Shown: positions 1-64,000 of the stretch, piece by piece
Numbering within the stretch: position 1 is the first letter of the stretch
How the letters are laid out: each line of letters opens with the position of its first letter
Source of the DNA: Arthrobacter russicus
Lineage (GTDB): Bacteria; Actinomycetota; Actinomycetes; Actinomycetales; Micrococcaceae
Length of the DNA: 64,000 nt
NCBI RefSeq assembly: GCF_031454135.1
Contig: NZ_JAVDQF010000001.1
Location: forward strand, 744,001-808,000
Direction: 5' to 3'
Translations under genes and position numbers: made by a program
Notes under the pieces: model-generated
Seen by the model: only the letters and a program-made list of their open reading frames with translations
What the model was told of the DNA's origin: nothing
Databases searched by the model: none

Positions 1-411
1 CTTCGGGAGCGATACGACGGCGAGATCACCTACGTCATCCGCTACTTCCCTCTGCCGGGGCACCTGAACTCCAGGAACGCCGCATTCGCCGCCGAAGCGG
101 CGGCGCAGCAGGGACGCCTGGAAGAGATGTATCGCAAGCTCTTCGAGACGCAGGCCGAGTGGGGTGAAGCCCCGGAATCGCGGGCGAGCCTGTTCCGAGG
201 CTTCGCGGAGGAGATGGGCCTGGACATGGCCGCTTACGATTCCGCGATCTCGGATCCCGCAACGGTCGCACGAGTCGATCTCGACTACAACGACGGTCGG
301 GCACTGGGAGTGAGCGGAACTCCGACGTTCTTCGTGAACGGCGACGCCATCACGCTCGAGCGCTACGACGACCTGGAGACTGCGATTGTCTCAGCGGGCG
401 AGCGAACATGA
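1..411 (+). CDS. DsbA-family thiol oxidoreductase, C-terminal part (cut by window edge)
   Basis: The frame is open from base 1 and ends at 411, giving 136 residues of a thioredoxin-fold DsbA/Thioredoxin_4 protein. The visible part has the alpha-helical insertion and then GVSGTPTFFVNG, which carries the cis-proline loop (TP) that packs against the active site in this family. The redox CXXC motif would lie upstream, outside the window, so activity cannot be judged. The stop overlaps the next start (ATGA at 408-411), so it is translationally coupled to the flavin oxidoreductase gene. DsbA-like proteins oxidise or shuffle disulfides outside the cytoplasmic membrane. The link to the downstream CtaG and LspA genes suggests a cell-envelope maturation role, which is inference. 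Confidence 0.8.
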   Translation, partial: LRERYDGEITYVIRYFPLPGHLNSRNAAFAAEAAAQQGRLEEMYRKLFETQAEWGEAPESRASLFRGFAEEMGLDMAAYDSAISDPATVARVDLDYNDGRALGVSGTPTFFVNGDAITLERYDDLETAIVSAGERT

Positions 412-1421
412 AACTCCGGGGGCTCTCTCACCGTCGAGTGATCATCGTCGGCTCCGGCCATGCCGGTCTCTCTGTCGCCGCCGAACTCTCACGTTCGGGC
501 CTGCAGCCGCAACGGGATTTTGCCGTGATCGACAGCAACCCCGACGGGCAACGCTCGTGGGCCTTCCGCTGGTCGTCCATGGAACTCCTGACCGAGGCCG
601 GCCGCAGCACGGTCGCCGGCCAGCATCTCACCGGTGACCCCTATCGACGCCCGTCACCGCGCGAGATCGAACAGCATCTCCTCGACGTCGAGTCGAGTTT
701 GGGGGTCACGACGATGTGGGGCATCAGAGCGACAGGTGTGGAACGTCTGGGAGACGGTTCGACTCTCCTCCTGTCAACGAATGAAGGGCCGGTACAGACG
801 CGCAACGTCGTCTGCGCGACGGGGGCGGCGGCTCGACCTCGGACTCTGGGGTGGGCGGTGGGTGCCGCGGTGCCGGGGATCATGGTTCACAGCGCGGACT
901 ATCACGGACCAGGTCAGATTCCCCGCGGCGACGTTCTGGTCGTCGGAGCCGGTCACAGCGGCCAGCAGATCGCACGCGAACTCAGCAGCACGCACCGCGT
1001 CACGCTGTCCTCCCGACCGACGTATGCCTCGGCAGGTCGACCGATACGGCGCCTCGTCGGGCGACGTCGTACAGACGCGAGAGGCGCGGCGGCCCTCTCG
1101 CTGGATCCAGAATGGGCGCAGCTTGGTATCGACGTGGTGTCTGCGGCGGTCGCCGCGGACGGAGCGCACATCGTCTTCGACGACGGCCGGCGAATCGCTC
1201 CGCAATCGATCATCTTCGCGACCGGATACCGGCCCGCGGACGGATGGCTTCCCCGCAGGGTACTCGATGCTACATCCGGTCGTGGGAAGCGCGGGACCAC
1301 GGGCGTCCCGGGTTTGTTCGTTGTGGGTATGCCGACCTACGGCAGCCGGGACGCCGACACCTTCGCCGGCGCACGCCGTGACGCGATCTCGATAGCGCGT
1401 CACATCATGAAGCGCCCCTGA
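408..1421 (+). CDS. FAD/NAD(P)-dependent oxidoreductase of the flavin monooxygenase type (cassette 1)
   Basis: 337 residues. It has a first Rossmann GxGxxG at residues 15-20 (GSGHAG), a second nucleotide-binding GxGxxG at about 180-185 (GAGHSG) and an ATGY motif at about 271-274. This is the two-dinucleotide-fold layout of flavin-containing monooxygenases and related NAD(P)H oxidoreductases. The substrate is unknown. It is coupled to the DsbA-like gene by an ATGA overlap. A clear paralogue at 9198-10244 shares the same motifs, including RNVVCATGAA, and is likewise followed by a ctaG-type gene. Family assignment is firm; the reaction is not known. Confidence 0.85.
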   Translation: MKLRGLSHRRVIIVGSGHAGLSVAAELSRSGLQPQRDFAVIDSNPDGQRSWAFRWSSMELLTEAGRSTVAGQHLTGDPYRRPSPREIEQHLLDVESSLGVTTMWGIRATGVERLGDGSTLLLSTNEGPVQTRNVVCATGAAARPRTLGWAVGAAVPGIMVHSADYHGPGQIPRGDVLVVGAGHSGQQIARELSSTHRVTLSSRPTYASAGRPIRRLVGRRRTDARGAAALSLDPEWAQLGIDVVSAAVAADGAHIVFDDGRRIAPQSIIFATGYRPADGWLPRRVLDATSGRGKRGTTGVPGLFVVGMPTYGSRDADTFAGARRDAISIARHIMKRP

Positions 1422-1462
1422 ACACGCTCGCACGACACCACTAACCGAAACGAGGATCACAC

Positions 1463-1846
1463 ATGAAACATCCGATAGCCGTGAGGATGTATGCGTGGGT
1501 CACCGTCGCGTGCGTGCTGCCGATCGCCGCGACGGTTCTGCTGGTGTCGCCTGCTGCTTCAGCGTCCGCCGCTGGGGATGTCGCACCAGCGACCACGTCC
1601 TCCGCTCCCGGGCCGACCTCACCCCCCTCGCCGTCGCCGACGGTCGAAGAGACGGAGTCCGACGACCACCCCCAACGGCAGAATGGGGAGCGGCCGGTGG
1701 AGCGAGACGATCTCGGGTTCCTCGGCATCCTGTTTGTGACCGGCATGGGGTTCGTCCTCGTGGCTGGTGCTGTCGGTGTCGCCGTCGCCGGATGCAAGCG
1801 CCGCCGCCGGGACCGTGCCGTGGCCAAGACGGACAGGGGAGCGTGA
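1463..1846 (+). CDS. Small exported membrane-anchored protein with Pro/Ser/Thr-rich stalk
   Basis: 127 residues. A signal-peptide-like start has a hydrophobic stretch at about residues 10-35. A low-complexity Pro/Ser/Thr/Glu region follows at about 40-80, then one transmembrane segment at about 87-108 and a short basic tail. The predicted topology is an extracytoplasmic stalk with a cytosolic C-terminus. I recognise no domain. The stop is 2 bases before the lspA start, so it belongs to the operon running from the DsbA-like gene to ctaG. It could be an accessory factor for the envelope cassette; no function can be assigned. Confidence 0.7.
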   Translation: MKHPIAVRMYAWVTVACVLPIAATVLLVSPAASASAAGDVAPATTSSAPGPTSPPSPSPTVEETESDDHPQRQNGERPVERDDLGFLGILFVTGMGFVLVAGAVGVAVAGCKRRRRDRAVAKTDRGA

Positions 1847-1848
1847 CG

Positions 1849-2391
1849 ATGGGCGCACGGGTGCCGAAGTACGCCTTTGCATTCGCCGTCGCCGGCGCGA
1901 CGGTCATCATAGACCAGGTGTCGAAGGCTGTCGCCTTGGCGCAATTGAGTACCACGGAGCGCATTCCGCTGCTGGGAGACCTCCTCGGGCTGCAACTCGC
2001 GTTCAACCCGGGTGCCATCCTGTCGTTCGGTTCCGGAGCGACGCCGCTGCTGACCGCAATCGGAGTCGTGGTGACGGTCGTGCTGTTCGTGAGTGCAGTC
2101 CGTTCTCGCACCACCTGGTGGGCGGTCGGTATCGGGTTCGTCCTCGGCGGGGCCATCGGCAACGTCCTGGACCGTCTCTTCGCACCCCCTGCATTCGGTC
2201 GCGGATACGTCACCGACTTCCTCGCCTACTCAGACCTCTTCATCGGCAACCTGGCAGACGTGGCGCTGGGCGTCGGTGCCATCGTGCTGGCCATCGGGCT
2301 TGTTCGGCGCCGCCACGGCGCAGAGGAGAACGCTGCACCCACTCCGTCGCTGGCCTCAGAGGAGATGAGCGAACGTATGGAGAAATCATGA
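1849..2391 (+). CDS. lspA: Lipoprotein signal peptidase (signal peptidase II)
   Basis: 180 residues. The protein cleaves prolipoprotein signal peptides after lipidation, in the cytoplasmic membrane. Four transmembrane segments fit the family. The conserved blocks are visible: DQVSK near the first helix, FNPGAILSFG (a variant of the usual FNxGAAFS), GNVLDR and NLADV, the last two carrying the aspartate pair of the active site. I chose the ATG at 1849 because GGGGAG lies 8 bases upstream; a longer open frame further upstream overlaps the preceding gene. It is probably an extra copy carried on the island, since a housekeeping lspA is expected elsewhere. The island encodes at least one lipoprotein (gamma-glutamyltransferase) that could be a client, which is inference. 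Confidence 0.92.
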   Translation: MGARVPKYAFAFAVAGATVIIDQVSKAVALAQLSTTERIPLLGDLLGLQLAFNPGAILSFGSGATPLLTAIGVVVTVVLFVSAVRSRTTWWAVGIGFVLGGAIGNVLDRLFAPPAFGRGYVTDFLAYSDLFIGNLADVALGVGAIVLAIGLVRRRHGAEENAAPTPSLASEEMSERMEKS

Positions 2392-2723
2392 CGCAGAAGA
2401 AGCGGACCCCTTCCACATATCAGCGGAATGCTCTGGCGCCGAGCCTGCTCGCAGCCGCGGTACTCTTCCTCGCCCCCGTGCTGCTGGCAAGCGACTGGGC
2501 CCCGGTCGTGCTCTACGCCACGTCGATCCTCGCGGTGATCGTCGGATGGTTCGCCGTGCAAGCGCGCCACTGGTGGTGGATCCCCGTGTTCGTCGCCATC
2601 GCCGTCCTGTGGAATCCGGTGATGCCCTTCCCGTTCGCCGGACCTGTCTGGACTGGGATCCAGCCCGCGGCAGCAGTCGTCTTCCTGGTGGCGGGAGGCC
2701 TGATCAAGTTCCCCCGACCCTGA
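2388..2723 (+). CDS. Small membrane protein resembling DUF6804
   Basis: 111 residues with about three to four hydrophobic segments and a Trp-rich region (HWWWIPVF) followed by WNPVMPFPF. This pattern recalls DUF6804-type actinobacterial membrane proteins; the name is from memory and not verified. The start overlaps the lspA stop (ATGA at 2388-2391). It ends 49 bases before ctaG and so lies inside the same operon. Function unknown. Confidence 0.7.
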   Translation: MTQKKRTPSTYQRNALAPSLLAAAVLFLAPVLLASDWAPVVLYATSILAVIVGWFAVQARHWWWIPVFVAIAVLWNPVMPFPFAGPVWTGIQPAAAVVFLVAGGLIKFPRP

Positions 2724-2772
2724 TGTCGGTGCTCATCGCTCAGCTCATCGACGGGCCGGAGGGGATCCGTCG

Positions 2773-3768
2773 ATGACTCCGTGGATCCCCGACGTCGCAC
2801 CCGCCTTCCCGGACTACTTCGCCGTGGTTCCTGGGGCGTTTCCGGTGCTACCCGTGTTCGCCGGGCTGCTCGCGGTTCTCTACATCGCCGGGGCCGTGCG
2901 CATGTGGGTGCGGCGTCGACGCTGGTCGGTCTGGCGCACGCTCAGCTTCCTCATCGGCTGTGCGCTCCTAGCGGCGACGACCGGTCTCGCCGTGGAGAAC
3001 TACGGCTACGCGCTCATGTCGGTGTTCATGTTCCAGCAACTCACTCTGATGATGGCGATTCCGCCGCTACTCATCCTGGGATCCCCGGGCACCTTGCTGC
3101 TCCGCGCCACCCCGCACGTGGGAATGGGACGCACCGCGCTCGCCGTCGCCCAAGCGGGGCTGCGCAGTAGACTCGCGCGCTGGGCACTGAGCCCATGGGC
3201 CGCACTCCCTCTCTATCTCGCCGCGTTCTACGGCCTATACCTCGCGGGCTTCGCAGACTCCATCCTGGGCTCGACCGCGGGACACATCGCCCTCGAGGTG
3301 GCGTTCCTCGGCGCTGGAGTCATCTTCACGATCCCCATCCTGAGCTCCGACCCGCTGCCGGTCCGCCTCAGCCACGGCGGTCGCGCCCTCGACGTGTTCG
3401 CCGAAGCAGCCCTGCACGCCTTCTTCGGCGTGTTCCTCATGATGGCCACCACGATGCTCATCACCCACTTCGTCGCCCCCACGCAAGCCATGGGACTAGA
3501 CCCCATCGAAGACCAGCAACTCGCCGGCGGACTCGCCTGGTCGTACGGCGAGGCCCCCACACTCCTCATGCTGATCTACGTCATGCACCGATGGTTCCGG
3601 GAAGACACCGCACGATCCGAGGCACAGGACCGGTACGTTGACATCCACGGATCATCCGAACTGGACGACTACAACGCGTACCTCCAGAAACTTCGCGAGC
3701 GGGACATCGGCCCGGTTCCGACATTCTCTCAGCGTGTTCCTCCGCGCTCACGTCGACCAAGTGCTTGA
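2773..3768 (+). CDS. ctaG: CtaG-type cytochrome c oxidase assembly protein (cassette 1)
   Basis: 331 residues with about seven transmembrane segments, of the caa3_CtaG family (unrelated in sequence to Cox11). Characteristic stretches include RRRRWSVWRTLSF after the first helix, FMFQQLTLMM and ILGSPGTLLLRATPH. Members help assemble the CuA/CuB centre of cytochrome oxidases and also occur in copper-related clusters. GGAGGGG about 8 bases upstream supports the ATG at 2773. The C-terminus is a basic Pro/Arg/Ser-rich tail. A paralogue lies at 10241-11170, so the island carries two copies, each downstream of a flavin oxidoreductase. A role in copper handling is inference from context. Confidence 0.88.
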   Translation: MTPWIPDVAPAFPDYFAVVPGAFPVLPVFAGLLAVLYIAGAVRMWVRRRRWSVWRTLSFLIGCALLAATTGLAVENYGYALMSVFMFQQLTLMMAIPPLLILGSPGTLLLRATPHVGMGRTALAVAQAGLRSRLARWALSPWAALPLYLAAFYGLYLAGFADSILGSTAGHIALEVAFLGAGVIFTIPILSSDPLPVRLSHGGRALDVFAEAALHAFFGVFLMMATTMLITHFVAPTQAMGLDPIEDQQLAGGLAWSYGEAPTLLMLIYVMHRWFREDTARSEAQDRYVDIHGSSELDDYNAYLQKLRERDIGPVPTFSQRVPPRSRRPSA

Positions 3769-3851
3769 GGTCTCCGGCGACAGTACGACCGCCGGAGAGG
3801 GGCAGTGGTCGATAGCGCGGAAGGACTCTGACCGGGCTTCTCCGTACTGAA

Positions 3852-4196
3852 TCACGCCTGGTGGTGGTGCGGTGTTCCTATGGCATGCTCGGCTTGCTTG
3901 AGCGCTTCGTCGACGAGGGCTACGGCGTGCTCGTCGGTGAGCCGATAGAAGACCCGGGTTCCTTCCTGCCGGGTGGTGACGATGCGGGCGAGTCTCATCT
4001 TCGCGAGATGTTGCGAGACAGCTGTCGAGTGTTTGTCGACGATATCGGCGAGGTGGTTGACGGACATCTCTCCGTCGCGGAGCGCGAGGATGAGGCGGAC
4101 CCGCGTGGCGTCGGCGAGCATGGAGAAGATTTCGACGGCGAGTTCTACATAGGGGCTGTCGGGATGCCGAGCGCATGTGCTGTCCGAGTTGGTCAT
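3852..4196 (-). CDS. ArsR/SmtB-family transcriptional repressor
   Basis: 114 residues with a winged helix. The core FSMLADATRVRLILAL and the recognition region SVNHLADIV...TAVSQHLAKMR are typical of ArsR/SmtB metal sensors. Only one cysteine is present (near residue 8), so this is not a CmtR- or CadC-type thiol site. The alpha5 region and tail (DEHAVALVDEALKQAEH, then HHH) resemble Ni/Co/Zn-sensing NmtR-like proteins, so a His/Asp/Glu site is likely. It overlaps the upstream MFS gene by ATGA, so transporter and repressor form one minus-strand operon that is probably autoregulated. Confidence 0.88.
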   Translation of the reverse strand: MTNSDSTCARHPDSPYVELAVEIFSMLADATRVRLILALRDGEMSVNHLADIVDKHSTAVSQHLAKMRLARIVTTRQEGTRVFYRLTDEHAVALVDEALKQAEHAIGTPHHHQA

Positions 4197-5464
4197 GAGG
4201 CCATCTTCTCCTGTTCAATCGATTTCGGTGTGTTCGTCGGGGATCGCCATCCGCGGCTGGCGATCAGCCCCGCCACGATGGCGATCACGGCGAGGACCGC
4301 GGCCGCGACCGTCAGGCTTGCGGCGCCGATCCATCCGGCCAGCGGGTAGGTGATGAGGAAGCAGGCGTGGGAAAGGGAGAACTGCGCCGTGTAGATGTAG
4401 TTGCGGGTGTTGTCATCCGATGCGCGAGCGAGCAGTCGCGCAGAGGGGGTGCTGATCATCGAGTTCCCTGCGCCGATGAACAGCCACAACGGGAGCAACA
4501 GCCACCAAGCACCTCCCCCGGCGGCCGACGTCGCCCAAGCGGTCATTCCCACTGCACCGATGAGGGCGAGGGAGCTGACAGTGGCTCCGGTGAGCATGAG
4601 GCGACGGTCGCCGATGCGTTCCACGAGTCTCGGGACGTTGATCGCGACCAGAAGGGACCCGGCGCCGTAGCAGGCGAGCGCGAATCCGAGGCTGCTGTTG
4701 TCGAACTGGAACACGTCTCGGGCGTAGACGACGGTGTTCACCAGCACCAGAGCGGTGCCGGCACCGACCACGAGGTTCATCGCCATCAGGAACCGCAGGC
4801 TTGGCGTCCTGGCGAAGATTCTTGCGCCGAGGGTTGTGCGGTGCCACACCGATCCTGTGGTCGTGACGGGTGTGCGCGAGGGGAACGGGGTCACCAGCAC
4901 GAGCACGGCCGAGAGGGCGAAGCCGACCGCGGTGCCCACGAACAGCAGGTTGAACTCGATCACGCTCAGCAGCGCGGCAGCCAGCAACGGGCTCACCAGT
5001 GCTTCGAGGTCGTAGGCGAGACGGGACAGCGAGAGCGCCTTGGTGTAGTCGCGTTCGTTGGGCAGAACCACGGGGATTAGTGATTGGAACGCGGGGGTGA
5101 ACGTCGCCGACGCGGACTGCAGGATGAACACCAGCAGGTAAATTTGCCAGATATCGGTGAGGAACGGCAGAGAGATGGCGACGGCGAGGCGGATCACGTC
5201 CGCCCCGATCAGTACGGCCTTCCTCGGCAGCCGATTCACTAGAGCGGCGATCACGGGCGCCACGCCCACATACGCGACCATCTTGATCGTCAGGGCGGTG
5301 CCCAGCACCGCCCCGGCATCAGCCCCGGCGATGTCGTACGCGAGCAGGCCGAGCGCGACGGTCAGCAGCCCGGTTCCCAGCAGCGCCACCACCTGAGCGG
5401 TGAACAGATTGCGGTAGCGAGACTCCCGCAGCACACTCAACACATCAAACCTCGTTACCTGCAT
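4193..5464 (-). CDS. MFS efflux transporter controlled by the ArsR gene
   Basis: 423 residues, about 12 transmembrane segments, major facilitator superfamily. The ATG at 5464 is preferred because upstream in-frame residues are Arg-rich and would cover the promoter. The gene is transcribed first, followed by the overlapping ArsR gene. MFS proteins paired with ArsR repressors export metals or drugs; the substrate cannot be read from sequence. A partly palindromic 21-base site overlaps the start and probably serves as operator. Confidence 0.85.
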   Translation of the reverse strand: MQVTRFDVLSVLRESRYRNLFTAQVVALLGTGLLTVALGLLAYDIAGADAGAVLGTALTIKMVAYVGVAPVIAALVNRLPRKAVLIGADVIRLAVAISLPFLTDIWQIYLLVFILQSASATFTPAFQSLIPVVLPNERDYTKALSLSRLAYDLEALVSPLLAAALLSVIEFNLLFVGTAVGFALSAVLVLVTPFPSRTPVTTTGSVWHRTTLGARIFARTPSLRFLMAMNLVVGAGTALVLVNTVVYARDVFQFDNSSLGFALACYGAGSLLVAINVPRLVERIGDRRLMLTGATVSSLALIGAVGMTAWATSAAGGGAWWLLLPLWLFIGAGNSMISTPSARLLARASDDNTRNYIYTAQFSLSHACFLITYPLAGWIGAASLTVAAAVLAVIAIVAGLIASRGWRSPTNTPKSIEQEKMAS

Positions 5465-5482
5465 AGTTGCGTAGATACGATG
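5462..5482. promoter_or_regulatory. Candidate ArsR operator at the MFS-arsR start
   Basis: A 21-base imperfect inverted repeat of the form CATnGT-N9-ACnATG spans the MFS start codon. TTGC/GCAA arms also occur at 5467-5485. The position fits steric repression by the ArsR protein encoded in the same operon. A related CTACGCA heptamer occurs twice at about 7267-7290, upstream of the gamma-glutamyltransferase gene. This is a visual match only. Confidence 0.4.
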
Positions 5483-5661
5483 CAACCTTAGCACTCTCCG
5501 CAACGGCAGGCGCACTTCGCGGACGACTCACATCCGTCTGCGCTCCTGTGGGGAGGGGCTGCCCTGCCGCATGGGGATCTTCTGTTGACCAGGTCAGGCA
5601 GGCGGGCGGGAGCGTCAGGCTGGATGGAGAGGCCGGTTCCCTGCGGTGGTTGTGAGCCCGG

Positions 5662-6144
5662 TCAAGTCCGCGTGGACGCGCGTGCTTGCCCGGAGGACAT
5701 GGGGTCTGCGGGTCCGTGACCGGAGCCCGGTCTGCGCACGAGCCCCGATCGCAGCAGGATGATCGTGTCGAGGACGAGAGTGGTGAGCACGCTGATCACG
5801 ACGGCGACGAAGAAGATCATCGGCTCGATCCAATTCTGACCGCGAAGCAGGGTGAGCGTGATGAAGAACAGGATGAACTTCGCCAGCCAGCTGCCGAGGA
5901 CGATGGCGAAGAAGATTGGCACGTACAGCGGCGAGCCGTACCAGCGGTTCGCGACAAGCAGGCTGATCGCGGTGATTGCCAAGAAGACGGCGGTCAGCAC
6001 GACTCCGGTGATCGCGCTGATCAGACCCCGCTCTGCGGCAAGGAGCCAACCGATGCAAGCCCCGACAAAGGCGAGGCCGACGGTGATCCCCGCACTCCAC
6101 CGCAATGTGCGGCGAAGGACTGGCGTGCTCGTCACTGTAGTCAT
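5662..6144 (-). CDS. Four-helix membrane protein, AtpI-like
   Basis: 160 residues with four hydrophobic segments at about 16-36, 42-65, 75-97 and 107-130, then a basic, low-complexity tail. The layout and stretches such as PIFFAIVLGSWLAKFILFF resemble the AtpI-like proteins encoded upstream of atpB in actinobacteria. No ATP synthase genes are nearby, so this would be a displaced or repurposed copy on the island. It lies 28 bases beyond the 3' end of the broken DUF418 gene on the same strand. Function not established. Confidence 0.6.
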   Translation of the reverse strand: MTTVTSTPVLRRTLRWSAGITVGLAFVGACIGWLLAAERGLISAITGVVLTAVFLAITAISLLVANRWYGSPLYVPIFFAIVLGSWLAKFILFFITLTLLRGQNWIEPMIFFVAVVISVLTTLVLDTIILLRSGLVRRPGSGHGPADPMSSGQARASTRT

Positions 6145-6172
6145 CGTCGTCGCATTCCTCGGTCGTGGTGGG

Positions 6173-7239
6173 TCATGGGGACGCTCCGGGGCGTAGTTCC
6201 AGCCATCGGCCGCGGATGGCCCATTCCAGAGGGCCGGTGCGGAAGTGGCGCATCCATAGGAGCGCTCCGAGGATGCATCCGCCGATGGCGAGAAGGGAGA
6301 CGCCGACGCCCTGCAGGAACGTGAATCCGTCCTCGGGTCGCAGCGCCGCGAGCAGGAACAGGTGGCCGACGTAGAACGTCAGCGCCATCTGTCCGGCGAG
6401 GACCACTGGTGTCGCGAAGCGAGACAGATGACTCCAGAACCGCAACAGGAGTCCGGTGACGAAGATCGCGCTGCCCACGCTGCTGATCACCCACAACGGC
6501 ATCTGCCCGTGGGGCACCCCCGTCAACAGCAGGCCGTAGCCGCGCTCGGGTTCACCGAGAAGGAGGGGGAACAGCTCGGCTGCGGCCAGGGCGCCGACGC
6601 CGGCGATGCCGCCCGTGATGATCATCGCCTTCTGGACCCGCCGCTCGCGCAGGTCCATGCGGCCCAGCATCATCCCGAACACGAACGGGATGATCCACAC
6701 GACCAGAGGGTACGGACGCGACAGGAACAGCGTGTGCAGCAGGCCGGGAATGTCGCCGGACCATGCCAGCTCCGGACGGGGTTCGCCGGTGTGATCGAGG
6801 GATTCCCCGACAAAAATGAGCGGACCGACGATCATGAACACGGTGATGAGTCCGATCAGCACGCTGGTCGGAAGCCGGTATAATATAAGAGGAGGGCCAC
6901 AAGGAACAGCCCGCCGTATAGAGGGAGGATGACGTTGACCCCGTGCGGGAGTAAACCGAGCAGAAGACCGCCGACAATCAGGATTGCTGCACGCCAGAGG
7001 ACGACGATGATCCGTCGGCGCCCGTGGTCGGCGCGCAGGAACAGGCTCATCGATACGCCCGCAATGAGGACGAACAGCACCGATGCCCGGCCGTAGGGCA
7101 GAAACCACAACCGTTGAAACACGCTCTCGTTCGCGACAGGCCCGACGTTGACGATGATCATGCCGATCAGTGCGAGACCGCGGGCAGCGTCGATCGCGAA
7201 GAGCCGTTTCGACGCAGAGGCAGCGGTAATGGTTCCCAT
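6173..7239 (-). pseudogene. DUF418-type membrane acyltransferase-like gene, frameshifted
   Basis: The N-terminal frame starts at 7239 (MGTITAAS..., with LFAIDAARGLALIGM) and runs to a stop near 6856. The C-terminal frame continues in another phase to 6173 and ends with GPLEWAIRGRW, a DUF418 hallmark. The two halves together would give about 354 residues and seven to ten membrane helices, as expected of DUF418/acyltransferase-3-like proteins. The break coincides with two abutting copies of TATAA at 6879-6888; removing one copy joins LLLY directly to RLPTSVL and restores the family sequence. The gene appears inactivated by a 5-base tandem duplication, unless this is a sequencing error. Confidence 0.8.
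6879..6888. repeat. 5-bp tandem duplication (TATAA x2) causing a frameshift
   Basis: The bases 6879-6883 and 6884-6888 are identical. Deleting one copy restores a single open frame for the DUF418 gene, so the duplication is the likely lesion. Confidence 0.75.
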
Positions 7240-7308
7240 CACTACGGATCGTAACCTGCACACCTACGCATCTCCTGAGCTACGCAGATTGTTTGTTAGC
7301 ATCGGTAG

Positions 7309-8928
7309 ATGCCCCGCCTCGCCACCCGGCCGGCCGTTCTGGCCGCCCTCGTCCTCGTGACGGCGATGCTTGCCGGCTGCACGCCCACCGAGCCGACCCC
7401 GACACGGTCACCCCTCAGTAGCTCGACGCCCTCCCCCACGCCGACGCTTCCTCCGCTCGCCCAAGGCGCGGTGGCGGCAGGGCATCCGCTCTCCGCCGAA
7501 GCCGGCACAGCTGTCCTCCGCCAAGGCGGCAACGCGGTCGACGCCGCGATTGCCGCGGCCTTCGCCGACACGGTACTGCAGCCGGACGCGTCCAGTATCG
7601 GCGGCGGCGGCTCGGCCATCATCGCCGATAGCGACGATCTCGACTACGTGGACTACCGCGACGAGGTGAACACCGCTGGCTCGGTGCCGTCCTCGGGAGC
7701 GGGGATCCCTGGGTTCGTCGCCGGAATGGCGGCCCTGCACGAGCGTTACGGGACGCTGCCCTGGGAAACGCTACTCGAACCGGCGATCGCGCTCGCACGA
7801 GACGGCGCCCCCCTCTCCTCATATCTGGCCGGGCAACTCCAGTACCTCCCTGGTGGCGCGGCGGACGTACCGCCGTTCTATGACGCTGACGGCCGAAGGC
7901 TGCTCGCCGACGCGACATTCGTGCAGAGCACGCTCGCCGAGACGCTCAGCACGATCGCCACGGAGGGCGCGGACGCGTTCTACACCGGATCGCTGGTTCC
8001 GCGTCTGGCCGACGTGCCCGGGATCGACGCCGAATCTCTCGCCGCCTACGAGGTGCAATGGTCCGACCCGCCAGCCGGGACGTTCGGGGACTACACCGTC
8101 GTCTCGGCGGCACCGGCGTTGCCGGGCGCCGCGGTGATACAGCAGCTGCAGATCGAAGAAGCCCTCGGAATCGCCGGGGCAGCTCCCGGGTCGGCAGATT
8201 TCATCGACATCCAGACTCGCGCCTGGCGGATCGCCAACAACTCGATTCAGACGCTCTTCGGCGACCCGAACTTCGTTGACGTCCCCGTTGACGAGCTCAC
8301 CGACCCGGAGGCCAACGCCGCCCTGGCGGCCTCCGCGGGCGCGGCTGGGACAGCGGAGGGTGAAGATGTCGACGGGAACACGACGCACATCTCGGTCGTC
8401 GATGAGAACGGGCTGACCGTGTCCATGACGAACACCGTCACCGACTTCTGGGGCTCGAAACAGTACGTCGCCGGGTTCTTCTTCAACAACTCCCTCAAAC
8501 GGTTCAATGACATCGGTACTGCCGGGCTGAACGTCGTCCGGCCCGGCGCACGATCGGTTAGCTGGTCGGCGCCGAGCCTCGTCCTCGATGCCACCGGCCC
8601 GCCGGTACTGGTAGTAGGTCTTCCCGGTGGGCGACAGATCCCCAGCACTCTTGCCACCGTCATCGCCCTGTGGGCCATGCACGATGCGAGTGTCGAAGAA
8701 GCCGTCCTCGCCCCACGATTCCAATTGCTCACCAACGACGTCCTTCGCCTCGAGTCCGACAGTGTCGCCGCCGAGCTCCGTGGTCGCGGCTACACCGTGG
8801 AGGTGTCTGGCTACCCGCCCGTGTTCGGATCGGTACAGGCTCTCGAGATCGACTGGCAAACCCGGTCCGTGACCGGCTTCGCCGACCCACGGCGTGCGGC
8901 AGGTGTCAGCTACACAGGCTCCGGATAG
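7309..8928 (+). CDS. ggt: Gamma-glutamyltransferase, lipoprotein
   Basis: 539 residues. The N-terminus is a lipoprotein signal with lipobox LAGC near residue 23, followed by a Thr/Pro/Ser-rich spacer. Ntn-hydrolase features include SSIGGGG (the substrate-site glycine block) and GNTTHISVVDENG, where the Thr of TTH becomes the new N-terminal nucleophile after self-cleavage. Length fits the family. Such enzymes transfer or hydrolyse gamma-glutamyl groups of glutathione-like thiols outside the cell. No good Shine-Dalgarno is visible before the ATG at 7309. It is divergent from the broken DUF418 gene. As a lipoprotein it would need LspA, which this island also encodes. Confidence 0.88.
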   Translation: MPRLATRPAVLAALVLVTAMLAGCTPTEPTPTRSPLSSSTPSPTPTLPPLAQGAVAAGHPLSAEAGTAVLRQGGNAVDAAIAAAFADTVLQPDASSIGGGGSAIIADSDDLDYVDYRDEVNTAGSVPSSGAGIPGFVAGMAALHERYGTLPWETLLEPAIALARDGAPLSSYLAGQLQYLPGGAADVPPFYDADGRRLLADATFVQSTLAETLSTIATEGADAFYTGSLVPRLADVPGIDAESLAAYEVQWSDPPAGTFGDYTVVSAAPALPGAAVIQQLQIEEALGIAGAAPGSADFIDIQTRAWRIANNSIQTLFGDPNFVDVPVDELTDPEANAALAASAGAAGTAEGEDVDGNTTHISVVDENGLTVSMTNTVTDFWGSKQYVAGFFFNNSLKRFNDIGTAGLNVVRPGARSVSWSAPSLVLDATGPPVLVVGLPGGRQIPSTLATVIALWAMHDASVEEAVLAPRFQLLTNDVLRLESDSVAAELRGRGYTVEVSGYPPVFGSVQALEIDWQTRSVTGFADPRRAAGVSYTGSG

Positions 8929-9030
8929 ATACGAACCACCCATGAACCAACTGTCCGTCGTTGCGTCGAACATCCCGACCCGTGGGGTTGAGTCAGCTCG
9001 TGTCCCTCCCGTCGCGGCAGGAACGATCCC

Positions 9031-9201
9031 GTGTGGATAACCAGCGTCGCGCAACTGATCGCACTCGTGGTGATTATTGTGCTCATCGGGCTGGGAGCGC
9101 CAGAACGCCGCGAAGGAGAACCGCTCCCGACGTTTCGAGACGAGTGGGACGACATGAAAGCCGCCGTTCGGCGAGCCTGGAATCGGATACTCCGAAAATG
9201 A
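9031..9201 (+). CDS. Small single-pass membrane protein
   Basis: 56 residues from a GTG start, with AGGAA 7 bases upstream. Residues about 5-23 are a transmembrane helix (LIALVVIIVLIGLG); the remainder is charged and cytosolic (DEWDDMKAAVRRAW). The stop overlaps the flavin oxidoreductase start (ATGA at 9198-9201), the same coupling used through the rest of this cassette. This supports it as a real gene. No homology is recognised. Confidence 0.6.
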   Translation: MWITSVAQLIALVVIIVLIGLGAPERREGEPLPTFRDEWDDMKAAVRRAWNRILRK

Positions 9202-10244
9202 CCAGTAGGAGAGCGATCAAGAAGCTCCCGCTGGGCATGGGCCGTCGGCGAGCGATTATCGTCGGCGCGGGACAATCAGGCCTCGCCGTCGCAGCCGCTT
9301 TGGTGGAAGGCGGGCTTACCCCACAACACGAGTTCGTCATCATCGACGCGAGCTCCGGAGAGACGAGTTGGGCGAACAGGTGGCACTCGATGGTGTTGCT
9401 CAGCGACGCACGCCACAGCACTCTGGTCGGCTATCCAACGGTAGGAAATCAGCGCCGCCACCTGACGGCGAATGAAATGTCCCGCTATCTCGCCGATACC
9501 GCTGCTCGCATAGGAGTGAAGCCGTTGTGGAGGACCCGCGCCATCGGAGTGGAGCGACGCGGCGCAGAAGAGACGACCCTCGTACTTTCGACGTCGGTCG
9601 GTGACGTGCAAACCCGAAATGTGGTCTGCGCGACCGGCGCTGCCTCTCGCCCCCGACGTCCACAATGGTTCTCCGGCCTGGACGTTCCCGGAATGGCGTT
9701 ACACAGCAGCGACTATCACGACCCGAAGCAACTCCCGCCCGGCGATGTGCTGATCGTCGGCGGCGGGAATACCGGTGTGCAACTGGCGAGGGAGCTGAAC
9801 GACTCTCACACCGTGACGCTGTCGGTTCGCACCCCCCGGCGCCGGCACGCCCTCGCGTTCTTTCCCCATAGCAGTGGCAGATACAGACACCTGATCGAGG
9901 GCAAGCGTCAACCGGAGCCGCTTTACACCGACAGTTACCAGTCGCTCAGACGCGACGGAATAGCTATCAGCTCAGCCGTCACCAGCGCCCACGGACCGAC
10001 CGTATCTCTGGCCGACGGTTCCACCCTCAGGCCGACATCCGTCATTGCCGCCACGGGCTATCTCCCCGGTGACGACTGGCTTCCCGACCACGCCCATCCG
10101 ACAGGCCACCACCCTACCCAGACAACGATCCCAGGCCTAACCGTTGCCGGAATGCCCCGATTCAGCCGCCCCGGCAGCGACACCATCCACGGCATACACC
10201 GGGATGCACTGCTCATCGCCCGCAGCATCCTCGACCGACCATGA
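9198..10244 (+). CDS. FAD/NAD(P)-dependent oxidoreductase of the flavin monooxygenase type (cassette 2)
   Basis: 348 residues. Nucleotide-binding GxGxxG motifs are at residues 23-28 (GAGQSG) and about 190-195 (GGGNTG), with AATGY near the C-terminal third. It is a paralogue of the protein at 408-1421. I chose the ATG at 9198 because it overlaps the small upstream gene; a second ATG at residue 14 is possible. The open frame further upstream is Arg-rich and looks non-coding. The gene overlaps the second ctaG (ATGA). Reaction and substrate are unknown. Confidence 0.85.
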   Translation: MTSRRAIKKLPLGMGRRRAIIVGAGQSGLAVAAALVEGGLTPQHEFVIIDASSGETSWANRWHSMVLLSDARHSTLVGYPTVGNQRRHLTANEMSRYLADTAARIGVKPLWRTRAIGVERRGAEETTLVLSTSVGDVQTRNVVCATGAASRPRRPQWFSGLDVPGMALHSSDYHDPKQLPPGDVLIVGGGNTGVQLARELNDSHTVTLSVRTPRRRHALAFFPHSSGRYRHLIEGKRQPEPLYTDSYQSLRRDGIAISSAVTSAHGPTVSLADGSTLRPTSVIAATGYLPGDDWLPDHAHPTGHHPTQTTIPGLTVAGMPRFSRPGSDTIHGIHRDALLIARSILDRP

Positions 10245-11170
10245 CGACAACGCTCTCCGGCACTGCGCCTCCGACTGTCGAGAATCTGCTCGCCCTCGCA
10301 CCGAGCAGTGCGTCGCTTCTTGCGCCGATCGCCGTCCTGCTGGCCGCGCTCTATGTCTGGGGAGCAATGCGCCTCTGGTCCCAGCGCCGTCGATGGTCCA
10401 TCTTGCGGACCATCTCCTTCCTGCTTGGTTGTGTCCTCCTCTTCCTAACCGGCGGCCTCGGTCTGAACACCTACGGAAGTCTGTCGGTCGCCGCACTGGT
10501 GTTCCAACAGATCACCTTGATGACCGTCGTCACCCCACTGCTGATCGTCGGCTCACCTGGTCGACTACTCCTGCGGGCTACACCGCACCGCGGCCTCGGC
10601 GTGTTCGCGCTGCGTGTTGCGCATGCCGGTCTGCGCTCGCGCTTAGCCCGAGCCGTTCTGCACCCCGTCGTCGCGATCCTCGTCGCCGCCGCGCTCTACC
10701 TCGGGCTGTACCTGACCGACCTGGTCAGTGTCATCATCCGCCTCCCTGCCGGACACGAGCTCCTGCTGCTCACGTTCCTCATCAGCGGGACCATCGCCGC
10801 CGTCCCGCTCTGGTCCTCCGACCCACTGCCCCGCACCCCGTCCTACGCCGCCCGCCTCATCGACGTAATTGCCGAGATCCAGATCCACGCCGTCTTTGGA
10901 CTGATCCTTCTCCTGAGCAGTACACCACTGTTCGTGGCCTTCACCAATCCCACGATCGGGTGGCCAATCGACCCGCTTCGCGATCAGGCGATCGCGGGGA
11001 CCCTGGCATGGACATATGCCGAGCTACCCCTGCTGATCGTCCTCATTGTCACACTATCCCGCTGGCGCTCCCGTGACCTCACACTCGCTGATCGCCGACG
11101 AGATCAAGATGACGCAGAAAGGGAGGAATACAACGCCTACCTCGCCACCCTTAGCCAGCACGACCGGTGA
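10241..11170 (+). CDS. ctaG: CtaG-type cytochrome c oxidase assembly protein (cassette 2)
   Basis: 309 residues, about seven membrane helices, caa3_CtaG family. It shares with the copy at 2773 the blocks RRRWSILRTISF, VFQQITLMT and VGSPGRLLLRATPH, and the tail motif EEYNAYLATL (DDYNAYLQKL in copy 1). It overlaps the upstream oxidoreductase gene. Divergence between the copies indicates an old duplication or separate acquisition rather than a recent tandem copy. Confidence 0.87.
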   Translation: MTTTLSGTAPPTVENLLALAPSSASLLAPIAVLLAALYVWGAMRLWSQRRRWSILRTISFLLGCVLLFLTGGLGLNTYGSLSVAALVFQQITLMTVVTPLLIVGSPGRLLLRATPHRGLGVFALRVAHAGLRSRLARAVLHPVVAILVAAALYLGLYLTDLVSVIIRLPAGHELLLLTFLISGTIAAVPLWSSDPLPRTPSYAARLIDVIAEIQIHAVFGLILLLSSTPLFVAFTNPTIGWPIDPLRDQAIAGTLAWTYAELPLLIVLIVTLSRWRSRDLTLADRRRDQDDAEREEYNAYLATLSQHDR

Positions 11171-11485
11171 ACGCAACCGGCCGCGTCGCGCTCGTCCAGA
11201 GCTGCTGTCTCGCTTGCAAGAGGCTTCGTCGGCGCGGCACCACGCAGTTGCTTCTCGTAGCTCCGCGAGTACGGCCCCGCTGCCGTGTGCGACAGCTTCC
11301 CGTTTCCCAGGGCTGATCGGCACCGTGCTTGGCTGCCATGTCTTCGATCGTGTCGTGCTTCGCGGGAGTGAGCGATAGCACGCCAGGGAGTCGGCCGGTG
11401 TGGGAGCGGGAGTCAACTTTCAGCAGCGCCGACTGCTCACGAACAACTCTCGTTCCCGCCCGCGCGACGCAGTGGCGCTGGAGCT
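11171..11485. other. Gap without a confident gene
   Basis: About 315 bases. On the minus strand a short open stretch from an ATG at 11381 begins with protein-like sequence (LTPAKHDTIEDMAAKHG) and the neighbouring frame continues with protein-like residues (SGAVLAELREATAWC). This could be a decayed, frameshifted gene start, but I cannot identify it. The upstream in-frame region of the AraC gene is also open from 11372, so its true start may lie here. Confidence 0.3.
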
Positions 11486-12394
11486 GTGGCGGTCGAGGTT
11501 GCGAGGACTCTTCCGTCCAGCCGGGCGATCTTCCGGCAGACGAAGATTCTGAACGTGCTCGAGGGCACGTGCGAGATCGCGACGGCCGACGGCGTCTTTA
11601 CGCTACGGCCCGGCACGTCGTTCGCTCTCGGCTCGGGACGCTGGTGCCAGATTAGGCCGGCCCCGTCTGTGCGAATGTGGGCGGTATACGCTGATGATGA
11701 GTTCTGGCTCTCGCAGATGTCGTGGTTCTTCCCGGATCGCTCACGGGTCCTCGCGGGCATCCACCCGCATGAGTGGGGCGGCATACCGCTGCTGATCGAA
11801 CCCGGCGTGGAGGCGCTGAGGCAGATCGAACCGCTGTGGCGACAGATGAGCATCCTGTCTGACGGGTCTCATCCGCCAGAAGTCGTCGCTACTCGCACGG
11901 TTGAGCTGCTCGCCCGCTGGGTGGGGATGGTGCTGCCGACGTTCCTCTCGGCGGAGAATGGCCAACGTGATACGCAACCTCCGTGGAGACCGATTGACGG
12001 GCGCCTGACCGACCCGGCGGTGATCGGCCATATCGGCGACACGGTACGCATGCTCCGTACACGGATGGCCGAGCCGTGGACGGTCGGAGCTCTCGCTCGC
12101 GAAGCTTCGCTCTCGCGCACGCACCTCACACGCATGTTTCTGCTGCACACCGGGGCGCCGCCGATGCGGTTCCTCACGGAGATCCGGCTGACCGAGTTCA
12201 CCCGGCTGATCGAGGAGACCGATCTGTCCGTGGGCCGCGCCGCGGCTGCCTCCGGATGGCGCGATCCGCGTGTAGCGTCGAACTGGTTCCAGCGCCGCTT
12301 CGGGGTCACCCCGACGCAGTACCGCCTCACCCCGCACCCGTCCCTCGAGGAACTTTGCGCTCGGAGGGTCATCGAGGACGAGTCCGTAGGCTGA
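11486..12394 (+). CDS. AraC-family transcriptional regulator
   Basis: 302 residues from a GTG. The N-terminal half is a cupin-like sensor (VLEGTCEIATADGVFTLRPG). The C-terminal about 100 residues hold two helix-turn-helix motifs: WTVGALAREASLSRTHLTRMF and the second with GRAAAASGWRDPRVASNWFQRRFGVTPTQYR, the AraC signature end. The start is uncertain because the frame is open upstream to 11372 with no good ribosome site. It lies between the cargo and the transfer genes and could control either. Confidence 0.82.
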   Translation: MAVEVARTLPSSRAIFRQTKILNVLEGTCEIATADGVFTLRPGTSFALGSGRWCQIRPAPSVRMWAVYADDEFWLSQMSWFFPDRSRVLAGIHPHEWGGIPLLIEPGVEALRQIEPLWRQMSILSDGSHPPEVVATRTVELLARWVGMVLPTFLSAENGQRDTQPPWRPIDGRLTDPAVIGHIGDTVRMLRTRMAEPWTVGALAREASLSRTHLTRMFLLHTGAPPMRFLTEIRLTEFTRLIEETDLSVGRAAAASGWRDPRVASNWFQRRFGVTPTQYRLTPHPSLEELCARRVIEDESVG

Positions 12395-12636
12395 GTCCCG
12401 GCATCGTCACTCGCTGTGTGAACCGTCTTTCTTCACGCATGACCCGTTTTCGTCTTCTGCCTCTCGACGTATCTGCTGCCGGGCCAGTAGACCGGGCCAG
12501 ACACGTCGGGTTCGTTGTGGAGCCTGACGGTCGTCACACCATCTTTCGTCCGTCCTCGCTCCGCTGACCCTCCCGGCGCACCTCATGGTCGCAAGGGCAA
12601 CCGCTTCCTGCGGTGGCCTGCCGGGAGGAGGAGCGG

Positions 12637-13602
12637 GTGGCTACCGAGGAGACGAGGAACGACGCTCGCGAACCCCGTGATGGGTTCGCGGAGGTGATGA
12701 CGCGTGTCTCACCAGCCTGGCATCCCGCCGTCGCTGCTCGCGAGTTCGCCGCCGCTGGGGTGCCAGTGTTCCCGTGCGCACCGGGCGGAAAGCGCCCGGT
12801 GACGGAGAACGGGTTCCACGATGCGACTACTGAGGCACGTCAGGTCGATGTGTGGTGGCGGGCGCGGCCCGGTGCGAACATCGGCATGCCCACCGGCGAA
12901 GTCTCCGGGGTCGTCGTGGTCGACGTCGACGTGCATGGGCCCGTGAACGGCTACGGTTCGATGCGTCGCGCGCAGCAGGCGGGCTTGGTCGACGGGTGGA
13001 TGTTCCTCGTGGCCACGCCGTCGGGCGGCACGCACGCCTACTACCCGGCGGTGCCGGGCCAGCAGCAGCGCTCCTGGCAGGCGGCACGCGCCGCCGTCGA
13101 CTTCCGCGGGGACGGCGGATACATTGTGCTGCCGCCGTCGAGTGTTCTCGTCAACGGGGCAAGGGCCGGCTACCGCCTGCAGCAGTTGGGGTCTGGTCCG
13201 AGCGCGCCGGTGGACGCGGCGGGGTTGCGGGACTTCCTCGACCCGCGCCCGCAACCTCGCTCGCTACCTCGGAACGCGGCGATGAGCGGCGCCGCATCCG
13301 ACGTGTCGCGGCTTGCGGCGTGGGTCGCGAACCGTCAGGAAGGCGAACGCAATCGCGGCCTGTTCTGGGCTGCCTGCCGCCTTGCGGAGAACGGTGTGAA
13401 CCCCGTGGAAGCTCTTGACCTTCTGGGTGCCGCAGCGGGTCATGCAGGTCTTGCGGAACGGGAGATTGTCACGACCGTCCGCTCCGCCTACCGTGCTGCG
13501 CATCCCTCGGCCAGGGAGCGGACGCCGGATCGCCCCGGCGGCTCCTTCGCTCGCGCTCCGGCCCCTGCCGCTCCAGCACCCGCATTCGGAGGGCTGTCAT
13601 GA
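12637..13602 (+). CDS. Bifunctional DNA primase/polymerase (Prim-Pol) of the element
   Basis: 321 residues. The Prim-Pol catalytic acidic motif is visible as VVVDVDVH at about residues 90-97, followed by the SGGTHAYY histidine motif and FRGDGGYIVLPPS. These are the three conserved blocks of archaeo-eukaryotic-type primase domains in plasmids and ICEs. I chose GTG 12637 because GGAGGAGG ends 4 bases upstream. The C-terminus is Pro/Ala-rich. The stop overlaps the DUF2637 gene. Likely role: priming or copying the element during excised replication. Confidence 0.85.
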   Translation: MATEETRNDAREPRDGFAEVMTRVSPAWHPAVAAREFAAAGVPVFPCAPGGKRPVTENGFHDATTEARQVDVWWRARPGANIGMPTGEVSGVVVVDVDVHGPVNGYGSMRRAQQAGLVDGWMFLVATPSGGTHAYYPAVPGQQQRSWQAARAAVDFRGDGGYIVLPPSSVLVNGARAGYRLQQLGSGPSAPVDAAGLRDFLDPRPQPRSLPRNAAMSGAASDVSRLAAWVANRQEGERNRGLFWAACRLAENGVNPVEALDLLGAAAGHAGLAEREIVTTVRSAYRAAHPSARERTPDRPGGSFARAPAPAAPAPAFGGLS

Positions 13603-14333
13603 TCGCCGGGATGGATCGCCGGTGGGCGGTGCTGACCGCGGCGGTCGGGACGGTGTTCATCGCCGCCGGCGCGTTCTGGTTGAGTTTCACCGCTCTCGCG
13701 GACCTCGCAGCACGCTCCGGAATCGGCGCCGGGCAGTCATGGGCCTGGCCGCTCATTGTCGACGGGATCATCGTCGTCGCGACCGTCGCCGTCGTCGCTC
13801 TCGGCGGGCAGCGCTCGGCGTGGTACCCGTGGACGCTGTTGATCGGCGGCGCGCTCGTCTCGGTGACTGCCAACGCGATCCACGCCGTCGTCGCCGCGGA
13901 CGCCGACGTGCCCGGAGTGCTGGCCGCCGCTGTCGCCGCCGTGCCTCCCGTGGTGCTGCTGGCGATCACGCACCTGACGGTCGTGCTCACCCGACCGACC
14001 ACCGGCCCAGCACGACGGGAACTTCAAAGGCTCGGTGAGAAGGTCGCGCCCGCGCGAGACGACCACGCACCGCCAGCGCAGCATCTGACTCCGCTGGCGG
14101 TACGCGCCCGAACATCGGAAAGCGATGTCGCGCGGGCGGCTCCTGATGAGAGACCGAGCGGCGATCGGCGGATGCAGGCGGCCGCGTTCCGGGAGGCGCG
14201 CTGGTCTAACAAGCGGATCGCCCGTGAGCTCGGAGTGCATGCGTCGACGGTCGGCCGGTGGTTCGCCGCTGGGCACCTGGCCGATGGCCCCGACTCACCC
14301 ACGAGCACGAACGACAACACGAAGGAGCAGTAG
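13599..14333 (+). CDS. DUF2637 membrane protein with C-terminal helix-turn-helix
   Basis: 244 residues. Four transmembrane segments in the first 130 residues match DUF2637, a family common on actinobacterial conjugative plasmids and linked to intramycelial spread in Streptomyces. The C-terminal part holds a helix-turn-helix-like stretch, WSNKRIARELGVHASTVGRW, so it may bind DNA at the membrane. It overlaps the primase gene by 4 bases. Confidence 0.8.
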   Translation: MIAGMDRRWAVLTAAVGTVFIAAGAFWLSFTALADLAARSGIGAGQSWAWPLIVDGIIVVATVAVVALGGQRSAWYPWTLLIGGALVSVTANAIHAVVAADADVPGVLAAAVAAVPPVVLLAITHLTVVLTRPTTGPARRELQRLGEKVAPARDDHAPPAQHLTPLAVRARTSESDVARAAPDERPSGDRRMQAAAFREARWSNKRIARELGVHASTVGRWFAAGHLADGPDSPTSTNDNTKEQ

Positions 14334-14335
14334 CG

Positions 14336-14839
14336 ATGAACGACCACGATGTGCATGAGCCTGACGGGCCCGACCGTTTCCTGGAGGCGCACGAGCGACC
14401 GGGCCTATCCGGATCGGAAGCTCGGGAGTCCGATCCGACAGCTCCCACCCCCGAGGCGTACAAGCAGCCAGACGACGCCTTGGTGGCGACGCCAGACGAG
14501 ATCGCGCAGGACGAGATCGTAGATCGGTCGCAGACGCCAGAAGCGATCGAGGCGGCGAAGGTCGCCGGGGGCTCTTCTCCGGAGCGAGCTCTCGACCCGC
14601 ACGTGCGTGCTCGCGGGGTGGAGTGGGTGCGGCCGACCGATCTGATGGCCCGGCAGGGCGCGCAGATGGCCGGGCGCGGCATCGACTTCCAAGCCGCGAT
14701 GGCGTTGCGTACACGGCAGAAGGCGCTCGACGGGGTGAGGTCGCTGGGTGAGCGGGCGAAGCGGCTGCCGCCGCTGTACGCATTCGGCCGCGGCACCGCG
14801 CGGTCGGGGCCGGCGCGCTCGGCGGTCGGGGCGAGCTGA
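14336..14839 (+). CDS. Hypothetical acidic protein of the element
   Basis: 167 residues; the first 90 are acidic and probably disordered, and the C-terminal part has a short conserved-looking block, VRPTDLMARQGAQMAGRG, and a basic end. AAGGAG lies 7 bases before the ATG. It sits 2 bases after the DUF2637 stop, so it is in the same transcript. Function unknown. Confidence 0.65.
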   Translation: MNDHDVHEPDGPDRFLEAHERPGLSGSEARESDPTAPTPEAYKQPDDALVATPDEIAQDEIVDRSQTPEAIEAAKVAGGSSPERALDPHVRARGVEWVRPTDLMARQGAQMAGRGIDFQAAMALRTRQKALDGVRSLGERAKRLPPLYAFGRGTARSGPARSAVGAS

Positions 14840-14879
14840 GCGGGTGAGTGGTCATGAGCCCCTTCCGGAATGCAGCTGT

Positions 14880-14911
14880 GCGCACCTCATCTGGGGAGCG
14901 GATGCGCACCT
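14880..14911 (+). promoter_or_regulatory. Two copies of the intergenic GCGCACCT motif, one facing the ribosome site
   Basis: Copies lie at 14880-14887 and 14904-14911. The second, GCACCT, can pair with AGGTGC of the ribosome-binding site just before the ATG at 14935, giving a small hairpin that could hide the start. The same octamer recurs in other gaps of the transfer region (see findings). Confidence 0.4.
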
Positions 14912-14934
14912 GCCTGCCAGGAGGTGCCTAGACC

Positions 14935-15819
14935 ATGACCACGACATCGCACGCGAACGCCCCACAGACCGGCGGCGAGGACTTCACGACCAGCGAAGGG
15001 CTGCGGGCGCTGCTGCAACGCCTGCATGAAGAAGGCCGAGGGGCATGGCAGCACGATCCGGTCGCCGCCGCGCTGATGGAACACACCGCCCGCAAGTACG
15101 TGCCCCTCGCGCGCCGTCACGGACTCGACCCGTGGGAGGCAGCGACGGCGGCGTTCGAAGAGATGCGCAGGAAGGGCGCCCGCGAGGCCGACGACCCGTG
15201 GGCATACGTCACCAAGGGCGTGCAGGTGACGTGCATCTTCGAGGAACGAGCGCAGGGGCTGATGTGCTCGGTGCATCAGGCGCGCCGCCCGCACATCTCG
15301 GTGTTCCACGACCCAGAGCGGTTCTCCGACCGGGAAACGCCCCTGTCGGACTATCACCCCGCGTTCCAGATTCCCGATCCTCAAGCCGCGGAGGAAGATG
15401 AGCCTGGCGAAGTAGCTGTGGAGAGGGCGGGGAAAGCAGGGAAAGCCGTTGAAGACGCGATCGACCTGGTCTCGTCTTTGGACTGGCCGGCCGATGTCGC
15501 ACGGGCGGCCGTGGAGCATGTCTGTACAGCGCTGATGCGGGCGGGCACTCGGCAGGCCGCCTATGAGAACCTGCGTCGGGACAGGCATTCGCTCGCGCTG
15601 CTGGATCTGCCGCAGTCCTCTTGGACGGCGTTGCTTCGTGCCCTTCTGGGCAATCCAAATCCGGCATACGCGGCAACATCGGCAGGTAGAGGCGTGTTGC
15701 TGCGGCTGCTGCTCGAGGAGCCGCCGGAGATGCTTCTGCGCGATGATGACCTCGTTCTCACGATCTCTCTCGCCGCTCCGATCCACGGTCGACGCCGCAC
15801 CAGGGGCGAAACATCGTGA
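14935..15819 (+). CDS. Hypothetical protein with sigma-factor-like N-terminal region
   Basis: 294 residues. Residues about 35-120 (including MEHTARKYVPLARRHGLDP, then DDPWAYVTKGVQVT) have the helix pattern of sigma-70 region 2: a segment that would precede core binding and a Trp/aromatic-containing helix. I see no clear region 4. A strong ribosome site, AGGAGG, precedes the ATG. The stop overlaps the ParB start (GTGA). It could be a divergent sigma-like factor for the element or only a structural look-alike; confidence in the function is low. Confidence 0.6.
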   Translation: MTTTSHANAPQTGGEDFTTSEGLRALLQRLHEEGRGAWQHDPVAAALMEHTARKYVPLARRHGLDPWEAATAAFEEMRRKGAREADDPWAYVTKGVQVTCIFEERAQGLMCSVHQARRPHISVFHDPERFSDRETPLSDYHPAFQIPDPQAAEEDEPGEVAVERAGKAGKAVEDAIDLVSSLDWPADVARAAVEHVCTALMRAGTRQAAYENLRRDRHSLALLDLPQSSWTALLRALLGNPNPAYAATSAGRGVLLRLLLEEPPEMLLRDDDLVLTISLAAPIHGRRRTRGETS

Positions 15820-16817
15820 AGATGCAGAAGGGGGGCGGGATCGAGCTGCGGCGTGCTGTCGACTCGATCCTTGTTGGGCACCGTCACCGCACCGACCTGG
15901 GCGACATCGATGAACTGGCCGGCTCCATCGACCGTGAGGGCCTGCTGCAGCCGATCACGATTACCCCGGACGGCGTGCTCGTGTGCGGCGCGCGCCGTCT
16001 CGCGGCGATCAAGAAGCTCGGTTGGACGACGGTGAACGTGTGGATTCGTTCCGGGATCTCCGACCAGCTAGGGCAGCTTCTCGCTGAGCAGGATGAGAAC
16101 ACGCTCCACAAGCCGCTGACCAAGCTCGAGGCCGCCGGCCTGTACCGGGAACTGAAGAGGCTGATGGCGGAAGACGCTGCCCGCCGCAAGGCATCGACCC
16201 AGTTCAGCAGCGAGCATCAACCGGGACATGACGGTGCCGGAAAATTTCCGGAACCGTCGACCGCGACCGGCGACGCTCGCGAGCAGGCCGCAGCGATGAT
16301 CCCCGGCGGGGTTTCCTACAAGACGCACGAGAAGATCAACTACCTGCGGGACCTCGCTGCCGATCCGTCCCAGCCCGACCATGTGCGCGCCCAGGCCACG
16401 GCCGATGTGGAACAGCTCAAGCGGGGCGCTGCCGTGCATCCTCTCTACGCACGCACTCGCGCCGACGAGGAGGAAGCGCGCAGCGCCGAGATGCGACGGC
16501 TCGGAGTCGAGTCAGTTCAGCGAGCGGCCGCAGCAAAGAAGGGAGCCCAGCCGCCGCGTACGCCCGGTTCAGAGGAGGATGTGACCGTACGGTTCCCCAC
16601 GCGCGCATTCGTGCAAACCTGGGGTGAGCTCGCCGACTGGTGGACGCACTACGACGCCGCCGAGCTCGCGGCAGTGCTCACCGATGAGCAGGTCGACTCC
16701 TTCCTCGCAGCCGCCGCCGGGACGGCACGGTTCGCCGATGACTTGCGCACCGCCAGAGCTGCTCTCGACTCCGAGGACACCGAGCTCGGGCAGCAACGGC
16801 ACCTGCGCGTGCTCTGA
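15816..16817 (+). CDS. ParB-like nuclease/partition protein
   Basis: 333 residues from GTG 15816, overlapping the preceding stop. The ParB/Srx fold is visible at residues 10-100: RRAVDSILVGHRHRTDLGD, LAGSIDREGLLQPITI and VCGARRLAAIKKLGW, the last carrying the GxRR box. A helical HTH-like region follows. There is no ParA next to it, so it may act as an element regulator or DNA binder rather than in classic partition. Confidence 0.85.
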   Translation: MKMQKGGGIELRRAVDSILVGHRHRTDLGDIDELAGSIDREGLLQPITITPDGVLVCGARRLAAIKKLGWTTVNVWIRSGISDQLGQLLAEQDENTLHKPLTKLEAAGLYRELKRLMAEDAARRKASTQFSSEHQPGHDGAGKFPEPSTATGDAREQAAAMIPGGVSYKTHEKINYLRDLAADPSQPDHVRAQATADVEQLKRGAAVHPLYARTRADEEEARSAEMRRLGVESVQRAAAAKKGAQPPRTPGSEEDVTVRFPTRAFVQTWGELADWWTHYDAAELAAVLTDEQVDSFLAAAAGTARFADDLRTARAALDSEDTELGQQRHLRVL

Positions 16818-16877
16818 GGCCGCGTCAAGTGGGCATCGTGAGACGTGTCTGCGGGAGCGCGGGCGCACCTCACGGGT

Positions 16878-17564
16878 ATGAAGACCCGAGACTTCTCCAC
16901 GCCCGGCGCCCGCCGCAAGATCGTCGTCATCGCAGTCGCTGCCGTGCTCGTGCTCGTGCTGGCCGGTGTCGGCGTCTACGGGCTGATTATCGGACCAAGA
17001 GAACCCGACGGGGCGTCGCCCGTGCAGCCACCGACCGGCGGCCCCACGGCCTCGACCGCCCCCGCGCCGAACCCGACTCCTTCCTTGTCATCGATCGCGG
17101 CCTCTCGAGACCCGGAGGCCTTCGCTCGAGCCGTGTCGCAGGCTCTGTTCACGTGGGACACCGCCGCGGGTCTGGTGCCGCTGGACTACACGAGCGTGAT
17201 CCTCGAGGTCGGCGATCCGACCGGCGAGGAGCAGGCAGGCCTCGCCTCCGACGTCGCCGCGTATCTGCCGACACGAGAAGCATGGCTCCAGCTGCGCGAG
17301 TATGCGACTGCACAGTCCCTAACGATCGAGGACGCCTACGTCCCGGAAGCGTGGGCGGAGGCCCAAGCGCAGTCGTCGGGACAGCTGGCTGCGGGAACGA
17401 CCGCGATCACGATCGAGGGCACCCGGCACCGCACCGGCATCTGGAACGGGACCCCGGTCGATTCCGAGCATGCGGTGTCGTTCACCGTGTTCCTCGTCTG
17501 CCCGCCGTCTTACGACACCTGTCATCTGCTCCGGCTGTCCGAACTCGACAACCCGCTGCGGTGA
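16878..17564 (+). CDS. Membrane-anchored conjugation protein, TcpC/VirB8-like candidate
   Basis: 228 residues. One N-terminal transmembrane helix lies at about 15-40, then a Pro/Thr-rich linker and an extracytoplasmic domain of about 150 residues that includes CPPSYDTC near the end. The layout (short cytosolic tail, one helix, globular outer domain) and its place before the M23 protein fit VirB8/TcpC-type assembly factors, but I see no diagnostic motif. The ATG at 16878 is preferred over an upstream GTG because it opens a normal inside-positive start. Confidence 0.6.
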   Translation: MKTRDFSTPGARRKIVVIAVAAVLVLVLAGVGVYGLIIGPREPDGASPVQPPTGGPTASTAPAPNPTPSLSSIAASRDPEAFARAVSQALFTWDTAAGLVPLDYTSVILEVGDPTGEEQAGLASDVAAYLPTREAWLQLREYATAQSLTIEDAYVPEAWAEAQAQSSGQLAAGTTAITIEGTRHRTGIWNGTPVDSEHAVSFTVFLVCPPSYDTCHLLRLSELDNPLR

Positions 17565-17570
17565 TCCGGA

Positions 17571-18818
17571 ATGTTGAAGAAGCTCGCCGCCGCGGGTCTC
17601 GCCGCCGTCCTTCTCGGCCCCTCGCTCGGGCTCATCGGCGTCGGCGTGCTGATGAACCCCGCGGTCTCCGCCGCCTGCACCGTCCCCGGAGCCGGGCTCA
17701 TCGTCGGCGCGATCCCCGAGTCGCTGCGTGTGACGACCGCGAACGGGGAGACGTTCACGCTGAACCGCACCCAACTCACGCATGCGGCGACGATCATCGA
17801 GACCGGGTCGCAGATCGACGGCGTCACCCGCGACGGCATCCAGATCGCGCTCATGGCTGCGCTCACCGAGTCCACGCTGCGGATGCTCGCCAACACCGGC
17901 ACCTATCCCGAGTCCGGCGACTACCCGAACGATGGGAACGGATCAGATCACGACTCGCTCGGCCTGTTCCAGATGCGCCCGCAGTCCGGATGGGGCACGG
18001 TCGCCGAGCTGATGGACTCGACGTATCAGGCTCGGGCGTTCTTCGGTGGGCCGAGCGGTCCGAACTATCCCTCGCCGCGCGGACTGCTGGACATCCCCGG
18101 GTGGGAGCAGATGGACAAGGGCGAAGCCGCCCAATCGGTCGAGGTGAGCGCCTTCCCGGATCGCTACCGCAACTACGAACCCGTCGCCGAGACCATCCTC
18201 ACCGCCCTGACCACCGGCAGTGCCGCGGCAGGGGGTGCTGACGAGACAACCCCGGTCGGCTCCATGGCGGAGACATCGCGTGTCGTGTTTCCACTCCCGG
18301 AGGGCACCTGGGTGCTCACCAGCGGGTTCGGGCCACGCATCCACCCGATCACGGGCGAGCCCTCATTCCACACCGGCACCGACTTCGCCGCGCCTGATAG
18401 CACCCCGATCGTCGCCGCAGCGGAGGGGGTCGTCACGATCGCGGAGTTCTCCGGCGGGTATGGCGGACTGATCGTCATCGAGCATCAGATCGACGGGGCG
18501 ACGGTGGCGACCGCGTACGCCCACATGTGGCAGTCCGGCATCCACGTCCAGCCCGGCGACCGGGTGACCGCCGGGCAGCACATCGGCGATGTCGGCAGCT
18601 CCGGGAACTCCACCGGCCCGCATCTGCACTTCGAAGTGCGCCCAGGCGGCACCCACGAAGACGCGGTGGACGCCGCCGCGTGGCTCAACGCCCACGACGC
18701 CGCCGACCTGCCCGAAGCCGAGATCGGCGCCCCGGTCGGCTCGTGCGCGCCCTCACCGGACACCGAGGACGAACCGGACCAGGCCGGCGACGACTCGATC
18801 CAGGCGATGCGGAGCTGA
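17571..18818 (+). CDS. Bifunctional cell-wall hydrolase: lytic transglycosylase-like plus M23 peptidase
   Basis: 415 residues. A signal peptide lies at about 1-36. Residues about 70-200 resemble a lysozyme/transglycosylase-like domain (GLFQMRP at about 130). The C-terminal M23 domain shows its zinc ligands in HTGTD (267-271) and HLH (351-353). It would open peptidoglycan for the transfer channel, as VirB1-like proteins do. The acidic C-tail is probably disordered. Located 6 bases after the preceding gene. Confidence 0.87.
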   Translation: MLKKLAAAGLAAVLLGPSLGLIGVGVLMNPAVSAACTVPGAGLIVGAIPESLRVTTANGETFTLNRTQLTHAATIIETGSQIDGVTRDGIQIALMAALTESTLRMLANTGTYPESGDYPNDGNGSDHDSLGLFQMRPQSGWGTVAELMDSTYQARAFFGGPSGPNYPSPRGLLDIPGWEQMDKGEAAQSVEVSAFPDRYRNYEPVAETILTALTTGSAAAGGADETTPVGSMAETSRVVFPLPEGTWVLTSGFGPRIHPITGEPSFHTGTDFAAPDSTPIVAAAEGVVTIAEFSGGYGGLIVIEHQIDGATVATAYAHMWQSGIHVQPGDRVTAGQHIGDVGSSGNSTGPHLHFEVRPGGTHEDAVDAAAWLNAHDAADLPEAEIGAPVGSCAPSPDTEDEPDQAGDDSIQAMRS

Positions 18819-18824
18819 TCGCGC

Positions 18825-19091
18825 ATGGACGTGTTCCCCGACTTCGAGGGCCTGTCGGGCATCGGCGACCTGCGCGAGGTCGTCGGTGGCCTGCTGACCT
18901 TCGTCCTGGTGATCGCCGTGCTCATGCTCATCGTCTGCGCGATCATCTGGGCCGTGTCGTCCGCGAACGGCAACCATGCCGCAGCGACCAAAGCACGCAC
19001 GGGCGTGCTCGTCGCCGTCGGCGCCGCGGCACTGGCCGGTGGCGGCGTCGCGTGGATGAACTGGCTGATCGGCATCGGCGAACAGCTCTGA
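18825..19091 (+). CDS. Small two-helix membrane protein (DUF6112/TrbC-like), copy 1
   Basis: 88 residues, with two transmembrane segments at about 22-45 and 58-80. It resembles the next protein (shared TGVLVAVGAAAL / KVGVLVSCGAAIL pattern), so the two are paralogues. VirB2/TrbC-type pilins have this size and topology, and the position before TrbL supports that role. The DUF6112 name is from memory. Confidence 0.7.
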   Translation: MDVFPDFEGLSGIGDLREVVGGLLTFVLVIAVLMLIVCAIIWAVSSANGNHAAATKARTGVLVAVGAAALAGGGVAWMNWLIGIGEQL

Positions 19092-19197
19092 ACTTCGCCC
19101 CCGCTCGGCCGCCGAGGGCAGAGCGGTGCACCTGCTGGGCGATCCCATTCGTCTCCCGTGCCCGTGGGTGCGGGTTCGTCCCGTCAGGAGCCCCATC

Positions 19198-19524
19198 GTG
19201 TTCGACCTCGCCACCGATTTCCTCACCGCCGTCCCGGCGGCGCTCGCGCCGATGAACATCGACATCAACCCGAACGACAGCGGGCTTCCTGGGATCGCCC
19301 AGTTGCGCACGATTGTCGGCGCCGTGATGACGGTCGGTCTGATCCTCAGCGTCCTGGCCTTGATCGTCAGCGCGATCGTGTGGGGCTTCGGCGCGAACAG
19401 CTCGAACCCCCATCTCGCCTCACGCGGCAAGGTCGGCGTGCTCGTCTCCTGCGGCGCCGCGATCCTGTGCGGTGCGTCGGTCACCCTCATCAACTTCTTC
19501 TGGAACGTCGGCCAGCAGGTCTGA
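19198..19524 (+). CDS. Small two-helix membrane protein (DUF6112/TrbC-like), copy 2
   Basis: 108 residues from a GTG at 19198, with a GGAG-type ribosome site 8 bases upstream. Two transmembrane segments lie at about 38-65 and 78-100. It contains GLPGIAQLRTIVGAVMTVG, similar to GLSGIGDLREVVGGLLTFV in copy 1. A likely pilin-like transfer subunit, as above. Confidence 0.7.
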   Translation: MFDLATDFLTAVPAALAPMNIDINPNDSGLPGIAQLRTIVGAVMTVGLILSVLALIVSAIVWGFGANSSNPHLASRGKVGVLVSCGAAILCGASVTLINFFWNVGQQV

Positions 19525-19565
19525 CCGCGCCCATCCACTAGCACCGATCTTTCGGGAGGTTCGTG

Positions 19566-21062
19566 ATGGGTGTCTGCGACATTCCTGTCATCTCCGCCGT
19601 CTGTGACACCGCAGGCGAAGCCGCCGCCAGCCTGATCTCCGCCCCGTTCGACTGGCTCGCGCAGGCGATGGGCGCGGCGGCCGGCTGGCTGTTCGAGGCC
19701 GTGTGGACGGTGTTCGACACCACGACGCTCGTCGATGTCCAGTCACCCGAGTACGTCTCGGTCTACAACCTGCTGTTCGGCATCGCCGTGTTCGTGATGC
19801 TGTTGTTCTTCTGTCTGCAGCTGATCACCGGGCTGGTCAAACGCGACCCGACCGCGCTCAGCAGGGCGGCGTTGGGCCTGGCGAAAAGCGTGCTCGGCAG
19901 CTTCGTAGTCATCACGCTCACGGCTCTGATGCTGGAGATCGTCGACCAGCTCAGCCTCGGCATCATTCAAGCCGCGGGCGAGACGACCGAATCCATGGGT
20001 GACAAGATCACGGTGCTCGCCGCGGCACTCGTTGGGATCAACATCGCCTCGCCCGGAGTCGGCGCGATCATCACGATCTTCTTCGCCAGCCTCGCCATCA
20101 CCGCCGCCGCGATCGTCTGGCTGTCCCTGCTGGTCCGTAAGGCGCTGCTGCTGGTGGCGATCGTCCTCGCCCCGCTCGCGTTCTCCGGGGCGTCCTGGGA
20201 CGCATCGCGGGGATGGATCGGCAAGTGGGCGATGTTCGTCATCGCCCTGATCGCCTCGAAGCTCGTGCTGGTCGTGATGTTCCTGGTCGCGATCACGCAG
20301 ATCTCTGCCCCGATCGACGCGGACCTCGCCTCGATCAGCGACCCGATCGCCGGGATCGTGCTCATGGCGATGGCCGCTTTCGCCCCGTATCTGACCTACA
20401 AGTTCCTGGCATTCGCGGGCTTGGACTTCTACCACGCGATCGGCTCCGAACAGGACGCGAAGCAGGCTCTCAACCGTCCGGTGCCCTCACCGTCCAAGCC
20501 GCAGGGCGCGGAACCGAAGAAGGTACTCGACGGCGCAGCAGACACCAAGACCGGAAGCGGCAGCGGAAGCGGAGGTGGCGGAGGTGGCGGAGGTGGCGGA
20601 GGTGGCGGGTCAACGCCTCCACCTCCACCGCCTCCGAACACGGGCGCGGCCGGAGCGACGGCGGGCGGTGGCGGCGGAGCCGCGGCGGCCGGAGGTGGGG
20701 CGAGCGCGAGCACCGGCGGCGCGGGTGCCGGCGCGGCCGGTGCTGGAGCTGCCGTTGCGGGACCCGCTGCTGCCGTGGTGATCGCCGCGCAGGTCGCCAA
20801 GGGTGCGGCCGAGGCCGGGCCGAAGGCCGGCGCCGCCCTCGCAGGGCAGGCCGATACCGCCGCCGACGGTGCCCAGCAGCCCGGGAACCAGGCGTCAACG
20901 ACCCCGCCGCCCTCGTCCTCGTCGACGCCACCCGCACCGCGGGCGACCCCACCGCAGGTCGCCCCACCGCAGAGCGCAGGCTCGGGCTCATCGCCTCAGC
21001 CGACTCCGCCACCGCCGCGGCAGAGCCCGCCGCCTGCGCCGAAACCGACCGGGAAGGAGTGA
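19566..21062 (+). CDS. TrbL/VirB6-like conjugal transfer membrane protein with Gly/Pro-rich tail
   Basis: 498 residues from ATG 19566 (GGGAGGT lies 5 bases upstream; an adjacent GTG at 19563 is also possible). Six or more transmembrane segments occupy residues about 60-290, typical of the inner-membrane channel protein TrbL/VirB6. From about residue 330 it becomes a low-complexity tail of Gly, Pro, Ala and Ser, including a run of about 13 glycines then 8 prolines. The tail is probably cytosolic and disordered. It ends 6 bases before the SCO6880-type gene. Confidence 0.82.
   Translation: MGVCDIPVISAVCDTAGEAAASLISAPFDWLAQAMGAAAGWLFEAVWTVFDTTTLVDVQSPEYVSVYNLLFGIAVFVMLLFFCLQLITGLVKRDPTALSRAALGLAKSVLGSFVVITLTALMLEIVDQLSLGIIQAAGETTESMGDKITVLAAALVGINIASPGVGAIITIFFASLAITAAAIVWLSLLVRKALLLVAIVLAPLAFSGASWDASRGWIGKWAMFVIALIASKLVLVVMFLVAITQISAPIDADLASISDPIAGIVLMAMAAFAPYLTYKFLAFAGLDFYHAIGSEQDAKQALNRPVPSPSKPQGAEPKKVLDGAADTKTGSGSGSGGGGGGGGGGGGGSTPPPPPPPNTGAAGATAGGGGGAAAAGGGASASTGGAGAGAAGAGAAVAGPAAAVVIAAQVAKGAAEAGPKAGAALAGQADTAADGAQQPGNQASTTPPPSSSSTPPAPRATPPQVAPPQSAGSGSSPQPTPPPPRQSPPPAPKPTGKE
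20571..20606 (+). repeat. Four tandem GGAGGTGGC units inside the TrbL-like gene
   Basis: Four exact 9-base copies encode poly-glycine. The following bases (about 20615-20635) are CCTCC/CCACC-rich and nearly the reverse complement, encoding poly-proline. The region could fold into a hairpin or, on the G-rich strand, a quadruplex, and it is prone to slippage in multiples of 9. Confidence 0.75.
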
Positions 21063-21068
21063 GCTGCC

Positions 21069-22532
21069 GTGGCTGCCTCGAAGAACGAGACCGTGAGCGA
21101 GCTGGTGCCGGTGAAGTTCTCCCGGCTGGCGCGCCGTGGAGTGCTGCTGGGTCTCTCGCTGTCCCAGCTGATCACCCTCGCCATCGGCGTCCTCGCCATC
21201 GTCGGGGCCCTCTACGCCGGCGGCGGTCAGCTACTGGCATACACCGCGCCGGTCTGGGTGCTCTCGGCGGTGCTGACGTGGGTGCCGATCGCGGGCCGTC
21301 CGGTCGTGGAGTGGCTCCCGGTCGGCTGCTGGTGGCTGTGGCGCACGACCATCGGCCAGCTGATCTACCGGCGCCGGGTCGTCAAGCCGCGTCCGGCGGG
21401 AACCCTCGCCCTGCCCGGCGACATGGCACGGTTGCGGGAGTACGAGGACCCCGAGACCGGGGCCGGGATGATCCACGACCCCCACGCGGGCACGCTGACC
21501 GCGGTGTGCGAGGTGACGCATCCCGCGTTCGTGCTCCTCGACCCCGGCGAACAGGAACGCCGGGTGTCCTCCTGGGGGCGTGTGCTCGCGACGGTGTGCC
21601 GTTCCGGTCGCGTGGCGACGCTGCAGGTGCTGGAGCGCACCCTGCCGGACTCCGGGACGGGACTCGCCGAGTGGTGGGCCTCGCACGGTGCCGACGATGG
21701 TTCGTGGGCGTCCACGACCTATCGGGAGCTGATCGACCGGGCGGGGCCTGCCGGGGAACGGCACGCCAGTACGATCTCCCTCGCCCTGGACATGGGGGCA
21801 GCGGCCCGGCAGATCCGCACCGCCGGCGGCGGGATGCGGGGCGCGGCGGCGGTGCTGCGGCAGGAGATGGCGACGCTCACCGCAGCGCTACGGGCCGCAG
21901 ACCTTACCCCGTCGGGGTGGCTGGGCACGGGGCAGATCGCGGTGATTCTGCGTTCAGCCTACGACCCGGCGATCGCGGCCACGTTGGAGCGGCACGGGCA
22001 GCTTGGGCAGGACCTCGCCACTGCCGGGCCGGTGGCGGTGAACGAGTCCTGGTCGCGGCTGCGCACCGACTCCGCGCACCACGCGGTGCTGTGGGTGTCG
22101 GAGTGGCCGCGGTCGATGGTGTATCCCGGGTTCCTCTCGCCGGTGCTGCTGTCCACCGGCATCCAACGCGCGTTCTCCCTGCTGTGCACGCCGTTGCGGT
22201 CGGATCAGGCCGCCCGTGACATCCGCAAGAAGAAGGTCGAGCACATCTCCGACATGGCCCAGCGGCAACGGATAGGGCAGATCGAGGACGCCGCCCAGAC
22301 CGCCGAGTACCAGGACGTGCTCCAGCAGGAAGCCGACCTCACCGCCGGGCACGGCGTGCTGCGCTACACGGGCCTCATCGCCGTGTCCGCGCCTACCGTC
22401 GATGAGCTCGATGCCGCTGTCGCCGCGATCGAGCAGGCGGCGATCCAAGCGTCCTGCGAGACCCGCCTGCTGGTCGGGCAGCAGGCGGCGGCGTTCACCG
22501 CCGCAGCGCTCCCACTGTGCCGCCGCATCTGA
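21069..22532 (+). CDS. SCO6880-family type IV secretion protein (VirB3/VirB4 N-terminal type)
   Basis: 487 residues from a GTG with AAGGAG upstream. Two transmembrane helices lie at about 35-80 in a PrgI/VirB3-like segment. A long soluble region follows that resembles the N-terminal, non-ATPase half of VirB4/TraC proteins. No Walker motif is present; the ATPase half is a separate gene (23527-25029). The split arrangement is typical of actinobacterial transfer systems. Confidence 0.8.
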   Translation: MAASKNETVSELVPVKFSRLARRGVLLGLSLSQLITLAIGVLAIVGALYAGGGQLLAYTAPVWVLSAVLTWVPIAGRPVVEWLPVGCWWLWRTTIGQLIYRRRVVKPRPAGTLALPGDMARLREYEDPETGAGMIHDPHAGTLTAVCEVTHPAFVLLDPGEQERRVSSWGRVLATVCRSGRVATLQVLERTLPDSGTGLAEWWASHGADDGSWASTTYRELIDRAGPAGERHASTISLALDMGAAARQIRTAGGGMRGAAAVLRQEMATLTAALRAADLTPSGWLGTGQIAVILRSAYDPAIAATLERHGQLGQDLATAGPVAVNESWSRLRTDSAHHAVLWVSEWPRSMVYPGFLSPVLLSTGIQRAFSLLCTPLRSDQAARDIRKKKVEHISDMAQRQRIGQIEDAAQTAEYQDVLQQEADLTAGHGVLRYTGLIAVSAPTVDELDAAVAAIEQAAIQASCETRLLVGQQAAAFTAAALPLCRRI

Positions 22533-22554
22533 CCCGGGGAGCCCGAGCGCACCT

Positions 22555-22588
22555 GAGAGACAGCCCCGCGGTGGCGGGGCTGTCTCTC
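22555..22588 (+). terminator. Perfect 15-bp hairpin in the transfer operon
   Basis: Arms 22555-22569 and 22574-22588 are exact complements around a 4-base loop, right after the SCO6880-type gene. No T-run follows, so it may be an attenuator or a processing/stability element rather than a full terminator. An intergenic GCGCACCT motif abuts its left arm. Confidence 0.7.
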
Positions 22589-22612
22589 ATCCGCGCCCGA
22601 GGAGGCCCTCTG

Positions 22613-23530
22613 ATGCCGACGTTCGATGATCCGCTGACCGATTCAGCCGAAGCGTCTGCCGCGCTGCGCGGCCTGGCGCACGCCACCCGCACCTTCACGA
22701 ACCCGGCCGACACTTATCGGGTTCTCGGCGACGTGCTCGGCGGAATCCGCTCTCTCCGCCAGGTGGTGGATCAGGTCGCGAGGGCGCACCTCATCCATCG
22801 GGCTCGGGCGCACGACGATGACGGTAGTCAGACGGTCGGCGCGTCCGCAGCGCTCGCTGCGGCCGATGATCTGCTGCAGTCCGCGACCGCACTGGATGGT
22901 GTGGAGCAGCGCCTGGATGCCGCGCTGGGCCACTCCGGGCGCATCGCCTGGCACCCCGGGGGCCCTGCGGGCGGCTTGGCCGTGAGCCCGCCGCCAGCCG
23001 CTCCACCGCCGCCCCGGTGGGTCAGCGTGATCTTCCTGCAGGGCGACGAAGCCGACACGGTGCTCGAGCTGATCGACCGGAACGGCCCGGACGCGGGCAT
23101 CGAGCACCTCTCGCAGTGGGACTACGGCGAGGAGACAACCGGAGCGGCGCTGGAGAACGGGTATGTCTACGACAAACCGCCCTCGGGCCCGGCCGACAAG
23201 GTGGCGACTGCCGGAGAATACACGCTCACCTACAACGCGCCGCTCGGGCATGTGGGTCTGCTTCGCGCCTACCACGCGCCACCTGATCCCGCCCTCAGCG
23301 CGCGCACCGTCACTGTGGGAGGCCCCGCGAGCATCAGTGACGCCGGGGCCGCTGTCGGCAGCGCGGGGGGTGCGGTGGGAGCTGCGGTGGGGATCAGCGG
23401 GGGTGCTGCCCTCGGCGGGGCTGCGGCTCGCGCGGCGCTGCGACAGGGCGCGGCAAGAGCACAGCGACACGACTGGTTCTCCGCCCGCCCCGTGTCTTCG
23501 ACACCGCCCGGGACGGGGCGTTCCTTGTGA
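22613..23530 (+). CDS. Hypothetical protein of the transfer operon
   Basis: 305 residues. The N-terminal part is helical (ADTYRVLGDVLGGIRSLRQVVDQ). A middle segment, about 140-225, has a beta-rich look (WVSVIFLQGDEADTVLELI). The end is Ala/Gly-rich and basic. It overlaps the VirB4-like gene (GTGA). The ATG at 22613 follows GAGGAGG. No family recognised. Confidence 0.65.
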   Translation: MPTFDDPLTDSAEASAALRGLAHATRTFTNPADTYRVLGDVLGGIRSLRQVVDQVARAHLIHRARAHDDDGSQTVGASAALAAADDLLQSATALDGVEQRLDAALGHSGRIAWHPGGPAGGLAVSPPPAAPPPPRWVSVIFLQGDEADTVLELIDRNGPDAGIEHLSQWDYGEETTGAALENGYVYDKPPSGPADKVATAGEYTLTYNAPLGHVGLLRAYHAPPDPALSARTVTVGGPASISDAGAAVGSAGGAVGAAVGISGGAALGGAAARAALRQGAARAQRHDWFSARPVSSTPPGTGRSL

Positions 23531-25029
23531 GCGCGCGACAGGAGCCGGAGCGGCTGCATACCGCGGTGCTCGTGTCTCCGGCTACGGAGCGGCGACGCCT
23601 GCGGAAGCAACGCCGCCAGGCCGCCGCGCGCCTGGAGGCCGAACGCCGCACCGCCGAGCGCGAGAGCGCCCAGGCAAGAGCCGACGCCGCGCGCCGCGAA
23701 CAACAGGCCACCACCCTGCTGCCTGCCGCAGGAGAGACCGGAACTGGCGCACTGCGCACCCCGGGCCGGTTCCGCCTGCCCCGCCACCAGGACACCAGTG
23801 CGACGCTGGCGGGAGCGTATCCGTTCGTCGCGGAAGGGGGGCTCGGCGCGGACGGCGTGTTCGTCGGCCAAGACCTCTACTCCGGCGGGAGCTTCGTCTA
23901 CGACCCGTGGGTGCTGTACGCGCGGGGGCTGATCACCGCTCCGAACATCGTGCTGGCCGGGATCGTCGGCTCCGGGAAGTCGTCGCTGGCGAAGTCGCTC
24001 TACACGCGCAGCCTGCCGTTCGGGCGGCGTGTGTATGTGCCGGGCGATCCCAAAGGCGAGCACACGGCCGTGGCCGAAGCCGTCGGCGGACGGGCGGTCG
24101 TGCTCGGCCACGGGCTGTCGACGCGCCTCAACCCGCTTGATGAGGGTCACCGGCCCAGCGGGCTCTCGGATGAGCAATGGGCGTCGACCGTCGCGTCGCG
24201 GCGGCGTGACCTGATCGGCGCGCTCGCGGAGACGGTGCTGGCCCGAGCGTTGACGCCGCTGGAGCACACGGCGATCGACCTCGCCCTCACCGAGACGGTG
24301 CGAGCGAATAGCGTCCCGATCCTTCCGATGATCGTCGACCGCATCCTCGACCCGGGGCACGACGCCGACGAACGTCTCGCCGAAGACGGGCGCCTGGTCG
24401 GTCACGCCCTGCGCCGCCTCGTCGCCGGTGACCTTGCGGGGCTGTTCGACGGCCCCTCGACGGTGCGGTTCGACCCGTCGTTGCCGATGATCTCCCTCGA
24501 CCTATCCCGTGTCACGGAGAACTCCACGCTGATCTCGGTGCTGATGACCTGCTCGTCCGCATGGATGGAGTCCGCGCTCCTGGACCCCAACGGCGGGCAG
24601 CGGTGGGTCATCTACGACGAGGCATGGCGGCTCATGTCCCACCCCGCGCTGCTGAAACGGATGGACGCACACTGGCGGCTCGCGAGGCACTACGGCATCG
24701 CCAACATGCTGCTGTTCCACAAGCTCACCGACCTGGACAACGTCGGCGATCAAGGCTCCGCCATGAGAAGCCTCGCGAACTCGCTGCTCGCCAACGCCGA
24801 GACGCGGATCGTCTACCGGCAGGAATCCGACCAGCTCGGCGCGACCGCGCAGGCTCTCGGGCTGACGGGAACCGAGCAGAAACTCCTGCCCGGACTGGGC
24901 GTCGGGCAAGGGCTGTGGCGGATCAAGGACAGATCCTTCGTGACGCAACACCAGTTGCACCCCGCTGAGCTCGAACTCTTCCGGACAGACGCCCGCTACT
25001 TGCAGACCGGCCGGGGCGGTGCGTCATGA
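23527..25029 (+). CDS. VirB4/TraC-like conjugation ATPase (ATPase half)
   Basis: 500 residues. An Arg/Ala-rich coiled-coil-like N-terminus precedes the ATPase core. Walker A is GIVGSGKSS at about 144-152, and Walker B with the following acidic residue is VIYDEAW at about 360-366. RQESDQL and similar blocks follow as in VirB4 proteins. With the SCO6880-type protein it would power pilus assembly or substrate transfer at the membrane. Confidence 0.87.
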   Translation: MSARQEPERLHTAVLVSPATERRRLRKQRRQAAARLEAERRTAERESAQARADAARREQQATTLLPAAGETGTGALRTPGRFRLPRHQDTSATLAGAYPFVAEGGLGADGVFVGQDLYSGGSFVYDPWVLYARGLITAPNIVLAGIVGSGKSSLAKSLYTRSLPFGRRVYVPGDPKGEHTAVAEAVGGRAVVLGHGLSTRLNPLDEGHRPSGLSDEQWASTVASRRRDLIGALAETVLARALTPLEHTAIDLALTETVRANSVPILPMIVDRILDPGHDADERLAEDGRLVGHALRRLVAGDLAGLFDGPSTVRFDPSLPMISLDLSRVTENSTLISVLMTCSSAWMESALLDPNGGQRWVIYDEAWRLMSHPALLKRMDAHWRLARHYGIANMLLFHKLTDLDNVGDQGSAMRSLANSLLANAETRIVYRQESDQLGATAQALGLTGTEQKLLPGLGVGQGLWRIKDRSFVTQHQLHPAELELFRTDARYLQTGRGGAS

Positions 25030-25478
25030 GCGAGAACGAGGCCGAGGAGCGGCTGACGCAGGCGATACTGATGCTCGACGAGGGGCTACGCCGCATCGCG
25101 CGCAAGTACGAAGGCACCGTGTCGCTGCTGGAGGAAGACCCGGAGACGTTCGGAGCAGGGCACTACGTGTTCTACCCGGAAGCACACTCACGGACACGGT
25201 TCGCGATCGAAGAGCAGTACGCGCCCGGCGTCGGCTGGGACGACCCCGACCGGGTGCCGACATCATGGCTCTGGCGCGCCGAGCGCAGAACCCGCCACCC
25301 GGACGGCACGCACGTCTGGGCGGAGGAACAGTTCGGAGAGAGCTTCCCGGAACAGCTTCCGGAGCTGCTGACGACAGTGGAGCGGTGGGTGCGACGCACC
25401 AAGAACCTCGCCGACCAGGAGCAGGCCTTCGGCGGTCCCGACCGGCGCGGGCCGGCCCCGCCCGCCCCGTCGCTCTGA
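25026..25478 (+). CDS. Hypothetical protein of the transfer operon
   Basis: 150 residues, acidic, soluble, beginning with a helical segment (ERLTQAILMLDEGLRRIARKYEG). It overlaps the VirB4-like gene by ATGA. Aromatic blocks (GAGHYVFYPEAHS, TSWLWRAERR) suggest a folded domain. No family recognised. Confidence 0.65.
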   Translation: MSENEAEERLTQAILMLDEGLRRIARKYEGTVSLLEEDPETFGAGHYVFYPEAHSRTRFAIEEQYAPGVGWDDPDRVPTSWLWRAERRTRHPDGTHVWAEEQFGESFPEQLPELLTTVERWVRRTKNLADQEQAFGGPDRRGPAPPAPSL

Positions 25479-25486
25479 TCCGCCCG

Positions 25487-25515
25487 CCGCCCTCGCCCCA
25501 CCGGGGTGAGGGCGG
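25487..25515 (+). terminator. 13-bp hairpin in the transfer operon
   Basis: Arms 25487-25499 and 25503-25515 pair with one G-U wobble around a 3-base loop. It lies just after the stop at 25478, with no T-run. Attenuation or RNA stability is as likely as termination, since genes downstream must be expressed. Confidence 0.65.
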
Positions 25516-25538
25516 ATGCGCGCGTGCACCTGCAGGGC

Positions 25539-26102
25539 GTGAAACCTCAACGCCCAGACCATGAACAGCCGAAGACCCGACGTGCAGCCCGCCGCGCCGC
25601 GGCACCGACCGACCAGGCGCCGACAGTGCTGCCGAGCGTCGTCATCGCCGTCGCCGAGACCGGCGAGCTGACGGTCACCATCGATGACGTCCCGTATCCG
25701 TCGGAGCCGTTCGCTCCCGCCTGGCGGAGGGAAGACTTCGCCCGGCTAATCGACCAGATCACCGACCAGCGGCACTCCGCGATCCGCGTCGAAGTTCGCG
25801 AGAGCGACGGCACCGTGTTCACCGATATCGTCGCACCCGCCCGGCGGCGCACGTCGGAGACCGCGCCCGACCCGCAAGCCGCCACTGCCGCCGCTGCCGT
25901 GGAGCTCGTCGAACTGCGCGGCAGCGGGTTCGTGCCCGGCGAGGACATCGCGGTCGCCGTCGTCGTCGCCCACACCGACGCCAGCCACGACGGCACCGCA
26001 CGCACCGTCCTGGAAGCCACACAGCTCGACGCGAGCCCGACCCGCGAAGTGATCCTGCTCGGGCGAGTATCGGGAACGCTCGAGATCGGGCACCCGCAAT
26101 GA
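25539..26102 (+). CDS. Hypothetical protein of the transfer operon
   Basis: 187 residues from GTG 25539; an upstream GTG at 25506 is inside the hairpin and less likely. The start is Arg/Ala-rich, then a beta-rich section (VVIAVAETGELTVTIDD) and an Ala/Val-rich C-terminal part. It overlaps the VirD4-like gene (ATGA). Function unknown. Confidence 0.6.
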   Translation: MKPQRPDHEQPKTRRAARRAAAPTDQAPTVLPSVVIAVAETGELTVTIDDVPYPSEPFAPAWRREDFARLIDQITDQRHSAIRVEVRESDGTVFTDIVAPARRRTSETAPDPQAATAAAAVELVELRGSGFVPGEDIAVAVVVAHTDASHDGTARTVLEATQLDASPTREVILLGRVSGTLEIGHPQ

Positions 26103-27919
26103 GCACTCCGAGACCCGCAGGGTCGCTCGGCGACGAGCTGACCAACTTCGGCATCGGCATCCTCGTCGCGGCCGCACTGCTGGCCGCGGTGCTGCGCGGC
26201 GCGGCCGCGCTGACCGCATGGATCACCGGGCTCCCGCAGCCGACGGGCGGCGTCGAGGCCGGCCTCGGCGTGCTGCTGCACCCCCTCGACCCCGCCGTCC
26301 CGCTGGGCGCCCCCGGGCTCAACCCGATCGCCTACTGGGCCACCGCGCTGATCCTCCTCGCCGGGACCGGGATGATCGGCTGGTCGGTGTGGCGCCTGAT
26401 GCGCGAGCACGGGCGCGCATCGAAGAGCGACCCGTACCGCATCGCCGGGATCGCCACCCGCGCAGACGTCGTGCGGAACGCCTCGGCCAAGGCGTTGCTG
26501 CGTCGTGGCAGCCAGCTGCGCCCCTCGGTGCACAAGCCCGCCGCAGACGACATCGCCTACCTGCTCGGCACCTCACGAGGGCCGGGCGTGTGGGCGAGCG
26601 TCGAGGACTCCATCCTCCTCATCGGCCCGCCCCGCTCCGGCAAGGGCCTCCACGTGGTGATCAACATGATCCTCGACGCACCCGGCGCAGTCGTCACCAC
26701 CTCGACACGACCCGATAACCTCACCGCGACCCTCCGCGCCCGTCAGGCGATCGGGCCCGTCGCGGTGTTCGACCCGCAGCACCTGGCCGAAGGCCTGCCT
26801 GCGGGGCTGCGATGGTCACCGATCCGCGGCTGCGAAGACCCGCTGACCGCGATGATCCGCGCCGCCGGACTCGCCGCAGGCACAGGCCTGTCCGCAGGCG
26901 GTGTGGAAGGAGGCGGGTTCTGGGAAGGCAAGACCCGCACAGCCCTGCAAGCCCTCCTACACGCTGCGGCTCTCGACCACCGGCAGCCGGCGGAACTGTT
27001 CCGCTGGACCCTCGACCCGTCGGCGGCGGCCGATGCGGTGGCGATCCTCGTCGGCCACCCCCGGGCGGCGGCCGGGTGGGCGGAGTCGTTGCAGGCAATG
27101 ATCGACTCCGACCCCCGCACCCGCGACTCGATCTGGCAAGGCGTCTCCCTGGCGCTGGCCGCGCTCGCCGACCCGCGAGTGCTGGACGCGGTCTCACCGG
27201 GGCCTGCCGAGCAGTTCGATCCCGAGTCGTTCCTGCGCGCGAAGGGCACGCTGTATCTGCTGGCGACCGGTGCGGGCGCGAACAACAGCTCGGCGCTGGT
27301 GGCGGCCTTCGTGGAAGACCTCGTCGAGGCCGCCCGGCACATCGCCGCCACCAGCCCCGGGGCGCGCCTCGATCCGCCCCTGCTGCTGGCCCTCGATGAG
27401 GTCGGCAACCTGGCTCCGCTGCCGTCCCTTCCGACGTTGATGGCCGAAGGTGGCGGCACCGGGATCACCACCGTGCCCGTGCTGCAGTCGCTCGCGCAGG
27501 CACGGGAGAAGTGGTCGGAGAACGCGGCCAGTGCGATCTGGGACGCGTCGATCGTGAAGATCATCCTCGGTGGCGCGTCGAACTCGCGGGATCTGAACGA
27601 CCTGTCGACGTTGATCGGCGAACGCGACGAGATCACCGACTCCACAACGGTCGGCGACCACGGCTCCCGGTCGGCACAACGGTCGATCCGGCGGGTGGCG
27701 ATCATGCCGCCGGACACGATCAGGACCTTGCCGTTCGGCACTGCGCTCGTGCTGTTGCGCAGCGCCCCGCCGATCGTGACCCGCCTGCGCGCGTGGACGG
27801 TCCGCCGCGACGCGAAAGAGCTGCGTGCCGATCGGGCCGGTATCGAGCGGCTTCTCGAACGGCCCGCCCCCGCCACCGGTGATGTCGAGAACGCACCTGT
27901 CGGTCAGGACGAACCATAG
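26099..27919 (+). CDS. VirD4/TraG-type coupling protein
   Basis: 606 residues. Two N-terminal membrane helices lie at about 17-40 and 80-100. Walker A is GPPRSGKG at 176-183, and Walker B is LLLALDEVGNL at about 428-438, followed by LPSLPTLMAEG. The size and order match T4SS coupling ATPases, which bring the relaxase-DNA complex to the channel. It ends 8 bases before a short leader gene. Confidence 0.88.
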   Translation: MSTPRPAGSLGDELTNFGIGILVAAALLAAVLRGAAALTAWITGLPQPTGGVEAGLGVLLHPLDPAVPLGAPGLNPIAYWATALILLAGTGMIGWSVWRLMREHGRASKSDPYRIAGIATRADVVRNASAKALLRRGSQLRPSVHKPAADDIAYLLGTSRGPGVWASVEDSILLIGPPRSGKGLHVVINMILDAPGAVVTTSTRPDNLTATLRARQAIGPVAVFDPQHLAEGLPAGLRWSPIRGCEDPLTAMIRAAGLAAGTGLSAGGVEGGGFWEGKTRTALQALLHAAALDHRQPAELFRWTLDPSAAADAVAILVGHPRAAAGWAESLQAMIDSDPRTRDSIWQGVSLALAALADPRVLDAVSPGPAEQFDPESFLRAKGTLYLLATGAGANNSSALVAAFVEDLVEAARHIAATSPGARLDPPLLLALDEVGNLAPLPSLPTLMAEGGGTGITTVPVLQSLAQAREKWSENAASAIWDASIVKIILGGASNSRDLNDLSTLIGERDEITDSTTVGDHGSRSAQRSIRRVAIMPPDTIRTLPFGTALVLLRSAPPIVTRLRAWTVRRDAKELRADRAGIERLLERPAPATGDVENAPVGQDEP

Positions 27920-27927
27920 GAGCACCC

Positions 27928-27987
27928 ATGCCGAACGACCGCACGATGAAGCGCCGCGCCCTGTCGACGGGTGAGGGGGCCCTGTGA
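27928..27987 (+). CDS. 19-residue leader peptide before the methyltransferase-helicase gene
   Basis: A short frame with AGGAG five bases before its ATG encodes 19 residues (MPNDRTMKRRALSTGEGAL). Its stop overlaps the helicase ATG (TGATG at 27985-27989). The strong ribosome site and the coupling suggest it is translated and delivers ribosomes to the large gene. It could also be the eroded remains of a longer gene. Confidence 0.5.
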   Translation: MPNDRTMKRRALSTGEGAL

Positions 27988-30900
27988 TGGTCAGGCGGCG
28001 CGGGCCGAAGGTGCACGAGGGCCAGCTCGAGTTCGACCTGTGGGGCCTCGGTGAGACCGCAGCGGACGCGACCCTCTCGCTCGCCCGTGACGGAGAAGCG
28101 ACCGACGCGAACGATGGTGGAGGAAACACGGATGAACAAGTACGGGCAGCTCGCGACGAGCCACTGGCACCAGCACCTGCCGGCCAGGTACGCGGCGTTG
28201 GAGAACCCGGCGGAGTTCTTCGAGAGCCTGGGCCGGCAGGTCGAGGCCGAGGTGTCGGACCTGCAGGCGATACTGGCAGGGACGGACCCGGCGAGGGAGA
28301 CTTATCCCGAGAAGGTCGCCCGGTTGGCGACCGCGCGGAGAACAGCGGAGGAGGTCGTGATGGCACAGCTGGTGTGGAGCCACGATCCGGAGCTGCCGCT
28401 GGATCAGGCCCGCGAGGAGTGGGAGCAGACCCGGCCCTCAGACGAGAATCTGGTGACCTGGGCGGAGCGGATGCAGGACTCCCCGGACTTGATGCCCTCC
28501 TCGGTGGAGCTGGAGCAGATGGCGAAGGACTGGGCCGTCCCGGTCTCGTTCCTGGAGGGCCTGGTCGCGACGGAGCCGCCGCGGGAGTACCTGCGGGCGA
28601 ACGCCGAGGTGCTGACGGAAGCGGCGACGATCCGCTTCCTCCGCGAACTCCAGTAGCCACCGCTGAATCCGCGCCGGTTCCTGAGCTGGCGTCACGATTC
28701 GTCCCGGCGTCGCAGGAAGATCTCGCACCGTCCGGGGCGAAGGCGCGGTTCCGTGCCAACGTCGAGGCGATCCGCCTCACCCGCGCTCTCGCCGATGAAG
28801 GGCGCGCGGCGCGCAGCGATGAGCAGCGGGCGCTGGCGCGCTGGTCGTCGTGGGGTGCGATCCCGGACGTGTTCGACGCCGCGAAGCCGGACTGGGCGCG
28901 GGAGCGTGACGAGTTGCGCGCCCTGCTGGCGGATGACGAGTGGGAGGCGGCCGCCCGGACGACGATCAACGCCCACTACACCGACCCGCTGATCGCGCGG
29001 CAGCTGTGGCGCGCCCTCACCGCCCTGGGCTTCCAGGGCGGCGCCGTGCTCGAACCCGGATCGGGGGCGGGAACATTCATCGGCCTCGCCCCCGACAGCG
29101 CGACCATGACCGGCGTGGAGCTTGATCCGATCACCGCGGCGATCAGCCGGGGCCTCTACCCGCACGCAGAGGTGCGGGCGGAGTCGTTCGCAGATACGCG
29201 CCTCCCGGAAGCGCACTTCGACGCGGCGATCGGGAACGTGCCCTTCTCGAAAGTGGTGCTGCACGACCCGGTGCACAACGCCACCAAGCAATCGATGCAC
29301 AACCACTTCATCCTCAAGTCGCTCCGGCTGACCCGCCCGGGCGGCCTGGTGGCGACGTTGACGTCGCACTTCACGATGGATGCGCAGAGCCCCGGCGCAC
29401 GGCGAGAGATGAACGACCTCGCCGACCTCATCGGCGCGATCCGTCTCCCGACCGGCGCGCACCGCAGGGCGGCCGGAACCGAGGCGCTCACCGATCTGCT
29501 CATTTTCCGACGCCGCGAAGACGGCGAACCGCCGGCGGACGAGCTGTGGGAGACCGTGCGGACGATCACGCTGGATGGTCAGCCGACGAAGATCAACGCC
29601 TACTTCGACGAGCACCCCGAACAGGTCCTCGGGGAGCTCAGCGTCGAGCAGGGCATGTACGGTCAGGCTTCACTGAAGGTCACTGCGGACGTCGATCGGC
29701 TCGAAAATGACCTCGCTGGCGCGATCGATGCGCTCGTGTTCTCCGCGCGCCGAGGCGGGCTCGTCATGACCGAGCGCACCGCTGCGCAGCAATCGCGTCG
29801 GGCAGCGTTCACCCCGTCGCCGCCGGAGGCGTGGGACGGCAGCATCGTCGTCCAGCCCGGCGGCGCCTTCGCGACCGTCGCGGGCGGCGGGCTGGAGCCG
29901 TTCGCGGTGCCGAAGTCCGCCAGCAAGGAGCTGACCGCGCTACTCGGGCTGCGCGATCGCGCGACCGCGCTGCTGGCGATGGAAGCGGCGACCGTCGATG
30001 ACACCGAGGAGATCACCGAGGCGCGCGCGGCCTTGCGGCGCGACTATCAGAAGTACCTCGGCGCCTATGGACCGCTGAACAGGTACGGGCTGCGCCCGAC
30101 CGGCCGCACGAACGACGCCGGTGACGCCACGTACGCGCGCATCGTCCCGACCCCGCTGCGCCTGCTGCGATCCGACCCGTTCGGCCCCCTCGTCCTGGCT
30201 CTGGAGCAGTTCGACGACACCGACCAGACGGCGCACCAGGCAGCGATCCTCTCGCGCCGGGTCGTCGCACCGCGCGCGGAGGTACAGGGCGTGGAGACCC
30301 CCGCCGACGCGATCGCGGTGAGCCTGGACAGAACCGGGCGTATCGACATCGCCCTCATCGCCGACCTGCTCGGCATGACCGACCACGAGGCGCGGCCCGC
30401 ACTCGACGGGCTCGTGTTCACCGATCCGGTCACAGGCGAGCTGGTGCACGCGCCCGCATATCTCTCCGGCGACGTCCGAGCCAAGCTCGATGACGCGACC
30501 TCCCGCGCTGCGGAAGACCCGGAGTTCCAGAGGAACGTCGACGCGCTCCAGAGCGTTCTGCCCGAGCCGCTGGGAGTGGAGGACATCTCGGCGCGACTGG
30601 GGGCGGTGTGGATCAGCGAGCAGGTTCACCAAGACTTCCTTCGCGAGCTGCTGCGAAACCCCGAAGTGCGGGTGGAGAACCCGATGCCGGGCATGTGGGA
30701 AGTCCGCGGCGGACGCCAAGGCCTGCTGTCGACATCTGAATGGGGTACGTTGCGCCGCCCGGCGCCGGATATCGCGCAGGCGGTGATGGAGCAGAAGACG
30801 ATCCTCGTCTACGACGAGATCGAGGAGGCGGACGGGACGAAGAGGCGGGTCCTCAACCCGGTCGAGACCGCCGCGGCGCAGGAGAAGGCCGAGGCGTTGC

Positions 30901-33698
30901 AGGAGCGTTTCGCCGAATGGGTGTGGGAAGACCCGGCCCGCGCCGCCGACCTGGTCGCCGAGTACAACAAGCGGTTCAACAGCATCGTGCTGCGCGACTA
31001 CACCGATGCGGGCGACTACCTGTCCCTGCCAGGGCTGGCGGCGAACTTCACGCCGCGCCCGCACCAGCGTGCTGCGGTCGCCCGCATGATCGCGGAACCT
31101 GCCGCGGGGCTGTTCCACGAGGTCGGGGCGGGGAAGACGGCAGAGATGATCATGGGCGCGATGGAGATGCGCCGCATGGGTCTCATCTCTAAGCCGGTCA
31201 TCGTCGTGCCGAATCACATGCTCGAGCAGTTCGGGCGGGAATGGTTGCAGCTGTACCCGCAGGCGCGAGTACTCGCCGCGTCCAGCCAGGAACTCACGGC
31301 GGACAAGCGGCGCCTGTTCGTCGCCCGCGCGTCGGCGAACGACTGGGACGCGGTGATCCTCACGCAAGGGGCGTTCGCGAAGATCCCGCTGCGCACCGAG
31401 ACGCAGCAGGCGTACATCCGCGCCCAGGTCGAAGAGGTCAAGGGCGTGCTGGAGCACGCCGAGGGCGAGGACCGGATGAGCGTCAAGCGCGTGCAGCGAA
31501 AGCTCCTCGCTCTGGAGAACAAGCTCAAAGACCGCACCGACACCAGCCGCGACCAAGGGGTGTGCTTCGAGGACACGGGCATCGACTACGTGGTGGTCGA
31601 CGAGATGCATATGTACAAGAACCTCGCCACCGAGTCGAACATCCGCGACGCCGCGATCGACGGCTCCGACCGCGCCACGGACCTGCATATGAAGCTCGAA
31701 CACCTCCGCTCCCAAGGCCGCGAACGCGTGGTCACCGGCGCCACTGCCACGCCGATCAGCAACAGCGTGACCGAAGCGTTCGTGATGCAGCGCTACCTGC
31801 GCCCCGATCTGCTGGAGAAGGCGGGCATCGGGTCGTTCGACGCCTGGGCGGCCACGTTCGGGCAGACCGTGACGCAGATGGAGATGGCCCCGACCGGGAA
31901 CACGTTCCGGATGAAGACCCGGTTCGCGAAGTTCCAGAACGTGCCAGAGATGCTCAAGCTCTGGTCGGTGTTCGCCGACGTGAAGACCGCCGACGACCTG
32001 CAACTCCCGACGCCCGACCTCGCGGCACGGGACGACGGCGCGCGGGTGCCGGCGACGGTCCCGGTGCAGCCCACCGTGGAACTGGAGCAATACATCGAAT
32101 CCCTCGGTGATCGCGCGGAGAAGGTGCAGAACAAGCAAGTCACTCCGGACGAAGACAACATGCTCACCATCAGCACAGACGGGCGCAAGGCCGCACTCGA
32201 CATCCGTATGGTGCTCCCATCCGGAGGGCCGTCGGGGCCGACGAAGGTGGACGCCGCCGCGGACGCGATCTTCCGTGTGTGGGAAAAGACACGCGACAAC
32301 GAGTACCTCGACACCCTCACCGGGCAGCCCTCATCCGTGCGCGGCGCGTTGCAGCTGGTGTTCTCTGACATCGGCACCCCCAACCCCGACAGGTGGAACG
32401 CCTACGACGAACTCCACGCTCAGCTTGTGCTGCGCGGCATGCCCGGCGAGGCGATCCGGTTCATGCACGAAGCGAAGACCGACGCCGACAAGGCCCGACT
32501 GTTCGCCGCCGCACGCGCCGGGCACATCGCCGTGCTGGTCGGGTCGACCGAGAAGATGGGCGTCGGTACGAACGTGCAGGCCAGGGCCGTCGCGCTCTAT
32601 CACCTCGACTGCCCCTGGCGCCCGTCCGATATCGCCCAGCGGGAGGGTCGCATCCTCCGGCAAGGAAACCAGAACCCCGAGGTCGCGATCGTCCGGTTCG
32701 TCACCGAGCGGTCCTTCGACTCGTATATGTGGCAGGGCGTCGAGCGGAAGGCCACATTCATCGCGCAGCTGATGCGGGGCCGCCTCGACACCCGCGAGAT
32801 AGAGGAGATCGACTCCTCCGCCCTCTCGGCAGCGGAGGCGAAGGCGATCAGCTCCGGCAACCCGCTGCTGCTGGAGCACTCGACCGTCCAGAACGAAGTC
32901 ACGCGCCTACGCCGGCTGGAACGCGCGCACCAACGCAACGAGTCCATGCTCGTGCACACCCGGGATCGTGCCCGCGATGATGCCCGACGAGCTCAAGCCG
33001 ACATCGAAGGGCTGGAGGCCGCCGCACCGCGCGTCCGGGATACCGGCGGCGACCGGTTCCGGATGCGACTGCACGGCCACAACTACGACTCTCGCGTCGA
33101 CGCCGGCCATGCCCTCATGGCTTGGGCACGGGACTCAGGCTTCACGTCGGTGCCCTTCTACACGAGTCGCGACTACGGCATGATCGGGTCGATCAGCGGA
33201 TTCGACATCCGCCTGTCGACGCACCCGATGCTCAGAACGCTGATGGTCGAGGTCGGTCTCGTCGGGGTTCCTCGCAGTAGCTTCAGCATGTCCCGGGAAG
33301 CGTTTCTGGACGGCGCAACCGGACTCATCCAACGCATCGAGAACCGTGTCTCCGGCATCCCCACCCTGCTCGAGCAGGCACGCAGCGACCGTGACATCGC
33401 ACAGCAGTCAGCCGCAGAAGCGCAGGCGAGGATTGGCCTGCCCTTCAAGCATGCGACCGCGCTCACCGAAGCCGAGGAAGACCTCACCCGCGTCGAGGCA
33501 CAGCTCGCCGCGATGCAGGACAATGGCGAACCTGAGCCGACCGCCACCGAGCGGGCGTCACTGACCGTGGAAGTCGTGAACGCCCACAGGCCCGCACTCG
33601 GCATACGTTCACATCCGGATCGTCATCCGGCGGCATTCGAGCCCAAGACTCCCGGCGCTCCAGTCGGGCGCGAGAACGGCCGAAACCTCGGCCCGTGA
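27987..33698 (+). CDS. Giant N6-adenine methyltransferase plus SNF2-type helicase, DarB-like antirestriction candidate
   Basis: 1,903 residues. After a short N-terminal segment and a low-complexity stretch (about 49-223, see the nested gene), an AdoMet-binding methyltransferase domain begins: VLEPGSGAG at 354-362 and a catalytic-type block GNVPF shortly after. The helicase part has Walker A GAGKT at 1047-1051, DEMH at 1205-1208, TGATATPIS at about 1250, and motif VI QREGRILRQG at about 1551. A coiled-coil-like C-terminus follows. Proteins with this architecture occur on many conjugative elements and in phage P1 DarB, where they protect incoming DNA from restriction. That role here is inference. 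Confidence 0.85.
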   Translation: MVRRRGPKVHEGQLEFDLWGLGETAADATLSLARDGEATDANDGGGNTDEQVRAARDEPLAPAPAGQVRGVGEPGGVLREPGPAGRGRGVGPAGDTGRDGPGEGDLSREGRPVGDRAENSGGGRDGTAGVEPRSGAAAGSGPRGVGADPALRRESGDLGGADAGLPGLDALLGGAGADGEGLGRPGLVPGGPGRDGAAAGVPAGERRGADGSGDDPLPPRTPVATAESAPVPELASRFVPASQEDLAPSGAKARFRANVEAIRLTRALADEGRAARSDEQRALARWSSWGAIPDVFDAAKPDWARERDELRALLADDEWEAAARTTINAHYTDPLIARQLWRALTALGFQGGAVLEPGSGAGTFIGLAPDSATMTGVELDPITAAISRGLYPHAEVRAESFADTRLPEAHFDAAIGNVPFSKVVLHDPVHNATKQSMHNHFILKSLRLTRPGGLVATLTSHFTMDAQSPGARREMNDLADLIGAIRLPTGAHRRAAGTEALTDLLIFRRREDGEPPADELWETVRTITLDGQPTKINAYFDEHPEQVLGELSVEQGMYGQASLKVTADVDRLENDLAGAIDALVFSARRGGLVMTERTAAQQSRRAAFTPSPPEAWDGSIVVQPGGAFATVAGGGLEPFAVPKSASKELTALLGLRDRATALLAMEAATVDDTEEITEARAALRRDYQKYLGAYGPLNRYGLRPTGRTNDAGDATYARIVPTPLRLLRSDPFGPLVLALEQFDDTDQTAHQAAILSRRVVAPRAEVQGVETPADAIAVSLDRTGRIDIALIADLLGMTDHEARPALDGLVFTDPVTGELVHAPAYLSGDVRAKLDDATSRAAEDPEFQRNVDALQSVLPEPLGVEDISARLGAVWISEQVHQDFLRELLRNPEVRVENPMPGMWEVRGGRQGLLSTSEWGTLRRPAPDIAQAVMEQKTILVYDEIEEADGTKRRVLNPVETAAAQEKAEALQERFAEWVWEDPARAADLVAEYNKRFNSIVLRDYTDAGDYLSLPGLAANFTPRPHQRAAVARMIAEPAAGLFHEVGAGKTAEMIMGAMEMRRMGLISKPVIVVPNHMLEQFGREWLQLYPQARVLAASSQELTADKRRLFVARASANDWDAVILTQGAFAKIPLRTETQQAYIRAQVEEVKGVLEHAEGEDRMSVKRVQRKLLALENKLKDRTDTSRDQGVCFEDTGIDYVVVDEMHMYKNLATESNIRDAAIDGSDRATDLHMKLEHLRSQGRERVVTGATATPISNSVTEAFVMQRYLRPDLLEKAGIGSFDAWAATFGQTVTQMEMAPTGNTFRMKTRFAKFQNVPEMLKLWSVFADVKTADDLQLPTPDLAARDDGARVPATVPVQPTVELEQYIESLGDRAEKVQNKQVTPDEDNMLTISTDGRKAALDIRMVLPSGGPSGPTKVDAAADAIFRVWEKTRDNEYLDTLTGQPSSVRGALQLVFSDIGTPNPDRWNAYDELHAQLVLRGMPGEAIRFMHEAKTDADKARLFAAARAGHIAVLVGSTEKMGVGTNVQARAVALYHLDCPWRPSDIAQREGRILRQGNQNPEVAIVRFVTERSFDSYMWQGVERKATFIAQLMRGRLDTREIEEIDSSALSAAEAKAISSGNPLLLEHSTVQNEVTRLRRLERAHQRNESMLVHTRDRARDDARRAQADIEGLEAAAPRVRDTGGDRFRMRLHGHNYDSRVDAGHALMAWARDSGFTSVPFYTSRDYGMIGSISGFDIRLSTHPMLRTLMVEVGLVGVPRSSFSMSREAFLDGATGLIQRIENRVSGIPTLLEQARSDRDIAQQSAAEAQARIGLPFKHATALTEAEEDLTRVEAQLAAMQDNGEPEPTATERASLTVEVVNAHRPALGIRSHPDRHPAAFEPKTPGAPVGRENGRNLGP
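28132..28656 (+). CDS. Hypothetical protein nested out of frame in the helicase gene
   Basis: 174 residues, read in the +1 frame relative to the surrounding helicase gene. GGTGGAGGA lies 8 bases before the ATG. Third codon positions are almost all G or C in this frame, while the helicase frame across the same bases gives low-complexity Gly/Arg/Pro. The protein looks normal and acidic: MNKYGQLATSHW, then EFFESLGRQVEAEVSDLQ, and WAVPVSFLEGL near the end. I recognise no family with certainty. It appears to be a gene lodged in the helicase N-terminal linker without breaking its frame. Confidence 0.75.
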   Translation: MNKYGQLATSHWHQHLPARYAALENPAEFFESLGRQVEAEVSDLQAILAGTDPARETYPEKVARLATARRTAEEVVMAQLVWSHDPELPLDQAREEWEQTRPSDENLVTWAERMQDSPDLMPSSVELEQMAKDWAVPVSFLEGLVATEPPREYLRANAEVLTEAATIRFLRELQ

Positions 33699-33923
33699 GA
33701 ATGGCGGGCTCGTCAACAGCCCGCCTCGCGCGAGTACGCGCCGAAGTACAGCAGTCTCTCTGGGCCTTCCTGCTGGTGTCGGCCGGTCGAGCCCGCCGTG
33801 ACAGTGGCGACGCCGCGATCCTGTGACGGGGTGCATCACACTTCTCTGTTGTGGTGAGGGTGTGCACCTCTCCTGCACAGAGACGCCCCGGATGGGGTGA
33901 CGAGGATGCAGGAGGACACGATC

Positions 33924-34382
33924 ATGACCATCACCACGAAGCCGTCCGTTTCGGGGTTCATCGCGACGACGCCCCGACGGTCGGAGACACGCGAGGGCAG
34001 GACGAAGTTCTACGCCCGGTTCGCGCAGTCGCACGCGCAGCGCAACGACGACGGCACCTTCACGCAGCTCGACTCGAGCTTCAGCAACATCGTCGCGTAC
34101 GGCGAGGCCGCGGAGTGGGCGCTGGCGAACCTGCAGAAAGGGGACGCCTTCATTGCCCAGGGCAACGAGCGCTCCTACACGCAGCAGCGTGACGGGCAGG
34201 CGGTCGAGGGCGAGGAGTTCATCGCGAACAAGATCAGCCATGATCCGGCTCGTCACCCCTACGTCGTCGACCGCACGCCACGCGCGAGCCGGGGTCAGGA
34301 GCGCCAGGTGTCGTCGCCGCTCGATGACCCCTTCAACGCGCCGCGTCCGCAGACCCAGGCAGCGCCCGCACTCGGGCGCTGA
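33924..34382 (+). CDS. ssb: Single-stranded DNA-binding protein of the element
   Basis: 152 residues from ATG 33924, with GGAGG 8 bases upstream. The OB-fold pattern is visible: GFIATTPRR, FYARFAQ, FSNIVAYGEAAEWALANLQKGD and VEGEEFIANKISHD. The C-terminus (APALGR) lacks the acidic DDDIPF tip of bacterial housekeeping SSB, as in many plasmid or ICE versions. It would coat transferred single strands. Confidence 0.8.
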   Translation: MTITTKPSVSGFIATTPRRSETREGRTKFYARFAQSHAQRNDDGTFTQLDSSFSNIVAYGEAAEWALANLQKGDAFIAQGNERSYTQQRDGQAVEGEEFIANKISHDPARHPYVVDRTPRASRGQERQVSSPLDDPFNAPRPQTQAAPALGR

Positions 34383-34398
34383 GTCGGAAGCCAAGACG

Positions 34399-34983
34399 AT
34401 GACCGGAACCGACGACGAATCGGTGGACATCGACGGCCGCGACGACCCGGAGGGCGGCGAGCCGGAGCCGGCGTTCGAGATGCCGATGCTCCCGGAACCG
34501 CCGCACCCGATCAACTGGAACCTCCTGCGGGCAGATGACGCTGAGCACGAGTGGCTGGAGCTCAACAGCTGGGTGAACTGGCTGCGCCGCACGTACGGGC
34601 TGCCCGCGAGCGTGGTGCCGCCGTTCTGGTACCGGCATCCCGAGCTGCTGTGGGAGCTGTCCGCGCTGCACCTGCACTGGCTGTGCGCCTACGACCCGGA
34701 ACAGAACGGCTCCGCCCCGCTGGGCTGGCACCGCGACTTCACCGATGCCCGCGGCCGTCTACGGGACTGGGTCGCCGCGTCGGGGACGAGGTTGGATCGT
34801 GACCGGCCTACACGGCAGACCGTGTGGCCTGGCGAGGACGCCGCCGAGCCGGTCGAGGACATCGTGATCGCGAACCGTGACGAGGACTTCGTCAAGTTCG
34901 TCGTCGCGGACGTCGAACGTCGCCGCCAGGCTGAGAGGGACTTCTACCAGCACCTCGATACGCAGACCGGCGAGCTGACCTGA
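34399..34983 (+). CDS. Hypothetical Trp-rich protein of the element
   Basis: 194 residues. An acidic start is followed by a Trp-rich core (NSWVNWLRRTYGLPASVVPPFWYRHPELLWEL, quoted here only in outline as NSWVNWLRRTYG and PPFWYRHPELLWEL) and a charged end. It lies 16 bases after ssb. Proteins of this style recur near SSB genes of actinobacterial elements, but I know no function. Confidence 0.65.
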   Translation: MTGTDDESVDIDGRDDPEGGEPEPAFEMPMLPEPPHPINWNLLRADDAEHEWLELNSWVNWLRRTYGLPASVVPPFWYRHPELLWELSALHLHWLCAYDPEQNGSAPLGWHRDFTDARGRLRDWVAASGTRLDRDRPTRQTVWPGEDAAEPVEDIVIANRDEDFVKFVVADVERRRQAERDFYQHLDTQTGELT

Positions 34984-35049
34984 AAACGACGACGACGGCT
35001 TCTGGGGCGAGACGACGATGGTTGTCTCGCCCCAGGCATGCGAGCACGA

Positions 35050-35787
35050 TCATGCGCCGAGGACATGCCCGGGCCGTGCAGGGCCAGCCGCGGGCGGCAA
35101 TGGCTGAGGGAGCGCGCGAGCGGGAGAACGCTTCGGAGATGTCGATGGCGGTGCGGGACGATCGAGCGCAGTAGCGGAGAGGTCGTAGCCTCCCCACGGC
35201 GAGTAGCCGGCCACGTGGCGCGTTCCGTGCGAGGCGCGCTCCGTGATGATCGGCGCGCCCGGCACCTGCGCCTCAACCGGATAGTGCTCTGCGATCCACG
35301 CCGTTGCGAGCTTCGTCAACCCGGACTCGGACCGCACCCGGATCTGCGCAGGGATCACCGGAAGGTCGCGCCAGCCGGGGAACGCGTGATCGTGCCACGC
35401 TTCGACAGCGTGATTCTCATCCCCGCTGATCGCATGCCACTCGCAGGGCTCGCAGATCAGCTGCGTGAGCAACCCACCGGGCCCCTCCTGCGCGACACGG
35501 GGTCGCAGCTCCGCAGTGAACGTCGAGGCCGTGTGCTCGCTGTCACCGACCGTCATGTCGCCGGGAATCGTGATAGCGCGGTGCCACATATGGCTGCTCG
35601 CGTAGGAATCGAAGTGCGTGTTCAGGAAGCACCAGTGTGCGAACGCCTCATCCAGCTCACGCGGCGGGTAGTAGTCCGTCGTGAAGTGCAAAGGCGCGCC
35701 CGACCACTCGCCGAGACTGGCGCGCGCATCCTCTCGAGCCAGCTCGTCGAAGTCGAACGCCAGCTGCCCGCCTATCCGATCAGCCAT
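35050..35787 (-). CDS. DUF6349-like hypothetical protein
   Basis: 245 residues, on the minus strand. It starts with a short acidic segment (QLAFDFDELAREDARASLGEW), followed by a globular part with many Trp and His (CEWHAISGDENHAVEAWHDHAFPGWRDLPVI in outline) and a Pro/Ala-rich tail. I chose ATG 35787, with GGGAG 9 bases upstream; an ATG at 35796 directly after that ribosome site is less likely. The DUF number is from memory. Function unknown. Confidence 0.65.
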   Translation of the reverse strand: MADRIGGQLAFDFDELAREDARASLGEWSGAPLHFTTDYYPPRELDEAFAHWCFLNTHFDSYASSHMWHRAITIPGDMTVGDSEHTASTFTAELRPRVAQEGPGGLLTQLICEPCEWHAISGDENHAVEAWHDHAFPGWRDLPVIPAQIRVRSESGLTKLATAWIAEHYPVEAQVPGAPIITERASHGTRHVAGYSPWGGYDLSATALDRPAPPSTSPKRSPARALPQPLPPAAGPARPGHVLGA

Positions 35788-35792
35788 CGGCC

Positions 35793-35987
35793 TCATCTCC
35801 CTTCGACCGTCAGGTGCGCGACGTGCGTACGGACCGCTGCGTCGGTCCCTTCCGGGAGCGGGATGGGAGGAGTAGCCTGAGTACAGGCGATCAACACATG
35901 ATGCGCCGCCGGTTCAGTGCACGGCGGTCGACGAACCCGGAGATTCCGCTCCGGGACGAGTCCTTCCCCCAAGAACGATGTCGCCAT
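35793..35987 (-). CDS. Possible 64-residue protein upstream of the DUF6349-like gene
   Basis: The stop overlaps the start region of the following minus-strand gene (TGA at 35793-35795). The sequence (RRPPCTEPAAHHVLIACTQ) has two Cys and two His and could bind zinc. No ribosome site is visible before its ATG, so it may not be expressed. Confidence 0.35.
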   Translation of the reverse strand: MATSFLGEGLVPERNLRVRRPPCTEPAAHHVLIACTQATPPIPLPEGTDAAVRTHVAHLTVEGR

Positions 35988-36004
35988 TGTGGGAGGTGCC
36001 TGCT

Positions 36005-36361
36005 GTGTTCCGAATGATCCTGGCTGCCAGTATTTTCATCCGTGGGTTCTTGCGGGTGTGGATGCCGAGCAACATCGTCCTCGACCTCATCCGCACGCGC
36101 AGGGGCCTCAAGTGGGGCGTCCCCGGGATGCTCCTCGCCGCTCCGTACTTCGCGATCGCCTACTGGTGCACTACCGCCATCGAGGCGGGCGCGCCCGGAT
36201 GGCTCAACCTGATCGTGCTGGTCTGCCTCTGGTCGGCACTCAAGTTCCTCATCATGGGCCCCATCAGCCTCATCCTTCTAGCGAAAACACGACTCCGCGA
36301 GCGCGGCCAGCAGCGGCGTGTGGGCCGTATGGTACGCCAGACCACCGCCGAGTCTGCGTAG
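36005..36361 (+). CDS. Small membrane protein of the element
   Basis: 118 residues from GTG 36005 with GGGAGG 8-9 bases upstream. Hydrophobic segments lie at about 38-58 and 64-92, flanked by basic residues (RTRRGLKWGVPGM, RERGQQRRVGR). Similar proteins in related elements are sometimes named sulfate permease, which this size cannot support. Function unknown. Confidence 0.65.
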   Translation: MFRMILAASIFIRGFLRVWMPSNIVLDLIRTRRGLKWGVPGMLLAAPYFAIAYWCTTAIEAGAPGWLNLIVLVCLWSALKFLIMGPISLILLAKTRLRERGQQRRVGRMVRQTTAESA

Positions 36362-36679
36362 ACGGCACGCGGCGCTTCCGGGCGACTTGAGCTAGCTAAG
36401 GCTCTTTCCACCGTTCGACTGGCTAGTCGACAGAGCGCGCCGCGATCAGGAACGGTTTGGGCCGCTCGACGGTGTCACATTGCTCATCAAGTTCTCTGAT
36501 CCGTTCCCGGATCGCGTCCACATGCTCCTAGAAGCACATAGCAAAGCCCCAATCCAGCCGCGTGTTGTCCAAGGGAGAAGCAGGACTCGACGTAAGACAC
36601 GGCTGACCGGTACCGATGACGACCCGAGCCGCACGCACAGTACATTCGCGTATCAAGGGGGTCCGCCGAGGCCACAGAG
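36362..36679. other. Gap between the element genes and tRNA-Gly
   Basis: No confident gene. On the minus strand, 36426-36521 reads as a short protein-like tail (VDAIRERIRELDEQC ... FLIAARSVD) from a GTG with a poorly spaced GGAG; it may be a truncated gene end. If an element is integrated in the tRNA-Gly 3' end, its attachment site would lie at about 36680-36700. Confidence 0.4.
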
Positions 36680-36750
36680 AGGGGACGACGGGAATCGAAC
36701 CCGCGTTGGCTGCTTGGGAAGCAGCCGTCCTACCATTGAACGACGTCCCC
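36680..36750 (-). tRNA. tRNA-Gly (anticodon CCC)
   Basis: The reverse complement folds into a full cloverleaf: a seven-base acceptor stem GGGGACG/CGTCCCC, D-arm GTTC/GGAC, anticodon arm GCTGC-TTCCCAA-GCAGC with CCC, and a T-arm with TTCGATT. The discriminator base is U and no CCA is encoded. A possible -10 TATGCT lies just upstream (about 36767, minus strand). Its 3' end faces the conjugative genes; its 5' end faces the integrase 3' end, about 54 bases away. Confidence 0.93.
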
Positions 36751-36804
36751 GAGTAGGTGACCTCCAGCATACGGGACGTGGGCGCGCATGGCGAACGCGC
36801 GTGT

Positions 36805-38061
36805 CTACGGTTGGCAGTCGCGGTGCTCGATCGAGCCGCTCAAAGCTAGCAGCGACTCGGCGCCGACGATCTTCTCCTCTCTGCCGGTGTAGTGCTGTGT
36901 CGTCGTCCGCTTGCTCTCGTGCGCGAGGACCTGCTGAGCGGTGTCGGCGCCGAGCGCAGCCGCAGCAGACTTTCGCATCGAGCGGTAGACGAACATCTCC
37001 TGCGGCACGCCGATAGCGTCCAGCTCCTCCTTGTGTGCCGCTCGGAACCTGCGCGCCAGCGCTTGTGGGCGCTCGGGGTACATCCCCTTTCCGGCGCGTG
37101 TGACGAACAGCAGATCGCCGAGGGAGTCGGCCATCCGCCGCTTGAGCACGGCGTGCACATCGGTGTTCACGACCTCGATCAGTCTCTCCTGGCCTTTGCC
37201 CTTCAGCTCGGACTGTCTGTAGAGACCCTTTTCGTCCGTGTGGGTCATCGTGCCGTTGATCCAGACGTGCTCGGTGAGGACACTCTGCTTGTTCGGGCGG
37301 AGCACGACGTCTTCGCGCCGGAGTGCCAGGGCTTCGGAGAGCCGGATGGTCAGGCGGTTCGTGAGTATGAGGAGATCGGCGAGGAGGCGCACGTCGGGTC
37401 GCTTCCCGGTCTTGCTTCCACGATTCTGCTCCCACGCCAGGACGAGCTGGATGATCACCGCGAGGTCGTCGTCAGTCAACGCAATCAGCTTCGAGGCTGG
37501 GCGGTGGATGGCGAGTGTCCTTACTGAGGGCACCGGACTGGCTCCTGGCGAGACGACACCGTGCAGAATCGCTAGGTCGAACATGCCGGCGAGCACGCTG
37601 CGAGCCATCAAGGCCTCGTGATTCGATTTCGTGCGGGCTACCTCGTGGAGGAAGTTGTAGATGCGCGCCGGCGTCAACGACGTGATCTTCACTCCCCAGA
37701 GCAGCGGCTTGATCGTGCTGTGCAGTGTTCCCTCATAGCGATCGATCGACTGCGGCTTGATCTTGCCCGGCTGCGGGTCGGCCTCGTCCCATTGCCGATT
37801 CCGCCGGAGATCCAGCAACCAGGCGACGGCGAGCTGCTCGACCGTCCCGGCCGGGTCGACCTGCTGGAAGACGCCGCCCCAGATGAGGTGGGCCTTGCGC
37901 TGCAGGTCGTCTTGCGCGGCTTCCGGGGAAGGACCCCACCCCTGCACGTGGTGTGCTCGACCTTCGCCGTCACGAATGCGGGTGTCGGCGCGGAACCGCT
38001 CCCGGTACTGCTGGACACTAACCCTGCCGAGCTCACCCGGCTGCTTCTTCGGCCTGGGCAT
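36805..38061 (-). CDS. int: Tyrosine-type site-specific integrase
   Basis: 418 residues. It contains an N-terminal SAM-like/core-binding region at about 100-190 and a catalytic domain after it. Box I Arg is in TIRLSEAL, the C-terminal block is AHESKRTTTQHYTGR with the nucleophile Tyr in QHY, and RSMRKSAAAAL carries the second Arg. The usual His of the HxxR motif is Tyr here (YRSMR). The start overlaps the excisionase stop (TGATG). It would recombine attP and attB for excision and integration. Confidence 0.9.
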   Translation of the reverse strand: MPRPKKQPGELGRVSVQQYRERFRADTRIRDGEGRAHHVQGWGPSPEAAQDDLQRKAHLIWGGVFQQVDPAGTVEQLAVAWLLDLRRNRQWDEADPQPGKIKPQSIDRYEGTLHSTIKPLLWGVKITSLTPARIYNFLHEVARTKSNHEALMARSVLAGMFDLAILHGVVSPGASPVPSVRTLAIHRPASKLIALTDDDLAVIIQLVLAWEQNRGSKTGKRPDVRLLADLLILTNRLTIRLSEALALRREDVVLRPNKQSVLTEHVWINGTMTHTDEKGLYRQSELKGKGQERLIEVVNTDVHAVLKRRMADSLGDLLFVTRAGKGMYPERPQALARRFRAAHKEELDAIGVPQEMFVYRSMRKSAAAALGADTAQQVLAHESKRTTTQHYTGREEKIVGAESLLALSGSIEHRDCQP

Positions 38062-38318
38062 CACGACCCCCGCCGCTGGGCGATGAGCCAGTCCCGCACG
38101 TCGGCAGGAAAGTAGCGGATGCGGTTGCCTGCGATCTTGACGTAGACCGGTCCGCCGGACCTGTTCGACCGCCACACGTCGAGGGTGTGCCGGGTGAGCC
38201 CGAGGAACGCGGCCGTCTCCTCGACCGTCCACATGATCGGTGCGCCGTCGGCAGTCAGGTCGAGCCTCGTCGGGTCGAGCGGGGCGGGGTCGCGGGGTCG
38301 GGGCGTCTGTGGTGTCAT
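38061..38318 (-). CDS. xis: Excisionase-like DNA-binding protein
   Basis: 85 residues from ATG 38318. The C-terminal half is a MerR/Xis-type winged HTH: MWTVEETAAFLGLTRHTLDVWR, ending RIRYFPADVRDWLIAQ. Coupled to the integrase gene, it is the expected directionality factor. The first 25 residues are Pro/Arg-rich and probably disordered. A longer upstream open frame lacks coding character. Confidence 0.8.
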   Translation of the reverse strand: MTPQTPRPRDPAPLDPTRLDLTADGAPIMWTVEETAAFLGLTRHTLDVWRSNRSGGPVYVKIAGNRIRYFPADVRDWLIAQRRGS

Positions 38319-38798
38319 GCACCGTAGGTGCGACAGCCGTGCAACGCGGCATCGCTGCGCTGAACCTCGGGTGAGATGTGGTGCAGAACGGTGACGTCGG
38401 CGCGGCCGATCGGCACCCAATGCAGGGTTTCTCCGTCGAAACTCCGTCGAGAATGCGGTCATCGGTGGTCTCCCATGGTGTCGAAGACACCGCTGGACAC
38501 CAGCAATTGCTGGGTCCAGGAGACCTAGATGAGGGGCGAGGCGCGTCTGGGATGATGAAGCAGAAGTTCTGAAGCGGGCAGTCCCGGACATTGCTTCCCG
38601 TCGGGTGTACGCGTCGGGGTCCCCGGCGTTCGTCGCACACGCGGTTGCCCATGGCCATCGGGCCGGGGCCCGGAAAGTGCATACCGACAGCTTCCTCGGC
38701 TACTGATCCTGCTGCCGGCCAATCGCCTGAACGGACGCTGGTTTTTCCTCCGGTTTTTCTTCTCGGAGCCCAACCTGCTAAGCTCGACTGGTCCCGAT
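38319..38798. other. Non-coding junction between excisionase and tRNA-Arg
   Basis: About 480 bases without a convincing gene. It contains a perfect 14-base palindrome, CCAGCAATTGCTGG at 38500-38513, inside a larger hyphenated repeat (38494-38518), and T-rich tracts (38741-38760). A tRNA-Arg promoter with -10 TAAGCT at 38779-38784 seems intact, so an element-chromosome junction, if present here, lies left of about 38740. Confidence 0.5.
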
Positions 38799-38871
38799 GC
38801 CCTCGTAGCTCAGGGGATAGAGCGTCTGCCTCCGGAGCAGAAGGCCGGTGGTTCGAATCCACTCGAGGGCA
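38799..38871 (+). tRNA. tRNA-Arg (anticodon CCG)
   Basis: Acceptor stem GCCCTCG/CGAGGGC, D-arm with AGCTCAGGGGATAGAGC, anticodon loop CTCCGGA with CCG, T-loop TTCGAAT, discriminator A, no CCA encoded. A strong bidirectional terminator follows 10 bases downstream. The gene's 5' side, not its 3' side, faces the mobile region. Confidence 0.93.
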
Positions 38872-38880
38872 CTGAAAATG

Positions 38881-38916
38881 CAGTTGAGGCCCGGTCCCAG
38901 GACCGGGCCTCAACTG
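38881..38916. terminator. Strong hairpin terminator after tRNA-Arg
   Basis: A perfect 16-bp stem (CAGTTGAGGCCCGGTC and its complement) with a CCAG loop is followed by TTT. It separates the tRNA from the convergent gene ending at 38949 and could serve both. Confidence 0.85.
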
Positions 38917-38948
38917 TTTGCCGCAACGGTTCCGGGCGCTCTCCGGAC

Positions 38949-39836
38949 TCAGTAGTTGGCCAGCACCAAGTCGGTTTTGAAGGCGTTCTCGTGCAGCAGC
39001 CAGCCTTTGCCATCCAGCGCCGAGATCAGATCTCCGCGGATTTTCCCGGCCGCCTGGAGCGTGTCCGAATCAACACTGGCTTCCAGGTAGTAGCGCACCC
39101 CCTTGGCGGTGTTCAGCGGGGTGAGTTGCAAGTCCACCGGGTGCCCGCTGATGCTCGCGGAATAGCTGGTTTGCGTCACCGGGCCATAGACCTTGGCCGA
39201 GGCCAGGATGTCTTTCGCCCAGTTGCCGCTCTTCCATTTGTCCAGTTTGCCCGGCAACTGGTCCACCGCGAAGCTCCGGGAGTCTTTGCCCGCTGGCAGA
39301 TCCGAGCTGCCGAGACCCGAAGCCTTGACCTTCTTGTTCACCGAAAAATCGAGCGTCGAAACCGAATAGCTCATATTGACCTGGGCCGCATAGTTGCTGT
39401 CCGAAGCGTCGAATCCGGCGTCGTTCGCGCGGTCCAGAGCTTTGTCGATGTCCTTTTCCGCAGTGCCGCCGTTGTCGATGCTGAAACGCTTTTTGTAGGT
39501 GATTTTGAGCGAGTCGGCACCGTCTTCGCGTTTGATCCGGCTGCTCCACCCTTCAGCTGCCAACTGCTGCGAGCTGCTGTCCAGGTACTGGGCCTTTTCC
39601 AATCCGTTCTGGCTGCCGATGGACAGCGCCGCCACTGCGGCGGACGTGAACCGGTGGTTGCTGTCCAGCACTTTGGCCGGATCGAGCTGGAGTTTGATCT
39701 GATATCCGGGTGTCGCGTTTTCTGCTGCCTGGGCCGGCAACGACGGCGCCGCTATCGCCACGGCGGCGAGCGCAGCGGCCAGGAAGGTCCGGACCCAGCG
39801 CGGCATCGAGCGGGTTGCTGTGGTGTCAATAGTCAT
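38949..39836 (-). CDS. Secreted protein with a possible CYTH-like fold
   Basis: 295 residues from ATG 39836. A signal peptide (basic RWVR, hydrophobic stretch, cleavage after PAQAAE) is clear. The mature part has a Tyr-Leu-Asp block (AQYLDSSSQQL), GWSSRIKREDG and ITYKKR, spaced as in CYTH/triphosphate-tunnel proteins. I cannot confirm the EXEXK motif, so this is tentative. It is the first chromosomal gene to the right of the tRNA-Arg. Confidence 0.65.
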   Translation of the reverse strand: MTIDTTATRSMPRWVRTFLAAALAAVAIAAPSLPAQAAENATPGYQIKLQLDPAKVLDSNHRFTSAAVAALSIGSQNGLEKAQYLDSSSQQLAAEGWSSRIKREDGADSLKITYKKRFSIDNGGTAEKDIDKALDRANDAGFDASDSNYAAQVNMSYSVSTLDFSVNKKVKASGLGSSDLPAGKDSRSFAVDQLPGKLDKWKSGNWAKDILASAKVYGPVTQTSYSASISGHPVDLQLTPLNTAKGVRYYLEASVDSDTLQAAGKIRGDLISALDGKGWLLHENAFKTDLVLANY

Positions 39837-39931
39837 AGGGCACAGCTTCGCGCACTCAGGAAGCTTGGGACATCCGGGGCGCGAACGCCAGGCGAACATT
39901 CTGTTCACCAGCAATTGGTTGACCTAGAGCA

Positions 39932-40126
39932 CTATTCTGCCAGCCGCCCGCCACGCTCGGCCAATTCGGCCGCGATGATCCGCAGTGCCTTGGGGCCTAC
40001 TCCGTGCAAGGCCGCCAGCCGGCGTTCGGAGACCCCGTCCAACGAGTCCAGGCTGGGATACCCGGCCTGAGTCAGTGCCTGCGTTGCCGGAGCGCCGATC
40101 TTGGGCAGTGGGGTCGATTCCTCCAT
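39932..40126 (-). CDS. Helix-hairpin-helix protein
   Basis: 64 residues from ATG 40126, or up to 99 from an ATG at 40231. LPKIGAPATQALTQAGY followed by LHGVGPKALRIIAAELAERG is a helix-hairpin-helix repeat, a nonspecific DNA-binding fold. The short form keeps the whole domain and leaves room for a divergent promoter with the WYL regulator. Which start is used is unclear. Confidence 0.65.
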   Translation of the reverse strand: MEESTPLPKIGAPATQALTQAGYPSLDSLDGVSERRLAALHGVGPKALRIIAAELAERGGRLAE

Positions 40127-40254
40127 CCGCCCAGAATACTCCGGCGGAACAGCATCCTCCGGCAGCGCCGCCGGCCGCGGGCGGCACCCCGATTCGATCC
40201 GGCCCGGCCAGTAGCTGTCGCTGATTCGCATGGCATCAACGTACAACCGAACTA

Positions 40255-40269
40255 GGACAGCTCCTGTCC
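40255..40269. promoter_or_regulatory. Palindromic operator upstream of the WYL regulator
   Basis: GGACAG-CTC-CTGTCC is a perfect palindrome, 23 bases before the ATG at 40293. WYL/YafY-type regulators are commonly autoregulated from such sites, so this is probably its own operator. Confidence 0.55.
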
Positions 40270-40292
40270 CTGATCGCGGCTAAGCTGCCAAC

Positions 40293-41252
40293 ATGATCGA
40301 AACATCAGCGCGGCTGCTCCAACTGTTGTCGCTTTTGCAGATTCGGCGGGAATGGACCGGCTCGGCCCTGGCCGAACGGATGAGCGTCACCGAACGCACG
40401 GTGCGGCGGGACGTGGGCAAGCTCCGGACCCTCGGTTATCCGATCAACGCCTCCCCCGGCGTGGCCGGCGGCTACCAGCTCGGCGCCGGAGCCGAACTGC
40501 CTCCATTGCTACTCGACGACGAGGAGGCACTCGCCGTCGCGCTCGGCTTGAGCACCGTGACCGCGGGGCCGGTGGCCGGCATCGGTGAAGCCTCGGTACG
40601 CGCGCTCGGCAAATTGGAGCAAGTGCTGCCGCCACGATTGCGGCCCCGTTTCGCCTCGCTGAAATCCGCGGTGAGCCGAATCGCCGCGCCGACCGATGCC
40701 GTAGACGCGCAGTTGCTGACCAAGGTTTCGGCTGCTATTTCGGAACGCCGGGCCATCGGTTTCCGGTACCGGAAGCACGACGGGGACTCGGCGCCCCGGA
40801 TCGTAGAACCCTATCGCCTGGTCGATTCCGGAATGCGCTGGTACCTGGTCGCCTTCGATCTGGCCCAGATGGATTGGCGCACCTACCGGATGGACCGGAT
40901 CCTGAGCACACCCAGCGAACGGCAGAGGTTCACCGCCCGACCGCTGCCGGCACCGGATCTGGCCGAATATGTGCACCGGGCGATCACCCGTTCGCCCTAC
41001 CGTTACGATTTGCTGATCCGGCTGCATGCGCCGGCCTCGGAAGTCGCCGAGAGCTTCTCGACGGCCACCGCGGTGCTCGAAGCGGAGTCCGAATCGAGCA
41101 CCTTGATGCGCTTGGGCTGGGATTCCCTGGTCTCGCCGCTGGCCCATTTGGCGCAGACCGGCATGCGTTTCGAGATCCTCGAGCCGGAGGCCTTGCGGGA
41201 CCAGGCCAAGCTGATGGCGAAACGGCTGCTGGAAGCAGCTGGATCCGACTAG
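40293..41252 (+). CDS. WYL-domain transcriptional regulator
   Basis: 319 residues. An N-terminal winged helix-turn-helix lies at about 1-60 (ALAERMSVTERTVRRDVGKL). The WYL domain contains RWYLVAFD at about 189-196, followed by a C-terminal WCX-like extension. Such proteins sense ligands or nucleic acids and repress or activate nearby genes. It ends 12 bases before hrpA, so it may be co-transcribed with it. Confidence 0.87.
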   Translation: MIETSARLLQLLSLLQIRREWTGSALAERMSVTERTVRRDVGKLRTLGYPINASPGVAGGYQLGAGAELPPLLLDDEEALAVALGLSTVTAGPVAGIGEASVRALGKLEQVLPPRLRPRFASLKSAVSRIAAPTDAVDAQLLTKVSAAISERRAIGFRYRKHDGDSAPRIVEPYRLVDSGMRWYLVAFDLAQMDWRTYRMDRILSTPSERQRFTARPLPAPDLAEYVHRAITRSPYRYDLLIRLHAPASEVAESFSTATAVLEAESESSTLMRLGWDSLVSPLAHLAQTGMRFEILEPEALRDQAKLMAKRLLEAAGSD

Positions 41253-41264
41253 ACTGAGCAAGCT

Positions 41265-44200
41265 ATGAGTCTGACCATCACCTACCCGCCGGAGCTTCCG
41301 GTCTCCGCTCGCCGGGAAGAGCTGATGGCGGCCATCCGGGACCACCAAGTCGTGATCATCGCGGGCGAAACCGGCTCCGGGAAAACCACCCAGATTCCCA
41401 AGATGTGCTTGGAACTCGGTCTGGCCGGAACGGACCGGGACGGCCGTCCCCGCTTGATCGGGCACACCCAGCCACGACGGCTGGCGGCCCGCACGGTCGC
41501 CGAGCGGATCGCCGCGGAGTTGGATGTGAAACTCGGCGAAGAGGTGGGCTTCCAAGTCCGGTTCACCGGCGAAGTCTCCCGGCAGACCAAAATCAAGGTG
41601 ATGACCGACGGGATCCTGCTCGCCGAAATCCAACGCGACAAATTGCTGCGCAAATACTCCACGCTGATCATCGACGAGGCCCACGAACGCAGTCTCAACA
41701 TCGATTTCATCCTGGGCTATCTCAAGCAGATCCTGCCGAAACGGCCGGATCTGAAGATCATCATCACCTCGGCCACGATCGACCCGGAACGGTTCGCCAA
41801 GCACTTCGCGGATGCCCGCGGACCCGCCCCGGTCGAAGAGGTCTCCGGCCGGACCTACCCGGTGGAAATCCGTTACCGGCCGCTGGACGCGCCGAAGGGC
41901 GAAGCCGAACCGGACGAGGCGGATCCGGACTCCGAAGACCGGGATCCGCTCGACGCGGTCTGCGATGCGGTCGAGGAGCTCTCCGGCGAAGCGCCGGGCG
42001 ACGTCCTGGTCTTCTTCTCCGGCGAGCGCGAAATCCGCGATGCCGCAGAAGCCCTGCGCGGCCGTTTCGCGCACCATCCGCGGCTGCGCGAGGCCGAGAT
42101 CCTGCCCTTGTTCGCCAGACTCTCGCTCGCCGAGCAGCATGCGGTCTTCAGCACCGGATCCCGGCGCCGGATCGTGCTGGCCACCAATGTCGCGGAAACC
42201 TCGCTGACGGTTCCCGGCATCAAATACGTGGTGGACACCGGGACCGCGAGGATCTCCCGGTATTCGCATCGGACCAAAGTGCAACGGCTGCCGATCGAAC
42301 GGATCTCCCAGGCCAGCGCCAATCAACGAGCCGGTCGTTGCGGCCGGGTTTCCGACGGGATCTGCATCAGGCTCTACTCCGAGGCGGATTTCGAATCCCG
42401 GAGCGAGTTCACCGACCCGGAAATCCTGCGCACCAACTTGGCCGCGGTGATCCTGCAAATGACCGCGGTCGGCGTGGCCAAAGGGCCCAAGGACGTTGCG
42501 GATTTCCCCTTCGTGGAACCGCCGGATTCCCGGGCCATCGCGGACGGCGTCGCGCTGCTGCGCGAATTGGGCGCCTTGACCGCGGAAGGCGCGATCTCCC
42601 CGGTCGGCCGGCAATTGGCCCAACTCCCGGTCGATCCCCGGTTGGGCCGGATGATCGTGGAAGCCGGCCGGCGCGGCTGCGCCCGAGAGGTGATGATCCT
42701 GGCTGCCGCGCTGACCATCCAAGACCCCCGGGAACGGCCGACCGAGAAACGGCAGAGCGCCGACGAGAAGCACAAGCGCTTCGCGGACGAGAACTCCGAT
42801 TTCACCGGGTTCTTGAATCTCTGGCGCTACCTGCAGGACAAACAGCAGGAACTTTCCAGCACCGCCTTCCGCCGGCTCTGCAAGGCCGAATTCATCAACT
42901 ACCTGCGGGTGCGCGAATGGCAGGATTTGTTCGCGCAGCTGCGCCAGCTCGCCAAACCTCTGCAGATCACCCTCGCCGCAGGCCAGGTCGATCCGGTGGG
43001 CCTGCACATCCCGGTGCACCAGTCGCTGCTGGCCGGAATGCTCAGCCACATCGGCCTCTTCGACGAACGCAAACGGGAATACTCCGGGGCACGCGGCACC
43101 CGGTTCGCGATTTTCCCGGGCTCGGCCCTGTTCAAGAAGAGCCCGGATTGGGTGATGAGTGCCGAACTGGTGGAGACCTCACGGCTCTGGGCCAGGGTCA
43201 ATGCAAGGATCGATCCGCTCTGGGCAGAGGAAATCGCCCCGGGCTTGCTGAAACGCAGCTACTCCGAGCCGCATTGGTCCAAGCGCAGCGGCTCGGTGAT
43301 GGCTTTCGAAAAAGTCACCTTGTTCGGCTTGCCGATCGTGGCGCAGCGCCGGATCAACTACGGCCGGATCGATGCGCCGCTGTCCCGCGAGCTGTTCATC
43401 CGGCATGCGCTGGTGGAAGGCGATTGGCGTACCCAGCACAAGTTCTTCCACCGCAACCAGGCGGTGCTGGCCGAGGTCGAAGAACTGGAAACCCGGATGC
43501 GCCGGCGCGATCTGCGGGTCGACGACGAGGCGCTGTTCGAGTTCTACGACGCCAGAGTGGGCGTCGATGTGGTCTCCGAGCGGCATTTCGACAAATGGTG
43601 GAAAACCGCACGGCAGGAGAACCCTGCGCTCTTGGATTTCGACCCCGGCGTGGTGATGGCCGAAGCCGCCGAGCTGGACGAAACCGCGTACCCGAAAATC
43701 TGGCAGCAGAGCGGTTTCGAGCTGCCTTTGAGCTACGAGTTCCAGCCATCTTCGCCCGGCACCGCAATCAACGAGTCCGACGGCGTCACGGTATCCGTCC
43801 CGGTGCTCTTCCTGAACCAACTCGACGAAGCCCCGTTCCAGTGGCAGATTCCGGGTCTGCGCGCCGAACTGGTGACCGCGCTGATCAAATCCCTGCCCAA
43901 AGCGGTACGGAAGAACTTCGTCCCAGCACCGGACGTCGCCCGGCAAGCTGCCGCAGCCCTGGCTGCGGATTTCGATCCGCAGCACGATCAGCTGGAAGCA
44001 TCGTTGGAATTGGTTTTGCGCCGGCTTCGCGGGCACGTAATCCCGCCGGGTTCCTGGAACTGGGCCGCGGTGCCGGCGCACGTCCGGATGAGCTTCCAGG
44101 TCGTCGATGCGCAGGGCCGGATCATCGACGAGGGCAAGGACCTCGCCGCTTTGCAGGAGTCGTTGGCCGGGGCGACCCGCCGGGCGATCGCGGAATCCCT

Positions 44201-45140
44201 GGGCGCCACCCCGAAGACCACGGCGCCGAAGGCGACGCCGGCCCGCGCGGAAGTTGCTGCGGCGCCGCCTCTGGTGCAGGAACTCAACGGGCTGCACAGC
44301 TGGTCGGTCGGCACCATCGAACGCTCGGTGAGCCGATCAGTGAACGGCCACGCGGTGACTGGTTATCCCGCCTTGGTGGACCAGGGCAGCGCTGCCGGGT
44401 TGCGGGTTTTCCAGACCGAAGACGAGGCCTTGGCGGCGCACCGCGGCGGAGTGATCCGCCTGCTCGCCCTGCGGATGCCGTCGCCGGACCGGTATGTGCT
44501 GGACCATTTGAGCAATGCGGAGAAATTGACTTTCAGCCAGAATCCGCACGGCCAGGTCAGCGAGCTCATTGCAGACTGCACGCTCGCTGCGATCGACAAG
44601 CTGGTGCCGCCGGAGTTGCCGTTCAGCGAGCCGGAGTTCGAAGCCCGTTACGAAGCCAGCCGGGCCGATCTGATCGATACCGTATTCGTGGTGGTCGCCG
44701 TCGTCGAACGGGTGTTGGCCAGTACCCGTCGGATCGAAAAGCAGCTCAAGGGCAGTACCAGCTTGGCCCTGATCAGCGCGCTCAACGACATCCGCGCGCA
44801 GCTGGACGGTCTGGTCTACCCGGGGTTCGTCGCCCGCACCGGATATGCCCAATTGAGCCAGCTCCCCCGGTATCTGGCCGCGATCGAGAAACGCTTGGAA
44901 AAGCTGCCCAGCTCGGTGCAACGCGATGGGCTCAGCATGGCTGCGGTGCAGACTTTGGAGGACGAGTACGACGACGCAGTAGCGGCTTTGGCCGCCGGGC
45001 GTGCGGTTCCGCCGGCCTTGCGCCGGATCCGCTGGATGCTCGAGGAACTGCGCGTCTCACTCTTCGCGGTAGAACTGGGCACCGCCTACACGGTGTCCGA
45101 AAAACGGATCCGGCAGGCCTTGGCGAAAGCTTTGGCCTAG
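41265..45140 (+). CDS. hrpA: ATP-dependent RNA helicase HrpA
   Basis: 1,291 residues. DEAH-box motifs are in order: GETGSGKTTQIP at about 31-42, DEAH at about 139-142, SAT at about 168-170 and QRAGRCGRV at about 347-355. The HA2 and OB domains and a long C-terminal DUF3418 region follow, matching full-length actinobacterial HrpA. It unwinds RNA, for example during mRNA processing. Its codon use, rich in TTG and GAA, is unlike the mobile region on the left and marks native chromosome. Confidence 0.93.
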   Translation: MSLTITYPPELPVSARREELMAAIRDHQVVIIAGETGSGKTTQIPKMCLELGLAGTDRDGRPRLIGHTQPRRLAARTVAERIAAELDVKLGEEVGFQVRFTGEVSRQTKIKVMTDGILLAEIQRDKLLRKYSTLIIDEAHERSLNIDFILGYLKQILPKRPDLKIIITSATIDPERFAKHFADARGPAPVEEVSGRTYPVEIRYRPLDAPKGEAEPDEADPDSEDRDPLDAVCDAVEELSGEAPGDVLVFFSGEREIRDAAEALRGRFAHHPRLREAEILPLFARLSLAEQHAVFSTGSRRRIVLATNVAETSLTVPGIKYVVDTGTARISRYSHRTKVQRLPIERISQASANQRAGRCGRVSDGICIRLYSEADFESRSEFTDPEILRTNLAAVILQMTAVGVAKGPKDVADFPFVEPPDSRAIADGVALLRELGALTAEGAISPVGRQLAQLPVDPRLGRMIVEAGRRGCAREVMILAAALTIQDPRERPTEKRQSADEKHKRFADENSDFTGFLNLWRYLQDKQQELSSTAFRRLCKAEFINYLRVREWQDLFAQLRQLAKPLQITLAAGQVDPVGLHIPVHQSLLAGMLSHIGLFDERKREYSGARGTRFAIFPGSALFKKSPDWVMSAELVETSRLWARVNARIDPLWAEEIAPGLLKRSYSEPHWSKRSGSVMAFEKVTLFGLPIVAQRRINYGRIDAPLSRELFIRHALVEGDWRTQHKFFHRNQAVLAEVEELETRMRRRDLRVDDEALFEFYDARVGVDVVSERHFDKWWKTARQENPALLDFDPGVVMAEAAELDETAYPKIWQQSGFELPLSYEFQPSSPGTAINESDGVTVSVPVLFLNQLDEAPFQWQIPGLRAELVTALIKSLPKAVRKNFVPAPDVARQAAAALAADFDPQHDQLEASLELVLRRLRGHVIPPGSWNWAAVPAHVRMSFQVVDAQGRIIDEGKDLAALQESLAGATRRAIAESLGATPKTTAPKATPARAEVAAAPPLVQELNGLHSWSVGTIERSVSRSVNGHAVTGYPALVDQGSAAGLRVFQTEDEALAAHRGGVIRLLALRMPSPDRYVLDHLSNAEKLTFSQNPHGQVSELIADCTLAAIDKLVPPELPFSEPEFEARYEASRADLIDTVFVVVAVVERVLASTRRIEKQLKGSTSLALISALNDIRAQLDGLVYPGFVARTGYAQLSQLPRYLAAIEKRLEKLPSSVQRDGLSMAAVQTLEDEYDDAVAALAAGRAVPPALRRIRWMLEELRVSLFAVELGTAYTVSEKRIRQALAKALA

Positions 45141-45181
45141 CCCTGGTCCGGTCCGCCGGCTGGAACCGGGCCGGCGGCGGA

Positions 45182-45610
45182 TCAGCGTTCCGGTACCGAA
45201 CCGCCGTGGCCGGCGGCCCGCAGGGCCACCCGGATTTTCTCCGCATTCTGATCCAGGCGGGCCGGATCCGGGCTGTTGTCCACGGTGCCGAAGTCGTAAT
45301 CCGCCATGGAATTGACCGGCCACACGTGCAGGTGCAGGTGTTCCACTTCGAACCCGACGATGGTCAAGCCGGCCCGGGCCGAACCGAAAGCCGCTACTTG
45401 GGCCTGCCCGATCGCTTGCGCCACCGCGGTCAGTTTCTGCAGCAGCTCCGGGTCGGCGTCGGTCCACCGGTCGACCTCCTGGCGCGGCACCACCAGGGTA
45501 TGCCCGTCAGTGAGCGGGCCGATGGTCAAAAACGCCACCACCTCAGGGTCGCTCCAGACGAAGCGACCCGGGATCTCACCGGCGATGATTTTGCTGAAAA
45601 GCGTTGCCAT
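45182..45610 (-). CDS. HIT-family nucleotide-binding protein
   Basis: 142 residues. The histidine triad is seen as HLHLHVWP at about 94-101, and an upstream block with GHTLVVPRQE completes the fold. HIT proteins hydrolyse or transfer nucleotidyl groups (for example adenosine phosphoramidates). It is separated from hrpA by a short convergent gap and by 16 bases from the alcohol dehydrogenase upstream. Confidence 0.9.
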   Translation of the reverse strand: MATLFSKIIAGEIPGRFVWSDPEVVAFLTIGPLTDGHTLVVPRQEVDRWTDADPELLQKLTAVAQAIGQAQVAAFGSARAGLTIVGFEVEHLHLHVWPVNSMADYDFGTVDNSPDPARLDQNAEKIRVALRAAGHGGSVPER

Positions 45611-45626
45611 ATCCAGTCCTTAGGGT

Positions 45627-46676
45627 TCAGAGAGTTGCCGTATCGAGGACGAAGCGGTATTTCACATCTCCGGCGACCATCCGTTCGTAGGCCGCGTTGA
45701 GGTCTTCGGCGTCCACCATCTCGATGTCCGAGGCCACACCGTGCTCGGCGCAGAAATCGAGCATTTCCTGGGTTTCCGCGATGCCGCCGATCATCGAGCC
45801 GCCGTAGGCCAGCCGGCGTCGGATCAGCGCCCCCGGCGAAACCGGCGGCATGGGCTTTTCCGGCATGCCGAGCTGCACGATGGCGCCGTCGCGCTTGAGC
45901 GTCTTCAAATAGGTGTTGATGTCGTGCTCGGCGGCGACCGTGTCGATGATCAGGTTGAGCGAATTCCGCGCACCCTTCATTTGCTCCGGGTCCTTCGACA
46001 CCACCACGTGGTCGGCGCCCAGTTCGTGCGCGGCTTCGGCTTTGGCCGGGCTGGTGGTGAACACCGTGACCTCGGCACCCATCGCCTTGGCGAGTTTGAC
46101 CGCCATGTGGCCCAGGCCGCCCAGGCCGACGACGCCGACGGTGTCGCCCTCCTCCACCCCGAAATAGCGCAGCGGCGAGTAGGTGGTGATCCCGGCGCAC
46201 AGCAACGGGGCCGCGGCGGCCTTGGCCAAGCCGGCCGGAATCCGGACTACGTAGTTCTCATCGACGACGACCGAGCTGGCATAGCCGCCCTGGGTGATCG
46301 CGTCGCCGTTGCGCTTGTCCACGGCACCGTAGGTGCCCACCATGCCGACTTCGCAGTACTGCTCGAAGCCCTCCTGGCAGGATTCGCATTCCCGGCAGGA
46401 ATCCACCATGCAGCCGACCCCGACGGCGTCTCCGATGCCGAATTCGGTGACTTCCGAACCCACCCGGGCCACGGTGCCGACGATCTCGTGCCCGGGTACC
46501 AGCGGCCAGTGCTGATTGCCCCATTCGCCGCGGACCGAGTGCACGTCCGAGTGGCAGAGGCCGCAGAATTCGATGTCGATCTCAACGTCGTGGGCGCCGG
46601 GTTCACGCCGATCGATCGTGGTCGGCTCCAGGCCGGTGGAAGCGGACATTGCGGCATAAGCTTTAGCGACAGTCAT
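45627..46676 (-). CDS. NAD(P)-dependent zinc alcohol dehydrogenase
   Basis: 349 residues, medium-chain dehydrogenase. Catalytic zinc ligands lie in CGLCHSD and GHEIVG; the structural-zinc cysteines are in MVDSCRECESCQEGFEQYC; and the Rossmann motif is GLGGLGH at about 184-190. The pattern resembles cinnamyl-alcohol/aldehyde reductases such as YahK, which reduce various aldehydes with NADPH. Probably transcribed with the HIT gene. Confidence 0.9.
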   Translation of the reverse strand: MTVAKAYAAMSASTGLEPTTIDRREPGAHDVEIDIEFCGLCHSDVHSVRGEWGNQHWPLVPGHEIVGTVARVGSEVTEFGIGDAVGVGCMVDSCRECESCQEGFEQYCEVGMVGTYGAVDKRNGDAITQGGYASSVVVDENYVVRIPAGLAKAAAAPLLCAGITTYSPLRYFGVEEGDTVGVVGLGGLGHMAVKLAKAMGAEVTVFTTSPAKAEAAHELGADHVVVSKDPEQMKGARNSLNLIIDTVAAEHDINTYLKTLKRDGAIVQLGMPEKPMPPVSPGALIRRRLAYGGSMIGGIAETQEMLDFCAEHGVASDIEMVDAEDLNAAYERMVAGDVKYRFVLDTATL

Positions 46677-46718
46677 GGAACCAGCGTAATGGTTGTTCCT
46701 GGCCGGCCGGTCACCGGT

Positions 46719-47549
46719 TCAGCCGGTCGCCACCGGCAGCTCCGGATGCTGCGACCAGGCAGACCAGGAACCCGGGAACAACGCCGCCCGAATCCCGGCG
46801 ATTTCCAATGCCGCTACTTGGTGCGCCGCGGTCACTCCGGATCCGCAGTATGCGGCGACCTCGGCTCCGGGAACCGCACCGAGCGCGGCGAAATCCGCAG
46901 CCAATTCCGCAGCCGGCCGGAACTTTTGGGCCGCGTCCAGATTTTCCGCAGTGGGCCAGCTCCGCGCTCCCGGGATGTGCCCGGCCCGCGGGTCCACCGG
47001 CTCGGTTTCGCCCCGGTAGCGTTCCCCCGCGCGAGCGTCCAAGAGAACGCCGTGTTCGGACCACCCGGCAACCTGTTCGAGCGAAACCACCGGCATCCGG
47101 CCGAACTCCAGGCTCACCGTGCCCGGCGGATTCCGGATCTCGCCGGCTTCGGTCGGTAGGCCGGCTGCCCGCCAAGCAGCCAAACCGCCGTCGAGCAGTC
47201 GTACCGACTCGAAGCCGGCGTGCCGCAACAACCACCACAGTCTGGCCGCTGCGAGGTTGCCTGAATCGTCATAGCCGACCACCAGATCAGCATCGTTGAT
47301 TCCCCAGCGGCGTGCCGAGGCTTGGAAATCCGCAATCGAGGGCAAGGGGTGCCGGCCCTCCTGCGGCAGGCCGGCACCGGCCAGTTCGGTCGCCAGCGAA
47401 ACATATACCGCTCCCGGAATATGGGATTCGAGGTAGTGTTCGCGGCCGTTCGGATCACCCAGTGCCCAACGCACGTCGAGCAGTACCGTGCGCTGGCCGG
47501 ATTCAGCTCGTTGCCGCACTTCCGCCACATCGATCAGAGTCTTTGCCAT
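46719..47549 (-). CDS. sseA: Thiosulfate/3-mercaptopyruvate sulfurtransferase
   Basis: 276 residues, two rhodanese domains. The active cysteine is in CGSGVTA at about 236-242, typical of 3-mercaptopyruvate/thiosulfate sulfurtransferases. It transfers sulfur to cyanide or thiols as persulfide. It is divergent from the Cds1-like PLP enzyme, which could release hydrogen sulfide, so the two may form a sulfur module (inference). Confidence 0.9.
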   Translation of the reverse strand: MAKTLIDVAEVRQRAESGQRTVLLDVRWALGDPNGREHYLESHIPGAVYVSLATELAGAGLPQEGRHPLPSIADFQASARRWGINDADLVVGYDDSGNLAAARLWWLLRHAGFESVRLLDGGLAAWRAAGLPTEAGEIRNPPGTVSLEFGRMPVVSLEQVAGWSEHGVLLDARAGERYRGETEPVDPRAGHIPGARSWPTAENLDAAQKFRPAAELAADFAALGAVPGAEVAAYCGSGVTAAHQVAALEIAGIRAALFPGSWSAWSQHPELPVATG

Positions 47550-47599
47550 GCCCCCAGGTTAGGCCATCTTCCGGCAACCGGCTCAAGTAAGCTCGAGAT

Positions 47600-48691
47600 G
47601 TGGATTTCACCTCTTGCACCCCTGCCCGGCGTTGGGCCGATGAAGCGATCCGACGCATCGAAGCCGAGAACAACCGTTCCGCCGATACCCACCTCTATGC
47701 GGTCCCGTTGCCGGAAGAGTGGGGCGTCCAGCTCTACCTCAAGGACGAATCGACCCACCGTTCCGGCAGCCTGAAACACCGCCTGGCCCGGTCCTTGTTC
47801 CTCTTCGGGCTGGTCAATGGCTGGATCGCCGAAGGGACCACGATCGTCGAGGCGTCCTCCGGCAGTACTGCGGTTTCCGAAGCGTATTTCGCCCGGCTGC
47901 TCGGCCTGCCGTTCATCGCGGTGATGCCACGGAGCACCAGTGCGGAGAAAATCGCCTTGATCGAGCAGTACGGCGGGCGCTGCCATTTCGTGGACAGCTC
48001 GGCAGAGGTCTATGCGGTCGCCGCCGATCTGGCTGCCCGGAACCACGGCCATTACATGGACCAGTTCACCTATGCCGAGCGCGCCACCGACTGGCGTGGC
48101 AACAACAACATCGCGGAATCGATCTTCGAGCAATTGGCCTTGGAAGAATACCCGATCCCGCGCTGGATCGTGGTCGGCGCCGGAACCGGCGGCACCAGTG
48201 CCACGATCGGGCGCTATTTGCGTTACCACTCGCATCCGACCCAGCTGGCCGTCGTCGATCCGGAGAACTCCGCCTTCTACCCGGGCTGGCGGGACGGATT
48301 GAGTGATTTCGAAACCGGTCAGGCCTCTCGGATCGAAGGCATCGGCCGGCCGCGGATGGAACCCAGCTTCGTGCCCAGTGTGATCGACGAGATGATCCAA
48401 GTACCGGATTCTGCTTCGGTCGCCGCGATGCGCCAGGTGCAGGATTTGGCCGGATTGCAGGCCGGCCCGTCCACCGGCACGAACCTCTGGGGCGTCTGGC
48501 AGTTGATCGCTGCGATGATTGCCGACGGCGAACGGGGCAGCGTGGTCTCGCTGCTCTGCGATGGGGCGGAACGCTATCAGGCCAGTTACTACAATGATTC
48601 CTGGCTCAGCGAAAAGGGCCTCGACCCGGCACCGTACCGCGCCGTGATCGAGGACTTTTTCCGCACCGGACGTTGGCCCGGCGCCGAATAA
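47600..48691 (+). CDS. PLP-dependent cysteine synthase/desulfhydrase family protein (Cds1-like)
   Basis: 363 residues from a GTG. Fold-type II PLP enzyme: SLKHR carries the expected Schiff-base lysine, SSGSTA is the asparagine/serine loop, and GTGGT is the phosphate cup. The size and the block [15 protein letters not shown] resemble mycobacterial Cds1, an L-cysteine desulfhydrase that makes hydrogen sulfide. Biosynthetic cysteine synthase activity cannot be excluded. Confidence 0.82.
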
Positions 48692-48713
48692 CCCGCTTCG
48701 GGGCCGGCGTCGG

Positions 48714-49370
48714 TTAGATTTCCACGCTCTCGCGCACCGCCAGGTGCCGGAACTCGACTCCGTACCGGGCACCGAAGAGCGAAACCTGCCCCTCCACGAA
48801 CTGCAATCCGATCTCGGACAACAGCACGTCGTGGATCTGGAAGGCTTTCGGCGCCCGCACCGAGTTCACGAAATCCACCACCTCGGCGGTCTTCGACCAC
48901 GGGGCATGGATCGGTACCAGCAAGGTCTGCGCCTGAATGCCGTCCGGCACCGTGAAGGAATCCCCGGGGTGGAAGACGTCCCCATCGATCAGGTAGCCGA
49001 TATTGGCCACCGGCATGATCCGCGGATTGATCAAAGCATGCTGCCCGCCGAAGGTCCGCACCGAGAATCCGGCCAGTTCGAATTCCGTGTCCGGCAGGGC
49101 ATCCTGGATCCGGGCCGCTGATTCCGGCGCCCCGGTCCGCAACTGCCCGGCGACCACCGCCGGCGCAAACACTTGGAGCGCCGGATCCCGGGACAATGCG
49201 GCAAGGATTTCGGTCTGGTCGAAATGGTCGGCGTGTTCATGGGTGATCAGAATTGCCGCCGCCCCGTCGAGCGCCTCGGCCGCTTCGGAAAACGTCCCCG
49301 GGTCCAGCACCAGCGCCACTCCGGCTTTTTCCAGGCGGATGCAGGCATGAGTGAATTTGGTCAACAACAT
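48714..49370 (-). CDS. Metallo-beta-lactamase-fold hydrolase
   Basis: 218 residues. The metal-binding motif is HEHADHF at about 44-50, and further ligands lie in GDS and the histidines near the end. The size suggests a UlaG-like or small MBL hydrolase of unknown substrate. Convergent with the Cds1-like gene. Confidence 0.85.
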   Translation of the reverse strand: MLLTKFTHACIRLEKAGVALVLDPGTFSEAAEALDGAAAILITHEHADHFDQTEILAALSRDPALQVFAPAVVAGQLRTGAPESAARIQDALPDTEFELAGFSVRTFGGQHALINPRIMPVANIGYLIDGDVFHPGDSFTVPDGIQAQTLLVPIHAPWSKTAEVVDFVNSVRAPKAFQIHDVLLSEIGLQFVEGQVSLFGARYGVEFRHLAVRESVEI

Positions 49371-49470
49371 GGCAACAGACTACGCCTGCGGCGCAGCCGC
49401 CGCGACGCCGGAACACCTCGGGGACTGATAACCTTTAAGCCGGGGGAAGTTCGCTGAGCAGGAGGCAGAT

Positions 49471-49902
49471 GTGACCGAAACAAGCACACCGGTGAAAGAG
49501 CAACGGGTCACCAAACAACGGCTGGCGGTCAGCGCGGCTTTGGACGAACTGGATGATTTCGTCAGCACCCAGGAGCTGCACCGGATCCTGCAGGACCGCG
49601 GCATTTCGGTCTCCCTCGCCACCTCTTACCGGATTTTGCAATCCATGGCCGAAGACGGCGCCGTGGATGTGCTCCGCAACCCTGAAGGCGAAGCGGTCTA
49701 CCGGCGCTGTGCGGTCGCCGAACACCACCACCACCTGTTGTGCCGCAATTGCGGCAAAGCCGTGGAGATCGAGGCGCCGGTGGTGGAAAAATGGGCGGTC
49801 AAAATGGCCCAGGAAAACGGCTACACCGAGATCAACCACACCGTGGAGATCATTGGACTGTGCCCCGAATGCACGCTGCTGCGGCAGGCCGGACAACTCT
49901 GA
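49471..49902 (+). CDS. zur: Fur-family repressor, probably Zur
   Basis: 143 residues from a GTG. The winged helix lies at about 10-80. The Fur-family HHHH block is followed by CRNC, and CPEC near the end completes the structural zinc site. The zinc uptake operon lies about 0.6 kb away on the opposite strand, which favours zinc as the signal. Confidence 0.87.
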   Translation: MTETSTPVKEQRVTKQRLAVSAALDELDDFVSTQELHRILQDRGISVSLATSYRILQSMAEDGAVDVLRNPEGEAVYRRCAVAEHHHHLLCRNCGKAVEIEAPVVEKWAVKMAQENGYTEINHTVEIIGLCPECTLLRQAGQL

Positions 49903-49921
49903 TTCTGCTGCAGCCGGTGGT

Positions 49922-50422
49922 TCAGCGCCGCAGCAGATAGGGTCTGGCACTGCGCGTCCAGACCAGAATCAGCGCGGTCGCCGAGATCAGCAAGTCCGCC
50001 AGCGGAATGGACAGCGCCTGCACCGACCCGGCTTGCTGGAACGGATTGCTGCCTTCCGGCGCATAGGACATCCCGATCATCAGGGAAATCACCAGGAACC
50101 CGGCCAGAAGTGCCAGGAAATTGGCTCCGGCCAGCAGGCTCGAGACCCCGCGGACCCGGCGCCAACCGATGGCCGTGGCCACCGCCATCGCAGTCCACAG
50201 CCCAGCCGGCAGAACCGCCGGCAAAATCGCGAACAGGACAAGCGACCAAAACCAATCACCGGGGTCCAAGAAGCCGTCCGGAAGGTACAGCGGGAACAGC
50301 AGCCACAGCCAGAGCAGGGATTGCATCGCGCCGAGGGCCATCAGCAGCACCGCGGCCCGGACGGTTCCGGGCATCCGGTCCACGGCTCCCCCGGCACCGG
50401 GCGACGGTTCGATTGGCTCCAC
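49922..50422 (-). CDS. Hypothetical membrane protein
   Basis: 166 residues with four hydrophobic segments (about 23-45, 55-75, 90-115, 140-158). It is convergent with zur and 66 bases beyond the znuB gene. No family recognised. Confidence 0.65.
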   Translation of the reverse strand: MEPIEPSPGAGGAVDRMPGTVRAAVLLMALGAMQSLLWLWLLFPLYLPDGFLDPGDWFWSLVLFAILPAVLPAGLWTAMAVATAIGWRRVRGVSSLLAGANFLALLAGFLVISLMIGMSYAPEGSNPFQQAGSVQALSIPLADLLISATALILVWTRSARPYLLRR

Positions 50423-50487
50423 CAGTCGAGCCTATGCCGAGCTCAGCGGCATTGCCCCGGAACCGACGAACTCTGCCCGGAAGGTCC

Positions 50488-51366
50488 TCAGACCATGCGC
50501 CTGCGGGTAATCCCCCGGTTTCGCCGGCGCCGCGCGATCAAACGGCAGACCAGATAAATCGCGAAGGAAAGCGTCGTGACGTAAGGGCTGATCGGGATCC
50601 TGCCGCCCAGGGCGAGCATGATCCCGCCGACCGTCGCCCCCACGGCGAAGAGCACGCTGAGCAAAACCACGATGCGCGGCGATGTCGCCACCTGCATCGC
50701 CGCCGCCGCCGGCGTGATCAGCAAGGCGAGCACCAGGAGCGCGCCCACGATTTGGATCGACAAGGCGACCGAGATGCCCAACAGCACCATGAAACCGATC
50801 GACAGCGCCCGCACCGGCACACCCCGGGCCTGGGCGATGTCCGGATCCACACTGGCGAAAGTCAGTGGACGCCAGATCACCAGCAAGGCCAGGATCACCA
50901 GGACTGCTGCTCCGAGCAGCGCATTCAGCTGGGTCGCATCGACCGAAACGATCTGGCCGGTGAGCAGCCCGAACTTGTTCGCGGCGCGGCCTTGGTAGAG
51001 CGAGAGGAACAAGATGCCCAGGCCCAGGCCGAACGGCATCAGCACCCCGATGATCGAGTTGCGATCGCGCGCCCGCACCCCCATCAAGCCGAGGATCAAA
51101 GCCGCAGCCACCGAACCGACGAGCGAACCGCCGATCACGTCCACTCCGATCAGCAAGGCGAGGGCCGCGCCGGCGAAGGACAATTCCGCGATCCCGTGCA
51201 CCGCGAAAGCCAGGTCCCGCATCATCACGAAAGTGCCGATCAAGCCGCCGACCACACCGAGCACCGCGCCGGCCAACAGGGAATCCCGGAACAACGGCAA
51301 GAGCTCGCCGTAGTTGCTGAAATTGAAAATCTCGCCGAAGACCGCGAGCACGTCCTGCCAGTTCAT
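50488..51366 (-). CDS. znuB: Zinc ABC transporter permease
   Basis: 292 residues, about eight membrane helices, ABC-3 family. Overlaps the ATPase gene by ATGA. It forms the membrane channel for zinc (possibly manganese) import with the ATPase and binding protein upstream. Confidence 0.9.
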   Translation of the reverse strand: MNWQDVLAVFGEIFNFSNYGELLPLFRDSLLAGAVLGVVGGLIGTFVMMRDLAFAVHGIAELSFAGAALALLIGVDVIGGSLVGSVAAALILGLMGVRARDRNSIIGVLMPFGLGLGILFLSLYQGRAANKFGLLTGQIVSVDATQLNALLGAAVLVILALLVIWRPLTFASVDPDIAQARGVPVRALSIGFMVLLGISVALSIQIVGALLVLALLITPAAAAMQVATSPRIVVLLSVLFAVGATVGGIMLALGGRIPISPYVTTLSFAIYLVCRLIARRRRNRGITRRRMV

Positions 51367-52190
51367 ACCGGCTCCTCCGCGTCGTGCGCATGATCGTGCG
51401 TGGTGGCATCGGGTTGACCGACCACGACGATCCGGCCGTTGCTCCGGAAAACATCCACCGGCGTGCCGTAGAGGTCGCTGAGGACTTCCGAGGTCATCAC
51501 CTCGTCCGGAGTGCCGACCCGGAACCGGCCACCGGCCAGGTAGAGCACCCGGTCCACGTGTTCGATGATCGGGTTGATCTCATGGGTGACGAAGACGACC
51601 GCGGTTCCGGCCCGATGCGCTTGTTCGGCGACCAACGAACTCACCGCCCGTTGGTGCCGCAAATCGAGGGAAAGCAGCGGCTCGTCGCACAGCAGCAACG
51701 CCGGCTCGGTGGCCAGTGCCTGGGCCACCCGGAGCCGCTGTTGTTCGCCACCGGAAAGCAGGCCTACCGGAACATCGGCATATTCGGTCGCGCCGACTTT
51801 GCGCAGTAGATCGTCGACCCGGCGGCGGTACGCCTTCGCGCCCAACCGCACGCCCCAGTGGTCGCCGTCGATGCCCAAGCCGACCAGGTCCCGGGCCCGC
51901 AACGGGGTTTGCGCGGCAAACCCCTTCTGCTGCGGCACGTAGCCGATGGTTCGATTCCCGACGGTCTTGCCGCCGACGGCTTTGCCCGCCACTTCCAAGC
52001 TCCCGGAACTCAGTTTCTGCAGGCCGAGGAGCACCTTGAGGAAGCTCGTCTTGCCGCTGCCATTGGGGCCGAGCACGGCGAAGAATTCCCCGGGCTCGAT
52101 GGTCAAATCCAAATCCCGCCACAAGGTGCGCGCGCCGAAGCTCAAGGTGGCTCCGCGCAGGTTGAGGACACTCGACGGCACTGGGTTCAC
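51363..52190 (-). CDS. znuC: Zinc ABC transporter ATPase
   Basis: 275 residues. Walker A is GPNGSGKT at about 40-47, the signature is LSGGEQQR, and Walker B is LLLCDEP. The C-terminus has a His/Asp-rich tail (THDHAHDAEE) that may bind metal. Middle gene of znuA-znuC-znuB. Confidence 0.92.
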   Translation of the reverse strand: MNPVPSSVLNLRGATLSFGARTLWRDLDLTIEPGEFFAVLGPNGSGKTSFLKVLLGLQKLSSGSLEVAGKAVGGKTVGNRTIGYVPQQKGFAAQTPLRARDLVGLGIDGDHWGVRLGAKAYRRRVDDLLRKVGATEYADVPVGLLSGGEQQRLRVAQALATEPALLLCDEPLLSLDLRHQRAVSSLVAEQAHRAGTAVVFVTHEINPIIEHVDRVLYLAGGRFRVGTPDEVMTSEVLSDLYGTPVDVFRSNGRIVVVGQPDATTHDHAHDAEEPV

Positions 52191-52223
52191 GCTTTCATCC
52201 GAACGGTCTGGCTTCAGGTGGTC

Positions 52224-53174
52224 TTACTTCAAGGCATCGGCGATGTGGTTCGCATTCTGCGTCATCCATCCCAGGTAATCTTGGCCCTCCGGCAGCGTTT
52301 CCGAGAAATTGACCACTGGCACTCCCGCCGCCTCCGCGGCCTTTTTCAGCGACTCGGTCTGCGGCCCCTCGGTCTGATCGTTGTAGGCCAGGAATCTCAC
52401 GCTCTTGGAACTGAGCAGGTCGCTCGCCGCCTTGAGCACCGCAGGCGGCACATCGGAACCTTCTTCGATGGCATGGCTGTACTCCTCCGGGGTTTTGTTC
52501 ACCAGTCCGGCGCTCTGCAGCATCCACAGCGGAACCGGCTCGGTGATCGCCACCGGCTGCCCCTCGGAGCCGGACTTCACCCCGGCCAAGACGGTTTCGA
52601 TCTGCGCCACCGAGGCTTTGAACTTTTCCGCATTCGCGGTGAATTCGGCCGCGTTAGCGGTATCGATCCCACCGAGTTTCTGGGCGATCCGGTCGGCGAG
52701 TTTGCTCACCGACGGCAAGGAGTACCAGACGTGCTCGTTGAAATCCTCGGAATTCGCAGCGGTCTTCAACCCGGAAAGTTCCACGACGTCGATGAGTTTG
52801 CCCGGGTCGGCGCCCTCGGCCAACTTGCTGAAGAAGTCGTCGTAGCCGCCGCCGTTTTCGATCAGCAGGGCGGCTTTGCTCACCGCCAGCTTGTCCTGCG
52901 CAGTGGTCTCATAGGAGTGCGGATCCTGGCTGGCATTGGCGATGATCGAGGTGACCTTGACCCGGTCCCCACCGATCTTCGACACGATGTCGCCGTAGAC
53001 GTTGGTCACCGCGACCACCTCGATGCGCTGTGTCCCGGAGCTGCCTCCGGAGGCCTGCGGGGATCCGCTCGAACCGCCGCAGGCGGCCAAGCCGAGGGCC
53101 AAGCCAGCGGCGGCGAGCGCAGTGAGCGCGGCCCGCGCCGGACGGACGGACGAGGGGCTTGGCAAACGCCGCAT
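52224..53174 (-). CDS. znuA: Zinc-binding lipoprotein of the ABC transporter
   Basis: 316 residues from ATG 53174 with GAGGT five bases upstream. The lipobox is LAAC at about residue 32. Metal-site residues are visible in DPHSYE and EHVWY. It captures zinc outside the membrane. The first gene of the operon; a Zur-like box lies upstream. Confidence 0.9.
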   Translation of the reverse strand: MRRLPSPSSVRPARAALTALAAAGLALGLAACGGSSGSPQASGGSSGTQRIEVVAVTNVYGDIVSKIGGDRVKVTSIIANASQDPHSYETTAQDKLAVSKAALLIENGGGYDDFFSKLAEGADPGKLIDVVELSGLKTAANSEDFNEHVWYSLPSVSKLADRIAQKLGGIDTANAAEFTANAEKFKASVAQIETVLAGVKSGSEGQPVAITEPVPLWMLQSAGLVNKTPEEYSHAIEEGSDVPPAVLKAASDLLSSKSVRFLAYNDQTEGPQTESLKKAAEAAGVPVVNFSETLPEGQDYLGWMTQNANHIADALK

Positions 53175-53222
53175 GATGACCTCAGTTTCCTCAGCTGTGT
53201 TTCGCTGGAATCGACCAGCTAT

Positions 53223-53237
53223 CGAGAACGATGTGCA
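53223..53237. promoter_or_regulatory. Candidate Zur box upstream of znuA
   Basis: CGAGAACGATGTGCA matches 11 of 15 positions of the actinobacterial Zur consensus (TGAAAACGATTTTCA). It sits about 50 bases before the znuA start, where a repressor would block transcription. A visual match only. Confidence 0.45.
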
Positions 53238-53304
53238 ATAAGCACGTTCTCCAGCATAAGCCAACCAGGAATCATTCGCATAAACGAGGGATCGGACAAC
53301 CCGC

Positions 53305-54339
53305 TCAGCGCAGTTCCCGCTCCCTGATCTCGCCCACGAGTTCTTCGATCACGTCTTCCAGGAAGAGCACTCCGCTGGTGCTCCCGTCCGCAGCGATCAC
53401 CCGGGCCAGGTGCGATCCGGTACGCTGCATGATGCGCAAGGCGTCTTCGATTTCTTCGGCCTGATCCAGGTTTACCAGGGTCCGGACCCGGGATTCGGCC
53501 AATGGCATCTCGTATTCGTCTTCGGGGACATTCAGGACGTCCTTGATGTGCACATAGCCGGTCAGGTTGCCCGCATCGTCGGAAAGCACGAACCGCGAGA
53601 ATCCGGTGTGCCGCACCGCTGCTTCGACATCCAAGGGCGTGGCCGAGGCGAACAGCGTATGCAGGGATTCCAAGGGCACCATGACCTGGCCCGCGGTGCG
53701 CTCGGAGAACTCCAAGGCACCGCTGAGCAGCCCGGTCTGGTCATCGACCAGACCGTGCTTGGTCGACTCCGCAACGATCGACTGCACCTCTTCGAGCGTG
53801 AAGCTGGAGGTTACTTCGTCCTTGGGCTCCACCTTGAACCAGCGGATGATGTGGTTCGCCACCCAGTTCAAGCTGAAAATCAGCGGCCGGACCACCTTGG
53901 AAACCCAGACCAGCGGCGGAGCCAAGACCAATGCGGCCTTGTCCGCCACCGAGACCGAGATGTTCTTCGGCACCATTTCGCCGAAGGTCACGTGCAAGAA
54001 GGTCACCAATAACAACACCAGGATGAAGACCGCCGGCGAGGCGATGCTCTCCGGGACGCCCAGGTCCACGACCGGACCGAGGATCAAGTACTTGATCGCC
54101 GGCTCCGCGACCTGCAGGATCAACAACGAGGCCACGGTGATGCCCAGCTGCGCGCAGGCGAGCATGAGCGAGACGTGTTCCATCGCGTAAAGCGTGGTCC
54201 GGGCCCGCTTTGAACCCGCCTCAGCAAGCGGCTCGATCTGGCTTCGACGCGCGCTCATGATCGCGAACTCGGCGCCTACGAAGAATGCGTTCGCCAGCAG
54301 CAACACCACCAGCCAGACGATTCCGCCCCAGTCGCTCAT
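53305..54339 (-). CDS. CNNM/CorC-like DUF21 and CBS-domain protein, copy 1
   Basis: 344 residues. DUF21 has four membrane helices at about 1-150, followed by a CBS pair (SRFVLSDDAGNLTGYVHIKDVL, GVLFLEDVIEELVG). It lacks the extra C-terminal CorC_HlyC domain. Family members act in magnesium or divalent cation export. It overlaps the next gene upstream by 4 bases. Confidence 0.87.
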   Translation of the reverse strand: MSDWGGIVWLVVLLLANAFFVGAEFAIMSARRSQIEPLAEAGSKRARTTLYAMEHVSLMLACAQLGITVASLLILQVAEPAIKYLILGPVVDLGVPESIASPAVFILVLLLVTFLHVTFGEMVPKNISVSVADKAALVLAPPLVWVSKVVRPLIFSLNWVANHIIRWFKVEPKDEVTSSFTLEEVQSIVAESTKHGLVDDQTGLLSGALEFSERTAGQVMVPLESLHTLFASATPLDVEAAVRHTGFSRFVLSDDAGNLTGYVHIKDVLNVPEDEYEMPLAESRVRTLVNLDQAEEIEDALRIMQRTGSHLARVIAADGSTSGVLFLEDVIEELVGEIRERELR

Positions 54340-55667
54340 CGTTCCCGCCCTTCAGCCGCGGGCAAAGCATCCTCGGCAATCGGGATGAACCGCACCCGGT
54401 CCACCCGTTTGCCGTCCATCCGCTCCACCTCCAAAACGCCACCCACCGTCTCCACGGTGTCGCCGACGGCGGGGATCCGGCCCAGGCCGGCCATCAAAAA
54501 GCCGCCGACCGTCTCGTAGCTGGCCTCATCTGGAACTCGCAGCCCCGGAATCTGGTCGGTGATTTCATCCGGACGCATCAGCCCCGGGAAGTGCCAGTCT
54601 CCGGTGGTGCTCTGCAGGACGCCCGGCGTCGTGTGGTCGTGTTCGTCTTCGACTTCGCCGACGATCTCTTCCACTAGGTCCTCCAAGGTCACGACCCCGG
54701 CAGTGCCGCCGTACTCGTCGACCACGATGGCCAATTGGAGGTTGCCGCCGCGCAGCTCGCGCAGCAAGGCATCGAGATGGATGGTTTCCGGAACCCGGAG
54801 CACGTCCTCCTTGATGGTTCCGGCCTGCAATCCTTCGCGTTTGTCGGTGGGCACCGCGATTGCCCGTTTGACGTGGACCACGCCCCGGACGTCGTCGGCG
54901 GAATCGCCGGTTACCGGGAAGCGGGAGAACCCAGTGCGTCGGGCGGCATCGATGACATCGGTCAACGGGGCGTCGATGTCAATCATCTCCGCCTGGATCC
55001 GCGGCGTCATCACATCGGCGGCGGTACGCTCCGAAAATTGCAGCGAACGAGCCAGGAAGTTCGCGGTCCCCGCAGCCAAGGTGCCCATTTCCGCAGAACG
55101 CCGGACCAGCGAAGCCAATTCGGCCGGACTACGCGCCCCAGAAATCTCTTCTTTGGCTTCAATGCCGAAGAGATACAGCACCCGATTCGAGAACCCGTTC
55201 AGCAACACGATCGCCGGCCGGAACACCGCAGTGAACATCAATTGCGGCCGGGCCAAAAGCTTCCCGACGACGAAAGCCCGGGCAATCGCCATGTTCTTGG
55301 GCACCAATTCGCCCAGCAGCATCGACAGCAACGTCGCCAGCACCAAGGCGATGACCAAGGAGATCGTCGAGGCGATTTGCGGCGGAATGCCCAAGGTGGC
55401 CACCGGACCGGCCAGCAGTGCACCCAAAGAGGGCTCCATCACGAAACCAGTGAGCAAAGTGGTCAGCGTGATGCCCAACTGGCAGCTCGAGAGCTGGGTG
55501 GAAAGCGATTTGAGACACCGCAACAAGGGTTCAGCACCCCGATCGCCGCCTGCCACCGCTTTCTGGACCATGGTCTGGTCCAGCGCGACCAGGGAAAATT
55601 CGACCGCCACGAAAAATCCGGTACCTAGAATAAGGAACACGCCGACGACTAAAAGCAGCCATTCCAT
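54336..55667 (-). CDS. CNNM/CorC-like DUF21 and CBS-domain protein, copy 2
   Basis: 443 residues. DUF21 domain, then a CBS pair, then a CorC_HlyC transporter-associated domain at the end (GRIPAVGDTVETVGG). The full-length form of the family. The pair with copy 1 is common in actinobacteria and suggests a two-subunit cation transporter. Confidence 0.88.
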   Translation of the reverse strand: MEWLLLVVGVFLILGTGFFVAVEFSLVALDQTMVQKAVAGGDRGAEPLLRCLKSLSTQLSSCQLGITLTTLLTGFVMEPSLGALLAGPVATLGIPPQIASTISLVIALVLATLLSMLLGELVPKNMAIARAFVVGKLLARPQLMFTAVFRPAIVLLNGFSNRVLYLFGIEAKEEISGARSPAELASLVRRSAEMGTLAAGTANFLARSLQFSERTAADVMTPRIQAEMIDIDAPLTDVIDAARRTGFSRFPVTGDSADDVRGVVHVKRAIAVPTDKREGLQAGTIKEDVLRVPETIHLDALLRELRGGNLQLAIVVDEYGGTAGVVTLEDLVEEIVGEVEDEHDHTTPGVLQSTTGDWHFPGLMRPDEITDQIPGLRVPDEASYETVGGFLMAGLGRIPAVGDTVETVGGVLEVERMDGKRVDRVRFIPIAEDALPAAEGRER

Positions 55668-55910
55668 TTACCGGATCACCGCCGTCGCGGCTGATCTGCG
55701 CGCGCAATGCGCTGCAATTGATGGAGGTTGGTCGTCCTGGCCGAACTCGCCGGGCAATTGGCCGCCGGCTGCGGAGTTCTCAAGCGCAGGGATATCGGAT
55801 AGGGCTGTGCCGGCAAGTGCCTCGACCGTAGTACGGATCGGCTGCCGGCTCCTAGAGTGGTAGTCCATAGTCCTCACAGTCTACCGGACGTGGGAACCCC
55901 TCGGCGACTC

Positions 55911-57563
<1,653 letters not shown>

Positions 57564-57585
57564 TCATGGAAGAGGCGTATTTCAG

Positions 57586-60500
57586 GTGCCAGAACAATCC
57601 ATTCCTCGTTTGACCGAAGAGTTCGGCGGAAACGAATGGCTCGTCGATGAACTGTACGAAAAGTACCGGCAGGACAAGAACTCGGTGGACGAGAAGTGGT
57701 GGCCCCTGTTCGCTTCCATCGACGCCGAGAATTCCGCTGGTTCCGCGGCCGATGGCGGCAACGGGAAGCATGCTGCGCCAGCCGCCGGCAGCGAACCGCG
57801 CCCGGTGACCCGTCCGCTGCCCGTGGTGCCGCAAGCGGCCCCGGCAACCGAAGCGCCCGCCGCGCCGAGCCAGCCCCCGGCTTCCGCCCCGGCACCGGCT
57901 GCCGCCGCGGCCCCGGAAGCACCGGCTGCCGCCGCGGCCCCGGACGCCAAACCGGCCACCCCCGGAGTCCGCGCGCCGAAGAGCGCCACCGCCCCCATCC
58001 CGGCCCAATTGCCGCCCACCGCGAAGAGCACCGCGGTTCCGGACGAGGACCGGGTCGACGTGCTGCGCGGTCCGGCCAAGGCCATCGCGACCAACATGAT
58101 CAGCAGTCTCCAGGTGCCCACCGCAACCAGCGTGCGCGCGATTCCGGCGAAGTTGCTGATCGACAATCGCCTCGTGATCAACTCGAACCTGGCCCGGGCC
58201 CGGGGCGGCAAGGTGTCCTTCACGCACCTGATCGGCTACGCGGTGATCCGGGCGCTCAAGCAATTCCCGTCGATGAACGTGCACTATGACGAGGTGGACG
58301 GCAAGCCGGTCGCGGTGCAGCCGGCGCACGTGAACTTCGGCATCGCCATCGACATGCCGAAGCCGGACGGCTCCCGGCTGCTCGTCGTGCCGAACATCAA
58401 AAAGGCCGAAACGCTGAGTTTCGCCGAGTTCTGGCACACCTATGAAGATCTGATCAAACGCGCCCGGGCCGGCAAGCTGACCGCCGACGATTACGCCGGC
58501 ACCACGGTGTCGTTGACCAACCCCGGCGGCATCGGCACCGTGCATTCGGTGCCCCGGCTTTCCAAAGGCCAGGCGAGCATCATCGGCGTCGGCGCGCTGG
58601 ACTACCCTGCGGAATTCCAGGGCACCAGCGAACGGATCATCGCCAAGAATGCGATCAGCAAAGTCATCACGCTCACCTCGACCTACGACCACCGGGTCAT
58701 CCAGGGTGCCGGCAGCGGCGAATTCCTCAAGCTCGTGCATCAGTTGCTGCTTGGCGCGGACAACTTCTACGACGACATCTTCGAAGCCCTCCGGATCCCG
58801 TACGAGCCGGTCCGCTGGAGCCCCGACGTCCAGGTGGATCCCTTCGACCAGATCAACAAGGTCGCCCGGATCCAACAGCTGATCCACGCCTACCGGGTGC
58901 GCGGCCACTTGATGGCGGATACAGATCCGCTCGAGTACGTCCAGCGCAAGCACCCCGATTTGGATGTGCTCAACCACGGCCTGACCTTGTGGGACCTCGA
59001 CCGGGAGTGGCCCACCGGCGGCTTCGGCGGCAAGGACAGCCTGAAGTTCCGGGATATCCTCGGCGTGCTCCGGGACGCTTATTGCCGGACCACCGGCATC
59101 GAATACATGCATCTGCAGGATCCGGAACAGCGCAAGTGGTTCCAGGACGAGCTGGAGCACCCGTATTCCAAGCCCAGCCGCGAAGAGCAGCTGCGGATCG
59201 TCTCCAAACTGAATGCCGCCGAGGCCTTCGAAACCTTCTTGCAGACCAAATTCGTCGGCCAGAAGCGGTTCTCGCTCGAAGGCGGCGAATCCTTGATCCC
59301 GTTGTTGGATTCGATTCTTTCGGACGCCGCCGACGACGGCCTCGACGAGGTTGCGATCGGCATGGCGCACCGTGGCCGGCTGAACGTGCTCACCAATATC
59401 GCCGGCAAAACCTATGCCCAGGTTTTCCGCGAGTTCGAAGGCGTGCAAGACCCGCGCAGCGTGCAGGGGTCCGGCGATGTGAAATACCACTTGGGCACCG
59501 AGGGGACCTTCACCTCGGACAGCGGCAATGAAACCAAGGTCTACTTGGCGGCCAATCCCTCGCACTTGGAAGCCGCCGACGGCGTGCTGGAAGGCATTGT
59601 CCGGGCCAAGCAGGACCGGCTCAACCAGGGCGAGGCATTCCCGGTGCTGCCGGTGCTGATCCACGGCGACGCGGCCTTCGCGGGCCAGGGCGTGGTGGCC
59701 GAGACGCTCAACTTGTCCCAGCTTCGCGGTTACCGGACCGGTGGCACGATCCACGTCGTGGTGAACAACCAGGTCGGATTCACCACTTCGCCGTCCTCCT
59801 CGCGCTCGTCGGTCTACTCCACCGACGTGGCGAAGATGATCCAGTCCCCGGTGTTCCACGTCAATGGCGATGACCCGGAAGCCGTGGTCCGGGTGGCCCA
59901 GATGGCTTACCAGTTCCGCGAGCGCTTCCACAAAGACGTCGTGATCGATCTGGTCTGTTACCGCCGCCGCGGGCACAACGAGGGCGATGACCCCTCGATG
60001 ACCCAGCCGATGATGTACAACCTGATCGAAGCCAAGCGCTCAGTTCGCCGGCTGTATACCGAGTCTCTGATCGGCCGCGGCGACATCACGAGCGAAGAAG
60101 CCGAGCAGCTGCTGCGCGATTACCAGGAACGGCTGGAACGGGTGTTCGCCGAAACGCACGCGGCGCAGACCTCGCCGATCCCGGTGATCACCTCCGATTC
60201 GCAGGCGGTTTCCGACCTGGAACGGCCGATCGCGCAACAAGCCGATTCCGGCTCCAACACCCCGACCACGACGGCGATCAGCGCCGAGACGCTGGCCAAG
60301 GTCGGCGCGGCGCACTTGGCCGTGCCCGAGGGCTTCACCGTGCACCCGAAGCTCAAGGCCCTGTTGGAGAAGCGCGAAGTCATGTCCCGGGAAGGCGGCA
60401 TCGATTGGGGCTTCGGCGAATTGGCCGCCTTCGCATCGTTGCTCATGGAAGGCGTGCCGGTCCGGTTGGCCGGGCAGGATTCCCGCCGCGGCACCTTCGT

Positions 60501-61419
60501 GCAGCGGCACGCGGTCTTCCATGACCGGCTCAACGGCGCCGAATGGACCCCGCTTTCCAATTTGACCGAGGACCAGGCGAAGCTGTGGATCTACGATTCG
60601 CTGTTGAGCGAATTCGCCGCGATGGCGTTCGAGTACGGTTACTCGGTGGAGCGCCCGGACGCCTTGGTGCTCTGGGAAGCGCAGTTCGGCGACTTCGCCA
60701 ATGGTGCGCAGACCGTGGTCGACGAGTTCATTTCCTCGGCCGAACAGAAATGGGGCCAGCGTTCTTCGTTGACTCTGCTGCTGCCGCACGGTTACGAGGG
60801 CCAGGGCCCGGACCACTCCTCGGCCCGGATCGAACGCTATTTGCAGATGTGTGCCGAGAACAACATGGTCGTCGCCCAGCCTTCGACTCCGGCATCGCAT
60901 TTCCATCTGCTCCGGCGCCAGGCCTTCAGCCGGCCCCGCAAGCCGCTCATCGTCTTCACGCCGAAGCAATTGCTGCGGTTGAAGGCTGCCGCGTCGCCAG
61001 TCGAAGAATTCACCACCGGGACTTTCCGCCCGGTAATCGGCGATGCCCAGTTGCCGGCGACGGCAACCGTGGACCGGGTAGTACTGGTCTCCGGACGGCT
61101 CTACTACGATCTGCTCGCGGCACGGCAGAAGTCCGGAGACGAATCAACCGCTCTGGTCCGGGTGGAGCAGCTCTACCCGCTGCCGGTCGGAGAGATCGAA
61201 GCCGAACTGGCGAAGTACCCGAATGCCGAGGTCGTCTGGGCGCAGGACGAGCCGGCCAACCAGGGCCCTTGGCCGTTCATGGGCTTGAACCTGCCGCAGG
61301 CTCTGGAACGCGGCGTCCGCCTGGTGTCCCGGGCTGCTTCGGCGTCCACCGCCACCGGTTCCGCAAAGCGCCATGCGGCTGAGCAGGAACAACTTGTGGG
61401 CAAGGTCTTCGCTCGCTGA
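57586..61419 (+). CDS. kgd: Multifunctional 2-oxoglutarate decarboxylase/dehydrogenase E1 with fused E2-like domain
   Basis: 1,277 residues from GTG 57586. An N-terminal segment (PRLTEEFGGNEWLVDELYEKY) is followed by a Pro/Ala-rich linker at about 60-150, an acyltransferase (E2-like) domain with DHRVIQG at about 367, and the thiamine-diphosphate E1 domain with GMAHRGRLNV at about 590 and GDAAFAGQG at about 694. It lacks a lipoyl domain, as in mycobacterial and corynebacterial KGD/OdhA. It links 2-oxoglutarate to succinyl-CoA in the TCA cycle. A strong hairpin follows. Confidence 0.93.
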   Translation: MPEQSIPRLTEEFGGNEWLVDELYEKYRQDKNSVDEKWWPLFASIDAENSAGSAADGGNGKHAAPAAGSEPRPVTRPLPVVPQAAPATEAPAAPSQPPASAPAPAAAAAPEAPAAAAAPDAKPATPGVRAPKSATAPIPAQLPPTAKSTAVPDEDRVDVLRGPAKAIATNMISSLQVPTATSVRAIPAKLLIDNRLVINSNLARARGGKVSFTHLIGYAVIRALKQFPSMNVHYDEVDGKPVAVQPAHVNFGIAIDMPKPDGSRLLVVPNIKKAETLSFAEFWHTYEDLIKRARAGKLTADDYAGTTVSLTNPGGIGTVHSVPRLSKGQASIIGVGALDYPAEFQGTSERIIAKNAISKVITLTSTYDHRVIQGAGSGEFLKLVHQLLLGADNFYDDIFEALRIPYEPVRWSPDVQVDPFDQINKVARIQQLIHAYRVRGHLMADTDPLEYVQRKHPDLDVLNHGLTLWDLDREWPTGGFGGKDSLKFRDILGVLRDAYCRTTGIEYMHLQDPEQRKWFQDELEHPYSKPSREEQLRIVSKLNAAEAFETFLQTKFVGQKRFSLEGGESLIPLLDSILSDAADDGLDEVAIGMAHRGRLNVLTNIAGKTYAQVFREFEGVQDPRSVQGSGDVKYHLGTEGTFTSDSGNETKVYLAANPSHLEAADGVLEGIVRAKQDRLNQGEAFPVLPVLIHGDAAFAGQGVVAETLNLSQLRGYRTGGTIHVVVNNQVGFTTSPSSSRSSVYSTDVAKMIQSPVFHVNGDDPEAVVRVAQMAYQFRERFHKDVVIDLVCYRRRGHNEGDDPSMTQPMMYNLIEAKRSVRRLYTESLIGRGDITSEEAEQLLRDYQERLERVFAETHAAQTSPIPVITSDSQAVSDLERPIAQQADSGSNTPTTTAISAETLAKVGAAHLAVPEGFTVHPKLKALLEKREVMSREGGIDWGFGELAAFASLLMEGVPVRLAGQDSRRGTFVQRHAVFHDRLNGAEWTPLSNLTEDQAKLWIYDSLLSEFAAMAFEYGYSVERPDALVLWEAQFGDFANGAQTVVDEFISSAEQKWGQRSSLTLLLPHGYEGQGPDHSSARIERYLQMCAENNMVVAQPSTPASHFHLLRRQAFSRPRKPLIVFTPKQLLRLKAAASPVEEFTTGTFRPVIGDAQLPATATVDRVVLVSGRLYYDLLAARQKSGDESTALVRVEQLYPLPVGEIEAELAKYPNAEVVWAQDEPANQGPWPFMGLNLPQALERGVRLVSRAASASTATGSAKRHAAEQEQLVGKVFAR

Positions 61420-61425
61420 CCCACT

Positions 61426-61464
61426 GCCGATGCCCAGTCCGCAACGAGCGGACTGGGCATCGGC
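61426..61464 (+). terminator. Hairpin terminator after kgd
   Basis: A perfect 17-bp stem with an AACGA loop starts 7 bases after the kgd stop. No T-run, which is common for high-GC terminators. Confidence 0.75.
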
Positions 61465-61525
61465 GTGTCCGGACGAGTACTGTTCAAAACATCCGAAAGC
61501 CATAAAGAACGAAAAGTAGGTAAGT

Positions 61526-62125
61526 GTGGAGCAGAGGAAGATCCGTCTGGCTGCAGTCGGCGACGAGCTGCTTGCCGGCCATGGCGACCCGAGGGCTTTG
61601 GGCTGGATCGGCAGAGTACTGGCACGCACTCCGCAAGAAGAGATCTCGCTTGAACCCTATTCGCTGGCCTGCCCGCAGGAGGGCACCGAAGCCCTGGCGG
61701 CCCGGTGGCTCTCCGAATCGGGCCGGCGCTTCGATGATTTCCATGAGAACCGGCTGATCATCGGTCTCTCCGACCGGGACATCGAGCTGGGCCTGTCCAC
61801 CGCTCGGAGCCGGCTCAACCTGGCCAACATCCTCGATGGCGCAGCGCAGCTGAGCGTCCCGGTATTCGTGGTCGGACCGCCGCCGGGCTTGGACCAGAGT
61901 GCCAACCGCAAGCTCAGCGAACTCAATACCGCATTCGCCGATGTGACCACCCGGCGTCGGCACGTTTACGTGGACACCTTCTCGCCGTTGCTCAACCACG
62001 AACAGTGGCGTACCGATCTGGCCGCGAACGGTGGAACGCCCGGGCAGGCCGGTTACGGCCTGATGGCTTGGCTGGTGCTGCACCGCGGCTGGTTCCAGTG
62101 GCTGGGGATCCCCGACTCCGTCTGA
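61526..62125 (+). CDS. SGNH/GDSL-like protein lacking catalytic residues
   Basis: 199 residues from a GTG. Block I reads VGDELLAGHGDPRALGW, where GDS of SGNH hydrolases would place the nucleophile serine, but Glu is present. The final block reads NGGTPGQAGYG in place of DGxHPGxxGY, so Asp and His of the triad are Asn and Thr. The fold-defining Gly and Asn positions remain. The protein is probably a binding or scaffold pseudoenzyme, unless another mechanism is used. Confidence 0.75.
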   Translation: MEQRKIRLAAVGDELLAGHGDPRALGWIGRVLARTPQEEISLEPYSLACPQEGTEALAARWLSESGRRFDDFHENRLIIGLSDRDIELGLSTARSRLNLANILDGAAQLSVPVFVVGPPPGLDQSANRKLSELNTAFADVTTRRRHVYVDTFSPLLNHEQWRTDLAANGGTPGQAGYGLMAWLVLHRGWFQWLGIPDSV

Positions 62126-62200
62126 GCGTCCACGAGAAACCACAAGCGCTGCCCGCGCGTCTCCAGGCGCAACAACTCCGGGCGACCCGGGAAACCAAAG

Positions 62201-62268
62201 ACGCGATATATCTTGACCTTGCCCTAGACGCGTTATATCGTGAACACATAAACGCGATATAACGCGAT
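62201..62268 (+). promoter_or_regulatory. Promoter with three PadR-type operator sites
   Basis: ACGCGATATATCT (62201-62213), GACGCGTTATATCGTG (62228-62243) and ACGCGATATAACGCGAT (62252-62268) share a CGCGATATA core; the second is inverted. A -35 TTGACC (62213-62218) and a -10 TATCGT (62236-62241, 17-base spacer) overlap two of them. AGGAGG precedes the ATG at 62281. The operon ends in a PadR gene, which probably binds here. Confidence 0.6.
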
Positions 62269-62280
62269 CTAGGAGGAACC

Positions 62281-63126
62281 ATGGAACAGCAAGATCCAAC
62301 CGAATTCGTGCCGCCGGCTGCGCACTGGAGCCTGGACTCCGCGCAGACCATCGACATCGACGACGTCCGCGAACTCAAAGTCGCGATCGTCGGCGGCCGG
62401 CTCGACGTGATCACCCACGACGAACCGGTGACCCGGGTGGAAGTCGCCCAGATCAGCGGCACCAACTTGGAAATCGGGCTACGCAATGGAGTGTTGCACG
62501 TCGAACACCGGGATCAGAATCCGTTGGGCTGGCTCAAGCGGCTCAGCAGCATGACCAACCAACGGATCATCGTGAGCATCGCGGTACCGGCCGGAACCCC
62601 GGTGCGCGCCTCCACGGTCAACGGCGAAGGCCTGATCAGCGGAATCCAGGCGGACAGCGAGCTGAGCACGGTCTCCGGTTCGATCATCGCCGACGGCACC
62701 CGCGGAGACCTCGAAGTGGATACGGTGAGCGGGGAAATCATCGTGCGCGGCCATTCCGGCCGCTTCGGCGCAAAAAGCGTTAGCGGCGAAATCACCGCGT
62801 CCGGCGAACTCATGGGAGTGCGTGCCAAGACCGTCAGCGGGGATCTGGGCTTCGATTTCCACGGCTCCCCCGACGTTTTGGACTTGACCAGCGTCTCCGG
62901 AGACGTGACCGTTCGGGTGCCGGCTGCAGTGGGCGCCGCACTCGATCTGAAAACCGTGTCCGGCCGGGTGATCCTGGACGACCAGAAGTTCACCGGCACC
63001 GGTCAAAGGGTCAGAACCAGCTCCGGCCCGGCACAGCCGCAATTGCGGATCTCCGGGAATTCGGTTTCCGGGGACATTTCGGTGGTCCATGCGATTCCGG
63101 CCGAATCCGAAGGAACCGGCGCATGA
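62281..63126 (+). CDS. DUF4097 beta-repeat protein, copy 1
   Basis: 281 residues of repeated beta strands with a Val/Ser-Gly pattern (such as VSGEITASG, VSGDVTVRVP), the DUF4097 'toast-rack' style. There is no signal peptide. Overlaps copy 2 by ATGA. Such proteins are commonly co-transcribed with PadR regulators; function is unclear. Confidence 0.82.
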   Translation: MEQQDPTEFVPPAAHWSLDSAQTIDIDDVRELKVAIVGGRLDVITHDEPVTRVEVAQISGTNLEIGLRNGVLHVEHRDQNPLGWLKRLSSMTNQRIIVSIAVPAGTPVRASTVNGEGLISGIQADSELSTVSGSIIADGTRGDLEVDTVSGEIIVRGHSGRFGAKSVSGEITASGELMGVRAKTVSGDLGFDFHGSPDVLDLTSVSGDVTVRVPAAVGAALDLKTVSGRVILDDQKFTGTGQRVRTSSGPAQPQLRISGNSVSGDISVVHAIPAESEGTGA

Positions 63127-63962
63127 GCGGGAACCATTGGAGCATCGAGACCCCGCAGACTTTGGAGATCGACGACATCCGGAGCATCAAGTTGGCCGCG
63201 GTGTCCGGCCGGTTCGACGTGGTGGCCCACGACGAACCGGTGGCCCGGATCACGATCAGCGAGCTCGAGGGCGATCCCTTGGAAATCCATGCCGACGCCG
63301 GCCATCTGGAGATCCGGCACGGCCATCACGACGCCGCGCGCTGGTTGAACAAGCGCCATCCGAGCGGCCCCGACAACCAGTTTGACCAGCCCAATCGGTT
63401 TGACCAGCCCAATCGTTTGGTGATCACGATCGCGGTTCCGGCCGGCACCGACGTCGATGCCGGAACCGTCAGCGGCGACGGCCTGGTCTCCGGGCTGGCC
63501 GGTCGGATCAGGGTCTCGTCGGTCTCCGGTTCGGTGATCAGCGATTCGACCGAGGGTTCCTTGGGTGCGAATACGGTCTCCGGCGAGGCGATTGTGCGCA
63601 ATCACAGCGGAGACCTTGCGCTCAACTCGGTTTCCGGCGAGCTCACCGGTTCAGGCAATCTCTCTGGAATCAAAGCTAACTCCGGCACCGGGGACATGAC
63701 CTTCGATTGCTGGGGGCCGGTCCGGAAGATCTCCACGAATTCGGTATCGGGCGCGGTGCTGATCCGGCTTCCCGAGGATCTGGGAGTCGATTTGTCGGTC
63801 ACCTCGGTTGCCAGCCAGATCACGGTCGACGACGAGAACTTCAAGGTACTGGGCAACACCAAGCGCAGTTTCGGCGAGCGGTCCGCCAACTCGGTGCAGA
63901 TCGGCTGCATTTCGGTGTCCGGCGCCGTTTCGGTGTTCCACCGGATCAAGGAGGCCAGCTGA
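63123..63962 (+). CDS. DUF4097 beta-repeat protein, copy 2
   Basis: 279 residues, a clear paralogue of copy 1: both begin HWSL/HWSI-type, then DIDDV/EIDDI and VxHDEPVxR. It carries the short direct repeat QFDQPNRFDQPNR near residue 91. The stop overlaps the next start (TGATG at 63960-63964). Confidence 0.82.
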   Translation: MSGNHWSIETPQTLEIDDIRSIKLAAVSGRFDVVAHDEPVARITISELEGDPLEIHADAGHLEIRHGHHDAARWLNKRHPSGPDNQFDQPNRFDQPNRLVITIAVPAGTDVDAGTVSGDGLVSGLAGRIRVSSVSGSVISDSTEGSLGANTVSGEAIVRNHSGDLALNSVSGELTGSGNLSGIKANSGTGDMTFDCWGPVRKISTNSVSGAVLIRLPEDLGVDLSVTSVASQITVDDENFKVLGNTKRSFGERSANSVQIGCISVSGAVSVFHRIKEAS

Positions 63963-64000
63963 TGCCCCCGGTTTTCGCGCACGGTGCGCTGCGGCTGTAT
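63962..64000 (+). CDS. PadR-family regulator, N-terminal fragment (cut by window edge)
   Basis: Thirteen residues, MPPVFAHGALRLY, match the usual start of PadR winged-helix regulators. It is coupled to the DUF4097 genes, which strengthens the call. The rest lies outside the window. Confidence 0.65.
   Translation, partial: MPPVFAHGALRLY

Follow-up and report, generated by a model that had tools for sequence, protein, structure and literature searches.

The window, the 64,000-nucleotide stretch of Arthrobacter russicus DNA analysed here, contains a giant helicase gene that encloses a second, shorter gene wholly within its open reading frame, out of frame and on the same strand. The features at and around this locus are listed below.

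26099..27919, + strand: VirD4/TraG-type coupling protein, directly 5' of the helicase (Pfam TraG-D_C, E 3.3e-27)
27987..33698, + strand: giant helicase coding sequence, 1903 aa, open frame
27987..28130, + strand: helicase N-terminal tether peptide, MVRRRGPKVHEGQLEFDLWG...
28023..28040, + strand: QLEFDL, candidate sliding-clamp-binding motif (regex match; non-canonical hexamer)
28119..28123, + strand: Shine-Dalgarno GGAGG of the nested gene, inside the helicase coding sequence
28131..28655, + strand: helicase linker, 175 residues rich in G, A, P, R and D, read from the nested gene in the +2 frame
28132..28656, + strand: nested gene (ATG...TAG ORF, 174 aa) for a distant member of the TnpV family, in +2 phase relative to the helicase
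28722..29783, + strand: conserved N-terminal core of the helicase, which served as search query; methyltransferase-like (VLEPGSGAGTF, GNVPFSK)
31110..31850, + strand: SNF2-related domain (Pfam PF00176, SNF2-rel_dom, E 2.1e-6)
32445..32666, + strand: helicase C-terminal domain (Pfam PF00271, Helicase_C, E 2.8e-5)
33897..34382, + strand: SSB-like protein, 3' of the helicase (Pfam SSB, E 1.2e-5, just below the cut-off)
36679-36750: tRNA-Gly
36805-38913, - strand: phage-integrase match, weak
38799-38872: tRNA-Arg

The helicase can start at ATG 27987 (1903 aa) or at GTG 27984 (1904 aa), and its layout runs from an N-terminal tether through a linker and a methyltransferase-like region to the SNF2 helicase. 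The SNF2 and Helicase_C domains both exceed the Pfam cut-offs; the methyltransferase-like character of the N-terminal core is suggested by its sequence motifs. In the +2 phase, each helicase codon is formed by the third base of a nested codon and the first two bases of the next. As a preliminary description of this DNA had stated, there is a 174-codon ORF with a good ribosome site at 28132-28656, the helicase frame remains open through it as a low-complexity sequence, and no helicase start follows shortly after 28656. The ORF has a GC3 of 92.5%, with 8 nt between GGAGG and the ATG, and the helicase frame is open from 27984/27987 to 33698. The first in-frame start past that point is GTG 28869, about 70 codons on and within the conserved core, so a helicase initiated beyond the nested gene would have a truncated core. 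The linker comprises 48 G, 24 A, 21 P, 20 R and 16 D among its 175 residues, with 27 acidic and 20 basic residues. Such double openness could by itself be due to chance and is not significant at this locus alone: 151 of 800 equal-length windows (19%) taken from homologous helicase cores are also open in the +2 frame. Significance comes from the comparison between loci described below.

The helicase and its nested partner sit in an integrative conjugative element. Upstream of the helicase, besides the coupling protein, are VirB4-like, SCO6880-family and SCO6881-like genes, together with genes for a prim-pol protein, ParB and an M23 peptidase. The tRNA-Gly, the weak integrase match and the tRNA-Arg (36679-38913) together suggest an end of the element. 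The same genome holds a second copy on the minus strand (locus L030, G000:C1:3391976-3392494), in which the nested gene is 65% identical, starts with GTG and is likewise nested in the +2 phase.

The nested protein and its TnpV relatives

The nested protein of the window scores 14 bits (E 0.052) against the Pfam TnpV model PF14198, below the gathering cut-off of 27 bits. Its relatives G739 and G765 reach 31 and 144.9 bits, and 17 of 36 homologues match the model at E 0.1 or better. Profile alignment to canonical TnpV with hhalign (97.4%, E 1e-11, 82 columns) covers the first ~83 residues, and the nested protein is on this evidence a distant TnpV. The remainder, approximately residues 85-174 (28384-28653, DQAREEWEQTRPSDENL...), is an additional C-terminal helical region that is strongly conserved in the close group and missing from shorter TnpV relatives. 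An AlphaFold2 model of the nested protein is all-helical (pLDDT 90.7, pTM 0.51). A fold search with this model found no PDB match at E < 1, a profile search of PDB sequences returned weak helical matches only, PHROGs and NCBIfam gave no useful match, and a scan of viral contigs with the nested protein of the window found no relatives. Canonical TnpV (PF14198, a Tn4451/Tn4453-type transposon protein) thus resembles the nested protein in its core alignment and its carriage on mobile elements, whereas the sub-cut-off score, the extra C-terminal region and the nesting in a helicase gene set the window protein apart.

An Xis-like role in excision has been postulated for TnpV (PMC3158075), which has also been labelled a transposase (PMC9815147). 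In the passages found in these sources it is treated as a free gene, and the passages found in the TnpV literature searched do not mention nesting. One of them describes the snf2 gene of Streptococcus suis ICEs as a frequent integration site for tnpV-carrying elements (PMC9815147); any link to the nesting seen here would be conjectural.

Recurrence of the pair and selection on the helicase frame

We gathered related loci from Actinomycetota and from plasmids by searching with both the nested protein and the helicase core. The nested protein yielded 27 related loci and is 54-76% identical in distant genera; homologues of the helicase core occur in 76 of 395 genomes of the family, and 2025 plasmid records show similarity to it. 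Using a profile of the nested proteins, we found a related ORF, in the +2 phase, in 100 of 103 helicase-core loci, the three without one being distant loci. Several of the ORF-bearing relatives have cores that are just 45-50% identical. The helicase frame is open through the nested ORF from an upstream start in 99 of the 100 loci with a TnpV match; in the lone non-nested exception (L080), the helicase frame has been lost upstream. Hosts include Microbacterium, Agromyces, Nesterenkonia, Tessaracoccus, Aeromicrobium, Arthrobacter, Micromonospora and Pseudonocardia. Nesting and phase are conserved: the pair recurs in Actinomycetota and Bacillota with a constant relative frame, and both frames are conserved across independent lineages. 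At least 5 nt of AAGGAGGT lie upstream of the nested gene in 31 of 45 non-redundant homologues, and in many homologues AGGAGGT is placed 5 nt ahead of the ATG. In three loci (L015, L023 and L025), the helicase core is broken by frame changes and the nested region is intact, possibly as a result of sequencing errors or decay of the copies.

These data bear on the preliminary proposal that a gene had been lodged in a tolerant linker, giving two proteins from one stretch of DNA. Its dual-coding part, including a tolerant linker on the helicase side, is strongly supported, since conservation extends to both frames and selection holds that of the helicase open. The expectation that most aligned homologues would show a gap, as after an insertion, did not survive: the gene is found in Actinomycetota and Bacillota at constant phase, nesting extends to the second copy in this genome, and all but three of the core homologues possess it. 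The proposal was to be abandoned if the nested protein were conserved nowhere else; it is conserved in other genomes.

In the +2 phase, the helicase frame meets a stop only where a nested codon ends in T (T3) and is followed by AA, AG or GA. We counted T3 at these danger sites in 45 nested genes from Actinomycetota, representing clusters at 80% identity. None of the 1252 danger sites carries a T, compared to 74.5 expected (z -10.7, stratified by amino acid), and T3 frequency elsewhere in the same genes is 9.2%. There are no +2 stops in 6320 codons, where ~126 would be expected. Helicase cores, whose +2 frame codes for nothing known, served as control and display no avoidance, with T3 at 280 of 2433 danger sites versus 251.9 expected (1033/9529 elsewhere). 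A second set, mostly from Bacillota, comprises 12 nested TnpV genes in helicase frames of 1231 to 2672 codons, at loci of 33-57% GC; here too the danger sites lack T3 (0/303 vs 28.6 expected). T3 is found at 37 of 208 danger sites in 9 stand-alone TnpV genes, which have no spanning frame, and at 1307 of 4447 in the downstream helicase sequence of the second set. Stops in the +1 phase are abundant in the same nested genes (272 and 171 in the two sets), and the codon-position GC signature in distant relatives tracks the nested frame. Because of the common ancestry of the loci, the tests lack full independence, although divergence at synonymous sites is large (fourfold identity ~0.42-0.50 in the controls). 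That GC-rich DNA is open by chance, a plausible view of a single locus, is ruled out by this comparison. Selection holds the helicase frame open beyond what composition and chance account for, and we regard the pair as a genuine, old, same-strand nested pair.

Tether, linker and other occupants of the slot

The tether is in phase with the helicase core in all nested loci and is under purifying selection (pN/pS 0.21 over 306 pairs). Sliding-clamp-binding motifs include QxxLF (PMC12309361, PMC4549789), with the consensus QL[S/D]LF or QLSLPL (PMC12309361). Many relatives have sequences of this kind at the same place in the helicase N-terminus (QLSLF, QVDLF, QTDLF, QYSLF, QLMLPL and similar), whereas QLEFDL in the window is non-canonical and a candidate only. 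The clamp pattern occurs in 23 of 45 Actinomycetota sequences versus 0.5 expected by shuffling, leaving about half of that set without a match, and in 14 of 20 distant relatives versus 1.4; these counts are descriptive, because the pattern was composed with the sequences already in view. We infer a putative clamp-binding tether that would be joined to the helicase through the dual-coded linker.

Synonymous choice in the nested gene is altered. In 224 of 224 pairs of loci, its fourfold sites show greater similarity than those of traG, and G occupies 63% of its fourfold third positions, compared to 39-46% in traG and the core. The raised synonymous identity is partly due to these G-rich third positions, and some excess remains beyond composition. 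When each locus is resampled synonymously from its own codon usage, the actual linker proves richer in Gly, Asp and Glu than the resampled sequences, and poorer in Arg, Lys, Pro and aromatic residues. It is kept in composition and partly at nested synonymous sites, not as a fixed protein sequence. The linker may act as a flexible, not strongly basic spacer, in which chemistry would outweigh exact sequence.

The slot is also occupied by other ORFs. Four loci (L134, L135, L136 and L144) carry ORFs of a different family in the same place and phase, homologous to one another with E-values down to 5e-19, and the ORF of L141 is weakly homologous to them. That this second family could be divergent TnpV is ruled out by an hhalign probability of 0.04%. 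When these non-TnpV ORFs are pooled with those of L129, L133, L143 and L145, T3 is again absent from the danger sites (0/234 vs 17.1 expected), a count that is weaker evidence than the others because these helicases were known to be open before the test. At L133, a plasmid of the betaproteobacterium Paraburkholderia sprentiae, a 101-codon ORF (4612-4917 of the locus), again in this phase, separates the helicase N-terminus from the core. We tentatively consider, at slightly less than even odds, that helicases of conjugative elements have in their linker slot a general site of dual coding: a clamp tether or a domain at the N-terminus would be joined to the helicase by the +2 reading of whatever gene intervenes, the linker would have been born from the nested gene and not the reverse, and at least two unrelated genes (TnpV and the L134/L135/L136/L144 family) would have filled the slot in the same phase. 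If true, conjugative elements hold an ancient family of genes-in-linkers, systematically hidden by annotation.

Proposed arrangement, alternatives and annotation

We assign a probability of roughly 0.88 to the reading that this is an old nested pair in an integrative conjugative element, in which one mRNA yields two proteins. From that mRNA, an all-helical TnpV-family protein would be started at its own internal Shine-Dalgarno sequence and ATG 28132, while translation of the 1903-residue helicase would begin at 27987 and continue across the nested gene without a break. The N-terminal peptide of the helicase, with its clamp-like motif, would be tethered to the methyltransferase/SNF2 core by the flexible dual-coded linker, and TnpV may have a role in excision or maintenance of the element. 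The arrangement could last because a helicase-frame stop needs a T at a nested third position, and each such T is synonymously replaceable. One relative phase would be favoured for the same reason, that its stops can be removed synonymously. The nested protein would therefore be free to evolve, and the linker would need only to stay open, rich in glycine and acidic residues, and poor in bulky or basic ones.

The two genes might instead be adjacent, if the helicase started beyond the nested gene or close to its end and owed its upstream openness to high GC. Automatic annotation makes this choice in five records (L117, L118, L119, L122 and L123), in which TnpV (or a hypothetical protein) is annotated together with a shortened helicase; the 19% of control windows open in +2 and a Kitasatospora locus (L132), where TnpV lies un-nested upstream of the helicase, are likewise in keeping with it. 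We nonetheless judge adjacency improbable, given that T3 is absent from the danger sites of both nested sets and unconstrained in stand-alone TnpV genes and helicase cores, that helicase frames across nested genes stay open even at 33-38% GC, that the upstream peptide is in phase and under purifying selection, and that a helicase begun at the earliest downstream start would lack part of the conserved core. Ribosomal frameshifting in place of independent initiation could link the frames into a tether-TnpV or TnpV-helicase fusion: they are one base apart, and with the nested stop near the core, TnpV could be fused to the helicase by a late shift. Since the tether and core already share one frame, which is open over the whole nested gene and not just near its end, and the nested gene has its own Shine-Dalgarno sequence and ATG, we think this very unlikely.

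Less likely again is that the helicase frame alone is translated, with the nested ORF no more than a shadow cast by codon bias in a low-complexity linker. GC-rich DNA often contains long spurious ORFs, but such a shadow would not be expected to encode a protein with this identity between distant genera, to belong to a family with a stand-alone gene form in Bacillota, to have a conserved Shine-Dalgarno sequence, or to set the codon-position GC signature in distant relatives. That a mobile cassette recently entered the linker of the helicase, a view with which an insert length divisible by 3 (525 nt) and the existence of un-nested TnpV relatives would agree, is the least credible account; it is ruled out by the presence of the gene, in the same place and phase, in nearly all helicase relatives in the phylum, including the several with distant cores. 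The nested pair thus remains our preferred reading.

Same-strand, fully nested bacterial genes are exemplified by comS in srfA of Bacillus and Rz1 in Rz of phage lambda. As in these cases, a complete smaller gene is read in another frame of the same strand from its own internal start; unlike them, the present nested gene exceeds 100 codons, comes from a family that also has stand-alone members, and is found with its partner in two phyla at a fixed phase. The pair would be a variant of this known kind, with both products presumably expressed. The helicase resembles the SNF2 helicase/N6-methyltransferase-like proteins of conjugative plasmids and ICEs in its core and in its place beside VirD4 and transfer genes, but the published descriptions we found omit an internal gene and a dual-coded linker. 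A published description of the TnpV/helicase pair was not found in the literature searched. Bacterial genes that are both long and fully nested seldom gain acceptance, because it is hard to demonstrate that the two frames are each conserved. The present case is unusually testable, since it spans two phyla and 33-70% GC and has natural controls in the stand-alone TnpV genes, and the pair offers an experimentally simple system for the study of overlapping genes.

NCBI rules bar fully embedded genes unless individually justified (PMC8665328). Besides the five records with a shortened helicase, three (L120, L124 and L155) annotate the full helicase and no internal gene, implying that many conjugative-element helicases have been deposited with truncated N-termini or a missing internal gene. 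For plasmids of Cohnella and Monoglobus (L152 and L153), the PLSDB tables, which are incomplete, give TnpV and no CDS for the enclosing 2000-codon helicase frame. TnpV-like genes nested in helicase frames and absent from the records' gene tables were also observed on the Listeria plasmid pGMI16-004 (L126, 4489-4815) and on a Virgibacillus plasmid (L155, 6001-6348), both at 33-37% GC.
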